From Hoplostethus atlanticus (lineage: Eukaryota > Chordata > Actinopteri > Trachichthyiformes > Trachichthyidae), in the NCBI GenBank assembly GCA_034670405.1, contig JAXDDX010000016.1:1825001-1889000 (forward strand): DNA of 64,000 nucleotides, in the 5' to 3' direction. This document shows positions 1 through 64,000 of the stretch, in pieces (within the stretch, counting starts at the first letter, position 1; every line of letters begins with the position of its first letter). The translations under genes were made by a program, and so were the position numbers. The notes under the pieces are model-generated. The model saw only the letters and a list, made by a program, of their open reading frames with translations. It had not been told where the DNA came from and searched no databases.

Positions 1-58
1 TGTCTTGTCTGGTCTTATCTTAGCTTATCTTGTCTTATCTTATCTTGTCTTGTCTTAC
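1..58. repeat. Degenerate TCTTA/TCTTG pentanucleotide repeat
   Basis: The window opens in about twelve imperfect units of TCTTA or TCTTG. It lies in a rec8 intron, directly after the donor site of the last rec8 exon seen here. Confidence 0.85.
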
Positions 59-2587
59 TATCCTCTAGTGGAGTAGCAGGACTGGTCAGTTCAGGGTGCT
101 CTGGGGAGGCTCCTCTCAAATACGTCTGAGAAACAAACAGGTAGAGGCTAACAGGGCGCAGGTTAGGTATCACTATAACTATTGAATTAATTTCCAGTTT
201 AACTTTCACTTACTAAAATAGTTAAGTGTTAACAATTTTCAGCTGCCTACTTGGGCACATGGGTACCTCTATCAGTGTGCCGGGACTGGGCATGGCATCC
301 TGAAAGTGCATCAATCCAAATAAGGGGTCCGAGGCTCCCTCCACCTCTCCCAGGAGAGACAGGGCGTCAGGGAAGAGCTGAGATTGTCTGAGGGAAAACG
401 GGACGTACAGCAGCGAGTCACAGTGGTCATTTTGTAATTGTAAGGACAGAGAAATGCCTTGAATGTTGTGTAACCGTACTCACTTGTTTTGGTCATCCAA
501 GTCAATCTTCTGGGAGGCCCTCTGCTTGGCTAACCGGCCCACAATGGTCTGGAGATCCTCTACAGGGACAGAAGGTCAACCTCTCAAACAGAGAGACTAC
601 ACCCAGGCAACAGCATACCTGTCTCAACATCTCTTTCCACATCTGATCATTCCCTTACCCAGTAGAAAAGCACATTGACGATGGTAGACGACAATGAGGC
701 CATACTGGAGCTGGGAGGAGAGGTAGAGGGAGAAACGAGGTCGTGGCAGGCCTGGCCGCGGGGGTGGGACCCGCTCCAGCACATAGTCCATGATGTCATC
801 ACTGTATGGGCATTAGCGTTACGGTAACTGTCGGGCTCACAGTTTAGCCAAATAAGAGTATTGGAAAAGGAGTAAAATAACATCTTACCAGGTGCTTTTA
901 ACGTTGACTTTTAGGAAATCCCGTCGTGGAACTTTGATGCCTTTTGTAGCAACCAGCCTATAAATCAGAGAAGAATGAAGGCTGTCGTCAAACCATGCTT
1001 TTTTTCATTTGGCTACTATCAGAATGAATTTAGTGCTTGGATAAACGACAAAGCAGGCTTTACTGCTGTTGATTGGAGTAACAATTTAAAGAACTACGAC
1101 TTTCTGCTTTTTTAATCTAGACAATAATGTTCAAGAGGCATTACGTAATCTGCGACCTCTATCGACCTCTACTGGCAACCCCTAGGAATTGCAACAACAG
1201 TGGCAGAGCAGTTTTGTGGTTGGGACAGGACTCTGACACAGCCGCCCCCTCCCACCCCCCACCATCCCTCCCATCCCCTTGAGCTACAGTGGCCTGTAAT
1301 TGACACAAACACACAAGTTCACAATAGATGATTAAGACTAGCAGAATACCTAGAACCAGCTAGGAAGAGTAATACTGTAGTAATAATACTGGTTTGTCAA
1401 TAAAAAAGCGTGGAGAAAAGATTATATGGGGCGTAGGTGGGGTCAAGGAAGCAGTTGAAGAAACCTCCTCGCCCAAAACACCTCTCAGTGAGGGAGCAGT
1501 CAACCAATGGGAGCCATTGGTCAGTTGGTAAAACTGATGCAACTTCCACCTCATCTTCAAAGGATGGTTTTATAAACAGGATTTTAAAGGCACCGACTTG
1601 TTGTTTTTATTGCTGATCATTGTTATGTCTACTAGTGATGCACCTGGGCTCACAGACTTTTTTATGCCAATTAAAATCATTAAACTGGATAATGTTTAAC
1701 CCCAGGCAAATATAAAAAAAATATTAAAGGTCCCCAATGAAAAGAATCCCTATAGGGACTTATGTCTGTGGTACTCAACTTACTTCTAATGATCCTATTG
1801 TACACACTGCAGTGTGTTTTATCGTAAAAAAAAAAAAAAAAATGTTAAAAATATCTTACAATTTATTACAGGTTACTACAGTTGTTTTTTGGAAGGCGTA
1901 CGATTGTGTGCTTGAATGTTAAGTAGGTATAAAAACCTACCAGTCAATAAACCTTAGAGCTCTAAGTGGGAAGTCATATGAAGTGGGACATTTTAAGGCT
2001 TTCGTGGACTTTTTTTGGACTGATAACTAATTACTGTTACTGATCATATGATCAAACCATATGATCAAAATCACCTAACATCCTTGTTTAGGTGGGGGCA
2101 GAGAAAATTTAAGATCAGTGACATAACTTTTTTTCCTGTTTTGATGTTAAGGCTATAAAACCGACTTAAATATTGTACTGTGCCAAATTTCTATTTAAAA
2201 GTGCATAATACTTACTCTTGCATCAAAAAATTTTTAAAAAAGTTGTCATGATGAAGTCAGTCTTTTTTAGTTGTCCCACTTTATCAGCTAAATGTCTTTT
2301 AGGCTTTTGCCACGGAGGAAAGAAATCAATTTTAGATTAGGAGACCACCTGCACTGTGGATCTCGGCCTAAGAGATCCAAATTAGATGCTGTAGCTTTAT
2401 AATGGAGAAAATTAAGAAGAAAAAGAAGAAATAATGTTCCCTACTATTAATATGTTAACACAGTAAAATAGTTTACTCTTAGATAAAAACTTCAAGTGCA
2501 TCAAGTTGTAGTTGTAGATCATTTTACTCACCAGATTGTAGAAAAGCATCCTGTTCGGCGCTTTAAAACTTCGGGGTAGTAAAACAT
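59..2587 (-). CDS. rec8: REC8 meiotic cohesin kleisin, N-terminal part (gene continues off the left edge)
   Basis: Rec8 is the meiosis-specific alpha-kleisin that closes the cohesin ring between SMC1 and SMC3 and holds sister chromatids together. Six exons can be read, 5' to 3': 2532-2587, 889-957, 659-801, 484-559, 267-387 and 59-125. All have GT..AG borders and phases that join. The start reads MFYYPEVLKRRTGCFSTIW, matching the family N-terminus. Exons 2 and 3 carry the N-terminal Rad21/Rec8 domain, with the diagnostic block PRPRFSLYLSSQLQYG. Exons 4 to 6 give the first of the poorly conserved middle. About 177 residues are present; the C-terminal winged helix and separase sites would lie left of position 1. 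The donors at 267 (GTACCC) and 59 are weaker calls than the rest. Intron 1 is about 1.6 kb. I cannot tell which teleost rec8 paralogue this is. Confidence 0.9.
1548..1781. repeat. Diverged dispersed repeat, copy A (rec8 intron 1)
   Basis: Copy A shares ordered blocks with copy B at 2991-3210, in the same orientation. They include CACCTCATCT, TTTATAAACAGGA, CCGACTTGT, AGTGATGCACCTG and GTCTGTGGTACTCAA. The family is not recognised, and no terminal repeats or duplicated target site are clear. Confidence 0.7.
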
Positions 2588-3596
2588 GTCACCCAATCTT
2601 TTGAAAAAATGTCCGACGAATAAAAAGTAAACGTGGTAATGTATCTGGATAAAAATAATATTGAATTATTAGTCTATATAAGACCACGTTTGGTTTAGAT
2701 CAGATTTAGATTTAGATCAATGGTCGGTTCTTACTTTTCCGGGCGGTGGTTGGGACGAGCCGACTGCTTCTCTCAATAACACTGTACTATAGAGTCCATA
2801 TAAAACTTACTTAAACAAATAATACTTTTTTTTACGAAAAAATAATCTGAAAATTAAATTCGTTTATCGAAATTGATTGGTCGTCGTTATCGTCACCTAC
2901 TGACCTGACCTATGTGCGCGGATCAATAAATGTCGATCCTTTTTGCTTTTGTAGGTTAAACACCTGCCTGGTTATGACCTTCTGACCTTTCACCTCATCT
3001 GAAAAGCAAACGGTTTCATAAACAGGACTTGAAACGCGCCGACTTGTATTGGTTGTGTTTACATTGCACAGTATTGTTGTTTGCCAGTGATGCACCTGTT
3101 AAATGGGCACACCAATTTATTTCTTCCATTAAATACTTTAAGATGGGTGATGCTTAAATCGCTATTATATTCGTTTAATAGCCTATGACTGAAGTGTCTG
3201 TGGTACTCAATGATGCGTTTACAGGACCTTTTCGTACTTCTCATTAAACAAATATGTTCTCATATTTTCCTCTAAATGAATGCTGACAATTAGGATAAGA
3301 TACGATTCCCTACTTCAATCTCTAGTGTTATTAGATATAAAACATCTGTAATCTGTAACAATAATGCTGAATCCTTGCATCCTCGATGTTGTGATCAAAA
3401 TTGCTTACATTTTGTTTAAGCAAATAAAGCAGTTCCATAAAACTGTTGTAGCTGTTTCACGATAAAGTCACATTCCTGACAAGTCTTCATCAAAACCAAC
3501 AATCTAATCAATAATATAGTCAAATCTTTTTCATGGCCTATATTGTTTCACAAAAGAGCAGCTGCTTAAGTCATGGCACGTGGAAGAAAATGTAAT
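2588..3596. other. Intergenic gap between rec8 start and setdb1 3' end
   Basis: About 1 kb of AT-rich sequence lies between the rec8 start codon and the probable setdb1 polyadenylation signal. It should contain the rec8 promoter, but I see no clear TATA box or CpG cluster. It also holds repeat copy B (2991-3210). No coding exon is visible. Confidence 0.6.
2991..3210. repeat. Diverged dispersed repeat, copy B (upstream of rec8)
   Basis: This is a direct-orientation partner of copy A (1548-1781), with roughly the same block order but many substitutions and indels. The two copies flank rec8 exon 1. Confidence 0.65.
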
Positions 3597-3985
3597 TTTA
3601 TTAAGATATAAGCATATAGTTGCCAGTTCATGGATAAAATGAAATCAATCTGGAAAAACATGAATATAAAAAATAAAAGGCAACAAAATAAAAATGCACA
3701 TTTCAACTTTAAAATGAGAGCAAAGAAAGATTACAGTGTTGAAAGGGCTCACAGAGATTAGAAGCAACCATCTGAAATAAAAACATAAGAGAGAAGAACA
3801 CAGGTGCTGGAGGCAAATGGAGGTTTTGTCATATTCTCTACCCTTAATAGAGGAAAGAGTCTGATGTGACTGGATTCTCTCACAACTAAGAGATTTATGA
3901 TGAACTGACATGTGTTTTGCTCAGAGTAGGAATAAGAGAAGATGGCAGAGACACAGTAGAGGGAGTAAAGTACAGTAGAGGTTGA
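3597..3985 (-). other. setdb1: setdb1 3'UTR with candidate polyadenylation signal
   Basis: The stretch follows the setdb1 stop codon. On the minus strand an AATAAA hexamer lies at 3597-3602, the first clear one downstream, giving a 3'UTR of about 390 nt. Earlier AT-rich sequence near 3665-3695 reads TTTATTTT on the minus strand and is not a signal. The end point is inferred from sequence only. Confidence 0.55.
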
Positions 3986-5075
3986 TCAAAGCAGTCTTCC
4001 TCTACATTCAGTGGATCCACAGCAGCACAGCAGCTCCTTCCCCTCCACACTACCCACCTCATAGTTGTAGTCCCAGGTCAGCTCTGTACCGGCCCGGATA
4101 CGCCTACACAAAGACACGAGCAGGCAAGTCAGTGGAGGACAAGAAGCCATGTTTTAAAACTATATTTATAGTAAGCCATGCATTTATTTTGGCCTTGCTA
4201 GATTAATAGCTGGAACTGCTATTACAGAAACAAGGTTCATTTACTTGGACCTGGTACTATTGTTAGAGAAATGAGGAAGTGTTTGAATCCCTAACATATT
4301 AGGTAGAAATCACACAGAAAATGTTCAAATGTTTTGGTGTTAGGATCCAGCAAATGGTTCTCAGTGTGTTGTGGGAACTAATAAGTAGTTGAGTTTCTAC
4401 TACCAGGGCCTGTTTATATTAAAAGAAAACACCTATTTACAAGATATCGTAGAGAATATCCCATTTCTATCCTGGTTAGCTGACCTAGGGACAACATAGG
4501 AGCGCCCCAAAGCTCAGTACCATTCCCTAGCCCCTGAGCTTGAAGGAAACTGTCATTAAGGACATAAGCGCAGTAACAGATTTGAGATTTATTTTAATAC
4601 TCACTTGCTGGCAAAAAATGCCACCCAGGGGAAGCGCAGATCGTGTGTGTCCACAAACACATTCTGGACAAACAAGTTAGGACTGCAACTATGCTGTAAA
4701 CGTAGAGAGGAGATAGGGACAGAAAAAGTAAGAGGCAGAACGATAGGAATAGAATGAGTTTCCATGACATCAAGTGAAAGTAAGTGAAAGGCACAGACAG
4801 ACACGCTGACACACTTACATTGAGGTAGCGTCCAAGGTTGCCCTCCAGCTTGGCATCAATGATGTAGCAGGACTCTTCACCATCGAAGAACAGGCGAGTG
4901 TTTTTGTGAGCATTGTCTCCCCCTCCTCCAGGCTGTCCCTGCGGCCCTGCTTTCCCTCCCTGGCCCCCTGGCCCTCCCCCGGCTGCAGGCGTACCCGTTT
5001 TTACCATCAGGCTGTGGCTGGACTTGAGGGCGATGCCACGCGTCGACTTCACAGCTACCTGCCTTTTTGTCACAC
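3986..5075 (-). other. setdb1: setdb1 second half of SET domain and post-SET exons
   Basis: Exons are 4819-5075, 4605-4693 and 3986-4103. They carry [10 protein letters not shown], a Gly/Pro-rich loop (about 4915-4990), [20 protein letters not shown], then the cofactor and catalytic motif [19 protein letters not shown]. The last exon reads [15 protein letters not shown], the post-SET cysteines and a terminal RGRLL before the stop. Confidence 0.96.
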
Positions 5076-8000
5076 CTGAGCGAGTGTGGTGCCAACAGAC
5101 AGCAGGAAGGGGAGAGCGCAACAGAAACCATGTGTTTAGGGATAATCAGTGCACTGTACATTCAAGCAGACAGTATTTTTTCTACTTCTACCTCCCTCCC
5201 TTTCCTCACCCTGGGTCAGTTTATCCCTCTCCTTGTTGTCCTCAGACCCCGAGCTGATGGTCTGAACATCGTCGCTGTCAGAGAGAGTCATCACATCCTG
5301 CTTCTTCACTGCCTCCGTCTTAACTTGACTGCAGCAAACAAACACAACTAAACTCAACAGCAATCGAATGCTAGGCAATGAGGCTTATCACTTTGTTGCA
5401 GAATTATCATTTATTACAAGGAATGAGCAAAGTTTGAACAATCATAAAAAGTGCACATCCATTTTAGCATATCCTGCCAATTCCAACATACCTCTTGCTG
5501 TCTCCAGATTCCTATGATGGGAAACAGAAGAAAGAAATCAGTATATACAAGACATCATAATACATCATCCAAAATTAGAGCCATCTTTTAAATCCATTCC
5601 CTTAATTAAAAAGCATAAAGTTTATACTGCAGATGAGCATGTTAACACACTGAAACACAGACTCTTGCTCTCTCTAACTGACCTTCTTCAGGCTCTGGCT
5701 GGTGAGCCAGGAAGCCACTTTACTCTTCCCCGTCTCCTCCGGCATGGACGGTGGCGTCTGGTCATCTGCTCCCCCGGCTGATACACTCATTCCATCTTTA
5801 CTGTCTTGACTCCCTGGTGCAGGAAGCAGAGAGGCGTGTTGAGAGAGACAACATAAATATCTTCCAAACCCCTTTGGACTGACAAAATGTCTTAGACACA
5901 ACTGGGCAGTCATAAAATATCACTCAAAATGTCTATCTATGTTACACACTCAGTCACAAAGTTTGACACTGACTTACTTCACTTCGATTTACACCAGTAC
6001 AACATTCTGACTCTCTCCCTCTCCCACAGACAGACAGACAGAAAGTCTCACACCAGGACCACAACCAGGTCTCATACATTTACACCATAGGTCTCCCTCT
6101 TAAACATACTCTTAGATATAAGTATGGTGAACACTGAGTCTCACCCTCCTTGTTGCCTTTGGCCTGTCCGCGTGTGGTGTAACTCCTCCAAACAGAGCTG
6201 GCGCTGTAGCAGTTCTCCTTCACAAACGTGTCGTCTGAGCTATCGCTTTCATCATCACTCTTAGAGTCCTTGTCATCCTCGTCATTGCTTTCCCTGGATG
6301 TGTCAGGGCTTTGGGCTGTAAGGAACACAGCGGGGGAAGCAAGGAGGATAGGGTGGATAGGGGGGATCATGTTAGCTGTGGTCAGCACCCAGAGAGCCTT
6401 GGACTTTCTCCATCACATCATAACACAAAATGGAGTGCAAGGGAAAGAGGGCAAAAAATAAAAGATTTTCACTAGGTCTATAAATGACTCCCTTGATCTC
6501 TCACCTTGGGCCCTGGCACTGTTGGGGCCCTCAGCCCTCTTGGGCGGTCGCCCTACAGGGTTAGCCGATATTAAGGCAGAGGGTTGGATTTTTATCCTGG
6601 ACATGTCCACACCACTCCCCTCACTGTCCGAACAGTGGGCCTCACTCTCATAGCCCTCCTTGAAGTTCTCCACACTCTCTATGTGGTCCAGGTTAGCAAA
6701 GTACTCATCGCCCATCTCTAGACCCTCCTTGTCTGCAAAATCGTCAGTCAAGATTTTACCTGGTAAAGAGGGGGAAAAGAGAGAGAGAGTGTTTGAATCT
6801 AGTGGCTATAATAGTCTAATAAATACACCAATAATGATGTATAAGTGTGTGAGTTTTGCATCTCCTCTACCATGTAAGGTAGAGCATTCTCCCAAGTCTC
6901 TTCCCTTCCCTCACCAGCATAGATGCAGACAAAGGAGCCCTTAGCTACATCATCCAGACAGCGGATGCCCCAGCCTTTGTTCTGGGTCTTGAACAGCTGG
7001 AGACGCACCTGCAGGCCGTGCTGCACCAGCCGGTTGGTGCACATCTGAGCAGAGCACTTACACCGCTTATTACACTCGTAGATCCTGTGAGAGGGAGAAG
7101 GCAAGAGAATGAAAATGGCCCCTGAGACATCAACACAATTAGCCGTCATGTTCAGCAGTAATTATCTCACGAGGGATGATAGCAGGTCAGCTGTAGAGCA
7201 GACCAGGAGTGGGATATGCTTTGGCGTGTGCGTGTGTGAATGTGTGTGTCTGTGCAGATGCACATGCACAAATGTCTGACCCTGTGGGCAGGCACTCCTC
7301 TAGTCGTTTGTGCAAAAATCCAGCATTGGGGTTGATCTGTGCTCCGGGCGTACAACCTGTAGCCTGCAGGGTCAGCTGGTGGCAAGAGCATTTGGACCTG
7401 TAATTAAGACACAGAGAAATGTCTTCATAGAATTAATACCGGGAGAGAGTTGAAAGTTGATGGAGGGGTCAAAGGTGAACAACACGACTAACTTGTCTTT
7501 ACAGCCATCGGTACAGTCACAGCCAACCAGGAAGTCTGTACTAGTGTTGATATATACTCCATCCTCAGGGATACGCTCTTTACCTGGGAAGATGAGAGGA
7601 GACACAAATGGATCAGTCCCTCTGCAGTCATTGACTCTATAGTGATTTGGGGGAGGGGGATTTATTGTGGCTTTATTAGGTACACCTTTCTAGAACAGCC
7701 TGAATTCTTCATGGTATGGATTCAACAAGGTGTTGCAAACATTCCTTAGAGATTCTGGTCCATGTTGACATGATGGCATCACTGGCTGCAGATTTGTCGG
7801 CTGCACATTCATGCTGCAAATGTCCCATTCCACCACATCCCAAATGTGCTGTATTGGATTGAGGAGGCCAATGGAGTACACTGAACTCATCTACGTGGAA
7901 CTAGCTTGAGATGCTTTGTGACATGGCGAACAGGTTTACAGGTGTACCTAATATAGTGGCCATGAATGAATGAATGAATGTACACGTGTATGCATCTATC

Positions 8001-11000
8001 CATCTATCTATTAGAAGAACAGATGAGAGTCCAAATGGATCTCTTTTTTTTTAAACATCTCTATGCCATCCTTACTGTAGGCTACTTTAGGAGGCGGGGT
8101 GCCATCAATCTCGTTGACACAGGAGAGTGGGATATCCTCCTTTCCACAAGTGATGTCTTGAATGTAGTAGAAGGGCCTCTGTGGCTGGAAGGGACGGTCG
8201 ACCAGCACGTAGGGGTCCAGACAGAACATCTCTAGGAATATAAAGTCACAGGATGTCTGGAAAAGGTAGTGCTGGATCTCCGTCATGTTACGCAGGCAAA
8301 GCCCGCATGGAGCCTTGTAGATCACGTGAAAGGACATCTAAGGAGAAGAAATGCACAAAAAAGGGGTAGGTGAGTTTAATTGTAGATACATAATGGGAAG
8401 GTACAGTTATAGTGAATGCTGAAAGCAGCAGTCCTCTGCCACGCTGTTGTTGAGGCCTACCTTGCGGTTTACTTTGCGTCGTCCCGTCATGCGTCTGAAG
8501 TCGTACAGTAAAGGTGTGAGCAGGGGGTTCTTTCCGAGGTGCATGTCTGGTTTCAGAGGCCGGATGCGATTCAGACAGGCTACCTGGCAAGTGTGTGCTA
8601 GGTAGAAGATGCGGTCGGTTGGGGCGCGGTAGGAGGGCTGTTGGGGGACGCTGGCAATGGAAGTGACTAGAGGAGGGGGGGCGGGGGCGGGGGCGGAGGC
8701 GGGGGCGGAGGCGGAGGTGGGGGTGGGGGTGGGGGTGGGGATGGGGGTGGGGGCGGGAGCAAGAGTTGGCAGCTGTTTCTGGTGGGACAGTATGAAATTA
8801 GGGATAGGTCCAGTTGGGACAGTCAACGTTCTTCCACTATGGATTGATGAACAAAAGATGAGGGGAGAAAGACAGAAAGTGAAAGACTTACAATTAATCA
8901 AATCTGAATACTCTTCAGAGGACCATCACAATTTCACTGGTAAATTTAATTTAATTTCACATCGAGCAACTCATTAGGTGACTCACCTCGGGAGGCTGCT
9001 GGGACTGGAGGCAAGGGACTGCATGACTTTGGAAGCATGAGTGCCTCCCACCCCAGGAACAAATGGAGAAGTACTCTTCTTCGCCATCTGATGTTTATTA
9101 CTAGAAGACATCCAGGATAGAGAAAGACATACAGTGGATATCAAAAGTTTACACTCAAATGTTCTTGTTTTATTGCCTTGAGGCCTGAAACACCATGGTT
9201 GCAGTCAAGTATTGGGCCATGAATTGGGCCATAATTGGTTCTTACAACAAAGTTCCTTTAATAGTATCAGATAGATGGCTCAGTCAGCATTACTCACTCG
9301 ACCCGTGCAGGCTGTAGGGGTTGGAGGGGTTGTGGAAGTTGTGGAAGTTGTGGTGACTGTGAAGGCTGGGCAGGTGAGGCCTGAGGTGCTTTGGGGGGAG
9401 AGGCTCCTACATGCCCCTCACTGGTGTACTGAACTACCGGGCCCTTACTCCTCAACGCTCCTGGGGATTGAAGTGGAGAGCAAGAAATAAAGTATGAATA
9501 TACACTCACCGGCCACTTTATTAGGTACACCTATCTAGTACCAGGTAGGACCCCCTTTTGCCTCCAGAATAGTCTAAAGAGTTGTAAAGAGCTGTTATTT
9601 GAGCATTTGTGGCCTTTCTATTACTTTGATCAAGTCTTCCTATTCTCGTCTGACCTCTCTCATTAACAAGGAGTTTTTGGTCACTGCATGTTTTTTGTTT
9701 ATCGCACCGTTCTCTGTAAACTCTAGAGCAGGGGTGTCAAACCGTGTGCCATGGAGGGCCGAGAGTATGCAGGTTTTCATTCCAACCGAACACTACACCA
9801 GGTGATTTCACTGATTAGTCCCTCCTCTCTGGTTGAAGGTGTGGTAATCAGTGAAATCACCTGCTGTATTCTTGGGTTGGAACGAAAACCTGCATACTCT
9901 CGGCCCTCCATGGCACATGGTTTGACACCCCTGCTCTAGAGACTGTAGTGGTGAAAACCCCAGGAGGGTTCAGCTGTTTCTGAGAGGCAGGAACCACCAT
10001 GTCTGACACCAACAATCATACCACGGTCAAAGTCGCTTAGATCACGCATCTCGTCCATTATCACATATACACAAATGTGTCTGTGTGTATTACCCATGTT
10101 AGGTCGTGTCCTCTGCTGGCCTGCCAACTTCTTCTCCTGGGTGTTGGCAGTGGTCATCTTCAGGTTGAACATAGGCTCCAGCCTGGTGGAGCCTCTATAG
10201 ATCCACTCACTCCTCTTGTCATCCTGATCAACACCACACAACACTGAGAGTTTACTAAAGCCAACTATCCAAGCACATTAAAGGGGTAGAGATTTAATAA
10301 TTTATTTGCATCATATCTTTGTTTTGACTGAATTTATGTTTTTGTTTTCGATTGTGCAACAATTTTCCTCTTTGATTGTAACACACTACGACATATTCCT
10401 AACCAGGTGAATGTGAAGGGTTTTTATCCCCCAAGCTGATGTGGAGGCTCATACCAGAAAGAGGATCTTGACCAGGCTTCCATCCACCTCTTCTACTTTG
10501 CTCTTCCACCAAGTCCCCTCCCACTCTGTCTTGATGATCTGGCCAACCTTTAGGAGCACCATAGGCCTACTGGGATAGGCAGTGATATACTCCTCGATGA
10601 AGTCTCGACATGATGCATCCTCTATGTCCTCCCATGTACGTTTCACTGTGGGAATAAGAGATCTCACTCCTTTATCTACAATTGTACCATAAATTGGCTG
10701 TTTTTCTCAAAAGCTTACAACCAATGTCAATGTCTTGAACGTTAACTAAGCATTTAGCCAACTATACATTGTTCTTAAGCAATTTTACTGCTGCATCATC
10801 AGTGGGATATACTGGTCCTAACAGAGCAAGAGAGGAAGAAAGAGAGTTCTTACATGGTCGGCAAACAGGGTAGAGTTCAGGTAATGTCACATATGAGGCA
10901 TAGCCATCATCAAAGAAGATCAGGAACCTGAAACACACAACCAGGATATCAACCAAGGGCCACAATCAATCAGCAACCCCTCCATTTCCGTCACTCCTTT

Positions 11001-11648
11001 TCCAGCTACCCTCAGATTGGTCCACCCACCTCATGCGGTTCTTGTTGTTAGGCATTTCTGCTACTATGCCAGCATAGAGCCACACCAGGTTGCCATCCTT
11101 GTACTTGGCAACCACACGGGCCCCCACATACAGACTTTCCAGAGTAGGGTGATAGTCGAAAGCCACGTGATTCCCAGAGAGCAGACTCTTCCCTTTGTTA
11201 TCGAACTTCACTTTGTACTTGAATGTACCGTTTCCTAAATGCAGGCAGAGGGAATGTTGTATACATGTAGAGCAGAATAGAAAAGCATGGAATACATTCA
11301 AGTGTCGTCTTTGCGTCAATCCCTAAAGGACCTAGATCAAGCAAAAGTGTTGGTAACAAACCGACGGGGTTGATGGCAACGAGGCTCCCTCTGTGCCAGG
11401 TCTTAGTGCGTTTCTTTCCCAGAATGCTCATCTCCAGACTGAGCTCATCTTCTTTGAGGTCGGGGTTAGGTTGGGTTGGAGTGTGGGCTGGAGCCTGTGA
11501 CACAAACACTGCTGGCATTGTAGCCTGAACACCTAGAAGGAGGAAATACCACACACATATTTAAAATCAACCAGATGGTCACATGGGTATGGTGTACAGC
11601 CGCTAGGCCATAGGTCTTGTCTGACCAAAAAGTATGCTTGAGATTCCT

Positions 11649-11682
<34 letters not shown>

Positions 11683-13815
11683 CACCTGACTGGGTTGGAA
11701 GCTGTGTCGGGGATCTGAGCAGTGGAGCAGTAGGTAGGGTCTTGTTGACTATTTGGACCAACTTCTGCACCTGCTGGGAGGACTTTTGCAGAGCTGTAGA
11801 CGCCTCCTTAAACTGGCCAACAAACAGGGTCCATGTCAACAGCCACTCATACTGTGCAGTGTTTGTCACTCATTTATTTGTGTTGGTGAACCCACAACAT
11901 CAGACTAGCCCACCACAAATAAACTCCCCAAATATATAGAGTAATACATTTCAGTGTTTCTTGTCTTGCGTGTGTACAGTCCTTTCCACCACTAGACTGT
12001 GTTTTTAACATGTACATGTACAGAAATAACCTAAGGACCTCTGAGAGTCACTGCTCAATATCAAGTGTGCTTGCTGAAAAGTGAGTACAGCAGTGAAATT
12101 ATGTAACGGGAATGTGGTAGAATATTTTAAAAGAAACGTAACAGAACCGTTCATTGTTCTCACCACTGCATCCTTGACAGGAGTGACAGGCTTCTTGGGT
12201 GGAACCACTAAAACATTGTGAAAAACAGAAACCGATAATTACCGACAGACAGTAACACTGGTTGGTAACCAGTCTCTCATGACAAGGGACCACAACTTAC
12301 AACAGCCAACAGCAATGACGTCGTCATCATCGTCATCGTCTATCTCGATGACCTCAGAGGACAGCGCTCCTCCTCCGCCCCCCTCATCGTCTGAACTGCT
12401 CTCCCTGTAGACCAGGCCGTTCTTGCGGTAGGTCGCCCTCACTAACTTCTCACATTCCTTTACTGATCTGAGAGAGAGGAGAGGAAACACGTTAGCCTAC
12501 ACTACATGCATAAACACAGCCGCTCCCACACAAATCCACTCCTTATCAGGGCCCTGCTGTTATCACAGAATCTGTGTTTAAAAATAGAATTTAGACACGT
12601 ACACAAAACATCACAAGATTCTCCTAAGATGTTGGCTAAACCAAGCATGAAATTACATGATACACAATTCAACATAGAAACTAGATAAAAGAAACTAAAA
12701 TAAGAGAAGAAAAAATTGGGGTTAAAAATAAAAATATAAACAGGAAGCAGGAAGCATTTATTTGTGGATTTTTGTCCAATTTGTCCCGTAGCAGATCTGT
12801 AAAAACACCAAATGTGCACCAAAGGGTCCACCCCCTTTTGTTATTCCCTGAAAGTGCTGTCATTTTCAAACTGTCTGGGACCAATTTTGAGCAGTGTTGT
12901 GCGTTGGCTTTCTACATAATACAGTGTTTCCCATTCATGGTCTCATCTGTGGCACATCGCCATAGTATCAGCACGACCGCCACAAAGGTTGGTCAATATA
13001 TAGAAATGGATCTAAATCGATCTTTAACGCTGCACATCACGTTATGTCCTCTGTCACACCAGAGACTAATCTCACTCAGCTGTCACTTGTAAACACACAA
13101 GTTTTTTTTCCCTCATCCAATATTTAACTTGGGATATTACTGTTCGGGAAGTGACATCACCCCAGCAGCTAGTGGAGTCTGTATATTCAACAAGTCATGT
13201 AATCATATATCAATGAGTGGAAAATCAATTTTCTCCCATTCATTGAACGTGTGTTCCCTCAGATGAAGATTTAAAAGTATTTTACAAGGAAAAGGCCTCG
13301 AGAGGAGGAAGAAAGCTAAAAGCAGTGTGAACCTGAGGTAGATGCAAAACAGGCAGAATAAACCTCACAGGAAAATCTCTGAACCCCACCAGGAATTAAT
13401 TCATTTCAGGAGTAGCTACAACGATATCTGTTATCACAATGGAAAGGGAAGGCATTGAAATAAAAAAATCTGAGGGCATAAACACTAAACAATATAAAGC
13501 CTGGAATCTGGGGGGAAAATAAAAGTGAAAAACATGAAAATGAGAAACAAAAACAGACTTGGGTAAAAATGAAAGCAGATTCCTTAAGGCCCAACATGAT
13601 GCATCCACTCACTGGCTGGCATTGTTGAAGAGCTTCTCGGTCTTCGCCCCCTCCTCCTCTTTCTGCTCCACCCATTCCTTGAGCTCAGCCAGATGAGTCT
13701 TCCTCTTCTGCACGGCTTCGCTCTTCTCCACCGCATCCTCGATCCACTTCCTCAGATCATCCAGGGAAACGCCCAATTCTTCCTCCAGACCATTGTCCCA
13801 GCCCTCCACCTCCAT
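3986..13815 (-). CDS. setdb1: SETDB1 histone H3K9 methyltransferase, complete
   Basis: SETDB1 (ESET/KMT1E) is a nuclear enzyme that trimethylates histone H3 lysine 9. It acts with KAP1/TRIM28 and ATF7IP to silence retroelements and genes. Twenty-four coding exons join in frame from the ATG at 13813-13815 to the TGA at 3986-3988, giving 1254 residues (human 1291). Order: an N-terminal helical/coiled-coil region (about 1-180), three Tudor folds (about 185-400), a low-complexity linker, an MBD (about 585-660), a Cys-rich pre-SET domain, and a SET domain split by a long acidic insertion (about 900-1115), ending in post-SET. Catalytic-core motifs NHSCSPN and ELTWDYNYE and the post-SET Cys cluster CCCGSTEC are intact, so the enzyme should be active. 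Teleosts often have setdb1a and setdb1b; I cannot say which this is. A short upstream exon (15508-15524) may supply the real start. Confidence 0.97.
5210..6315 (-). other. setdb1: setdb1 SET-domain insertion exons, including a 20-nt microexon
   Basis: Exons are 6145-6315, 5683-5813, 5492-5511 and 5210-5328. They encode the long acidic, Ser-rich insertion that bifurcates the SET domain. Conserved anchors are [14 protein letters not shown] and [11 protein letters not shown]. The exon at 5492-5511 is only 20 nt and has a good acceptor and a GTATGT donor. It is needed to keep frame, reading ESGDSKS into QVKTEA. Confidence 0.92.
6505..7583 (-). other. setdb1: setdb1 pre-SET and first half of split SET domain
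   Basis: Exons are 7493-7583, 7281-7397, 6915-7084 and 6505-6759. The zinc-binding pre-SET cysteines are present ([27 protein letters not shown]). The SET domain begins with [20 protein letters not shown] and [20 protein letters not shown]. The split then starts inside 6505-6759, where sequence becomes Ser/Glu-rich ([15 protein letters not shown]). Confidence 0.95.
7668..7962. mobile_element. Internally deleted Tc1/mariner-like element in setdb1 intron
   Basis: The stretch begins with CTTTATTAGGTACACC and ends with its reverse complement form, GGTGTACCTAATATAGTGG. The interior matches a well-known fish Tc1-like element (mobile-element text such as GGTCCATGTTGACATGATGG). About 300 bp remain of an element usually over 1 kb, so most of the transposase region is lost. 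It sits between setdb1 exons 7493-7583 and 8076-8337. Confidence 0.8.
8076..9460 (-). other. setdb1: setdb1 linker, MBD and start of pre-SET exons
   Basis: Exons are 9298-9460, 8987-9100, 8461-8836 and 8076-8337. The first two carry a Pro/Gln linker and the conserved MAKKSTS block. The third holds an in-frame low-complexity run of alternating Pro/Thr and Ala/Pro residues, encoded by a G-rich repeat on the plus strand at about 8660-8762. It then enters the methyl-CpG-binding fold ([17 protein letters not shown]). The last continues with [15 protein letters not shown] and the [14 protein letters not shown] block that leads into pre-SET. Confidence 0.95.
9129..9256. mobile_element. Possible Tc1-like terminal fragment
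   Basis: The text ACAGTGGATATCAAAAGTTTACACTC resembles the terminal inverted repeat of a fish Tc1-like family. No second terminus is seen, so this is a weak call. Confidence 0.35.
9501..10062 (-). mobile_element. Tc1/mariner-like fossil (same family as 7668-7962) interrupted by a MITE
   Basis: It starts with the family terminus CACCGGCCACTTTATTAGGTACACC. It runs through decayed transposase-region sequence and ends near 10062, where the minus strand encodes the start of the transposase DNA-binding region ([12 protein letters not shown]). A 205-bp MITE at 9729-9933 splits it; the Tc1 sequence reads through from 9728 to 9942 once the MITE and one duplicated 8-mer are removed. The far terminus is missing. 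It lies in the setdb1 intron between exons 10094-10223 and 9298-9460 and is non-functional. Confidence 0.85.
9729..9933. mobile_element. hAT-type MITE with long terminal inverted repeats and 8-bp TSD
   Basis: A 205-bp palindromic element with about 60-bp inverted arms, starting CAGGGGTGTCAAACC and ending with the reverse complement TTTGACACCCCTG. It is flanked on both sides by CTCTAGAG (9721-9728 and 9934-9941), an 8-bp target-site duplication as made by hAT transposases. It encodes no protein. Confidence 0.93.
10094..11812 (-). other. setdb1: setdb1 helical and triple Tudor domain exons
   Basis: Exons are 11686-11812, 11362-11532, 11030-11234, 10854-10927, 10455-10645 and 10094-10223. Blocks almost identical to mammalian SETDB1 are visible, including [63 protein letters not shown] and [14 protein letters not shown]. 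The triple Tudor reads H3 tails carrying both K14 acetylation and K9 methylation in mammals. The acceptor of the 11686-11812 exon has a weak pyrimidine tract. That exon's donor is followed directly by a (CA)n tract on the sense strand. Confidence 0.95.
12164..13815 (-). other. setdb1: setdb1 N-terminal coding exons (coiled-coil region)
   Basis: Exons are 13613-13815, 12301-12467 and 12164-12207. The first carries a charged heptad-rich helix ([20 protein letters not shown]) followed by a Glu/Lys-rich stretch. The second ends in an acidic run, [10 protein letters not shown], matching the conserved IEIPDEDDD of SETDB1. The third is a 44-nt exon. In mammals this region mediates ATF7IP contact and nuclear export. 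Phases 2, 1 and 0 join exactly. Confidence 0.93.
12921..13030. mobile_element. Possible hAT-like terminal fragment
   Basis: CAGTGTTTCCCATTCATGGT followed by a TGTGGC..GCCACA hairpin resembles the terminus of a common fish hAT-like repeat. The other end is not identifiable. Confidence 0.35.
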
Positions 13816-13984
13816 TCTGATGAGAGAAAAGGAAAAGTGTGAGATGGGTAGCAGGAAAAGATAAGAGATGGAAGTGGAGGATTTTTGTAAAATCAGACAT
13901 CAAGAATTAATTGCACAGCAAGATTTTTTGACTATACAGTAACAATGCCCAGTTAAATGCATATAATCTTAGTCTGCCACTTTT

Positions 13985-14210
13985 ACATTTCACTGCACAC
14001 CTCGTGTGTGTATGTGACAAATAAACTTCTTGAATCTTGAATCTCTGTCCAAATACTTTTGGCACCCTGAATTGTGGGACCAAAAAGAACAGTAGTTTGA
14101 TCCAATGTAGCTAAAAATCCCCTCAAAATTTAATTTCACAGTTTGCAGTTTAACTATAAGAGTATGAAGCCAAAACAAATAAGTGTGTTGCTGTCCAAAT
14201 AGATACAACA
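13985..14210. repeat. Retroposon-like 3' tail next to a second repeat fragment
   Basis: ATGTGACAAATAAACTTCTTGAATCTTGAATC resembles the 3' tail of a fish non-LTR retroposon. It is followed by CTGTCCAAATACTTTTGGCA and, about 130 bp later, a second CTGTCCAAATA, suggesting a short DNA-transposon-like repeat. Family names are not assigned. Confidence 0.4.
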
Positions 14211-14436
14211 CTCACTGGCTGTTTTGTTCAGGTCCCGTAGAGGAAGTTCTTACCAATTCTTTTTTTCTTGTTTACCAAATAAAAATGTGTCCTTTCAAGA
14301 GTTATGATAGCATTGAACTGTGCCACCAAGAATCAATCAAATTGTACACTCCAAGCTGATTCCCACCATACACAGACAGAGGCGGTTTAGAGAGGGTGTA
14401 GTGGAAAGATGCTACTGTGATTACTAAAAAGGCACA

Positions 14437-14575
14437 TATAGTGGCTTTGGAAAGTATTCAGACCCTTCACTTTTTCCATACTTTGTTGTGTTATAGACTT
14501 AATTTAAAATAGATTAATTTGTTTGACACCAAACTACACACAATACCCCATAATGACAAAGCTAAAACTAGTTTT
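14437..14575. mobile_element. Tc1-like terminal inverted repeat fragment
   Basis: AGTGGCTTTGGAAAGTATTCAGACCCTTCACTTTTTCCATA and ATACCCCATAATGACAAAGC are typical of the terminus of a Tc1-like family widespread in teleosts. Only one end is present, in the intron upstream of setdb1 exon 13613-13816. Confidence 0.7.
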
Positions 14576-14725
14576 CCACCATGCCAGGCTATCACTACAC
14601 ACACGTCACTGACTAACAGCTTATGAGTCAAGTTTCTTATCTGAATAACTAGAAAACTGGTGTTGGTTTGTTTCCTTAGCAGCTGTTACATTCTTGTCAA
14701 ACACTGCTGGTTCCTTGCTTCCCTC

Positions 14726-14920
14726 GGTGGTTCTCCATCCTGTGCCACTGTGACCCAAGAGTTTGCAGGTTTTCAGTCCAGCCAAGCACTACTACCCCTG
14801 ATTTCACCCATTACTTCCTCCTCTCTGGTTGAAGGTGTGCTGATCAGTGACCTCAGTTGCGGTAGTGTTTGGTGAAATGAAAACCTACGTATTCATTGGT
14901 CACATGGTGGAGAGCCACCG
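14726..14920. mobile_element. Older diverged copy of the hAT MITE
   Basis: The same internal text as the 9729-9933 element is found in the same order (TTTGCAGGTTTTCAGTCCA, CCTCCTCTCTGGTTGAAGGTGTG, then ATGAAAACCTACGTATTC). Many substitutions have broken the palindrome and no target-site duplication can be read, so it is an older insertion. Confidence 0.75.
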
Positions 14921-15507
14921 CTTGCCCCTATTTCAATCTGACGGTGTTGAGCATCCCTTTGTTTACGTATCAGTCATACAAGGGCTGATGGGAATTGTAG
15001 TCTTAAGAAAATAAATAATGGCAGACATGAGATGCACATTTGTTATTGGTGCAGCACAAACTAACTATTTTAAATAAAAAGGGACGATGCTTGCTTATGC
15101 ATCTTTACAGACAAAATGCAACTGTTTGAGACTAGCACAAGGACAGCTAGCAAACTAGCTGGTAACGTTAACCGCGTTAACGTTACTTCGCTAGCCGACG
15201 TGACGATTTAATTTGGCTTATGTTAACTTTACCTACCATAACTTCAGCGCGACTTTAACGCGATGCATTTCCAACAAGCAAAAGCGCGAATGGGTTAAAC
15301 GCTTTTTAAGCCAGCTGAGAAAGACTTGATGGGGATATGAGCAGGCTAGCTTGTTAGCCTAGCATTAGCTGGAGGAATATATTTTCTGATGATTGACTGA
15401 GGACAGCTGTCTTCAAGACAAGTGGCACTGTTTTATATGGGCTTACGGTAAAAAGACATGGGGCGATATAATTCAACTTTCATTAAGAGACAATACTCAC
15501 GACTCAC

Positions 15508-15524
15508 CCATCGTTGCTCTCCAT
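15508..15524 (-). CDS. setdb1: Probable first coding exon of setdb1
   Basis: On the minus strand an ATG with A at -3 reads MESND plus two bases, then meets a consensus GTGAGT donor at 15502-15507. Splicing to the acceptor at 13816/13817 continues in frame as MESNDG-MEVEGW, placing six residues before the Met at 13815. The alternative is that exon 1 is 5'UTR only and translation starts at 13815. Confidence 0.55.
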
Positions 15525-15760
15525 TCTGTGTTTTCAAATGTAATGCATTCGGGTAGCTACATTGGGAGTGCATGCTTTGCTTCCCAGGGTAGTCGAAGTG
15601 GGCGGTGTTTTCGCACAGCTACATTCTGTGAAGGAAACCCCCGCCAACTCGGGTTATCCAGGTTTCCAAACGTATGCACCTTAGCCTCATGGTGCTATGC
15701 CTATACCTTAGGACAGGGGCCTCCAAACTTTCCCATGTCAAGAACAACCCCCAAATAGAT
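15525..15760 (-). promoter_or_regulatory. setdb1: setdb1 promoter / transcription start region (inferred)
   Basis: The sequence lies just upstream of the probable first exon and has several CpG-containing stretches (AAGTGGGCGGTGTTTTCGC, CCCGCCAACTCGGG), including a GC-box-like GGGCGG. No TATA box is evident. The start site is inferred from position only. Confidence 0.4.
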
Positions 15761-17611
15761 TCATATCAGACAAACACCCGTGTGATGAGATTGTGTCCCT
15801 AGGAACATCATTTGAGAATAATTTTGTTGTTAGATATGGTTTAATTTATAATCCCATCACAGTCAATGCTACATTAGTGAAACCTATAACTAAAACTTCT
15901 GCTTATACTCTAGGGAGTTACAAATAGAGAAATCAAACTATTTCCAGTGTTGGAGTTTTACAAGCTACAAATTATACCAATTACTTCACAATGGAAGGTG
16001 AACTACATCAAAGATACCCTCAAGAGAAATGTAGTAACTAAGGTTACTTAGTTAACAGAACTAGTAGTTTGAACCTAATTCGTAAAAAAAAAAAAAAAAG
16101 ATCATATCCACATCTGCAATGTCATGTAATGCAAAATCACACATCTGCCATCGTCTATCCTGCCTCATGGTTCTGCTGGGTAGGGCCTCTATGAAAGGGA
16201 CACTGAACACAAATGCTGGATGAAGTGCTATAACACATGTTAAAATGGTTTATTTATTTTACTGAGCAGCAAACAACTTGAATGGCAAGTCTTTTTCCCA
16301 GAACATCCAAAACATAGCATGATGAAATGGCAAAAAACATCTGTTGTGCATTATAATTGTATTTGCTTCATTGAAAAACTTTTCAAAAACAACATCTGTG
16401 CCCTATTACTGCTGATGTAAAGTGGAGAATATTTGTCACATCTGTATCAAGCTGGTCAGCAGCATTATATTCATACTATACAGCAACTTATACTGTAACT
16501 TCTGCACTGAAAAACAGATCACAGTCTATAGGGATTGCCCCAGCATTTCTCTTTTCTTGGGTTCAAGTGAGTAGCTTGCTACTCTCCAACTGAGATGAAT
16601 CAAAAGAGAAATGTGCCACTTTTTGGAACCTCACAGACTAAACACACTGGATCAGACCAAAAACAGTACTCAGTGCTCACTGGTTGCTTGTTATGTTTAA
16701 CTGATGATTTATTCTGATTTCCTGCACTCAAACAGTGGATGAAATTGATTTATTGACCTGCAGGTTTTTTCTTTATGTTTATCACATCAGCCAGTCTAAA
16801 CTGTGCAGTGAGAAGCCAATGAAAATGTTTTGTTTCTAGATGTGGCCTGTAGTGGAGCTGTATTATATAATGTAGAGCACCAATACTGAACTATACCACT
16901 CTTGCCAGTGGAGGCAAGATGCTCTATGATTGTACAAATATTCTTATACAATAACCCAGAATCAATAAGACCAGAGGCTGCTGTACCAAAAATAAAGTTT
17001 TTATTGATAATAAATCAATTAAAAATAACCAAAGGATCAGAGTGGCCTGAGTGTCCAATGGAGTATCAACTCTCAGTAGCGGTACCAGGACATGAAGGGA
17101 AGGGAAGGGGAACTAGCACGGACATCAAAAAGCAAAGCTGGGCCTGAGCACTAGGGCCCTAGTAACCAAGAGGCCTCTAGGGACAGTAAACTGGATGCCA
17201 TGCATCACACACAAAAATGCAGAAGATCAATACAAGCAAACCTAAACAAACACACTCAATGTACCACTGCGGTCACTGCACACAATTCAGGTCAGGGTTA
17301 GTAAGCCATGCATTGCACTATTCAGATTGGTTACACACATCACACTATTTTTCATGTTATATTTATCACACTAAATACGTCACAATAAACACAATAAACC
17401 ATGCACTTAAGGGCCTAACTGCCTAACCCCTTGTATTGGCCTAGTAGTCAGCACAATGCCCCAAAGAATAAAAAAACAAAGCAAAGCAACATACATGTAC
17501 TAGCCCTTTAAGTGGGATTTAAAGGTAGGCACATCAAAAACACATTGTAATTTTACTAAGGTGGGAAAAACAGTCGTTGGCTTTGCAAACTTTTATGCAT
17601 TGTGTATACGC

Positions 17612-17856
17612 TGCTTGCCCAAACTCGTCCTGGTAGGGGGATCCCTCTCTGAGTAGCCCCTCCCGAGGTTTCTTCCATTTTTTCCTAAAAGGTTTTGTGG
17701 GAGTTTTTCCTCATCCTCTGTGAGGGTCCTAGGCTGGGGGATGTTGTGTACCACCATTTATTGTTTCACACGTTGGGCACTGTGAAGCCTTAGAGACTGG
17801 AACGGTGATTAAGGGCTATACAAATAAATGTAATTTGATTTGATTTGATTTGCAAA
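17612..17856 (+). mobile_element. Fish retroposon 3' end with TTGAT tail
   Basis: The text around CTCATCCTCTGTGAGGGTCC, TGTGAAGCCTTAGAGACTGG and GATTAAGGGCTATACAAATAAATGTAATTTGATTTGATTTG is typical of the 3' end of fish LINE/SINE copies ending in a short microsatellite. The 5' part is missing. Confidence 0.6.
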
Positions 17857-18372
17857 TGGTAATTGTTAGTTTTCTGAGAATGCGAACAAAAGTAGGCATT
17901 GGTAATCATTGGTAATCAATACAGAATGTGACAAATCGTACTTAATTGCCAAGCCAACAATATGCCTTTATGTACCTTGTCATACTCAAGTCACCTGAAT
18001 CCACATATTCTGCACCCTATTGCACCATCTCAAAACACACTAAAAACACAAATGACACAAAATAAGGCAGTACAATAGCACTTAATATATAAGTGAAGGT
18101 GAAGGTCTCTGGCAGATGTGCCGAAGCAGCACCACTCAGTCCCTCACCAAACAATGCTTAGGTTCAAGGAGTCTGGAAGTTGGTCAAGTTGGGTTTACCA
18201 ATACAAACTGACACAACGGTTTCACTAAAAGGGCTACTGTGTCATGATTCAGGGGTTTTTAGATTTTAAAGTCAGCTCAACATGACGACGCACCAAACAA
18301 AGGCTGGTGCGTGTTCACAGCTCAGGAAATGTACGGGGAAGAGGAAAGGTCAGTGATAGTCTTCTCTCTCTA

Positions 18373-18378
18373 TTTATT
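18373..18378 (-). terminator. ctxnd2: Candidate ctxnd2 polyadenylation signal
   Basis: AATAAA on the minus strand, about 690 nt after the ctxnd2 stop. Other hexamers lie further downstream (near 16998), so this is one option. Confidence 0.35.
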
Positions 18379-19063
18379 CTCTCCCCTTCCATCCCGGGCA
18401 AACCCTATAGGTCCTATATACTCCTTTAGGTTTCTTGGATCCCAATACTGAACCTGTCACATCGATAAAAAAAATAAGTAGAAACTGCTGCATAAAACAT
18501 GGCAATGGCCCTCTTCTTAAAGCTTAAATATTTTTGCTGGTAAGAGTGGATGTTGAAGTTTAAACATCAACATCTGGTCTATTAACAGAGACCACTCCAT
18601 ACAACAAACACATTCATTTTCAATAAAAGTATTTACATTTCATTTCAAAGGATGACATTTTCTTTCAGCAACAATAAAAGGGCAAAAACCGATTTAGACA
18701 TGCCAACCACATGCCAACTATATCTTTGAGTTGATGTAACTATTTAACCATACATGCCTTGTGTGATCCACGGGTGAAGCACAGTACATTTTATTCTCTT
18801 TGATGATATCCATGACATACCTATATTTGGGCACTGTAAATACTTTTTTTCCTACACAAAATTTCAGTTAGGCAGGGACAATACAAAAGTAGAAATAGTT
18901 TAGAAATATATTTCCCACCAGACCGATCATATCAACAACCTAAAATACTCCAATACTCTCAATTTCTCCAGTTTCATCTTTGAGTAGAGTAGAGTAGAGT
19001 AGATCTCGCATAGTCTCCACTTGGAAGATCTGATGCCTTAATGTATAGGTCTGAGAGTGTCCA

Positions 19064-19249
19064 TCAGTTGCCTGCATGCTCATCTTGGTACATGCTAACA
19101 GAGACAGCTCTGTAAGGGTCCAGCACCAATTGTGCGCAGCGCACTATGGTCACCAACAAAAAGAAGCAGAGGAGGAAGAAGAAGAAGAGGGCGAAACCCA
19201 GGTCCACGTCCACTTCAAACTTGGCAGCGGGGCGGATTGATGGGTCCAT
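19064..19249 (-). CDS. ctxnd2: Cortexin-domain small membrane protein (probable CTXND2)
   Basis: A 61-residue single-pass protein in one coding exon. A short N-terminus (MDPSIRPAAKFEVDVDLGFA) leads into a very hydrophobic segment of about 20 residues (about 19-37, rich in Phe and Leu). The cortexin signature VRCAQLVLDPY follows, then a short polar tail ending DEHAGN. Cortexins are small neural single-pass membrane proteins of unknown biochemical role. The Met at 19249 was chosen because a good acceptor (GTCAG) lies one base upstream, so a 5'UTR exon should lie at higher coordinates; I could not place it. An in-frame extension upstream exists but has no cortexin similarity. The symbol rests on the cortexin motif and on position next to arnt and setdb1, where human CTXND2 also lies. 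Confidence 0.82.
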   Translation of the reverse strand: MDPSIRPAAKFEVDVDLGFALFFFFLLCFFLLVTIVRCAQLVLDPYRAVSVSMYQDEHAGN

Positions 19250-19250
19250 A

Positions 19251-21243
19251 CTGACAATACCACACTCCAAGCAAAAATGTCTATCTACCAAACTAGTTCC
19301 ACTGATGCCTGTGAAATGTTCCAAAAGGTTTTTATCCAGTGTGTCTTTATCTGCATGGACTCCCAGCTCCCTCACAGAGAATCCATTTTGCTGCTGCAGT
19401 CTGAGCGGCCGGCTCGTCTTTTATGTCTTCTGAACTCAGCAGTCCAATTCTCTGTGTGTCTTGGTGTCTTTTTTTCTCAAAATTGACACCTTCTGTCTTC
19501 CTCTCCAGCATGCCCCCCCCCCCCTGCCAAGATAGGATGGATTGGTGGACACAGAGTCACATTTGGCACCGGTGTCCTCCATAAATAGTTAATAAGGAGT
19601 TTGGTAACGATCAGGCCGTTCCTGAGATTAGGACACCCAGGCATGGCTCTGGTCTCTTCAGGAGACGAGACCTTAGCAGGACATGACACCTGAATAGGAG
19701 CTACAAGCTCCCTGGTCTGCTGCATAAGGGATCTACCCACCAGAACAAGAGAAACACACAACTGGATACTCTAAGATAAGATTAACTTTATGAAGCAGCC
19801 ATCCAATGTGCTATACCAGTCATACGCACACCCGCGCACACTTAGCCACATGACTATTTTGGTTGTGCTGTTGGCTGAAAGCATCTTAGAAAAACAGACC
19901 ATAGATCAGCAAATCAGTGGAACGGTGAACAAAGATGCAGAAAGGAAGAAGGAAAGGTTGAGTGAGAGAAAGAGGATATGACGCCTTCCTGGCAATTCAC
20001 TTGAGAGGGTTTGGAAACTGATCCTGACCCAAAAAATGCAGATTGCTTGTATTCTGATGCCACCACAGAGACACACACAAGTTAAGAGTAAAGTGACCCG
20101 ATGCAAATAAGAGTGGATCCGAATAAATAACTGGGAAGAGGAACGATATAGAGCAGGGGAAAACCACCACGCTTGTCCACTTGCACAGTGAATTATGTCG
20201 AAAACGATGTCGGAAAAACACACAAGATTTACACCGTAATACAATGACTCACTCAGGTGCAACACAAACAGGGCATAGCTGAGAAAGAGTAAACCTTAGA
20301 TCCATTACTAGCATTCATTCCATTCGTTTTCACCCCCGGGGTGTGAAAGAGAGGAGGGAAGGATGAGGGGGAAGAAACTGATCCTAGGAGATAACCGCAG
20401 ATCCGTGTCTTCACCAACTGATAGACAGCGTAGGGAAAGAAAACGGATACAAGCTGATCAAAGCAAAGTTGGCTTTTGTTTCTTAACCAGTAAAGAACAT
20501 TAAGCTGTGGCAAAGCAAGGAACTGAATACAGATGGATGTAACTAAAAACAGCCATGACGCTTGCATCATCTGTAATCAGTAAAGTGCACTGCTGCCTGC
20601 AGGGCAGTATTTTTGAGATGAAGGATTTAAGTTGTTATATTGTGTGACCCCAGCACTACTTAGATACTAACTACTAACAGGAATACTTGAAAAGAACTGA
20701 CGTGCTTCCAACTTTCACATTTTTGACAATATAACAATTTAATACAAAAACCAAACATTTCTCTTTCTCTCGTTTAACATTTCATATACAGTATATTTAT
20801 ATATTTGTGTTTCTATGCGATATAAACTGCAGTTCACATCATTGTAAGAACCTGGATACAGAGCAACCAAAGAGGTTTTAAACAATAACAAGACAACACA
20901 GTCACCAAAATACCGCCCTCTTCAAAATGAAAACGGGACACTATCAACATGGGTTTACATACATTTTACATCAGCATGAGTGTGCGTAAGTTACACAGAA
21001 AATTAAAAGCTGTGATAAATGGGTCAAATTAAAAATTATACACACAGAAATTCATCCCACATGACTTCAACATTCTTCCATACTACAAACAATTGATTGT
21101 AAAACACAGGATACAAACTTGTTGGGATCTTGTTGGCAAAATTTCAGTCCCAGTCCAAATGTTTGTACCTCACAAACAAAAAAGCTGAGAAAAAGACTAT
21201 TTGCAAATTCTCTCTCTTGCAGAACATGATATTGTTTCAACTG
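19251..21243. other. Intergenic region between ctxnd2 and arnt 3' end
   Basis: The stretch should contain the ctxnd2 5'UTR exon and promoter, but I could not identify them. Short C-runs are present (about 19510-19523). No coding exon or clear transposon is seen. Confidence 0.5.
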
Positions 21244-21688
21244 TTTATTCCATGTTTATCCTGAATACAACCCTGATTACACCGTTATTACAATACCAAT
21301 CAAAAAAGGTTGATGGAGAGGTCAAAAGATCGAAAGCTTGAAATAACAACAAACAATACTTAGAAAACATGTCAATTAAATCAAACATTACTACCATATC
21401 TCTCCATTTTAAAATAACATCAATCAAGAAAAACATTTAGGACAACAAAGAATGGCTTTAGTACATAATTAAAGTACACAATTCCTGCTTATTATTGCTG
21501 TGTGATTACTTTTTCTTTTTTTTTCAATTTCTTTTACAAAAGCAGTATAAAAAAAAAAGCCCATACTTGGTGCAGTGAGAGGAGGAAGAGTGTGCTGAGT
21601 AATTCAGGGCAATAGGAGGACGAAATCAAGCAAGTCAGAACCCTATGACTGTGTTCAAGTTAAGAATGATAGTGCATGCATCCATTTT

Positions 21689-21732
<44 letters not shown>

Positions 21733-22630
21733 CTGTATGTATGTACATGTAGGCAAAGGTAATAGAATACACACATCTCAAAAGGGCACTCAGACATACG
21801 TATATTATTTGTGTCTCTTGTTAAACTAGGTCATTCAATGAAGACAAACTTGACATGTTCTCTGGAAGAAGAATCAATTCATACGTGTTGTACATAGAAA
21901 AGTGTTACTCAGTAACTGCACAATATAGAAGCACTATGTGAAAGCAGCCATGTAAGTGCTGACATGCATATACATGCTGTGGGTCTAAAACAATGAGTGA
22001 AGTGAGCACAGAGGTGGTTTGCGTGCAATAACTGACAATATAAAAATCACCAAAGCTGTATATCACCGCAATTTCCTGAGAGTTTAAATCAATGATTGGC
22101 GTGATTAGTCTATATGCTATAGGGTAAAATAGTATAATACAGCTCTGCATGCCTGAGAAAAACAGGAGTATGAAAAATCCATTATTGAAAGGCTTTTGTG
22201 TGTGTGTGTGTGTGTGCGTGTGCGTGTGTTTCCTTTTGATGCCAGAGTGTAAGAGTGCTGTGGTGAAGTCTATCTATATTGTTCTAGTTGTATGATTGTG
22301 CGCTTGTATATATATATCACATATACACAACATGAGTTGTTGAGCTTTGGGCAGTGCTAGCTAGAGAATTGTCTTACAATGGCCTGAATATTGTTACAAT
22401 AAATCTCTCTGTCAGTAGCAATTCCTTTTCCTCTCCTATTTGTCTGTGGTCAAGTCTACTCCTCCATCTTTAACTGGCTTGTGGCAGTGCAATGAAGCCA
22501 TGCTAGGCAAGGGGGAGGAGTGCTACTGTTAGGAGCAGTAATGGCAAATCAAAAAGAGGAGCCAAAGAGCTAAAAGTGAGAAAGAGGAAGGAAGACAAAG
22601 GGGTAACTGGGCAGAGACGTCTTGACTGGG
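21244..22630 (-). other. arnt: arnt 3'UTR with candidate polyadenylation signal
   Basis: Follows the arnt stop. It holds an (AC)n tract at 21691-21730 and a TG-rich tract at about 22197-22230. A minus-strand AATAAA lies at 21244-21249, giving a UTR of about 1.4 kb. The true end may be elsewhere. Confidence 0.5.
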
Positions 22631-25600
22631 TCACTCATTGAATGAAGGGTAGATCTCAAAGTCATCACTGGAGAAGTTGGCAGGCTGGTCCAGCATAGAC
22701 AGCACATCCTGAAGCACAGACACACAGATGAATAGTTATTACAGACAGACAGACAGACAGAGAGACAGACAGAACAAAAGTGAGCATGCGAGAAAGAATG
22801 ATCCTGAGTCACTCACAGGGAACATCTCTTGCTGGTTGCCTTGAGCGTGAGGATGCTGTTCTGTGTTACTCTGGGAGTGCTGCTGGCCTTGCCACTGGGG
22901 CCACACTGCCTCCACTGCCCGGGAGGGGAACTGTGCCACAGACTGAGAGCCATCTGAGATAGAGGACAGGGGGGTGAGACGATGTACCAGGATAACACAA
23001 AGACACAGCTACACACACATACACACATCACCCACCATAACCGTTGGTGTTGAGGCTGGCACGTGCATTGATGGGTGGGTAGTTTGCACCATTGGTAGGG
23101 GTGGGAGCAGCACCTGTGGGCATCTGGCCAAAAGAGTTGGATGAGCAACCTCCAAATCCCCCCATGGCAGCAAATGGGGGAGACATGGTCTTTGCTGCCT
23201 GGGGAGCCACCTGTTGGCCAGAACAGGAAAAGACACTCCAATTACTGATACCTAGGAGACTGGATGTTCACACCCCTCTCCCGGTGTTCTCTCATGGTGT
23301 CACTTCTTCCGATTTTCTCCAATATTTTGATCAATTTGATCATTTATTGTATTTGTTAAAAATAATAACACATAAAATCTAGGCCCTACAATATCTGTTT
23401 CTGAGCTGCCAACAAAATATGTTACAGCAAAAATTACAGGTTTTGTAATTAGTTTAGTGGTAAGTGGAGCAAAACACACACATACCCCAAAAAATAAGTA
23501 TGAATATGTGATCAATTTTAGATGGCAAACACTTCAATGAATAAGCTTTATAAATAAAAATAACATAACTAAAAAAATCATAGAAGATTCTAAGTTTGTT
23601 CTAAGTTTCATTTGTGGGTCATTTCAGTGAGGACAGACTGAAAAGATCAACTTCAAAATCAGACCATGGGTTCTGTTGTTCTGGCTCACCTGGTTGTTGA
23701 AGGGTGGTCTAGCTCCTGCCCCAGGCCCCGTCCTAGGCCAACCTCCTGCTGGACCTCCCTGGAGGGGGGTGTTGGTGCTGGAGGGGGTGACTGATGGGGG
23801 AGCTCCATTCTGACGGGACATCTGAGCCAGCATCTGCCCTGCTGAGTGAGCCGGTTGCACCATCTGAGGGGTCATACTAACCAGCATGGGGACAAGAGTA
23901 AGGGGAGTGAGCTTTATAACCACGGTACCGATCTTTGTACTAGGAGAAATGTAGCAAAACGTGATTCAGTGTTCCTACGTTGGGAACTGTGGTGAAAATA
24001 AGGAGAGGAACCACCTCTAATGCTAAATGAACACAGGTGATTTGATTCAATACTTTCAATACTTTAATATAGAACTAATGCATTACACCCTTCATGTGAA
24101 CTATACTGATACATACATCTTTAGTGTACACATACATGCACATACAGCAGACTGTCTACCTGTACGCATCATTGGAACGGGCACCGGTGTAGTTGTTGGC
24201 TGGAGGGTAGATCTGGTTGGTGGGAGTGGAGGTGGAGGGAAGGCTCTTGGTCTGGTCCGGGCCTGGGTACAGGGACGGGTAGAGCTCTGGCTTCTCTAGG
24301 CTCTTACTGTGGTCCGGCACTACTGTGGTCACTGGTTGCACTGGCATCTGAGGACCACAACATCATGGTATCACAATGGGGTGTCAATATTTACCACTGC
24401 TCTTTGAGTGCTTGAGTGGTAGAAGACATGGCCTGATTCCTTTTGTCTGAAAAACGTATAACGTGCGCACAACTCAAAAGAAAAAAGTATGGTAGCGGGT
24501 GCCCGGTGAGGGAGATAATTTAGAAAAAAAGGGAAGGCACCGGCACTCACGAAATAGAAAAAATGATCCTTTAATTAGGGCAAGATGAACGTTTCGGCTA
24601 AAAAGCCTTCGTCAGCATAAAGTACAACATAGTGCACGACACTTAAATAGTAGATAGGTGAGGACCCCTGGCCAATGACCACAGCGAATCACTGATGTAA
24701 GATAGGGTTCACCTGTGTCAGGGATACAAGGGTGTAACCTGTATCCCTGTATCCACTGGTGTGGAGGGGAAGGACATGTCCATCACACGGTATAACTCAC
24801 GGTATAACTTTTAGAGTTATACCGTGTGATGGACATGTCCTTCCCCTCCACACCAGTGGAGCCTATCATTGTTTGGCTTTTCCAGGTTACACCCTTGTAT
24901 CCCTGACACAGGTGAACCCTATCTTACATCAGTGATTCGCTGTGGTCATTGGCCAGGGGTCCTCACCTATCTACTATTTAAGTGTCGTGCACTATGTTGT
25001 ACTTTATGCTGACGAAGGCTTTTTAGCCGAAACGTTCATCTTGCCCTAATTAAAGGATCATTTTTTCTATTTCGTGAGTGCCGGTGCCTTCCCTTTTTTT
25101 CTAATTCCTTTTGTCACCATTGATCTCATCTGTTAAGTTTCACTACTTAAAATCAAAAATCCCTTAAAGTCTCTTTAGGTCCATAAGTATCACAGGGAAT
25201 TCTTATGTTATGGTTGATATGAGTATCAATAGCAGACAGTTCTGAGGAGGTTGTGAAACTCTCCCGATAGCCTGTTCTGTTTGGCTACTGAATAGAGGAA
25301 TTGACATCCTGCTATTGTGTACCATAAAAAGACCTCATCATTCTAGTGACCACAGTGAGACGCTCTACATGCCCAATAGAAAAGGGACGGAATCTATGGT
25401 TCAAATTGGACACATACATTCATGTACAGACGCATGGTCGTACCTGCGAGAGGGTGATTTGTCCTGCCTCATATAGACCGTCTCTTCCTCCACCTCCGTC
25501 CAGCTCTGCCTGCTGCTGCTGCTGTAACTGCCTGAGAGTGAGAGAGACAGAGACATACAGAGATGGGGAGGAAGAGATGAAGTTTGTCAAGATGGGCTAA

Positions 25601-26127
25601 TTGCCATTTCCATGTCCTCCACCGTTGCGTGAGAAACCCCTGCTGACTCAACCCACCACCAGTCACCATGGCAACACAGAAAAGAAAGGAGGACAAGTAA
25701 CCCGCTCTAGCAGAGAGGACTCTGTTATACAACTACGCACCACTTTCTTGCTATACCACCTGGGCTGTGTGTTAACAGTTATTTTGACCATAAGCAAGCA
25801 AAAACTAGACATGCTTCTTATTAGGCAAATGCCCTATCATTCCAACACTACGGGGGACTACAGACAGAAACGAGGAAGGGGAGAATCACCCAGAAAGGAA
25901 AAAAAGGACTATAGCTTGAGGGAAGTAGCAGTGGTCTCCCATAAAGACACAGCCCCTGCTCTCCAAAGCACAGGGGAGGATGGTCAGGTCAGGCCTGGTC
26001 TCACCTGGTGGCCACCTGCCCCGGGCTGAGCACCATAGGAGGGCCGTTTGGGCTGCTCTGACCTAGGGAGGGGGGCAGTGAACCCCCTGGGGATGAGAGG
26101 GGGGTGGGAGGGTCCTGAGTTGAGGTT
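22631..26127 (-). other. arnt: arnt exons 14-20: Pro/Gln/Ser-rich C-terminus and transactivation tail
   Basis: Exons are 26005-26127, 25444-25531, 24160-24347, 23690-23876, 23036-23210, 22817-22953 and 22631-22708. The 25444-25531 exon has a five-Gln run from CAG repeats. The 23036 end uses a GTGGGT donor so that the next exon joins as YDGSQS. Retained ARNT landmarks are [26 protein letters not shown] and VWPQWQGQQ. Confidence 0.92.
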
Positions 26128-29100
26128 CTACTGCCCCACAAACACAGGCAGTTGCAGAGGAGAGGTGTAGGGAGAGAGTGATCAGAGGATGATTTATTAA
26201 AGGACTGTGATAAGCGTGTAAGAGGATTTGGGGAATGAGGGTGATAGGTAAACATACAGACTTAGTGGGCTCTTTCACAACACAACAATCAGATTTCAAG
26301 ATATCAACGCTGTCAAGTCACTATGTGCTGCATTTGACTGTGTAACGGTGTTGTGTAAGCACTGGTTTACTCACTTGACATTGGTATTGGTACAGATGAT
26401 ATACTCAATCTCTTCCGAAAATGGGTTCTGGAAGGTAAAGGAGCTGGTTCTCATCCAGATCCATTCTCTGGATCTAGAGCGGAACCGGAACATCACGGAG
26501 AGAACCTGGCCCTTCAGCTTCACCACCTGTGGACACAAGTCCAACATAACAAACAGATAATATGTAGTGGTACAAACACAAGAGTCCACAAAGAGCTGCA
26601 CACATGAGCTGCACACCTACCTGTTCGAAGCTGTCTCTCAGTAAGCTCTGGTCTTCGGGATGGGCCAGTTCGAGAATGTTCTTCCCCAATAATTCCTGTA
26701 ATGCACAGTGTTGCAGTTTTTGAGTAATGCAAAGTATCTAATCTAAGTGAATATTTTAACGGGGACTCAGTAGCGAATGAAAATATATTTAAAAAACCTG
26801 TTCACATCATATATTTAATTTTCCAACAGTGACAGACTAATTTTATGCTTTTATTTTGAAGGAAGAAATGCCTTACATCTGGTATTATTGTATCTATAAC
26901 TACTGTCTGAGCTGCTTCGCATCTCCTCTGCTCTAAACTCTGCCCCACATCTTGGCACAGCTGGCACTTTGCTTCACTGAGATCAAAGAACCGCCACACA
27001 GCAGATATTTTTCCTCCCACTAGGAAAGTATTTTATTGCGCCAAAGTGCAGCTCATTAAGGCATCGGTATTGGAACAACGTCATGTGAGTACTTGGGAGC
27101 TGAATCAGCAAAGACTCCAATACTACAGATTCTATCGGTGCGCCTCTATTTGCCCTGATGCAAACACCTTACCTGGGGCTGGTAGCCCACGGTGGCCATA
27201 CAGCGGTGGTCTACGAAGATGAAGGTGCCCTGGCAGTTATGGCGTGTGATGAACTCCACTGGAACACTGATGCTGTTAATGTCTGAGTCACCTGGGCAAC
27301 AAGTCACCTAAAGAAAAAACACAAAACACAATTTTGGTATAAACATAATGCATCACAGAATGAACAGGCAAGTTCGGTCATCCTTAATGTCAAACAGTTT
27401 AAAGCAAGGGCTAAGAAAACAAGGATTCTTCAGGGTTTTTTTTCAATGATGTATATTTTCATAATGTTCTCCTGGTAATTATCTTAAGTGCTATAAACCA
27501 TGAAGTTTGATAGCACACAGGTACCCCAGCACCCCAGCACCCACACACCCACACACACACATACCTGTAGTCTCCCAATGGCAATTAGACAGTAGCGACT
27601 CCCCTGAGTGTTGTCTGATTCTTCGTCTGTTAACGACACTCCTAACACACATGCACAAACACACACAAACTGTGTCAACATTGTGCCATGTTCTATAACT
27701 TCAAACAATGACATATCCAAAGGAAGAAAACCCTTCTTCTACAATTTCTTACACAGCTTCACAGATAGTCATCTTGTGAAGCAAATATATACAGTAATAT
27801 ATGACTGTACATTTCAACATCCACAGAATTACTGGTTTTACCTGCAGGGGGCCAGGACCTGATGTATCCGGTGCAGTGGACCACTACATACTGGGGCTCC
27901 CCTTCCTTGGCTGCACCCAAACCATTCCTGAGGAGCAAAAAGGAATTGTAAAATATTCCTCAAATCAATCAATTATTATGCCAACAATCCCTTTGTTCTC
28001 ACGTAAATCTTATTGCTAGTGGGCAACTTCAGGTATGATGCTCATCTTCCCTGCAGGTCTCAACAACATAAACAACATAACCAACATAACAGCTCGGTAT
28101 AAGTCACCTGTTTCTAGTCCTAAGGAAGTTTAGTCTGTTCATAGACATGGGTTCCACCAGGCACGTGCCACACCTGTAAACACACACAGCTCAGTAAATG
28201 AACAAACCATACATCGATGCACACATTTCACTCTAAGTTATGAATTGATTTGCCAATTATAGTGAGAGTCACACCTCATTCTGCAGATGAATGATCGACG
28301 GGCTCCCATACTCATTCTGACTGAGGACTGCTGGCCTTCCTTCTTCACCGTTCCTGTCTTCAAGTCTAACATTCTCCCTTAAGGCAGATGAGAGTTAGGC
28401 CATCATGGGTGTATAGAGGTGCATGTGAGACAATATTTTTCTCATACCCACAAGGGAGATAAGCCTTGGGGCTTCATTGTGTTAGTCTGATGTTTTTAAA
28501 TGGATGATACTATTTTGTCTATGTTCATGGAACTGCCCATACACATGAAAATGTCAAACACATTCAATGAAGTCTTGTCTGACTTTATACAGTTCACAGT
28601 CTACACAATGTGTGTGTATGTGTGCTTCGTACCTGTGTTGTTATTCTCTGATGTTGAGAGCTGCTCCCTGAGCTTTTCTGTGTCATCTGGGTGGAGCTGG
28701 TCATAAAGGGAGGAGCCAAGCCAGTCAGACTGTGATTGGTTGAGTACGGGGGTCAGGGAGTCAGAGACATAAACAACGCGGCCAGTCTCACATGACACTA
28801 CAAACAGGAAGCCATCAGCTGCCTCCAGGATGAGGTGCTTCAGCTCCTACAGACAGATGGGATCAAAGGGAGGGTAGGCATTGAGGATGAGAGGTCTACA
28901 GGTCTTTGCTCAACTGTTTGCATCACAGCCATTCCCCTCTTCTCTATACTGCCTAAGTGATGATCTAAGGTTCCTCCACTGTGTTATGAGACGATGTGTG
29001 AAGATAAGACAAGAAGATTTAATGGTTCAGGTCAAGTCAGTTCAAATCTCAAGTCAGCAAAATCAGTATCATCCTTTATCCTATATTGCTGTCAGATGCA

Positions 29101-30845
29101 ACTTTTACATCGGATTCTATTTGTATTAACTTTTTTGTTGTTATTGTGTTACCCTCTATGTCCGATTTATTATATTTTAATTTATATCTTTCTACTGTTT
29201 TCCTAAGATTTTATTTTATTGCTATACCTTTGCTGTCCGGGCCGGACAGCTCAGTCGGGTAGAGCGTGAGACTCTCAGTCTCAGGGGTGTCACCTTTGTA
29301 AGTCGCTTTGGATAAAAGCGTCTGCTAAATGACTGTAATGTACTGTAATGTACCTACAAGTCTTTATTATTTTTATTATTTCCTGTTTAACACTTTGTAA
29401 GTATGTTTTTGAAAAGTGCTATACAAGTTTATTATTATTATTATTATAAACCTGTAATATTTTATAGATAATATATTATACATCTGACCCTTCCTCCATA
29501 TCCACACCTCTCTCTGTCACGCTTCTTAATACCTGGTCAGTGAGAAAGGATGGTTTGTATGTCCCGTCTGCATTGGTATAGCCACTTCCTCTCAGGGATT
29601 TCATATGGGACACAGCCATACGTAGGATGGTTAGTTTGTCTGGTTTCCGTGCCAGGGCGCTGCATGTGGGCACCATGTCTGACAGCTCTGTGATGTAAGC
29701 AGTCATCTTGTTCCGCCTTCGCCTCTCAATCTCACTGTGGTTCTCCCTGGACCGAGGGAACGAGGAAGGGAGGGAGAGGCAGAAGCAGTGGAGTGGACAG
29801 AAGGGACAGATATGGGGGGAAACACACGGGCAGGTGGACAACATGGGGTCGAGTTTAGAGTTAATGTTGCAATGTAAATATGCCGATTGGGAAGAGGCGG
29901 GTTTGAGAGAGAGTGAGGAATAATGGATGCACGAATGATAATATGTAGCCAATGATCAATAAACATGATAGTGAGAGAGCCTGGTCTGTCAAAGGTAGTC
30001 AGAGTGACAAAAGAGAGCAAGTGCTGAAAGAGAGACTCTTCAGATATCCTGAGAAGGGGAGAGAGAGAGAGAATGATAGAAGGGAAGAGAGGAGTGTTGC
30101 TCAAGAGGAAGGGATCACTAACAGTGAACTGAAGTCCCTGCCTGACTCACATACAGCAAAGCAGTTAGTGACATAAAACATAGTGGTGGATTGAGACAGA
30201 TAACCATTCTGACAGGAACAAAAACAGACACATAAAGCTGGGAAATATACCCATATTATTGTGCTGTCAAAATGAGTGCTCTGGGGCACCAGCAGGACAG
30301 TATAGTATTTGTTCAGTGCATTCAGTATTGACATAAACACAAGCAGGGGAGGCAGCCTTCCAGAGTGGTACAGGCCATACATGGCTAGTTTTTCCTTATC
30401 TGCAAAAACCTGCAAATGAAACCATCTCACTAAAACATGAGCCCAAAAATCACTACCAAAATGAAAATATGGGAGCGTGTCAGACAGAACAAGGGAAAAA
30501 AGGAGAGGGAGAGTGGCAGGGGGTAACCGTTATATAATAATATCCATACACACACTTCTTCTAATTCAACCTCCTACCTGGCAAAGCGCTCCTTATCATT
30601 GTTGGAGCCTGATGTTTCATCGTCACACCTGAGAAAAGACAGAGTAGACAAGGACAATCCATACAGCCCATATGCTAACTAGTCATGCTTTATGCAAGAA
30701 ACACAATATATGTACCTGAACAGCTTGCTTCCTTCATCGTCATCAAAGTCTGTCCTGTGAAAATGAGGAGAAAGCCTGTTTAGTAGCTTCATATAAGTAT
30801 ACTCAGGATTTTGGCCATAATGACCAATATCAAATAAGTACTATC

Positions 30846-30894
<49 letters not shown>

Positions 30895-31640
30895 ACGTAG
30901 CTCGTCTTTTGTTGGTCCCTTTTGGTACAACTGCCCCACCACTTGCTTGGGTCCCACTTGCCCCCATACCCAGATCTGGATCTGGCTCTGGCTCTATTAA
31001 TACCAGAAATAGAGAGTGAGCAATGTAGCATAGATGACAGGTGATTCTTACTGAAAAAGAAACTGGAACCCCAACCCACCAGATGCACTCAGAAAAGCCA
31101 TCCAACTAGCTGTGTTTATAGTAGTGCCTAGCCAGCATATATCATATCAACATATCAACAATTCTTCAATCTTGCTACAAACCTAGCTAATCCAATCACA
31201 ACACTGATCTAAAGTTACATCTGGCATACACTCTGCAATCGAGGCTAACTTCTAAGTACCTCAGCCAGTGAACCGAGCTAACCAGAGCTCGTTGTCCACC
31301 TTGGCATGGCATTATATAATTTAACCGTGGAAGCTAAATCATAAGTGAGTTGTTTTAACTGTTAATCTAGCCACCGTTAGCTGGCTAGCCCGTCAACTAT
31401 CACTTATTCAATAACCAGCTATGTTAGCCTGCTAACCCCAGCTAGCTGCAGAGCCATTAGTGGTATTAGCTTGGCTCGCACTAAGCTAACTTAGCTGATG
31501 CTGTCACGCTATCTTTAGGAAAGTGTCAGATTTAGCTAGGCACAAGAAACACATGTAGGCATTTGACAGTCACATATTAACATGTCCTTACATTATTATT
31601 CTGACTTTAACAGTACTTTACCTGGGTTTGAAGAGGACAT
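22631..31640 (-). CDS. arnt: ARNT (HIF-1 beta) bHLH-PAS transcription factor, complete
   Basis: ARNT is the nuclear class II bHLH-PAS partner that dimerises with AHR, HIF-alpha and SIM proteins and binds half of the E-box-like target site. Twenty coding exons join in frame from ATG 31638-31640 to TGA 22631-22633, giving 767 residues (human 789). Order: a short N-terminus with a basic KRR patch (about 35), bHLH (about 69-125) with basic region [17 protein letters not shown] (about 140-320), PAS-B with its PAC motif (about 328-440), a short Gln run (about 485-490), and a Pro/Ser/Gln-rich C-terminus with the conserved VWPQWQGQQ and a final acidic/aromatic transactivation tail ([11 protein letters not shown]). 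Key blocks are nearly identical to mammals, so function should be conserved. Its intron 15 carries the large inverted-repeat insertion described separately. Confidence 0.97.
24448..25103. mobile_element. Inverted-repeat retroelement-like insertion with 12-bp TSD (Penelope-like terminal structure suspected)
   Basis: A 656-bp insertion in arnt intron 15 is bounded by the 12-bp direct repeat ATTCCTTTTGTC (24436-24447 and 25104-25115). About 83 bp of unique sequence comes first. Two arms in inverted orientation follow (24531-24808 and 24813-25103), identical over roughly the outer 215 bp. Near the centre about 14 nt of one arm are replaced by about 26 nt in the other. Each arm has the text CTGACGAAGGCTTTTTAGCC followed by GAAACG. 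There is no coding sequence. A long, variable-type target duplication and inverted terminal copies fit a Penelope-like element better than a cut-and-paste transposon; the family assignment is inference. Confidence 0.7.
26375..27307 (-). other. arnt: arnt exons 11-13: PAS-B and PAC
   Basis: Exons are 27173-27307, 26621-26695 and 26375-26526. Blocks are [33 protein letters not shown] and [20 protein letters not shown], followed by [13 protein letters not shown]. The domain binds the HIF-alpha PAS-B and coiled-coil coactivators in mammals. Confidence 0.96.
27565..28846 (-). other. arnt: arnt exons 6-10: PAS-A domain
   Basis: Exons are 28633-28846, 28275-28377, 28108-28173, 27842-27927 and 27565-27641. 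Visible blocks include [51 protein letters not shown] and [14 protein letters not shown] gives partner specificity in bHLH-PAS dimers. Confidence 0.95.
29232..29346 (+). mobile_element. tRNA-derived SINE with conserved 3' core
   Basis: The head (GGCCGGACAGCTCAGTCGGGTAGAGCGTGAGACTCTCAGTCTCAGGG) looks like a decayed tRNA-Lys with its A-box. It joins directly to the widespread fish tail GTAAGTCGCTTTGGATAAAAGCGTCTGCTAAATGACTG and short TGTAATGTAC repeats. It lies in the arnt intron between exons 5 and 6. It is too degenerate to be a functional tRNA gene. Confidence 0.8.
29533..29746 (-). other. arnt: arnt exon 5: bHLH domain
   Basis: The single exon encodes the basic region and both helices, including [20 protein letters not shown] and [17 protein letters not shown]. 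This is the DNA-contacting part; all DNA-binding residues known from ARNT appear intact. Confidence 0.96.
30578..31640 (-). other. arnt: arnt N-terminal exons 1-4 (two cassette-like small exons)
   Basis: Exons are 31622-31640 (MSSSNP), 30897-30993, 30716-30754 and 30578-30628. The 39-nt and 51-nt exons are both multiples of three and share the same phase at both ends, so either can be skipped without a frameshift. The 30897-30993 donor (GTAAGT) runs straight into a (GT)n tract on the sense strand. Confidence 0.92.
30849..30891. repeat. (AC)n microsatellite at an arnt splice donor
   Basis: About 21 AC units lie immediately beside the GTAAGT donor of the arnt 97-nt exon; on the sense strand the intron begins GTAAGT(GT)n. 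Confidence 0.97.
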
Positions 31641-31900
31641 ATCCGCGTTGAATAACATAAACAAACAAAACTAGTTCAGCTGCGGAAAAAATCCTTCAAC
31701 CCCCCCCTGTGCTAGCTTGCTGCTAACCAGTACCCTGCCAATTTCCTCCCTTGTGCGCCTTTATTTCGTGCAGTAAATGTCCAGCGCCATGACTCGTGAC
31801 ATTTTACAGCGCGCCAAGGATTTAAAATACGGGTATAACGGTATATCTCATTTAATGTCCCTTTCCCTGTTTTCCCCCGGTTTAAACCCCCCGTCTATTC
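31641..31900 (-). promoter_or_regulatory. arnt: arnt 5'UTR and promoter region (inferred)
   Basis: The sequence upstream of the arnt ATG includes CpG-containing stretches (ATATCCGCGTTG, ACAGCGCGCC) and CCCCC-rich tracts but no clear TATA box. It is assigned by position only. Confidence 0.4.
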
Positions 31901-32856
31901 AAAATGGCGTATCGGGCTAGCAGTGGGTTTCCAAGTCATACGAGCTGTCTACAGTGTCTCCATTTCTCTACATTCTATTGGATATCACACGAGCTAGATA
32001 CAAATGACGTACAATGTTGGGAAATCCAGGTTTTGCTCCACCCCGATATCACTCGCGGTGAAAATCTCCAGAGTCATGCAAACAACATGACAGGTTTTGG
32101 GATGACAGAAGTAGAAGATCTAAATATAAGGTATTTGGATTTGTTGCTACTTTTGACTGGTGGTCTGAAAACCAGAAAGTATCAATGCTTTTCTGCTCTG
32201 GTTTATAGAGAATATACCAACTGGGCTGCTACCCATATGATGATAATAAAGACATGCTGGATCTGATATAAAATTATTCTACAGGTTTAGAAATTGACTC
32301 AAACATTCACAGTGTTTAGTGTCATAATCTCTTCCGAAAATGGTAGCCTTTGAAATCGATCTGCCAACTAATTCATAGGCTGTTTGGTTGTGCAGGTTAT
32401 TATTCCCACTCCTCGGGGTCCTTGAGGGGGCTCCCTGCAAAATTAATAATAGTTTAATTTCACTATAATTTAATATAATTTCCTTTTACTTGACGTTCAC
32501 ACATTGATAACATGTGAAAGGATGACTGTTTTCATCATGGATGTCCCTCTTCCCACTTGTTATTTCCCCACCTATGGTATAGTTATATTATAATTCTGTA
32601 AAAAGTCACATCTGACAACAAACATCATCTCAGAGTTCCTTGGGGATCAGTGGTCTAATGCAGATCTATTTAGAAGTCCTTGATGTGAAAAGGTTTGAGA
32701 ACCTCTGGTTCATTATTATATAATATATATATATATATATATTATATATATAATTCTATATTATTTATTGTGTGTGGTGCCTTAACAGACATGTGATGCA
32801 GAAACAAATGAAAACAACTTTGGACAGAATTGTAGATGTAATTTATGATCTTTGAT
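31901..32856. other. Intergenic region between arnt and cers2 3' end
   Basis: AT-rich, with an (AT)n-like palindromic tract at about 32717-32760. A plus-strand open frame crosses 31904-32266 but has no recognisable domain. No gene is called. Confidence 0.5.
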
Positions 32857-34880
32857 TTTATTATTAATAATAATACTTAGGCATCATTAAACACAAAAAT
32901 ACAAAATAAAAATAACACTGTAATCAGGACACAGTTGTTTCTTCTGTATCATTGGGGAAGAGAGTTTGCTGGTTGGTCAGGGTTAGTAAAAAAGGAACAT
33001 GGTGGAATGAGGGCGAGTTTGAAAGGATGTGAATGGAGGGTAGAAGAGAGGAGTGAAAGGTGAATGAGACAGTGGGGAGGGAGGTCTCAGAGTTGGCTCT
33101 GTGACATTAAATGGAGACAGGAATGAGAGGAGGAGAGGATGAGAGGAAATAAAGACAGGAGAGAGAGACAGCATCCTATACATTACAGATAAGGCACTTG
33201 ACATACACATACAACTTGAAAGCATAACAACAAAACTACAACACTTTCATTATTTTATGAATTCCTCATACATCCTCATAATTTAATGATTGAGTTGCTA
33301 AAAACCTGATTTCAAGATCTTTCATCTCCTTGGTACTAACATCAAACAAGAACATAACTGTAAACCCGTGTCATACATAGGAATCATACCTAAAATCACT
33401 CAAACCAAACAACTTTTATTCTTACCCAGGATAACATAACCCAGGATACTAGGCAATGGCCTCAAGAAATCCAGCCACATTAAAAAAAAAAAAATAATAA
33501 ATGGACATGGCTAATCTGTCCCATTCCAATTGCCTTAGGAAAACATCTCCATCTTGACAGTCCACCTCCACAGTGACTCATCAGTGGCTATTTAGAGTCA
33601 TCTCTTTACGGTGGGTGGATCTCGGCATCATCAGTATGGTTCAGGATTCAGCTGGCTCAAACTACTACAAAGCTAGCAGGAAACTGTGACTCCATGGCAG
33701 TGTTTGTGTTAAGCAGTCATCTCTAATTTATGGATATTCCTGACTACTTCGACTGTGGGTTCTGCTAAGCCGGGAAATACAAACTTCCTATGCACAGCTC
33801 AAACATCTCTGGTTGAAGCAGGCATTGTATGCCGTGCTGGAATGAGTCTAGACTGGAACACAGATCAAATGTTTTTAGATTCCTGATTGGCTGGACCCCT
33901 GATGGATTATTTGGACCTTAGATTTAAAAAAAAAAAAGATGGATAAAAACGTAAAACAATTTGTGTACTTTAGAAAAAAAATCTGTCCGTGTGCAGTGTT
34001 CAGTGTTCTGCATCAAGTAACAAGACACAGAACATAGCTACACTGTACAGTGGTGGGCACTGAAGATAACAATATGAGGTTTGATTTAAAAACACCTTCT
34101 CTCCAATATCAGAGGGACTTGTGTGGCACATTAAGACAATACTGACAGAGAGACGTAGTAGTAGTGATTAAAAGATCCAGGAAATCAACCGAAATTAAAA
34201 TAACAAATCAAACTTGTCTTGCTTCTTGATTCTTCTACTGAACTGAAAATTTACTCAAACTCTGCTGCTTTCCTCTGCCATCAGGTGGATGACACTTACA
34301 TTTTGAATGGCCTCATGAACAGTAATGGAGAGCAAAGGCACACAGTCCTACTGCATGCATTTTATAAGAGCCACTATAGATTCGTGCAAAGACACTGCAG
34401 GAGCGGAGCAAACACATAATTGCATAGACAGAAAATTAGGGAAATAAATGCCCTCTCGTTTCACTTTCATAAAACCCAGTCTCACTCTGTCACTTTCTTG
34501 TGTACCTTTAGTAGTAAACATAAAGGGTACAACCGAAAAAAGAAAAACATGCTAAAGGCAGAAAGCTTTAAAATGGCATTTAAAGAAAACAGCCATCAGT
34601 CGGCTGTAAGGCACACCGCTATGGCAAGGAAAGCTATAAGAGAAGCAGCATCCCTCTCTCCTGTGTCCTCCCCACACCTTTGCTCCTCTCAACTGTCATC
34701 CCTCTCTTCTTTACATTTAGGGCAAACTAGTCAAGGGACTGACATCGCACTGAGACGTTTCCAGTGTGACGTTTCCATTTCTTTCATGTAATTTGTTTGT
34801 GTGTGTGTGACTACAAAGGCCATGCCACTTCATATAGTGTATCACTTCTCCTGGGTCTCTGTGCCCTGCAAATGCGAGTA

Positions 34881-34920
<40 letters not shown>

Positions 34921-35110
34921 GTGCATTGGTAACAGTGTCAAATTTCCTCAGATACCTGCTGTTATTGGACTTAGGGAATGCCTTGCCCTCTCCCTTACCC
35001 ACATCCCTTCTCCACTTTTCTTCTCTCTCTCTTTATCCCTCTGATTTTCTCCCCCAGTGAGGGATATGAGTCCTTCTCACACTCTATGTTTGTCCTGAAA
35101 CTTGTTTGCT
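32857..35110 (-). other. cers2: cers2 3'UTR (inferred, long) with candidate polyadenylation signal
   Basis: Minus-strand AATAAA at 32857-32862 would give a 3'UTR of about 2.25 kb after the cers2 stop. The stretch includes a (TG)n tract at about 34885-34919. No other coding sequence is evident. The boundary is inferred. Confidence 0.45.
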
Positions 35111-37636
35111 TCACTCTGTTTTGCGGTGGTTATTGTAGTAGACCACATGGCCATTCTGCACTGGTCCGTTTTTCTTCATCTCCTTTTTCTCCCCCTCCTC
35201 CTCCTCCTCTTCAGATTCGTCTGTCTCGTCTTTGTCACTCCGTTCATCATCCACTTTTTCCTGAGAAAAGGAGGAAGAGAGTGCACGGAGAGAAAGGTGC
35301 TTAGAAACACTTCATCAATCAAGGAGGCCTTCCGCTCCGAATTGTACTGGAGCTCTGGCCACTATCACAGCATTCTCACACAGTCCAAGTGTATGGATGT
35401 GTGTGTGTGTGTGTGTCTGGTTGTGCGTGTGCGTGTGTATGTGTGTGTGTGTCTGATTGTGTGTGAACACATCTTTGTGTCGACTTACATTGTTGGTGAG
35501 GAAGCGGACGGCTATACGTATGATGAGGACAGCCCAGAAGATATGGAGACACTGCAGTACCAACATAAGGCCGTTGAAAAAGTAGTAGCCAAAGAAGGGA
35601 CGATAGACGGTCACTGGATAGACCCATGTGCAGTACATGATCCTGCAACGGAGACAGTGAGGAATGGAAGACAAGGTCACTTCAGCAGCATGGCTTTGCA
35701 CCAAAAGGATTGCATAAGAATGTCTCTGTGTGTCTGTGTTTTTTTTTGGCGGGTGTGTCCGTGTTGATGTTACATATACCGGAAGGGGAAGATGACAAGG
35801 CGAGTGATGATGAAGATTGCAGCAAATACAATGAAGATGTAGTTACAGGCATTCCTCCACCCAGCATAGTTGAACATCTTTGCAGACTGAAGGAAAGGAA
35901 AAACAGAGAGGTCAATGAGATGCAGATAACCACAAGGTGGCAGTGTATCATCAGTGTGTTAGTGTCAGTTTGAACTAATTCATTTGGTGCCCAGCATGTA
36001 AATGCTTGAAAATGAATTTTCTTCTTGCTGGTAGGGATGAACAGGCATCAAGCTGTGTGATGATATTCATAGTAGGCCTATTCTCATTCATTGTATTCAC
36101 AAGATGATGCATACAATTCCTACAGATATGTCACATTGCCATCGATGCAGCTCACTGGTTGTGACTGTCCATGGGGTCAGCAGTGTGGTAATAACAGTAT
36201 TATGAATACGCTGTAACACAAGGAGGTAATATAGACATTTACCTCAAGGAAGTAATCAGAGGAGTCGTGGATCAGCATGATGAGGGTTCCAGCACGGATG
36301 TAGTTGACACACCAGGAGAAGCTGATGAGGAGGATGGTAGCTACATGGTGGACAATCTGCTCCTTGAAGTCCTGCAGAGAGAGAGAAACATGGTGGAGGA
36401 GACATGCTATGTATCTTGGGAAAGGGGAATGTTGAGAATATATATTTGTCTTGAGTGTCTTGACTGTCTTGTCTTGAGTGTGTCTATGTGTAGGGGGAAA
36501 ATCCTGCTTAAGAGACATCTAGGTTAGGACATTGGAGTGTTATACTCTCAATGCCTCTCTGGTAAGATTTACCCCTCTACGCCTTTAAGCTGACCTGAGT
36601 TGAGCAGAGTCCACACACACACACACACACCCTCACACATGTAGCAACAGTCTAATGTCTAATGTCTCACAGTCCATGCCAGATTTCATACTGATCAGAT
36701 AGTGAGAACAGAATAATGCTTGCCTTGCTACTGCATACAGTCACACATTGTGTGATGAGCATGTAGAAGCATGACATGCTAACTCTGTTCTGTAGAGTCT
36801 TATGATGTGAGGGTCATAGGAGGTGAACATACATACGTATAATAACATACAGCATGTCTCAGTATGTTGCCAGCATACTACAGCTGATGGAAGCAGATAA
36901 TGGTATTTACTCTCTATTGATTTGTAGGTAATCTGGTGTAAGTCGTTTGTTTCATTTTACCCGTGAACACCTGAACGAAGGAAGACAGGAGACAATTCAC
37001 AAAGATAAATCAGACAACATTTGACTTACTTTGCGCTTGACATCGGAGGCCACGCTGAAGAGCAGAGAAGCGTAGAAGCCCAGCTCTATCATGTAGTACC
37101 AATACTGAGAGGACAGGAGAGTCTGAGGGAGAGGGAACAGCTCTTCAGTTTCACAACATGAAAACAACATGTGCAATATACTATATGTGCATTATACAGC
37201 CATGTTCAAAAGTACAACTCTATACTAGGAAGGTGTTCCCTGTGTTTTGTACACTCGGTGCATGCAGCCATTGTAGTGACGTACCAGCACAGGAAAGCCC
37301 TCCCACATCTCCTTCAGGTCATACAGCCAGGGTTTCTGGGGGGGGGGGGAGAGGGAGGAGAGGAGTGGGTGAGACAACAGAGGCAGACAGTTGTATTTGT
37401 ATCAGCTGAGTTGGCATGGCCATGAGTCAATGCTGCCCCTCTGACAGTGTGAACGGTGAGGTTACCACAGCAAAAGACCGATTACTATCAATTATGATGG
37501 TGCAACAGGATGAGGATGTGGGGACGTGAACACGGACACCGGGGGGGGAGGGGTCGAGGTTAAAATGGAAGTACTCACATCGATGAGGGCGGCCAGGCCA
37601 GCAATGAAAGCAAGAAGGTAAAAGGTAAATCTCCAA
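35111..37636 (-). other. cers2: cers2 exons 4-10: TLC domain and acidic tail
   Basis: Exons are 37579-37636, 37285-37335, 37030-37122, 36243-36371, 35780-35886, 35489-35642 and 35111-35260. The TLC domain runs from [14 protein letters not shown] to [16 protein letters not shown]. The Lag1p motif is in the 129-nt exon and [10 protein letters not shown] opens the next. The last exon is Asp/Glu-rich with a seven-residue-scale Glu run, ending NNHRKTE. Confidence 0.95.
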
Positions 37637-37909
37637 CTGCAAGAGAACACACACACACACACACATACACACTTTCTACTCAGTCATTGGGGTAACAACA
37701 AAAGACACATTTTCTACAAGCAGGCACACACACATATACACATCACACACACACACACACACACAAGCCCACACACTCACATACTCATGGACTCGAGGGT
37801 GCAAGTTAGAAAGAAATACCAGGCTAAATGAATAGCCTGAATACGCAGAGAATGTCAAATAAGGACACGATCGCGCACAAACACACACAAGCCCACACAC
37901 ACATGCACA

Positions 37910-37941
<32 letters not shown>

Positions 37942-38096
37942 GCCAAGGCGAACGCGTGTTGACTTCCCCGCATTGCCTAGAAGAGTAGTGAGACAGTATC
38001 CCCCCTGTTAACGTGCTGTAACAGAGACAGAGGGGTCGTCTCCACTGCCTCTTGTACAGGTGGAGAGAGAGGAGTTCACACAGAACACACAGCAGC

Positions 38097-38165
<69 letters not shown>

Positions 38166-38473
38166 GGAAAAAGGAAATTGAAAGTAGAGTACAGAAAGAG
38201 TACAGAAAGAAGATACACAGAAAGAGAGACATACAGTGGGGGGAAACGGGAGAGAGACAGTGAGCCTGTTGTCTGCAAAGGCACAATAGATTGATTCAGA
38301 AGAGAAATGTTGTAACACACACGCAGTGACCGGGGACAGGGCAACATGCTATCACATGCACATCTGCACACACACACACCCAAACACCCTGCAAAACATG
38401 AATCTGCAAAACATCTGCAAAAACATGAATCCACAATACAATCAACAGCACTAATTTCAGTTCCCGAAACTCG

Positions 38474-38528
<55 letters not shown>

Positions 38529-39168
38529 AACACTCCGCTGATTCAGCTTCTTTGTTCTTGCAAGTTGTGTAAAAAAAAAAAAAAGCTTTGTGAATCTCTC
38601 GTCTGACATGGATAATGTACATGACAATGAAGCTAATGGTAATGGGAATCACTACACACACAAGTTACACACTGAACGCAACACACACGGGACGGGATCA
38701 TGCATTACCACAGCCTTGAAGGATTGTTTGCATGCATATCATCATTGTTTGCCTGTGTGTCTGTCGTGCTATCTGTGCCAACCGCTGCTGTCTGTCTGTG
38801 GGCATAGCTGTTTGTCTGCCAAGTGTTAACAGTTGACTAACTTCAGTAGACGTGTCCCCTCTTATCAGGTGATCATGGTATTAGCTTAACCCTGCTTCTG
38901 TTACAGTAAATGGTCAGACATAAACATAATCGTGGCGACAGAGCCCAGTGCTAGTGTGTGTGTGTGTGTGTGTGCGTGTGGATGATGGGTGGGCGGTTGG
39001 AATTGGGTGTGTGTCCAAAGAGCAGCAGGCATGATAGCAGCAGAGTGGCATTATAATGAGTGTGTGTTATAAATAGAGGGATAGTTTTGTGGTCATATAG
39101 CCAGAGGAATGCAAGGGTGGCAACTGTTTCAACCTGCTGTATAGCTAGCTGTGTGTCTATATGTTTGA

Positions 39169-39199
<31 letters not shown>

Positions 39200-40363
39200 T
39201 GTGTGTGTGTACCTGGCCTCTCTGAACTTCTTGAGCAGGCTGGGTCTGTCTTGGTTCCTCCGCCTCCTGAACCATCGCTGCACTTGTCTTTCTGAATAGC
39301 CGGTCTGCTTACAAAGACTCGCTACTGCGCCCTGAGAACGACACAAAGAGGGTGTTAACGCTAGCATGAATTTTTCATTCCGTCACCACACGCATGGCAT
39401 TGTACTCTGCGTTCTTTGAGTGTGTGCGTGTGTGTATGTCCACCTTTGTGGGGTTCTTGGTAGTGTTACAGTAGTAGGACTCCAGTGTGGGGTTGGGAGG
39501 GGCTCTGAGCCGCACCGTCTCTTTCACGCCCAGGAGAGCGGCCAGGGGCGTAGCCACCGTCCTGAAATGACACATAGATGTTGCGCGAGAGAGACGGGGA
39601 TGAGACAAGAAGGAGAAGCGATGAAGAACTAGGAAACAGTGAGAAAAGGAAGAAGGAGGGATGGATGTACCCAAATAAACGCAATCTGAAAATATCTGAA
39701 ACATGGTTTACCCAAAGTTCATATAAATCCAGCTAATCTAAACCATCATAATATAGTAATTGTATACGTCATAGTTAGTAGTACCAGGCTGATGTATGTT
39801 ATAACTTTTTATTAGGGCAGCGTTGGCTGTGATGTGCGCCTCAATAAATGGCAGCCTCGTCTGTAAGTGGAAGCGCCTTGTTATCGCTGTTTTGAAATCA
39901 GTTCTACAACCAAAGAGCACCAAGCTCTCACATGTCATTAGATAAATATTGTTCTACTTTTGTTTTGTTTGCATTATGAGGATCACTGACTGGAGTTCAT
40001 AGTTTATTTACCACTACATCACTGGATGGGAGGGAGGGATGGAAAACAATGAGGGGGGGTGGGGGGGGTGGAAAGAGGGATAGAGAGAAGTAATTAAAGT
40101 AATTTAAAAAAAGGCATGTGTAGATATGCAAAGGAAGACACAGATGAGCGACACAGATACAGAGAAAGACAGAATAAAAGACATGCTGACCTCTCAAAGA
40201 TCTGACGGGCAATGAGGAAAAAAAGGGCGATGGGCAGCGCCACCCAGAGGTCGCTGGCCTTGGCGTAGACCCGGCCATCCCTGTCCTCCAGGTCGGCCCA
40301 GCCCAGGCCCTCTGGGAACCACAGTCGCTCCTGCCAGAACCAGTCGCTCAGCCCTCGCAGCAT
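35111..40363 (-). CDS. cers2: Ceramide synthase 2 (very-long-chain acyl-CoA preference), complete
   Basis: CERS2 is an ER multi-pass enzyme that N-acylates sphinganine with C22-C24 acyl-CoA to make dihydroceramide. Ten coding exons join in frame from ATG 40361-40363 to TGA 35111-35113, giving 383 residues (human 380). Order: a first membrane segment (about 35-52), a Hox-like domain (about 70-130) ending [17 protein letters not shown], then the TLC/Lag1p domain (about 132-335) with the catalytic-type histidines in [14 protein letters not shown] and the [11 protein letters not shown] block. The C-terminus is acidic, with a DERSDKDE stretch like the phosphorylated mammalian tail. The sequence resembles CERS2 more than other CERS. 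The N-linked sequon near residue 19 in human is not present (FPEGLGW instead of a NLT-containing stretch). A 5'UTR exon lies at 45558 and above. Confidence 0.96.
37911..37941. repeat. (AC)n microsatellite
   Basis: An AC tract in cers2 intron 3. Confidence 0.95.
38096..38165. repeat. (ACAG)n tetranucleotide microsatellite
   Basis: About 17 uninterrupted ACAG units in cers2 intron 3, with no interruptions, so it is probably polymorphic. Confidence 0.97.
38476..38525. repeat. (AC)n microsatellite
   Basis: About 25 AC units in cers2 intron 3. Confidence 0.97.
39213..40363 (-). other. cers2: cers2 exons 1-3: first TM and Hox-like domain
   Basis: Exons are 40191-40363, 39444-39561 and 39213-39331. 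They encode [20 protein letters not shown] with the first hydrophobic segment, then [14 protein letters not shown], and the Hox-like helix block [20 protein letters not shown]. The 39213 donor (GTACAC) runs into a (CA)n tract on the sense strand. Confidence 0.95.
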
Positions 40364-40364
40364 C

Positions 40365-43300
40365 CTGCAACACATGCCAGACAAGCCTTTAGCATCACCT
40401 ACTGTGTATGGGTTTACTAGGCTAGTAAAGACACAGACATAACACACACACTCACGCATACACTCCAGAGACATGGTGGGGGAAGAGCAAGGGAGCTTCA
40501 GCACATACAGATGGTCCCCCTCCCAAAAAAAGGTGAACTGAGAAAGAGTTGCACTGGGGCTTTTCCTTCAAGCCATCTGCTGTAGGCCTGGCTTTGTGTA
40601 CAGCAAGAGATCTGTGATTGGAAAGTTTGGTACCATGTCATTAAAGCAATTAGATCATGGCACTCTTAATTACTTGCTATGGTTTCCCTCTCATTGGAAG
40701 CCTGGCCCTAGGTTTTTCCTAATGAATATAGCAGAGTACAGTGAACGGAGGAGGCCCACGTGAGGGACCAGAAACCCGACCAAGAACTGAGCAAATCTTT
40801 TCCTTCGTTCTTTCAACACGAGTGCTTTTCTTAACAGGCGACAGCTGCTATGAGACTTACTTTTTGCTTTTGCTGGTAGGATCAGGGAGTGGCGGAGAGT
40901 ACGGGTGGCGTTAGGGAGAACTAGCATCTGACGGATGTGAGTCATGAGTCATCCATATATGCAGCAGGGGGGGCGCCCCCCACATACTGGAGTCGTTTGC
41001 AGATCTAACTCCCAATCCACACATTGCAACTGCAAATACCAAACCGTCCCTCCCCTGTAACCACTTACTTCCCCCTCCCTGCCCCACCCTTCTACTCCCT
41101 CGCAGAAATCAAGAAGGATTCCCTCTTTGGCTGAGAGGGTGGAGGCCATTAGTAATGTTCTCCCTACACCACGCCTTGCTCTCTCTCAAATATACAGCTG
41201 GATTTACACACATACACACTGTGAATACATACACACATGAAGGCAACCCTAAAGCTGAAGTGTGCATACTGTCAGGATATGGGAGTAATCATTGTAAGTT
41301 GGCAAACGTGGGAGCTTCCAGACTCAGATCCAGTGTCACAGTTGAGTCAGTTATTTTCCACATCCTGTCAGGTTAGTCATGGCCCATGCTCCCCGTTGCA
41401 ACAGCACGGCCGGCCAGGCATCGGGCTTCCCCTCCTCGTTCCCTTGTGCACAGCTGGTCGATGGGAAGGGTGACATATTTGTCCCAGTCGTCTTGCCAAC
41501 TCTTCCATTTCAGTAGCGCTACGTCTCACTTCTTGTCAAGTCTCCTACTTACTGCCAGGTCCCGTGAGCTCTGCTGAACAGCGTGTGTACATGTGTTCAT
41601 GTTTGTGTGTGTGTGTGTGTGTGTCTGTCTGTGTTAACGCAGTGTGACCTAACCAAAAACACATTGCCAGAGTAGCTCCTGAGCACAAATAGAAATGGTT
41701 CAAAGGGCAGAAGTGCCAGGGAGTGCAGGCATGAAGCAGAAGGTACTGACTTCCCTGTGTAATACTGACTTGCCTTAACAACCACTGGCTGTAAAACTGT
41801 AAATGAGTCTATCAGTAATAACTAGGTTTGACACACACACACACACACGTGCTCATACACACACAAATAAACCAACATGCTTAGCTCTTGTTTATTTGGT
41901 TCACTTATTTGTCTTAGCTCTTGTTTATTTGATTCTCTTATTTGTCTCATTTGTTTAAGATAAAGTAGGTTGATAACTTATTGCACTCTTACCTTAACAC
42001 TAGTTATGCTCTTAGTTGCTTGTTTAGGAAGGAAATGCACTTATGATTTCTGGTGACTAGTAGTTTTCTTGCCTACCTATGTTGAATGCACTCATTGTAA
42101 GTCGCTTTGGATAAAAGCGTCTGCTAAATGACTGTAATGTAATGTAATGTAACATACAGAACAAAGAAGACACACACACACAACTTAACAGGGGAGAATA
42201 TTTTGGTACAATACGTGCAAGTCTGTGTGTGGATGTGCGGGGGCAATTTGGGATTCAAGAGGATATTTTTAGGATACTCGTTCATATCTTCTAGTGAATC
42301 CAGCATGCTGAAGCACTTTTCCCCACAGCAGCCCTGACTCCACATCCCATTGGCTCATGAGATCATGTGACCAGACTCTGGCCATTTTACTGATCCAATA
42401 AATATGAAGGATGCCTCTGGTAGGGGAGGGAGAAAGGAAGTTTTTCTGTCTCTCTCTCTCTCTGTGTCTCTCTGTATCTCTCTGTCTCTCAATGAATGTA
42501 CATTACAAGGATGTGGTGATCGTAAACAGAGATCCAGCTCCAGGTAGAATACAACTAACCAGTCTAGCTGTTATTCACATGTGTCCTATGAGCTCTGTAG
42601 ATCCCCTGACATTACCTTAGTCCTTTCTTGGAGTTTACAAACCCAGAATTGGATTTCTCACAAAAGGGTAAATAAAGGGCGTGAGCCTGTCAGTTTGGGC
42701 CTAAAAGTAGAGCAGACCTCAGGGTGAGGAAGACCTCAGTAGACCATACTGGAACCTGGTACACATCCCAGAATGGAGAATGTAAACATGCTGCCACCAC
42801 ACCGAGGGAGTGCTCTCACCCAGCCGGAGCATTCTCCATGGATGAATAACATCCTATGGAATTTTAGAGTCACCCAAAGATTTGTTTAGCGGACTGTTTT
42901 TCTAAGCTGACATGAGACCATGTTGACCGGCAAAGTAGCAATGTGCTCAGACCGTCTGGCGGGGTGATTCACTCAAAACATATCATCCCTGTCTATAACT
43001 ATCTATTTTCTCATATCCATCTGTACTTAAGTTGTTCACTGGCAACAGCTGAATCATTTAAAGCTCAACCTCTAAATGTTGCTTGGAGAGAGCAGAGAGA
43101 GGGGCGTCAGTCATCTTGGCATAAGAAGTCAAAGCTGACTATTCAGTAAATAGTCAGGTTAGAAAGATTGATAAGAGACAGAATGACAGAATAACTGCAC
43201 ACTGTCATATAATATCACAAGACGAGACAGGTGGAGTTGCGTTTTCTCAGACAATTCAGCAGCCTTAAGTTAAATCATGACCTTACCCTCATATTGGATG

Positions 43301-45557
43301 ACATAGTAGGAACTACATGTGACTGAATGTTTTCACTCAGAAGAACGCAGACACACACTTTGACGTGACTATGAATGGATCAGGGTTAGACCGATATATC
43401 GTTTTGCTAATGTATCTGATATTGGCCTTTTATGAAATATCATGTCATGTGGTCCCCTGTCGATACGATGGAGGCTCCTCCTTGACCACCCGTGAAACTT
43501 TATTTTGTTTGCACATTTGTACACAAAGTATTTTTGTCCCAGTTCCCCTGCCACTGAGTAGGTGGGTAACCCTGCCGTAAAGAGCTGCTGACCCTACAAG
43601 ACTTTCATTAGTATGGGTTTTAATGTCACATGGTGGTGAAAATGATGTTGAAATAAAAATCCGGGGGAAAGACCATTCATTTTTTGGCATGAAAATGGAA
43701 AAATGTAATGACATTGCATATGTGCACAAAATATTGTCTATCGGCATCAATACACAAATATCTGTCGAACCCCAGAATGGATCATGTGCGTAAAGCATGG
43801 CAGCCTACTGTACTGACATCCTTGGATACATTGAGTGTATGTGTGTGTGTCTAAATGCTGAATCCACATATTATGGGATGAAGAGGCAGTTCAGGAGACA
43901 TGCTTTATGCACATGGTTCATTAGCCATAATCCAGGTCATGCCTTGGACAATTCTACCCAGAGCAATCTGAGGGTGAGTCATACAACTTCTTCACACAAC
44001 CCAACAACCCTTCCTCCTCAGGATCTAGACAAACAAACACAAAGATTACAGAAAACTAGCGGGGGTTAAAGAAAAAACCTCCCAGGCAAGAGCAGACAGC
44101 TGTCCTGCATGATGTGTTTCATCACTGTTATCCCGTCTTCTGTGTTTTAGATAGCGATCAGAGGAAAGTCAACTTCAATACCTTTTACATTGATCCTGAT
44201 GAATTATTGATGAGGGATTCAATCAGCAGGCAGTCTGTCTTGAATAGGCCCACTTGTGGAGGTGTGAGGGTAATACATTGTCATGCTGATTCTGTATGTA
44301 GGCCAGTTCTTCACCTTCGAGTAAGAACTATTACCTTTGCTCAGTAGATGTAGGTCTATTCTTTCTGTTGAGAAGCTGTCATTAGCAACACACAGGTCCA
44401 GATCTCTATACTAAGATTGTCAAGATAACATTCCTGGTTATCAACCTGATCACTGATTAATGGAGCTGAAGAAGAGGCAGAGCAGGCAGGCAGGAGGTGT
44501 GGCTGTTATAGGATGGTAATTTACTTTATTTCTGAACTTGATTGATTCAAATGATTAAAGTAATCTTGCTGTTTTGTTTGACCTGGATAAGATATCATTG
44601 TGAGTGTCACTCACAGATAGGCTAGTCAGTGCCTGTCTTTATCTTACACACACACACACATATGTATACGTTTTCATGTATATGTATACATACGTACGTA
44701 CACACACGAAAACATTTGCAGCCTATTACAGAAATCTCTGCCACTTTTAGACAGGTCTGAGTGTGTTCTTGGTACGCTGTAATAAATGAATCTCAGCTGG
44801 TCACAAAAAACAATGACAAATGATTGCTAAAATGTTCCTGTAAGGACTCAAAGTGTGCCTGATGTAGTCAGTAGTGGGTTTATACTGACCTTATCGTACT
44901 TAATGGTATTTATATCTGTTAAGGTATCACTATAATATTCCTACATGGTGTTATTGTTTTGCACAATCTATGATGGTTCTTTTTTTGTAAAGGAAGTAGC
45001 GGAAAAGCAAATAGCAGACTACAATAGTGTCAGGGGGAGGGGTCACAAACTAAAACAAATCATTTTGATTAAAAATAGGCTTCGATAAAAAAAGAAAAAC
45101 CGCAACGTGATGCTGCGTGGAATATGACCCCTTCTGCAAAGCATGGTGTCGTATTCATATATATATGAATGTTAACTGTGATCATTTGGTATCCTGAAGC
45201 CTGGTCCCAGTCCTGTAGGACTTTAGGAACAGACTGCCTCCATGCGCCAGGCTGCCCTCATGTCTTCACACCACAGAGCTGCAGAAAGCATGATGGTGGA
45301 GCGTTGTCATCTTGGACTACACAGTTTCACATGGATAGTCTAAACCTCTACGGCTCCATTTCATTTGGTATGTCCGGGTAGAGGTGACAAGAATGTCGAA
45401 GGAGCATTATTTTAAATCAATCAATTCCTACTACCCAAATGCGTAATGACGTCTTGGTAGAAGTGAGCACTACAGAGCGTGCGCCGCAAACACACACACG
45501 CACGCACGCACACACACACACGAAAATGTCATTTAAATATAAGGTAATGGTACTTAC
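40365..45557 (-). other. cers2: cers2 intron 1 (about 5.2 kb)
   Basis: Lies between the 5'UTR exon donor at 45557 and the acceptor just upstream of the ATG (40365). It contains a SINE 3' tail (about 42090-42152), several short CA/TG tracts and a palindromic ATATGTATAC-rich patch near 44655-44705. I see no coding exon. Confidence 0.7.
42090..42152 (+). mobile_element. SINE 3' tail fragment
   Basis: The conserved fish tail GTAAGTCGCTTTGGATAAAAGCGTCTGCTAAATGACTG followed by TAATG repeats, as at 29232-29346 but without the tRNA-like head. Confidence 0.8.
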
Positions 45558-45660
45558 GTTGGCGTCCTCCTCTGTGGCGCAGCGTAAATTCTATTACAAA
45601 TAGAAAATGTGCTTTTATTTTTTCCAGAAAACCCGTCCTGCCGGTCCCAGCTAGAGTAAC
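45558..45660 (-). other. cers2: cers2 5'UTR exon
   Basis: On the minus strand a consensus GTAAGT donor (45552-45557) ends a GC-rich exon reading ...GAGGAGGACGCCAAC. It lies upstream of cers2 and contains no CERS-like coding sequence. Its 5' limit is unknown; 45660 is nominal. Confidence 0.6.
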
Positions 45661-46150
45661 CTAACGGTCCTGTTGAATGTACCCAGCCTGCTTGTTATGC
45701 TCAGAGGGACGCAGTTTGTGTCCAAGTTCAGGGTCCGGTCTGATTTTTACATCTTTCCATGGAGTAAAAAGTTTGTTTTTCTTGCAAAAATAGATTGGGA
45801 GGGGAGGGGGGGGGAGAAAAGTGAGAGTAGGTGGGAAAATCTGTGAGGTGCTACAACGACCCGCAATTTTCTTCCTCTTATCCCAACAATGTTGAGACTT
45901 AACAGCTGCTTTTCTTCCCGTCGTGACCCACCTATTCTTTCCCTTTTCCCTCCCGGGGGGCGATGGGGTCTGGCTGGGTGTTTTGGCCGGGGAAAGGCGG
46001 AGGTCGGGCCGGCTGGAGAGCGGACTGCGAGGCGCAGAGAGGGAGGAGGAGTGAGAGGATAACGGAGAGGGAGGGACAGAGATGACGTACAGGCACATGA
46101 GAGCATTTGGCTGACACACGCATCCGCGTTTTGTTTCCGCTCCGAGGCAA
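45661..46150 (-). promoter_or_regulatory. cers2: cers2 promoter, GC-rich region (inferred)
   Basis: The stretch around 45940-46040 is GC- and CpG-rich (GGCCGGGGAAAGGCGGAGGTCGGGCCGG), in contrast to its AT-rich surroundings, and sits just upstream of the cers2 first exon. This resembles a CpG-island promoter. No TATA box is evident. Confidence 0.55.
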
Positions 46151-46374
46151 ATCCCCCCCTTCCAAATGTGAGTAGCTCAATAACGCGCGTTTACACACCT
46201 CGCCGTTGTTTCTCATGATGAATATCTTTACATTTGTATGCCAGTTAAACACCTTCCCCTGTCCTTAGCTTTTATTTTTTATTGCTTCCCCTAGGGTCAC
46301 AATAACATTTTGCTCCATGCTTTGTCAGGGCGCCGTGGCTTTGACCCTTGACCCTTATTATTAGGCGCTTGTAA

Positions 46375-46470
46375 TGTTGGCGATTTAGGAATTGAAGGTT
46401 CATCTGCTGTTGCGTACCTTGTACGTCGCTCTCAATAAGACCGTCAGCTAAATGAATAGGAGGTAGAATG
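46375..46470 (+). mobile_element. Degenerate SINE tail
   Basis: GTACGTCGCTCTCAATAAGACCGTCAGCTAAATGAAT is a decayed version of the fish SINE 3' core seen at 29232 and 42090. Confidence 0.6.
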
Positions 46471-47654
46471 AATTGTATATAAATGATACAGGTATACTAG
46501 CATTTCATATAATAATGCTGATAGATCCCTAAAGAAAAATCACCAATATTCCTGTGGAGACTTAAAGTGTGTAAGGTAGTCATTAGTGAGTAGTGAGTGA
46601 CCATACCCTGGACCTGCTTTTATTGTTTTATCCCCTGTGGTATCTCTATAGTATTCCTATAATATTTCTATAGGGACACATTTTCCTGTGATATTTTTAT
46701 ATTTTTATTTTATCCTTCAGACATTATAGGATTACTGCAGCTCTTTTTCAGTGGTGATGGATGAAGGCCATTTTATTAGATCCCTTGTGACCAATTGGAT
46801 ATACGTGACCCTTAAGAGACTGCACGGATAAGGGCTGATATATGACTCTTGGTATGGCCAACTTCCAAACGATAAAAGCCCTTTGCTTCCTACAGATAAT
46901 AAGAGGTTTGCGCACATGAGGCGGGTTCAAAGGAACAAAGTCAACTGAGTCGCTCATCTGAGTGGTGACCAAAAAACTCCTCCAGTTGGTCTGCTTGAGA
47001 TTAAAGATCTGCACATAATTCTCTTAAAAAAACATAAGAAAAGCAGCCATGGTTTGAAAATATGCATTTTAAAGACGTGGGTGTTTTAAAAAAAAAAAAA
47101 AAATCTTAAAATGACCAGGGAGAGAAACTACTGTATTTATGGTCTTAGGCCTGATATTAAAAACAGCCAGGCCCAACAGCCGAGAGGGAAATTCAGTGAC
47201 ATACAGACAAATGTTGGTAGGCCAGTTGTTGGGTCATATTGCATTCTCTTTTGTATTTGTTGGGTCCCTTAATATAGAGTATATCAAGTCTTTTTTTGGG
47301 GGGGATTAACAGAGATCAGCTCGTCTAGAAAAAAAACACCTTAAGGAGTCTTTAAACATAGAAGATCACTGTTACAATGTTGTCAACGATAATGAAAATA
47401 CAGCAGCACTCATAAGCAGTTAATTGCACTGATAAATAAGTAGCTTACTCCCATACATGCATTCAGAAGATAACGTGCTTGTCACGTCACATCACTGTCA
47501 ATAAAAACATTACATTATTATTACAACTTTCTCTCCCTTTCTCTTTCGGGTTGTCTGTTCTCCTATACTGCCCCCTTCTGGCCAGATGACAGTTGTACTC
47601 TCTCCTGGTAGGTTTTTGGTGATTCATCCAAATGAAGGTTTTGTGTCAGAGATG

Positions 47655-47696
<42 letters not shown>

Positions 47697-49224
47697 TTAG
47701 TAAACCTCATTGGCAGATTCAGTATGATACTTTTTATTTTTTAACTTAAAAAGAGATTGGATCAAAAACAGGATTCAATAAATTAGAAATAAATATAATT
47801 GTTGTAATAATCAATACATAATTATAATTACTCAATTGCAAGAGTCTGACAGAAACAGGCCCTCAAATGGTTTTCTCTAGAAAATTCTAAAATCAAAATA
47901 TTTGCAACCCACTCGAACCCCTCTCCCAATAAACAAAATAATTGATAAATTAGTAAATAAATAAAAAATAGCTCAAATATTAAAACCTCCCAACAAAGGT
48001 GCAGTCCCCCCTCCCCCATGTTTCACCTAAAATCTAAGTAGAAATTTAAAATAGGTTAGTGATTTTCCCCTTTACAATTTGGAATGTAATATCCCTTTAC
48101 GAAGATGATGTTACTAGTAATAATAATAATAATAATAATAACAATAATAATGTTACTGTGTCCTGTTCAGTGTTTATCTAAAGTAGTATTCTTTTTGCAT
48201 TTTTTCTTGTTTTTTAAATGCTGCTCTTTGTAAACTAAATTATTTACAGGTCATTAGGATCTTTTCCAAAGTCTCTCTAACCTACTCATTTAGTCTTCTT
48301 TTTTGTATTTTCTTTTTTTTGTTATGAAATGTCGGTCCCTCTATATTTGTCATGTAATAGACATGGTATAGACACGTTAAAGTCTATTGGAGTGATATAT
48401 CAGCATTATTCATCAGTACCTTTCATACACCCTTGGTCCGAGTTATCTTAACTGCACAAGACACCCTGTTGGCAAACTCAACACAGACAAAGTCCAGTGG
48501 AGTTGTCAGCTGTATGGGTAAGATTACTGACTTGTGAACATGTGTATTTGTGTGAGTGTGTCAGTTTGTGTGTTTGTGCACTTTATGTACATTTGTATAT
48601 CAGCCTTATACCGTTTGAGGTTTGGTTTGAGAGTGCATGTGTGTGTGTGTGTGGCTGCACTCCCCCGATGCTCAAAGGTAGGAGACAGTCTGAAAGCACA
48701 ATGGACCCTGGGATTCCACCTCGACAGGACTCTGAAACTTCACCTGTGAAGGGAGGGAGAGATGGGGGAAGAGGGATTGATACATAAACAAGGAGAGAGG
48801 GACAGAGAAACAGGGAGAATATGTTAGTGCAAGGTTGTATGTTAGACCATCTGTCTGTCTGATATTTGCATCTTGTGAAACATGCCCCTCCCGTAGGCAC
48901 GACAGCAAGCTGTCACAGTAGTTTTACCAAACTGCATCTCAGGATACTCTTAACTTGTCTTTATTTGAGTTTTATTTTGGTGGTGAGTAGTTAAAACAAG
49001 AAAGCATCATTCACAGTTGTAAAGCTCTGTCTTTCAACGGCAATAAAATCATGGTGCTTTAACACATACACACACAGTGTCTGGGTCATGCAACTCAATA
49101 CAGTGAAAATCCATTACTCGTGTCCTTGTGTGTGTTTGTGTGTATCTGTATGTATGTGTGCTTGCAAGTGTGTGTGCACAAGTGTGTGTCTGTGTGTCTG
49201 GAGGTGTGCATGCATGTGTGTGTG

Positions 49225-49267
<43 letters not shown>

Positions 49268-51126
49268 TACAGTATATGGGCATATGTGTGTGTGTATGCG
49301 TGTGAGCATGTGCTGCACTCAAGTGCCTTGTATCATGGCAAGCAAACAAACTACTACCAGCATGCATCACTCTGGCATTTGCAGTATAGAAATTCTGGGT
49401 GATAGTTTGGATCTCCCTAATCTAGTGGCAGCATGTTTCAAGGTCAAGATTTCAAGTGGAGCTATCAGATTAGATAGGTCCATTAGACCTACAGACTGAC
49501 GAGACCCTAAAGGATTTATCATGTAAAACTCAGTCTAGCTATAGACTCAGAGTCCTTTACTGATAATGTGTGCTGCCATGTGAAGCCTGATTAAGGTGCC
49601 TCTATGTATTGACCTAACAGCAGCTACATGTTTTCTCCTCTTTGGTAGAGGTTACTGATTTATGGAGGATATCTAAAGGAATGTCTATGCTGTGCATTAT
49701 TTTTCTCCCAGAATTCCTATAATTGAAGGCTGTTCTCCAATAAGCAAGAGGCACTTGTTATTCACCATGACAACCACATACCGTTTACCTCAAAACACCA
49801 GCTAGGGGGGTGGAGAGAGGAGGTTTGGGGAGAGAGAGACGAAGAGAGAAGGGATACAGAGCGGAGGTAGGGGGAATAGAGAAGAGAAGAGAGAAGGAAT
49901 GGAGAGAGGAGGTGGGAAAGGGAAGTAATACCAGAAAAGCAGTGATAGAGGAAGTAAAAGAGACCAAGAGGGACTAAGAGAAAAGATGGAGCAAAGAACT
50001 AAAATGCCACATGAAAACAGTGCAACCAATCAGAATCCAGAGTTATAAAATCAGCCTATCAGAGTACAGCTCAAAGTGCATTCTCACCCCAAAATATGGT
50101 GTGCTTTTGTCAGTAATCCTGACTAGCCTCCCCTCTTGTCCTCTTCTCCTCTAACCTGTGAGGCCCATGTTGTAGACCATAGTTTGGAGTCATATTCAGA
50201 TTTAGACTGTTGCCTAGTATGCTGAATAATAATGCCATGCAGCCTATTGTCCAACATGGCTGCCTGGCTGCTTCCAAGACAGCACAATATAATAACATAT
50301 CAGCTATGTTACATGAAAAGCATAATATCATAGTTTCTTTATCTTATACAGTAAACTGTAGGACTAGTCTAGCTATTTCTCCACCAGTGCACTGTGGAAA
50401 CCTCTTTACAGCTGATCTATAGAGACACCCACACATCAGATATTATGCACTCCCGTATTACACACTAGTAGTGTAACACAGACACATACACATAGACCCC
50501 ACGCTCACTGCTGTACCCAAACAATTTGTTCAAATGATAATGACACCAAACAGAACACTACAGAAACTGATCAAAAACAAAGCTGCAAAAACAACGAGCA
50601 TTGCTACATAATTTATCAAATTACTATGCCATGATCAGTTGTATCGAATATCCAATCAAATCAATTGATGCTGAGTACGAGCCTGGCTATTGACAGTTAT
50701 TGATCAGTATGTGCACAGGTCAATACAAAATAAAGTCACAATGCACCAAACACAGTCTGTGGTCACTACGGCAACAGGACATGCAGGTCAACACGCATGG
50801 CCGGTTGCTCGAGGTGACAGAACAAAAATCGCCAAGGGCAACCAACACAGGCAATCAATCGCCACAGCAACCCAAACACAGGCCAACCAATCAACTTACA
50901 ACAATGCGAGCGGAAGGGGGGGTCAGGGCTTTATCGGGCACTAGGCAACCATTGCCATAGCGATGGGGTCCCCGCGAATTATGATTGGACAGAAGGATCT
51001 TGGGTGAGGTAAGTTGCCGTTTCAGGAAAAGATCAAAACAGCAAGAAAGAAAATAAGAATGTGAAATAAAATAAAAAGGATAACAGTATTTTAGTATTTT
51101 CATTTTTCCTGAGTTGATTAAGCTAT
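46471..51126. other. Intergenic region between cers2 and celf3, with possible extended celf3 3'UTR
   Basis: AT-rich DNA with (AC)n at 47656-47693, (AAT)n at 48118-48150 and (TG)n at 49224-49261. No coding exon is recognisable. Neural RNA-binding genes often have long 3'UTRs, so part of this may be transcribed as celf3 3'UTR; I cannot show this. Confidence 0.5.
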
Positions 51127-51132
51127 TTTATT
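51127..51132 (-). terminator. celf3: Candidate celf3 polyadenylation signal (proximal)
   Basis: Minus-strand AATAAA about 310 nt after the celf3 stop. Additional downstream hexamers exist (near 48968). Confidence 0.4.
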
Positions 51133-51439
51133 CTCTCATCACTAATCGTCATCCACTATTCCCTCATTATGTCATATTCATTGATATTTCATGTCACTGC
51201 CTCTCTCCTTAACTTTGTTTAATCCATTAGCATTTTAGTGTCAAAGCCACTGCTATCCCATAATTTCATTCTCCTGCCCCCCAGTTTTTCCTTGCCTCCT
51301 CCTGCCTCATTCCTGCCCCCTCCCCCCCCAAACACACACACAACACCCCAGTTCTCTTCATCTTCATGTCCTGTCACCCATCCCTTTCTCCTCACTGCCA
51401 CCTCACCTGTCGTTCTCTCTTCTTCTTCTCTACAGCTTC

Positions 51440-52039
51440 TCAATATGGGCGGTTGGCATCTTTGGGCCTTTTGAGCTGCACTTTCAGTCTTTTCATGCCG
51501 ATCTGAAAGCCGTTCATTGCCTGGATGGCAGTCTGAGCACTGGCTGGGTTGTCAAAACTCACAAAGCCTGGGAGAGAGATGGAGAAAGAGAGAGCGAGAG
51601 AGAGAGAGACGGAGAAAGAAAGATATTATTTTAGTACAGGGTAATGGTTCATATAAAATCTCTATACAGCTTCTGTCACAAACCTCTCCTTCCCTTTATC
51701 TCATCTTCTCCTGGATACTAACAGCAAGAACCAGCTACACTGTAGACAAGTAACGAACATTGATACATTGGCTTATCCTCTACAAAACAACCACCTTTCT
51801 CTTTTACACTTCCTTCCCCCTCTTTTATTATCCATCCACTCACTCCTCTCCCTGTCTCCCTCTCTGTGTGTCTCACCGAAGCACTTGCTCTGGTTGGTGG
51901 CGCGGTCAACGAACACCTTGGCCGAGATGACATTGCCAAAGGGCAGGAACATCTGCAGCATCTCAGAGTCACTGAACTCCTGAGGCAGGTGGTAGATGAA
52001 GATGTTGCAACCCTCTGGACCTGGGACACACACATGCAT

Positions 52040-52081
<42 letters not shown>

Positions 52082-53839
52082 ACAAGGCAGAGAGATAAGG
52101 GATCTGGCAGCGACTGCTCATGACAAACAACTTAGAATTAGAATATGGGAAAGAGGGGTGTGGCCCCAGTCAGACAGGAAGTCACATCACCTTCTCTCTG
52201 CTGCTGTTGCTGGGGCTGCTGGTGTTGCTGGGCAACCAGGGTTGGCTGCTGTGGGAATGGCTGGCCGACCAATCCGTAGGCATGAGGGTACGCCGCTATT
52301 GGGAGAAACAGACAGTCACATAATGTGATTGGGTAAAACAACAGGTGGCAACATACCAGTGTCCAGTAGCATCAGTTTGTCCAGCCTGAGCTGTCTCCTA
52401 TGGAAGGTGTAAACTTTTAAACGTTTACAGTTGAGTTACTCTGCAAAACAAACAATGACATTGTTGAACTGAGGTTGGACTTGCACATCATACGCCCCCT
52501 TCATCCCTGGCATTATATGAATCTTGTGTCCAGAATTACGTTTTTACCTGGCAGTAATATGTCTCCTGTGTCCACACTGAAAACGTATGGCATTCAATAT
52601 ATGTGTCACTTCCCCTTGAAATATTTCCATCATTCAGAAAGACGGCACGTGCTTGGGAAATTGCGTCGCTATATTGGCAACAGCTGTGAAAAGGCAGTTT
52701 TATGCAGCTGTTGTCATTGCTGTTAGTAGTTTTGCCAGACCAAACTGACAGCAGACACCTGGCCTTGCTTGTTCCCATGCAGGAGTATTTGACTATCCAT
52801 TCCATATTTTCAACACTCCTCTGTAGTTTTGAGCTACTGACGCAGCTGCCTGCCATCTGTTTGCTTTGCATACGCGTCCTAGTTCGACCTGTGTGACAAT
52901 ATTTGTTTCTGTTAACATAATTGAAAGTGGACTAGAAATGCAATGGCATTGACATCTTGTCATTAATGTGGCAATATGCATCTGTTAGTCCTGGCGTGTG
53001 TTGAGTGATCTTCAAAGCACCCTGGATGCATTTACACCTAGATTTTTATGTGTTTTATGTCTATCTGTACACCATCCGAATGGCAAGGACGTATGTTAAT
53101 GCTAGATGTAAAGGGGTCATGTGACATATCTACATTTCTCAGGGGTATAATATATTTAAAGAATGCAGGCCAAAATGACAGCTGAGTGGCACTAAAATCT
53201 GCCCATCCACCAACCTGTGTAATGTTGCATGCCTGCATAGGCCTGCTGGAGGGGGTCCAGGGCTGCAGGACTCTGGGCTAGAGAGAGAGACACACACAGA
53301 GAGAGAGAGAGATAAGCTTTCCCCTTAGATTAATTTTCCTTGAGCCAACTGTCAATTCTTCTGTATATTTGATTTTTTATTTTATACCTTGATATGGGTG
53401 AATGCCATTGGTGTATAGTGTTTCTGTTGCTTGATGTCCATTGGTGGGGGCGGGCAAACTGCTGTAGCCATTGATTCCTATTGGCGGGAGAGCTGGCACA
53501 GGTGTTGCTGCGATAGTGGGTGGTGTGTTCGTACCTATGATTCAGGAGGACCAGTTAGAGTTGGAGAAGATATTTTGACTGACAGCTACTGGACTTATGA
53601 ATGGCAGGGAAAATAAATGATACCAATAACTGATATAGAAAAGACTGTGCTGCTGAACATAAATACAATAATTTAACAGTGTGTGTGTGCCTACCCGAGG
53701 ATGGTGTGATGGGTGTAAGGGGTGTGGCGATGATTCCGTTGCCGTTGAGTGCCGCCATCTGCTGCATCTGTACCGCGGCAACTGTTGCCACGGGAGACAA
53801 GTACGCTGACTGGGCAACCAGGGCCTGCTGTTGGACCAG
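51440..53839 (-). other. celf3: celf3 exons: divergent linker, short poly-Q, RRM3
   Basis: Exons are 53695-53839, 53388-53534, 53215-53277, 52191-52295, 51877-52020 and 51440-51567. The 52191-52295 exon has [11 protein letters not shown], which is the position of the long CAG-encoded tract of human TNRC4 but is much shorter here. RRM3 spans the last two exons. The 51877-52020 acceptor is preceded by a GU repeat rather than a pyrimidine tract. Confidence 0.94.
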
Positions 53840-56044
53840 CTGCAGAGAGGAAAGGAAAGATGGAGAGAGATGGAAAGAGAGAAAGAGAGAAAAAAGAGTG
53901 GGATGAAGAGAGACGAGAGAGAGAGAGACAGAGTGAGAGAGAGAGAAGAAGGGACAGGGCAAGGGAGTGATGGAGGAACAGATGAATAGAGATCTAATTA
54001 CACGGCCATTATATCCTGAGTCAGTGGGTTAATGGTTGTGTGTTGCGGGAAAGCTAATGCCAGATGACGTATGTTCTGTTGTCTGGGTAATAACATTAGC
54101 CCCAATTAGACCACTGATAGCCTCTTCAAACTTATTACATCCTTTCATAAGCACAGCACTCCCCTTACAAACTCAGTCTGTATGTGTGTGTGTATATACA
54201 GTGTGTGTATGTGCATGTGTGTGTGTGTGTGTGTGTGTGTACTGACTGCCTGTGCGTTGACGGCCTGTGTGTAGGCGTTGTAGGCGGGGAAGTTGAGGGT
54301 CATGGGGCTAAAGATGCCGAGCTGGGAGGCCACCTGCTGCATCCTCCTAAGCCCCCGCTCCTTCTCTGTGTCGGCAAACTTCACCACCAGACTGGATGAC
54401 GCTCCCTGCGAAAAGACAGATAGAGATAGAGATTTTCACTTAAATTACAAGTGATATGATGCGTTTTCTTCTTTGCATGTTAAAGTCCTCTTCCATTATC
54501 ACCCATTCAAATTTCTAAACCTCTCAGAAACCATTTCAATAAGTGATGTGCGATTATTTCCACCAATCAAAACAAGGCTCAGGTGTGCCAGTGTGGGGCC
54601 AATCTGCTGTCTTTTTTATTGCCAGAAATCAGCTGTTACTTTGCCTTGCAAACCAATAATTTATTTGCAAGGCTTGTTTGAAAATGAAAATGTTCATACT
54701 GTCTGTGAGGTCAGTGGAGGGAGGCTTTAAATGGAGTGGGCTGTGGTTCATACATTCAGCCATTCGTTCCTTTTTTCTACCCGCTTAATCCTTTTAAGGG
54801 TCAAAGGGGGCTGGAGCCCATCCCAGCATGCACTGAAACACCCAGGTCAGGTCCACAGTCCATCGCAGGACTAACACAGATAAAAAGACACTCACATTGA
54901 TACCTATGGACAACTTAGACTCTCCAATCCACCTGACATCTCTTTGGGATGTGGAAGGAAACTGGAACCGCTACATCAGCAGTCCTCAAACCTAGAGCTC
55001 TGGGTCCAGAGAATTGCTGCATTTCTACTCTGCTGTGTAGTTTCCATTCTAGCTGTCTAATCATGAACTGATTTAGACCTGAGACACCAGGTGAATGCAA
55101 TTAACTACCTGGTAGGATAGAAAACCAGCAGTACTGTGGACCCTAAGGACCACTCACCTAGAGGTAACCCATACAAACGAAGAACATGACAGGGCTAACC
55201 ACTGAGCTGCCGTGCCACCCAGCTCGGGAGATGTTATTGTTAAATGTTTCTACTGTAGTAAAAAGAGATTAAGGGTTCGTACACAATACTTTCTCCCTCC
55301 CAGTGTTTAAATGAAAGAGTTAAGAAAAGCACAGTTTGTATTTCAGTGTGTGCTTGCCTTGTTTTGTGTGTGTGTGCATGCGTTTGTGCATGCATGTGTG
55401 TGTTTGTAACCGTGTAACTTACAGGCAGTGTGCGGCTCCCATGCAAGCTGCTGATGGCAGCCTGGGCTTCGGTGTGTCCCTGGAACTTTACAAATGCGCA
55501 CCCTGCAACATGATCAACACATCCAGCCATTAACAACGTGCAACATGCAACAACAACTGCCATGAGGAGGATGTAAATCAACACCCTGTGCACGTGCTAG
55601 CTTATTTTTTGCGTGTATGTATGCATGCATGTGCGTGCGTTACCTTTACTGGTGCCATCAGGCCCTCTCAACACAGTACACTCATCTATGCTGCCAAAGG
55701 GCTCAAACAGCCTTTTGACATCCTCGTCACTCTGTTGCTTTCCCAGCATGCCCACAAACAACTTCCTGTCCTCTGAGAGAAGATGAGGAGGAGGGGAAGG
55801 GAGGAGGATACAAAATCAATTTCAGAATAATTTCCCTTAAATATTATATGGTCACATCTGTCTTTGTTGATAAGATTATAAGAATATGTGTATATTTGTC
55901 CATCTATCTGTCTATCTGCTTTTAGAGGGGAAGTTACCACTTTTCTCCACCAGGGAGCAGTATTCTCTTCAGAGAGAAGCAAAGGGAGGGGAGCAATGAC
56001 TGGGGAGTGAGCCACGTGAATGTATGGGGTGTGTGTGAGTGTAT

Positions 56045-56078
<34 letters not shown>

Positions 56079-56166
56079 AAAGCACATAAACCCTCTGACA
56101 CCAAGCACCTTGTTGACTACTTTTCCTCACTGTCTGATCCAACCTGACACCTGCCCTTCCCTCTTT

Positions 56167-56212
<46 letters not shown>

Positions 56213-56265
56213 TCACCTCCTCTCCCCTCACTGTCAGCTGGTTTCACCTGGATTGGCCGATTCAT
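51440..56265 (-). CDS. celf3: CELF3 RNA-binding protein (5' exons beyond right edge)
   Basis: CELF3 (TNRC4) is a mainly neural RNA-binding protein that regulates alternative splicing through UGU/GU-rich sites. Ten exons join in frame: 56217-56265, 55644-55772, 55423-55502, 54247-54405, 53695-53839, 53388-53534, 53215-53277, 52191-52295, 51877-52020 and 51440-51567 (stop at 51440-51442). They give 382 residues; the first here is [13 protein letters not shown], matching human residues from about 77. The upstream exons carrying RRM1 are not found up to 64000, so that intron exceeds 7.7 kb. RRM2 includes [13 protein letters not shown] and GCAFVKFQ. The divergent linker has [16 protein letters not shown] and [19 protein letters not shown]3 includes [13 protein letters not shown] and KCFGFVSF, ending [11 protein letters not shown]. 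It differs from CELF4-6 in carrying the Gln-rich exon, which is short here. Order, spacing and motifs support celf3 strongly. Confidence 0.95.
52025..52084. repeat. (CA)n repeat (GU on the celf3 sense strand) at an RRM3 3' splice site
   Basis: About 25 CA units with short interruptions begin within five bases of the acceptor of celf3 exon 51877-52020. In the transcript they read as GUGUGU. Confidence 0.95.
54762..55205. mobile_element. Fish interspersed repeat interrupted by a hAT-like MITE
   Basis: The outer repeat carries the familiar fish text GGGCTGGAGCCCATCCCAGC, GACTCTCCAATCCACCTGACATCT, ACCCATACAAACGAAGAACATG and GGGCTAACCACTGAGCTGCCGTGCC. It is broken at about 54968-55160 by a different sequence starting near CAGCAGTCCTCAAACC and ending near GGACCCTAAGGACCACT, which resembles a non-autonomous hAT element. 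The insertion borders are approximate. Confidence 0.6.
56046..56076. repeat. (TG)n microsatellite
   Basis: A TG tract between celf3 exons 55644-55772 and 56217-56265. Confidence 0.95.
56174..56211. repeat. (TG)n microsatellite next to a celf3 donor
   Basis: Reads (CA)n on the sense strand and begins a few bases after the donor of celf3 exon 56217-56265. Confidence 0.95.
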
Positions 56266-56755
56266 CTGAAGGACAAACAAGCAGGAACATCAACACAGGT
56301 GGTCAACAAGTCTGTCTGTCTTAAAGTACTATTTAGTCCACATGAGTGAACTTGACACCTGATACTAGAGTCACTTCACTACTCTTGCATTGATTTCAGT
56401 TATATAGCCTGGTGGCGTGTGATATGATGTTTCATCTATGGGAAACACACAATAAGGCAAACAGTAAAGAATAGTATGATAAAACAAGAAAATTACAAAT
56501 GGAGAGCTTCCCTGTGTGTGATAATTTGAAAAAGGAATCTAATGTAGGAATCTAATGTAGGAATCTATTCTTACCAAATGATTTCTGATATTATTGAAGC
56601 AACCGGCTGTTTTAAGATGCTTCCTTATAAAATAGTTACATTTTTAGAGGATGTATTCTTCAGAATTCTCTTTTTTTAATATTGAACAATGAACATGAGT
56701 AAATACTTTCTTTGATCCAAAATGGATAGCTGGGCTTTTGAATGAAACAGTCAAA

Positions 56756-56760
<5 letters not shown>

Positions 56761-56811
<51 letters not shown>
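56761..56811. repeat. (TG)n microsatellite
   Basis: About 25 TG units in the celf3 intron upstream of exon 56217-56265. Confidence 0.97.
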
Positions 56812-56816
<5 letters not shown>

Positions 56817-56913
56817 CTGACAAATCAAGTTTAGAAGGTGTGGTCTGAACTCTGTCCCAGGATGCTTTCTTTCAGTGTCACACACACAACCTTATTATCT
56901 CTGATCACTCTCA

Positions 56914-56916
<3 letters not shown>

Positions 56917-56968
<52 letters not shown>
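56917..56968. repeat. Compound (CT)n(CA)n microsatellite
   Basis: A short CT run followed by about 20 CA units. Confidence 0.95.
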
Positions 56969-56969
<1 letters not shown>

Positions 56970-57444
56970 GGAGTAGTAGGGCGGATTGAGAAGTGATGAG
57001 ATTAAGAATGCAGGCCATCTGATCAGGATTACAGAAGCACTAGGGATTAGACGAGGGACTGAGAGAGGGACTGAGATAGAGAGGAAAAAAGAGGAGAGAG
57101 ACAGAGATTGTAGTGGGATGAGAAGTGTGTGAAAGGAAGAGGCACAGTCAGCTGAAAATAAAGGGAAGGGAAAGAGATAGAGAGAGCAAGAGAGGAACGA
57201 GAGAGAGAGAGAGAGAGAAGCCTGGGAGAACACCACTAACTTCAACTGACTGAAAGGGCAGGTGGAAGGCCAAGAGGAGTCCAGGGAATATGTGGAAGAA
57301 AAGCATTACAAGAAGAGATAGGAGAGAGAGAGAGGGGGGGGGTGTGAGAAGGAGAGTGAGAAAGAGAGAGAGAGAGAGTGGGAGGATGAAAGGAAAGCTG
57401 CCCCTGAGAGGATGACTCAAAAAGAAGAATAGAGAGAGCGAGAA

Positions 57445-57495
57445 GGGGAGGTGGGAGGGGAGGGAGGGGAGGGAGGGAGGGAGGGAGTGGGGCGT
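57445..57495 (+). repeat. G-run-rich tract with G-quadruplex potential
   Basis: Ten or so runs of three to four G separated by one to three bases, such as GGGAGGGGAGGGAGGGGAGG. It is on the strand opposite to celf3 sense. Confidence 0.8.
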
Positions 57496-57657
57496 GATTC
57501 AGTCGTGACTTGCTCTGTCTAAAAAATGTCACGACTACTGAGATCCAACGCTTAGTCAGAGCGCTAATGTATACATGCACACATACTGACACGCTATACA
57601 TACACTATCTACAGGCCTGCCCACACACACACACACTCAAAATGATAATCTATACAG

Positions 57658-57658
<1 letters not shown>

Positions 57659-57716
<58 letters not shown>
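57659..57716. repeat. (CA)n microsatellite
   Basis: About 29 uninterrupted CA units, the longest dinucleotide tract in the window. Confidence 0.97.
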
Positions 57717-57719
<3 letters not shown>

Positions 57720-58719
57720 TGCTTAGTCATAGCAATAAGGCAATGAGACAGAGTGTTAATGCCAGAGGGATGGGATGGGGGGAGGAGAAGGGCTGCAGAA
57801 AGATGGCGATGAGAGGAGGGAGAGAGCACAAGGAAGGGAGAGAAGAAAGATAGATGGATTTGGAGGAGGGATGGAGGGAGTCCCAGAGAGAGAGGGAGGG
57901 GAAGGTAAAGGAGAGAAATGGGGGAGCATGAACAAGCAAGGGATATCAATACACAAAAAAATCAGGACCTAACATGCTAGCAGGGTAGACGCTCCTAGAT
58001 TCCCATCCAAGCCATGCGGTTTTAAAAAAATCCAGTAACCCAAATCTTGGTAAACCAAATCTAAACAAAACATTTTTTTTCTCGGCTGTGATTATCTCAG
58101 CCATGCTGCCAGTTACAGTTTGGTCTGTCTCCGCTGTCAACAGACTGTAAAACAGTAACAATTGGTGCCTTTGTAACACTCACAGTCATAAAGTGATTGG
58201 TAGCATTGGTGGCGAGTTATCTGTACCCCATATCTGTAGTGACACAAAGAGAGGAAGGGGGAAAACTGAGAGGGAGGAATGGAGGGTGACTGAGGCAGAC
58301 GGGAGAGGAGGAATGGATAGTGAGAGAAGAGGGGGGGTGGATGAACGAGGGAGGGGGGGGAGAGGGATGGATGGAGAGAGGTCCCAGTGGGGTGTTAAGG
58401 CAATGTAATGAAGCTGGTAATTGAGGAGAGGGCAGAGCAGAGAAAGACTGATCCATACATTTGATTAATCAGCTCTTAGCTGTCACCACAAGGCTATTGA
58501 TCTAAGACAAGGCCATCACACACACACACACACACACCTACACACACCTAGACTCAAACACACATACACACACACACACAGGGAGAGGAGATGAGTGATA
58601 TACATTTTTAACCCAATACCTTTATTGATTTCACTTATACACAAACACATAGCAAATACAAAATACACACACACCCCCTAACAGTATCAGTGACCTTGAA
58701 TTTACACTGTCTATCATCC

Positions 58720-58920
58720 ATCTATCCGTCAAGCCGTCCATCCGTCCATCCATCCATCTATCCATCTATCCATGCACCCATCCATCTGTCCATCCATCCA
58801 TCCATCCATCCATCCATCATCCATCATATCTCGGTCTACATTATTGCCATGAATCAGTCAGTATATCCATCCATCCATCCATCCATTCATCCATCCATCC
58901 ATCCATCCATCATATCTTGG
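58720..58920. repeat. (ATCC)n tetranucleotide microsatellite in two blocks
   Basis: Imperfect ATCC/TCCA units at about 58720-58825 and 58865-58918, separated by unrelated sequence. They are contiguous units without unique spacers, so not a CRISPR array. Confidence 0.93.
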
Positions 58921-59778
58921 TCCTTGTGTTATTCCTGTCCATCCATTCTACCATCCATCTTGTGCTATCCAATCATTGATCAGTCCTGTCTTGTTCATTG
59001 ATTTCGGGCTGTGTTGTACACTGGGCTGATTGTAGCAGGATTTGTGTCCACTAACCCTTTCTCTATCCCTCTATCCATCCATCACTTCTTCCATTTCTTC
59101 CTTCATTAGGTCTATTCAAGCCCATCGTTCTGACAGTAAAACAGATTGAGCAGAAAAACCTAATGACTCTAAACAAAGGTTTATCAATGTGCATGTGTGT
59201 GTGTGTTGCGTGCATTGTAGTGCCCACCTTGATGTTTTAAAATAACCACACTGTGGATTTTGTACGACAAGAAGAAGAAAGAAAGAAAGGAGGAAGAAGG
59301 AGAGGAGACAGAGACAAGGAAAGGAACAGAACACAGAGAGCAGGTGAGAGGTCCACGTCGCTGCTGCAAAGACAACACAATGGCATCGGAAAATTGGCAT
59401 GGCAACCATCTCGTTGTCATGGCAATCATATGACGGCACACTGGGTAGGTAAACAAGGATGCCCGTTGCGACTGCTGTGCTCTTCGGGTAAACAAAGAAT
59501 TTGTGCTGGGGAATGCTTTGCTGGTTTAGTACTATCGTTGGTAGTCTTGGTAGAAAAGGACGAGAACAAGGAAGGATGAGAAGTGTGTGTGAGTAATGGA
59601 GAGATGAGGATAATAAGGAGAGGAGGAGGTGAGGGTGAGTGAGTTCAGAGCAAGGGAGGGAGATGGAGAAGGTGAGGGAGCTGAATGGTGTATGGTGAAG
59701 TAGAGTAATTGAAATTTCCTTGAGCCAGAGAGAAAAATGCAAATTAAGAACAATCCCTGCTTCGCTAGCCAGACACAC

Positions 59779-59813
59779 TGTACTCTACTCTACTCTACTC
59801 TACTCTACTCTCT
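59779..59813. repeat. (ACTCT)n pentanucleotide repeat
   Basis: About seven tandem ACTCT units followed by a CT-rich stretch. Confidence 0.9.
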
Positions 59814-59929
59814 CCCTCTCCTTTACTCCCACACACATGAACAACAGCACACTCCTTTCAAGTCAAATTATCCTCTAATTACTCACATTCCAATTAAGAC
59901 TTAATTAACACTAACCATCTGCAAACGCA

Positions 59930-59971
<42 letters not shown>

Positions 59972-60889
59972 GGCCTACTTCATAGTGTGGTACCATCTAT
60001 CCTGCAGCATGGCAAGACTCCTCCCTGGAAGACAGTGAGGTAGAGATGCTATACCATCATGTGAGCTTACATGACCACTACAGAAGGCATGTGCAGTCAT
60101 ACATGCAAACACAGCTCCATGTGCATGCTGTGGTGCCAACACAAATACACAGTATATGCCACGTATATGCGCACACACGCACGCGCACACACACACACAC
60201 ACACTATGCCCCATACCCCCCACAGCATTGCACACACAGACACAAACACATAGTTAATCTCACTCCCTGCAGTAATGCAGAGAGGATTGTGCCAGGATTA
60301 GGGGATATTAAATCCTTGGATTATCCAATCAAATCGTATTCTACCCCCTCCCCCACCGACGCACAATCACTGGACCAAACCATTGGACCGCATCATGAGG
60401 GTAGGGTGTAGTGTGCCTATGTAAATGTATGTGTGCATGCTCTATTTGGAGGAGAAGTAGGCTACAGTGTTGAATGGATGTTATCATTTTGGTCTTTTAC
60501 ATTTATTTTTTTTGCCATCAAAACGCTGGAGGGCAATATGCCACAAAGAGAAAGAAATGTTCCCGCAAACGGAAATATAAAACTGATTACAGTGCACAGC
60601 ATGACAACAGGCAAGGGTGTGTGCGTGAGTACACACACACACACACACACACACACTTACACCCTTCCCCCCTCACTCTCCCTCTGGAACACTCCATCCA
60701 CGCAATTTCAGATGTCCATTTTCAAGAGCGCACAAGAAAAGAAAACTATTTTTATCCCTTCCCCACTATCTGCCGTTATTTCTCCCTCTCCCTTCTCCTC
60801 AATTTCCCTCTCTCCATTCTCAACTCCATAATCCCCCCCATACTGGGCCTGATGACACTGTCATCTCTGCTTTTTCATCCTTTCCCTTT

Positions 60890-60894
<5 letters not shown>

Positions 60895-60929
<35 letters not shown>

Positions 60930-60956
60930 CCTCTCTCTCTCTCTCTCTCTCTCTCA
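60895..60956. repeat. (CT)n microsatellite
   Basis: A long CT tract with one TTTCCC interruption, followed by CT-rich sequence to about 61010. Confidence 0.95.
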
Positions 60957-62304
60957 TTCTCCTCCTTCTCCTCTCTCTTTCCCTCTTTGTCTCATTCTCT
61001 TTCTCCATCAGTGGTATAATATGCCTTGAAGGCCCCACAACTCGTTAGCATCAGTGTACTAAGCCCTTGTGTCATTTTTAAAATCACAAAACAAATTGGG
61101 CTAAACAGCAACATTGTTGACTCTGTATTTTTGCCTCTTATATGAACCACTTTTAGATAGAACTATATGAATTGTGAATAGAAACATCTACCTTTAAGTG
61201 AGAGCAGATGAAGTGTTACCTCTGGCCCCTTAAAGTTCTATTTTAACTGAGCAAAGCTAAATCTCTATTGTTTCTATTCGAAGTAGAAGTCTATTGTTTC
61301 TAGTAGATCGGAAACCACATGTAGAACAGATTAAAATAGTTGTATGTGTCGTCTGTGTAAGAATTTTGTAGTTTGCTTTCAGAGTGCATATGGGGTGTGT
61401 GTGTGTGTGTGGGGCGGGGGTAGGTGGGTGGGTGTGTATGTGCATGTGTGTGTGTGTGTGTGTGACCAATCTCATTAAATCTCATAGGTAGCATACAACA
61501 CCCTAGCTGTCTGACGAAGCTCTCTGTATTTCTACCATTCCACTTAATACCTGAGACCCAGAGCTGGATGAAGAGACTGAGATGTCAGAAATAAAGAGCG
61601 AAGTGAGTGAGCAGGAAGGTGGAGCAGCCCAACAGCACATCTCCACCCCTCCTCTCCCCCATCGCTCTATCGCACCACGTTAGTCTTTGCATCCCCCGGG
61701 TTACCTAGCAACCTGGCATCTCGCTCGGCTCCGTTGCCTGGCAACGGGGGCCTGCAACCATAATACAACCTCCTGAGCGCCCCATCCCCCTGCTCTCATC
61801 CCTCCTCCCTCTGTCTTTCTCATTCCATTCTTCACACCTGAGAAGTCTGCCCTCCTTCTCCACTCAATCCTTTATCTGGCAGTTAACCCTTCATCAGCTT
61901 CTGCACTGGAGCATGGATTACCAACAAATTCTCTCCCTCTCTTTCTCTCCCTCTCTCTCTCTCCCTGTCTTGGTCTCACTCCATAGTAATGGTATCAAAC
62001 CGTGCATAAAGCAGAACTAACTACCCTGTTGATCCATATATTATTTTACTGTTTTTGTCAAACCCCAATGAGAATATTCTGTATGCAGCAGAGGAGCACT
62101 CACTGAAATTTGATCCTTTGGATTTAGTCCAACATAATCCAACAGCACTATAGCGGATAAGTGTTAGACCTATGCACTTGGACCTTCTTTCTATTTTAGG
62201 GAGTATAAGTCCTTTGGGAAATGAGCTGGTGAACTAAAAAGGCCGCTCAAATCCATACAAATTCATGATTGCAAAAATTTCATATTCACTGAGATTACAT
62301 ACAG

Positions 62305-62560
62305 TAGAGAAAGTATTTGGACAGTGACACATTTTTGGATGCTCTGGCAGTTGCTGGCTCTTTACTCTTTTTTTCTTTGTAATAAAAATAATACACTGTG
62401 AGTACAGTCAGTCAGCTTTTAGGGCATTTATCTATGTTAGAAGAACAGTTAACTATAACATGGTGGCATGGTGTCCCATTTCAAGGTGCTAAAAGTAATA
62501 CAAAAAATAAAAACAAAGAATGTCAATAGAATGTCAATAAGACATTTTAACAGCCACTGA
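62305..62560. repeat. Possible short DNA-transposon-like repeat
   Basis: It starts AGAAAGTATTTGGACAGTGACACATTTTT, text typical of a fish repeat terminus and complementary to the CTGTCCAAATACTTTTGG at 14044. No second end is clear. Confidence 0.4.
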
Positions 62561-63566
62561 ATTGTTCTGATTTATTTATTGATGACTTTTTATTTTAAGG
62601 TGCTTTTCTAGTCAATGATACAATCTCATTGCATTTCATTGTAACCCTATGCTGAATTGTGGACTACACTCTGCTTTAAATTACTCTGGTGTAGAAGAGG
62701 ATACATGGCTTGGATTAATAATTAAAAAGCATCTTGAGTGTCAAACCGTGTGCTATGTAGAGAAGCTTTTTACTGTTGATATGGTTGATTTACTGTTCTC
62801 TCTTGAGTGTCTGTACATCCATTACTATTCTTATGGTCACTGCATGATTCTCTGAAATTAATATCTAGTCAATAAAGCACAGAACATGCCACAGTCCAAG
62901 TAGTTGTGTAGCTCACTGTATGCACGGTTATTGTCTAACTAGTCATGCAGTTTTGATGTTTTCCAGACACAATTAAAGTGTGTATCTGTGTGGCTACAGT
63001 ATATTTGAGTGTGTACAATTTTTTTCAGGGACCTTTCTCAAGACCGGTGATGAAGACAGAGATAGTATCTATCACACACTATATTGTAAACAGGCCTACA
63101 TTCACTAACCCAAATTATATTTTATGAATTAAAAGAAACTAAATCCTAAAACATAATAAACCTAACCTATAAACCTTAACCTAAAAACGAAATCATTCAC
63201 TAACAGTACAGCATACATAGGTCTATATTAAAACCTATACAACCCTTATAAACTAAACCCAAATCCTTACATTGTCCTGTACATTCACTGCTCAAAACTA
63301 TATCATCAGCTCAATTGTCAACCGTCTCTTTTGTTGCACATTAACCAAACCAAAGTGTTCTCCGTTCTTCTGCTGCTGGACGGGGTATTGTGAAGAGGAG
63401 TGATGTGGGCCAGTGTGCTATGGCAGTATAAAGCTAGAGATTGGTCCTGCGGTGTGAAAAGGCCATTATCCAGACAGCAGGTTGAAGTGTGGTTAGAGTG
63501 GAGACCTCAGAGCGGAGGTCACACCCCAGGTGCCACTAAAGTCCTGTCATCCCCTCACCAGCCTAA

Positions 63567-63568
<2 letters not shown>

Positions 63569-63613
<45 letters not shown>
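63569..63613. repeat. (AC)n microsatellite
   Basis: About 22 AC units near the right edge. Confidence 0.97.
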
Positions 63614-64000
63614 ACACACCAGTGGCCCCCTCTGACAGATGTCTCTGTTTAAATTGACAGACGTGCGCCCTGACTCCCTCCCACCCCTCCGCCACCCAGC
63701 AAACCCCTTTTCTTACACACACCGCCCCTCCTCCACGCTCATTATGGCAAACTTTTGTCTTGTTTCCTCCTCTCTCTCCCCTGCCTCCTCTGCTCCTCCC
63801 CTGTCTCCCCCTCCCCCACCCCAGTCTATACACCCCTATTCATACCAAACCTCTTCATACCCCTCCTTCACTGCTCTCAACCCCCTTTTCATTCAGCCGA
63901 GTTCACAAACTCATTCAGCCCCCTGATATAGGCCCACTATATCTGTCCATCTCAGTGCAGACACATTAATATTACATGCTGAAACACGGTGTCTGGAATG

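Follow-up and report, generated by a model that had tools for sequence, protein, structure and literature searches.

Long and short ends in an inverted-dimer family of Penelope-like pseudo-LTR insertions in Hoplostethus atlanticus

A 656-bp insertion in the Hoplostethus atlanticus genome is Penelope-like element (PLE) sequence comprising the pseudo-LTR (pLTR) only. We propose, with a probability of about 0.6, that it is a young insertion laid down twice, head to head, by reverse transcription primed at two start sites. In this genome, the 15 inverted dimers of the family that could be read all combine one long end with one shorter end. PLE integration is largely unsolved, and the biochemical study of an Anolis PLE leaves second-strand synthesis open (PMC11167929). 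A countable rule of one long and one short end makes genome copies a readout of the start site used on each target strand, and a pile-up of inner cDNA ends points to where the RNA 5′ end may lie. Any genome with PLEs allows both to be checked.

The insertion, its family and its host gene

The insertion occupies positions 24448–25103 of the window, the 64,000-nucleotide stretch of DNA that was analysed, and lies between two exact copies of ATTCCTTTTGTC, as the original prediction had described (Table 1). The outer inverted arms (24520–24741 and 24883–25104) are 222 nt long and 100% complementary. An inner pair (24752–24798 and 24814–24860) is 100% complementary over 47 nt, with 15 nt separating its two halves. 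According to the repeat finder, a central mismatch block sets 10 nt of the left arm against 22 nt of the right (24861–24882), and the left-end 72 bp are absent from the other arm. The inverted arms and their central difference had both been predicted, and only their dimensions change: the unique part measures 72 bp rather than about 83, the outer identity 222 bp rather than about 215, and the central difference 10 versus 22 nt rather than about 14 versus about 26. Base 25104 (A) may be counted with either the arm or the target copy. A perfect inverted repeat of 222 bp, flanked by exact direct repeats of 12 bp, is not a product of chance. At the inner 47-bp hairpin, MIR1033 and other Rfam miRNA families matched, all below their gathering scores; these matches were rejected as an effect of the perfect hairpin.

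Table 1. Features of the insertion and its borders in the window.
Feature	Position	Strand	Remark
Target site duplication, long-end copy ATTCCTTTTGTC	24436..24447	.	
Tail of the long terminus, 72 bp; other arm without tail	24448..24519	-	
Long arm: pLTR plus tail, unit 1–369 of reference L009 6676–7044	24448..24798	-	
Minimal hammerhead motif, long arm; mirrors 25006–25039	24585..24618	-	by eye; without Rfam match
Local replacement private to the left arm; resembles inverted copy of nearby CAGGGATAC	24742..24751	-	templating by eye
Junction filler between the arms; part of 12-nt tandem duplication CACGGTATAACT	24799..24808	.	
Short arm: pLTR without tail, unit -4 to 290	24809..25103	+	
TATTTAAG, candidate TATA box; pile-up of inner ends 31 nt downstream	24975..24982	+	
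Minimal hammerhead motif ATG-CTGACGA-stem II-GAA-ACGT-T-CAT; first base is unit 193	25006..25039	+	
Target site duplication, short-end copy	25104..25115	.	

Copies of the block were sought throughout the 632.8-Mb assembly (1161 contigs) to which the window belongs. At least 93 genomic stretches match it, the best 40 candidates having been scored, and several copies run on into coding sequence. At locus L009 an open frame of 719 aa (4236–6395) has the pLTR and tail at its end (6676–7044). The frame contains a reverse transcriptase domain (RVT_1, E 8.3e-9) and, downstream of it, a GIY-YIG domain (residues 613–703 of 719, E 5.1e-5), each above its curated Pfam cut-off; against PDB sequences it matched nothing at E up to 0.01. 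The original prediction had guessed at a Penelope-like origin and proposed a search for a GIY-YIG/RT frame flanked by the arm. The L009 frame is such a copy and bears the guess out: the arm and the adjoining 72 bp are a PLE 3′ pLTR with its tail. We used L009 6676–7044 as a ruler, termed the unit (positions 1–369). L029 is a longer, older sister copy with an extra N-terminal part and broken frames.

We judge the window element to be Poseidon-type by resemblance rather than by a tree. Like the Anolis Poseidon element PAc, a member of the endonuclease-plus Penelope/Poseidon clade (PMC11167929), the family has an ORF with RT and GIY-YIG and two termini split by a tail, and its pLTR bears a candidate minimal hammerhead motif. 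The tail is about 72–79 bp here, unlike the optional tail of 30–40 bp given in that study. The Penelopes of the rotifer Adineta vaga (PMC3846280) likewise have pLTRs in inverted orientation, one of which bears the tail, and their target duplications measure 8–10 bp. In the rotifer description, however, the inverted pLTR accompanies a copy with an ORF and the tail is 31 bp; the window copy consists of pLTRs alone, as a dimer. A curation guide (PMC8969392) also summarises the inverted pLTRs, the tail that one of them bears and the target duplications. Structures of this type are already known; the rule of one long and one short end is our addition, and it rests on one genome. In the titles and abstract openings searched, mostly of non-subscription literature, no match to this rule was found, and it may already be published.

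The gene around the insertion is arnt, on the minus strand. Its PAS-A exon lies at 28604–28846 (the best PDB matches are ARNT, E 2.7e-38), its bHLH exon within 29479–29955 (by eye) and pieces of PAS-B between 27256 and 26374. The insertion site is downstream of the PAS-B exons. The earlier attribution to an arnt intron is upheld for the gene, by its PAS-A, bHLH and PAS-B exons, and is likely for the intron.

One long and one short end in inverted dimers

Loci L009–L043 and the window copy were reduced to 33 independent loci, since L020 lies inside L029 and the pairs L010/L014 and L023/L024 share flanks. The census covers one family in one genome, starts from a dimer query, and draws on the best 40 candidates scored, with ends read by eye and by script. 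Fifteen of the 33 loci are inverted dimers (the window copy, L010, L011, L012, L013, L015, L018, L021, L025, L026, L027, L030, L036, L041 and L043). Another 12 have one arm and a duplication: 11 carry the long end (L017, L019, L029, L031, L032, L033, L034, L035, L037, L038 and L040, with L037 uncertain) and one, L028, has the short end. On the 5′ side of L037 stand about 40 nt of obscure source, whose first 10 nt look like either terminus. The remaining six loci were sorted into neither class (L009, L016, L022, L023, which equals L024, L039 and L042). No direct pLTR–ORF–pLTR tandem was present among the copies fetched.

Several features of these loci were recorded in passing. The pairs L010+L014 and L023+L024 are contigs with a common copy and common flanks, and the assembly holds duplicated or haplotypic segments. 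At L009, a 3.2-kb inverted duplication (1061–4249 and 5280–8494, 98.8%) spans the element and its flanks, and since it takes in both, L009 has two long ends; the duplication could be a real palindrome in the genome or could have arisen in assembly. L012 holds two further long ORFs (1372–2181, and 8273–9025 on the minus strand) that resemble other mobile-element remnants.

A target duplication is present at 25 of the 33 loci, with a length of 7–16 bp and a median of 13 (lengths gathered by hand). A classical cut-and-paste or MITE-like palindrome, with the arms as its terminal inverted repeats, would leave long arms in inverted orientation and a target duplication as well. However, the ends of this family are asymmetric, 5′ truncation occurs at many places, the duplication varies in length, and copies extend into the RT/GIY-YIG ORF. 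A match of the arm to a cut-and-paste family was named in the original prediction among its refutations; nothing we saw pointed to such a transposon, and the 25 loci each have their own duplication. We consider this origin vanishingly improbable, and a DNA transposon with terminal inverted repeats was rejected, as neither fixed symmetric termini nor a fixed duplication length was found.

In all 15 inverted dimers, one end is long, at or near unit 369, and the other is shorter, usually by 72–79 nt; no dimer had two long or two short ends. As a further difference from the Anolis system (PMC11167929), the tail here distinguishes one end from the other in 15/15 readable dimers. If each end were chosen independently, the chance that all dimers are mixed would be at most 0.5^15 = 3e-5. 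We called a dimer clean when it had a duplication, a short arm of at least 45 nt and a short end at unit 283–292. Ten of the 15 were clean (the window copy, L010, L011, L013, L021, L025, L026, L027, L036 and L043), for which the same chance is 0.5^10 = 1e-3. The other five are weaker: the short arm of L018 begins at a different T-run, near unit 260; the short arms of L030 (22 nt, ambiguous) and L041 (17 nt) are brief; and in L012 and L015 no duplication was seen. The long end of L012 is trimmed to unit 361.

Herein, we describe how two-start priming could have formed the window copy. The element endonuclease would make staggered cuts in the two target strands, and each exposed 3′ end would prime reverse transcription within the element RNA, one at a downstream start site (giving the long end) and one at an upstream site (giving the short end). 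Both cDNAs would head for the RNA 5′ end. In the window they would have stopped at most 5 nt apart and been joined head to head via the 10-nt filler, and fill-in of the stagger would yield the target duplication. If each cut strand primes one cDNA and different sites are used, the product would be a head-to-head pair whose ends differ, one long and the other short. The replacement of 22 nt by 10 nt in the left arm would be a local template switch, made during synthesis or afterwards. This replacement looks like a short template-switch scar, templated from the neighbouring CAGGGATAC in inverted orientation.

Parts of this scheme have been observed in vitro. With purified Anolis PLE protein, the two target strands are both cut and both extended, and the two internal positions at which reverse transcription begins lie at the edges of the genomic tail (PMC11167929). 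In the same study, the start sites on the top and bottom strands were alike. This result, obtained from pooled reads, does not predict a strict rule of one site each, and it is the main result against the rule. Since an inverted dimer reads the same from either side, start sites in the genome copies are not assignable to target strands. We tentatively suggest, at somewhat less than even odds, that the two cut strands are obliged to use different RNA start sites, as if an RNA–protein dimer presented them; inverted pairs would then be the normal product, single copies partial products, and the tail the footprint of the arrangement.

The same structure could arise from a single cDNA, begun at the long end, whose 3′ end snaps back and copies itself into an inverted arm. 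Self-priming of this kind is already in print for rotifer PLEs (PMC3846280), and it would account for arms that are nearly identical at birth. Fold-back would, however, copy the tail, yet the second arm starts at unit 283–292 in 10/10 clean dimers, and L028 carries the short end alone; we regard it as an unlikely origin. Less likely still is that a second copy landed later, in opposite orientation, in or beside the first. PLEs are able to insert beside their own kind (PMC11167929), but in 13 of the 15 dimers one duplication encloses the complete structure, no second duplication was seen at the junction of the window copy, and arms share letters.

The two arms of a single insertion differ in few letters, most of them private to that insertion (L025 and L026, misaligned at their ends, were left out of this comparison). 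In the window copy, all 19 differing columns fall inside the replaced block. The few and mostly private differences suggest that both arms derive from one RNA or one source locus, and the ongoing arm-to-arm correction put forward originally is not needed to explain their identity. Arm differences in which both letters recur in at least two other loci number one in L010, two in L011, two in L014 and one in L015; these six differences, in four loci (L010 and L014 being one locus), leave room for two templates. The dimer joints show either overlaps (11 columns in L011, 4 in L027 and 2 in L041) or fillers (10 nt in the window copy and 2–3 nt in L010, L013, L021 and L036), as expected for joined cDNA ends.

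A pile-up of inner ends at the hammerhead motif

We listed 41 inner cDNA ends by hand, some of them approximate, and 30 fall within the unit. Ten of these 30 lie at unit 193 or 194, seven in long arms (L026, L030, L031, L033, L035, L037 and L038) and three in short arms (L018, L028 and L036). The binomial probability of such a pile-up is 6e-16, or about 2e-13 after allowing for 368 positions, if ends are taken to be uniform and independent; descent of the short copies from one another would break this assumption. In window letters, the pile-up falls on ATGCTGACG at 25006, 31 nt below the TATTTAA box of TATTTAAG at 24975. A TATA box usually lies at such a distance.

A minimal hammerhead motif, recognised by eye in the alignment, has its 5′ edge at unit 193 as well: stem I ATG/CAT, CTGACGA, stem II, GAA and a palindromic stem III, ACGT. 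In a second, older subfamily (L029 6969–7324 and L035 1013–1177), the stem III palindrome is ACGCGT in L035 and ACGCAT in L029. A structural block would halt the enzyme 3′ of the motif and not past the whole of it, which favours an RNA 5′ end; unit 193/194 is probably this end. The window copy continues past unit 193 in both arms, so its template must have started further upstream.

The motif resembles the minimal PLE hammerheads (PMC7761336) in its order of CTGACGA, stem II and GAA, its short palindromic stem III (ACGT or ACGCGT) and its 3-bp ATG/CAT stem I; here it is the motif alone, and Rfam searches with E limits of 1 and 10 gave no hammerhead. Minimal PLE hammerheads are reported to act as dimers (Lunse 2017 and Cervera 2014, via PMC7761336). 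As a single strand, 24990–25115 folds with a stability not above that of shuffles (z -0.64).

The pile-up would also be seen if the short copies formed a non-autonomous SINE- or retrozyme-like lineage that inherits this start, with no independent run-off. The short copies L031, L033, L035 and L038 do begin at unit 193/194 without upstream sequence, and animal retrozymes with hammerheads are known (PMC7229834). Against shared descent, the same boundary is the short-arm inner end in L018 (where it is joined to ORF sequence), L028 and L036, it is found in two subfamilies, and longer copies have the TATTTAA box 31 nt upstream. We regard a common lineage as less probable than not, though far from negligible. 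Animal retrozymes (PMC7229834) are also short, non-autonomous and hammerhead-bearing; unlike them, the short copies here, with their candidate hammerhead motif, are parts of a PLE pLTR with PLE termini.

Only 8 of 20 rows (L010, L014, L015, L029, L030, L031, L035 and L038) keep an open frame that starts with the ATG at unit 193 and crosses the tail, for which reason we do not claim the tail as coding sequence. In L031 (1047–1215), one strand of hammerhead stem II is changed (AAGCC versus GCC), and the ribozyme of this copy is probably broken.
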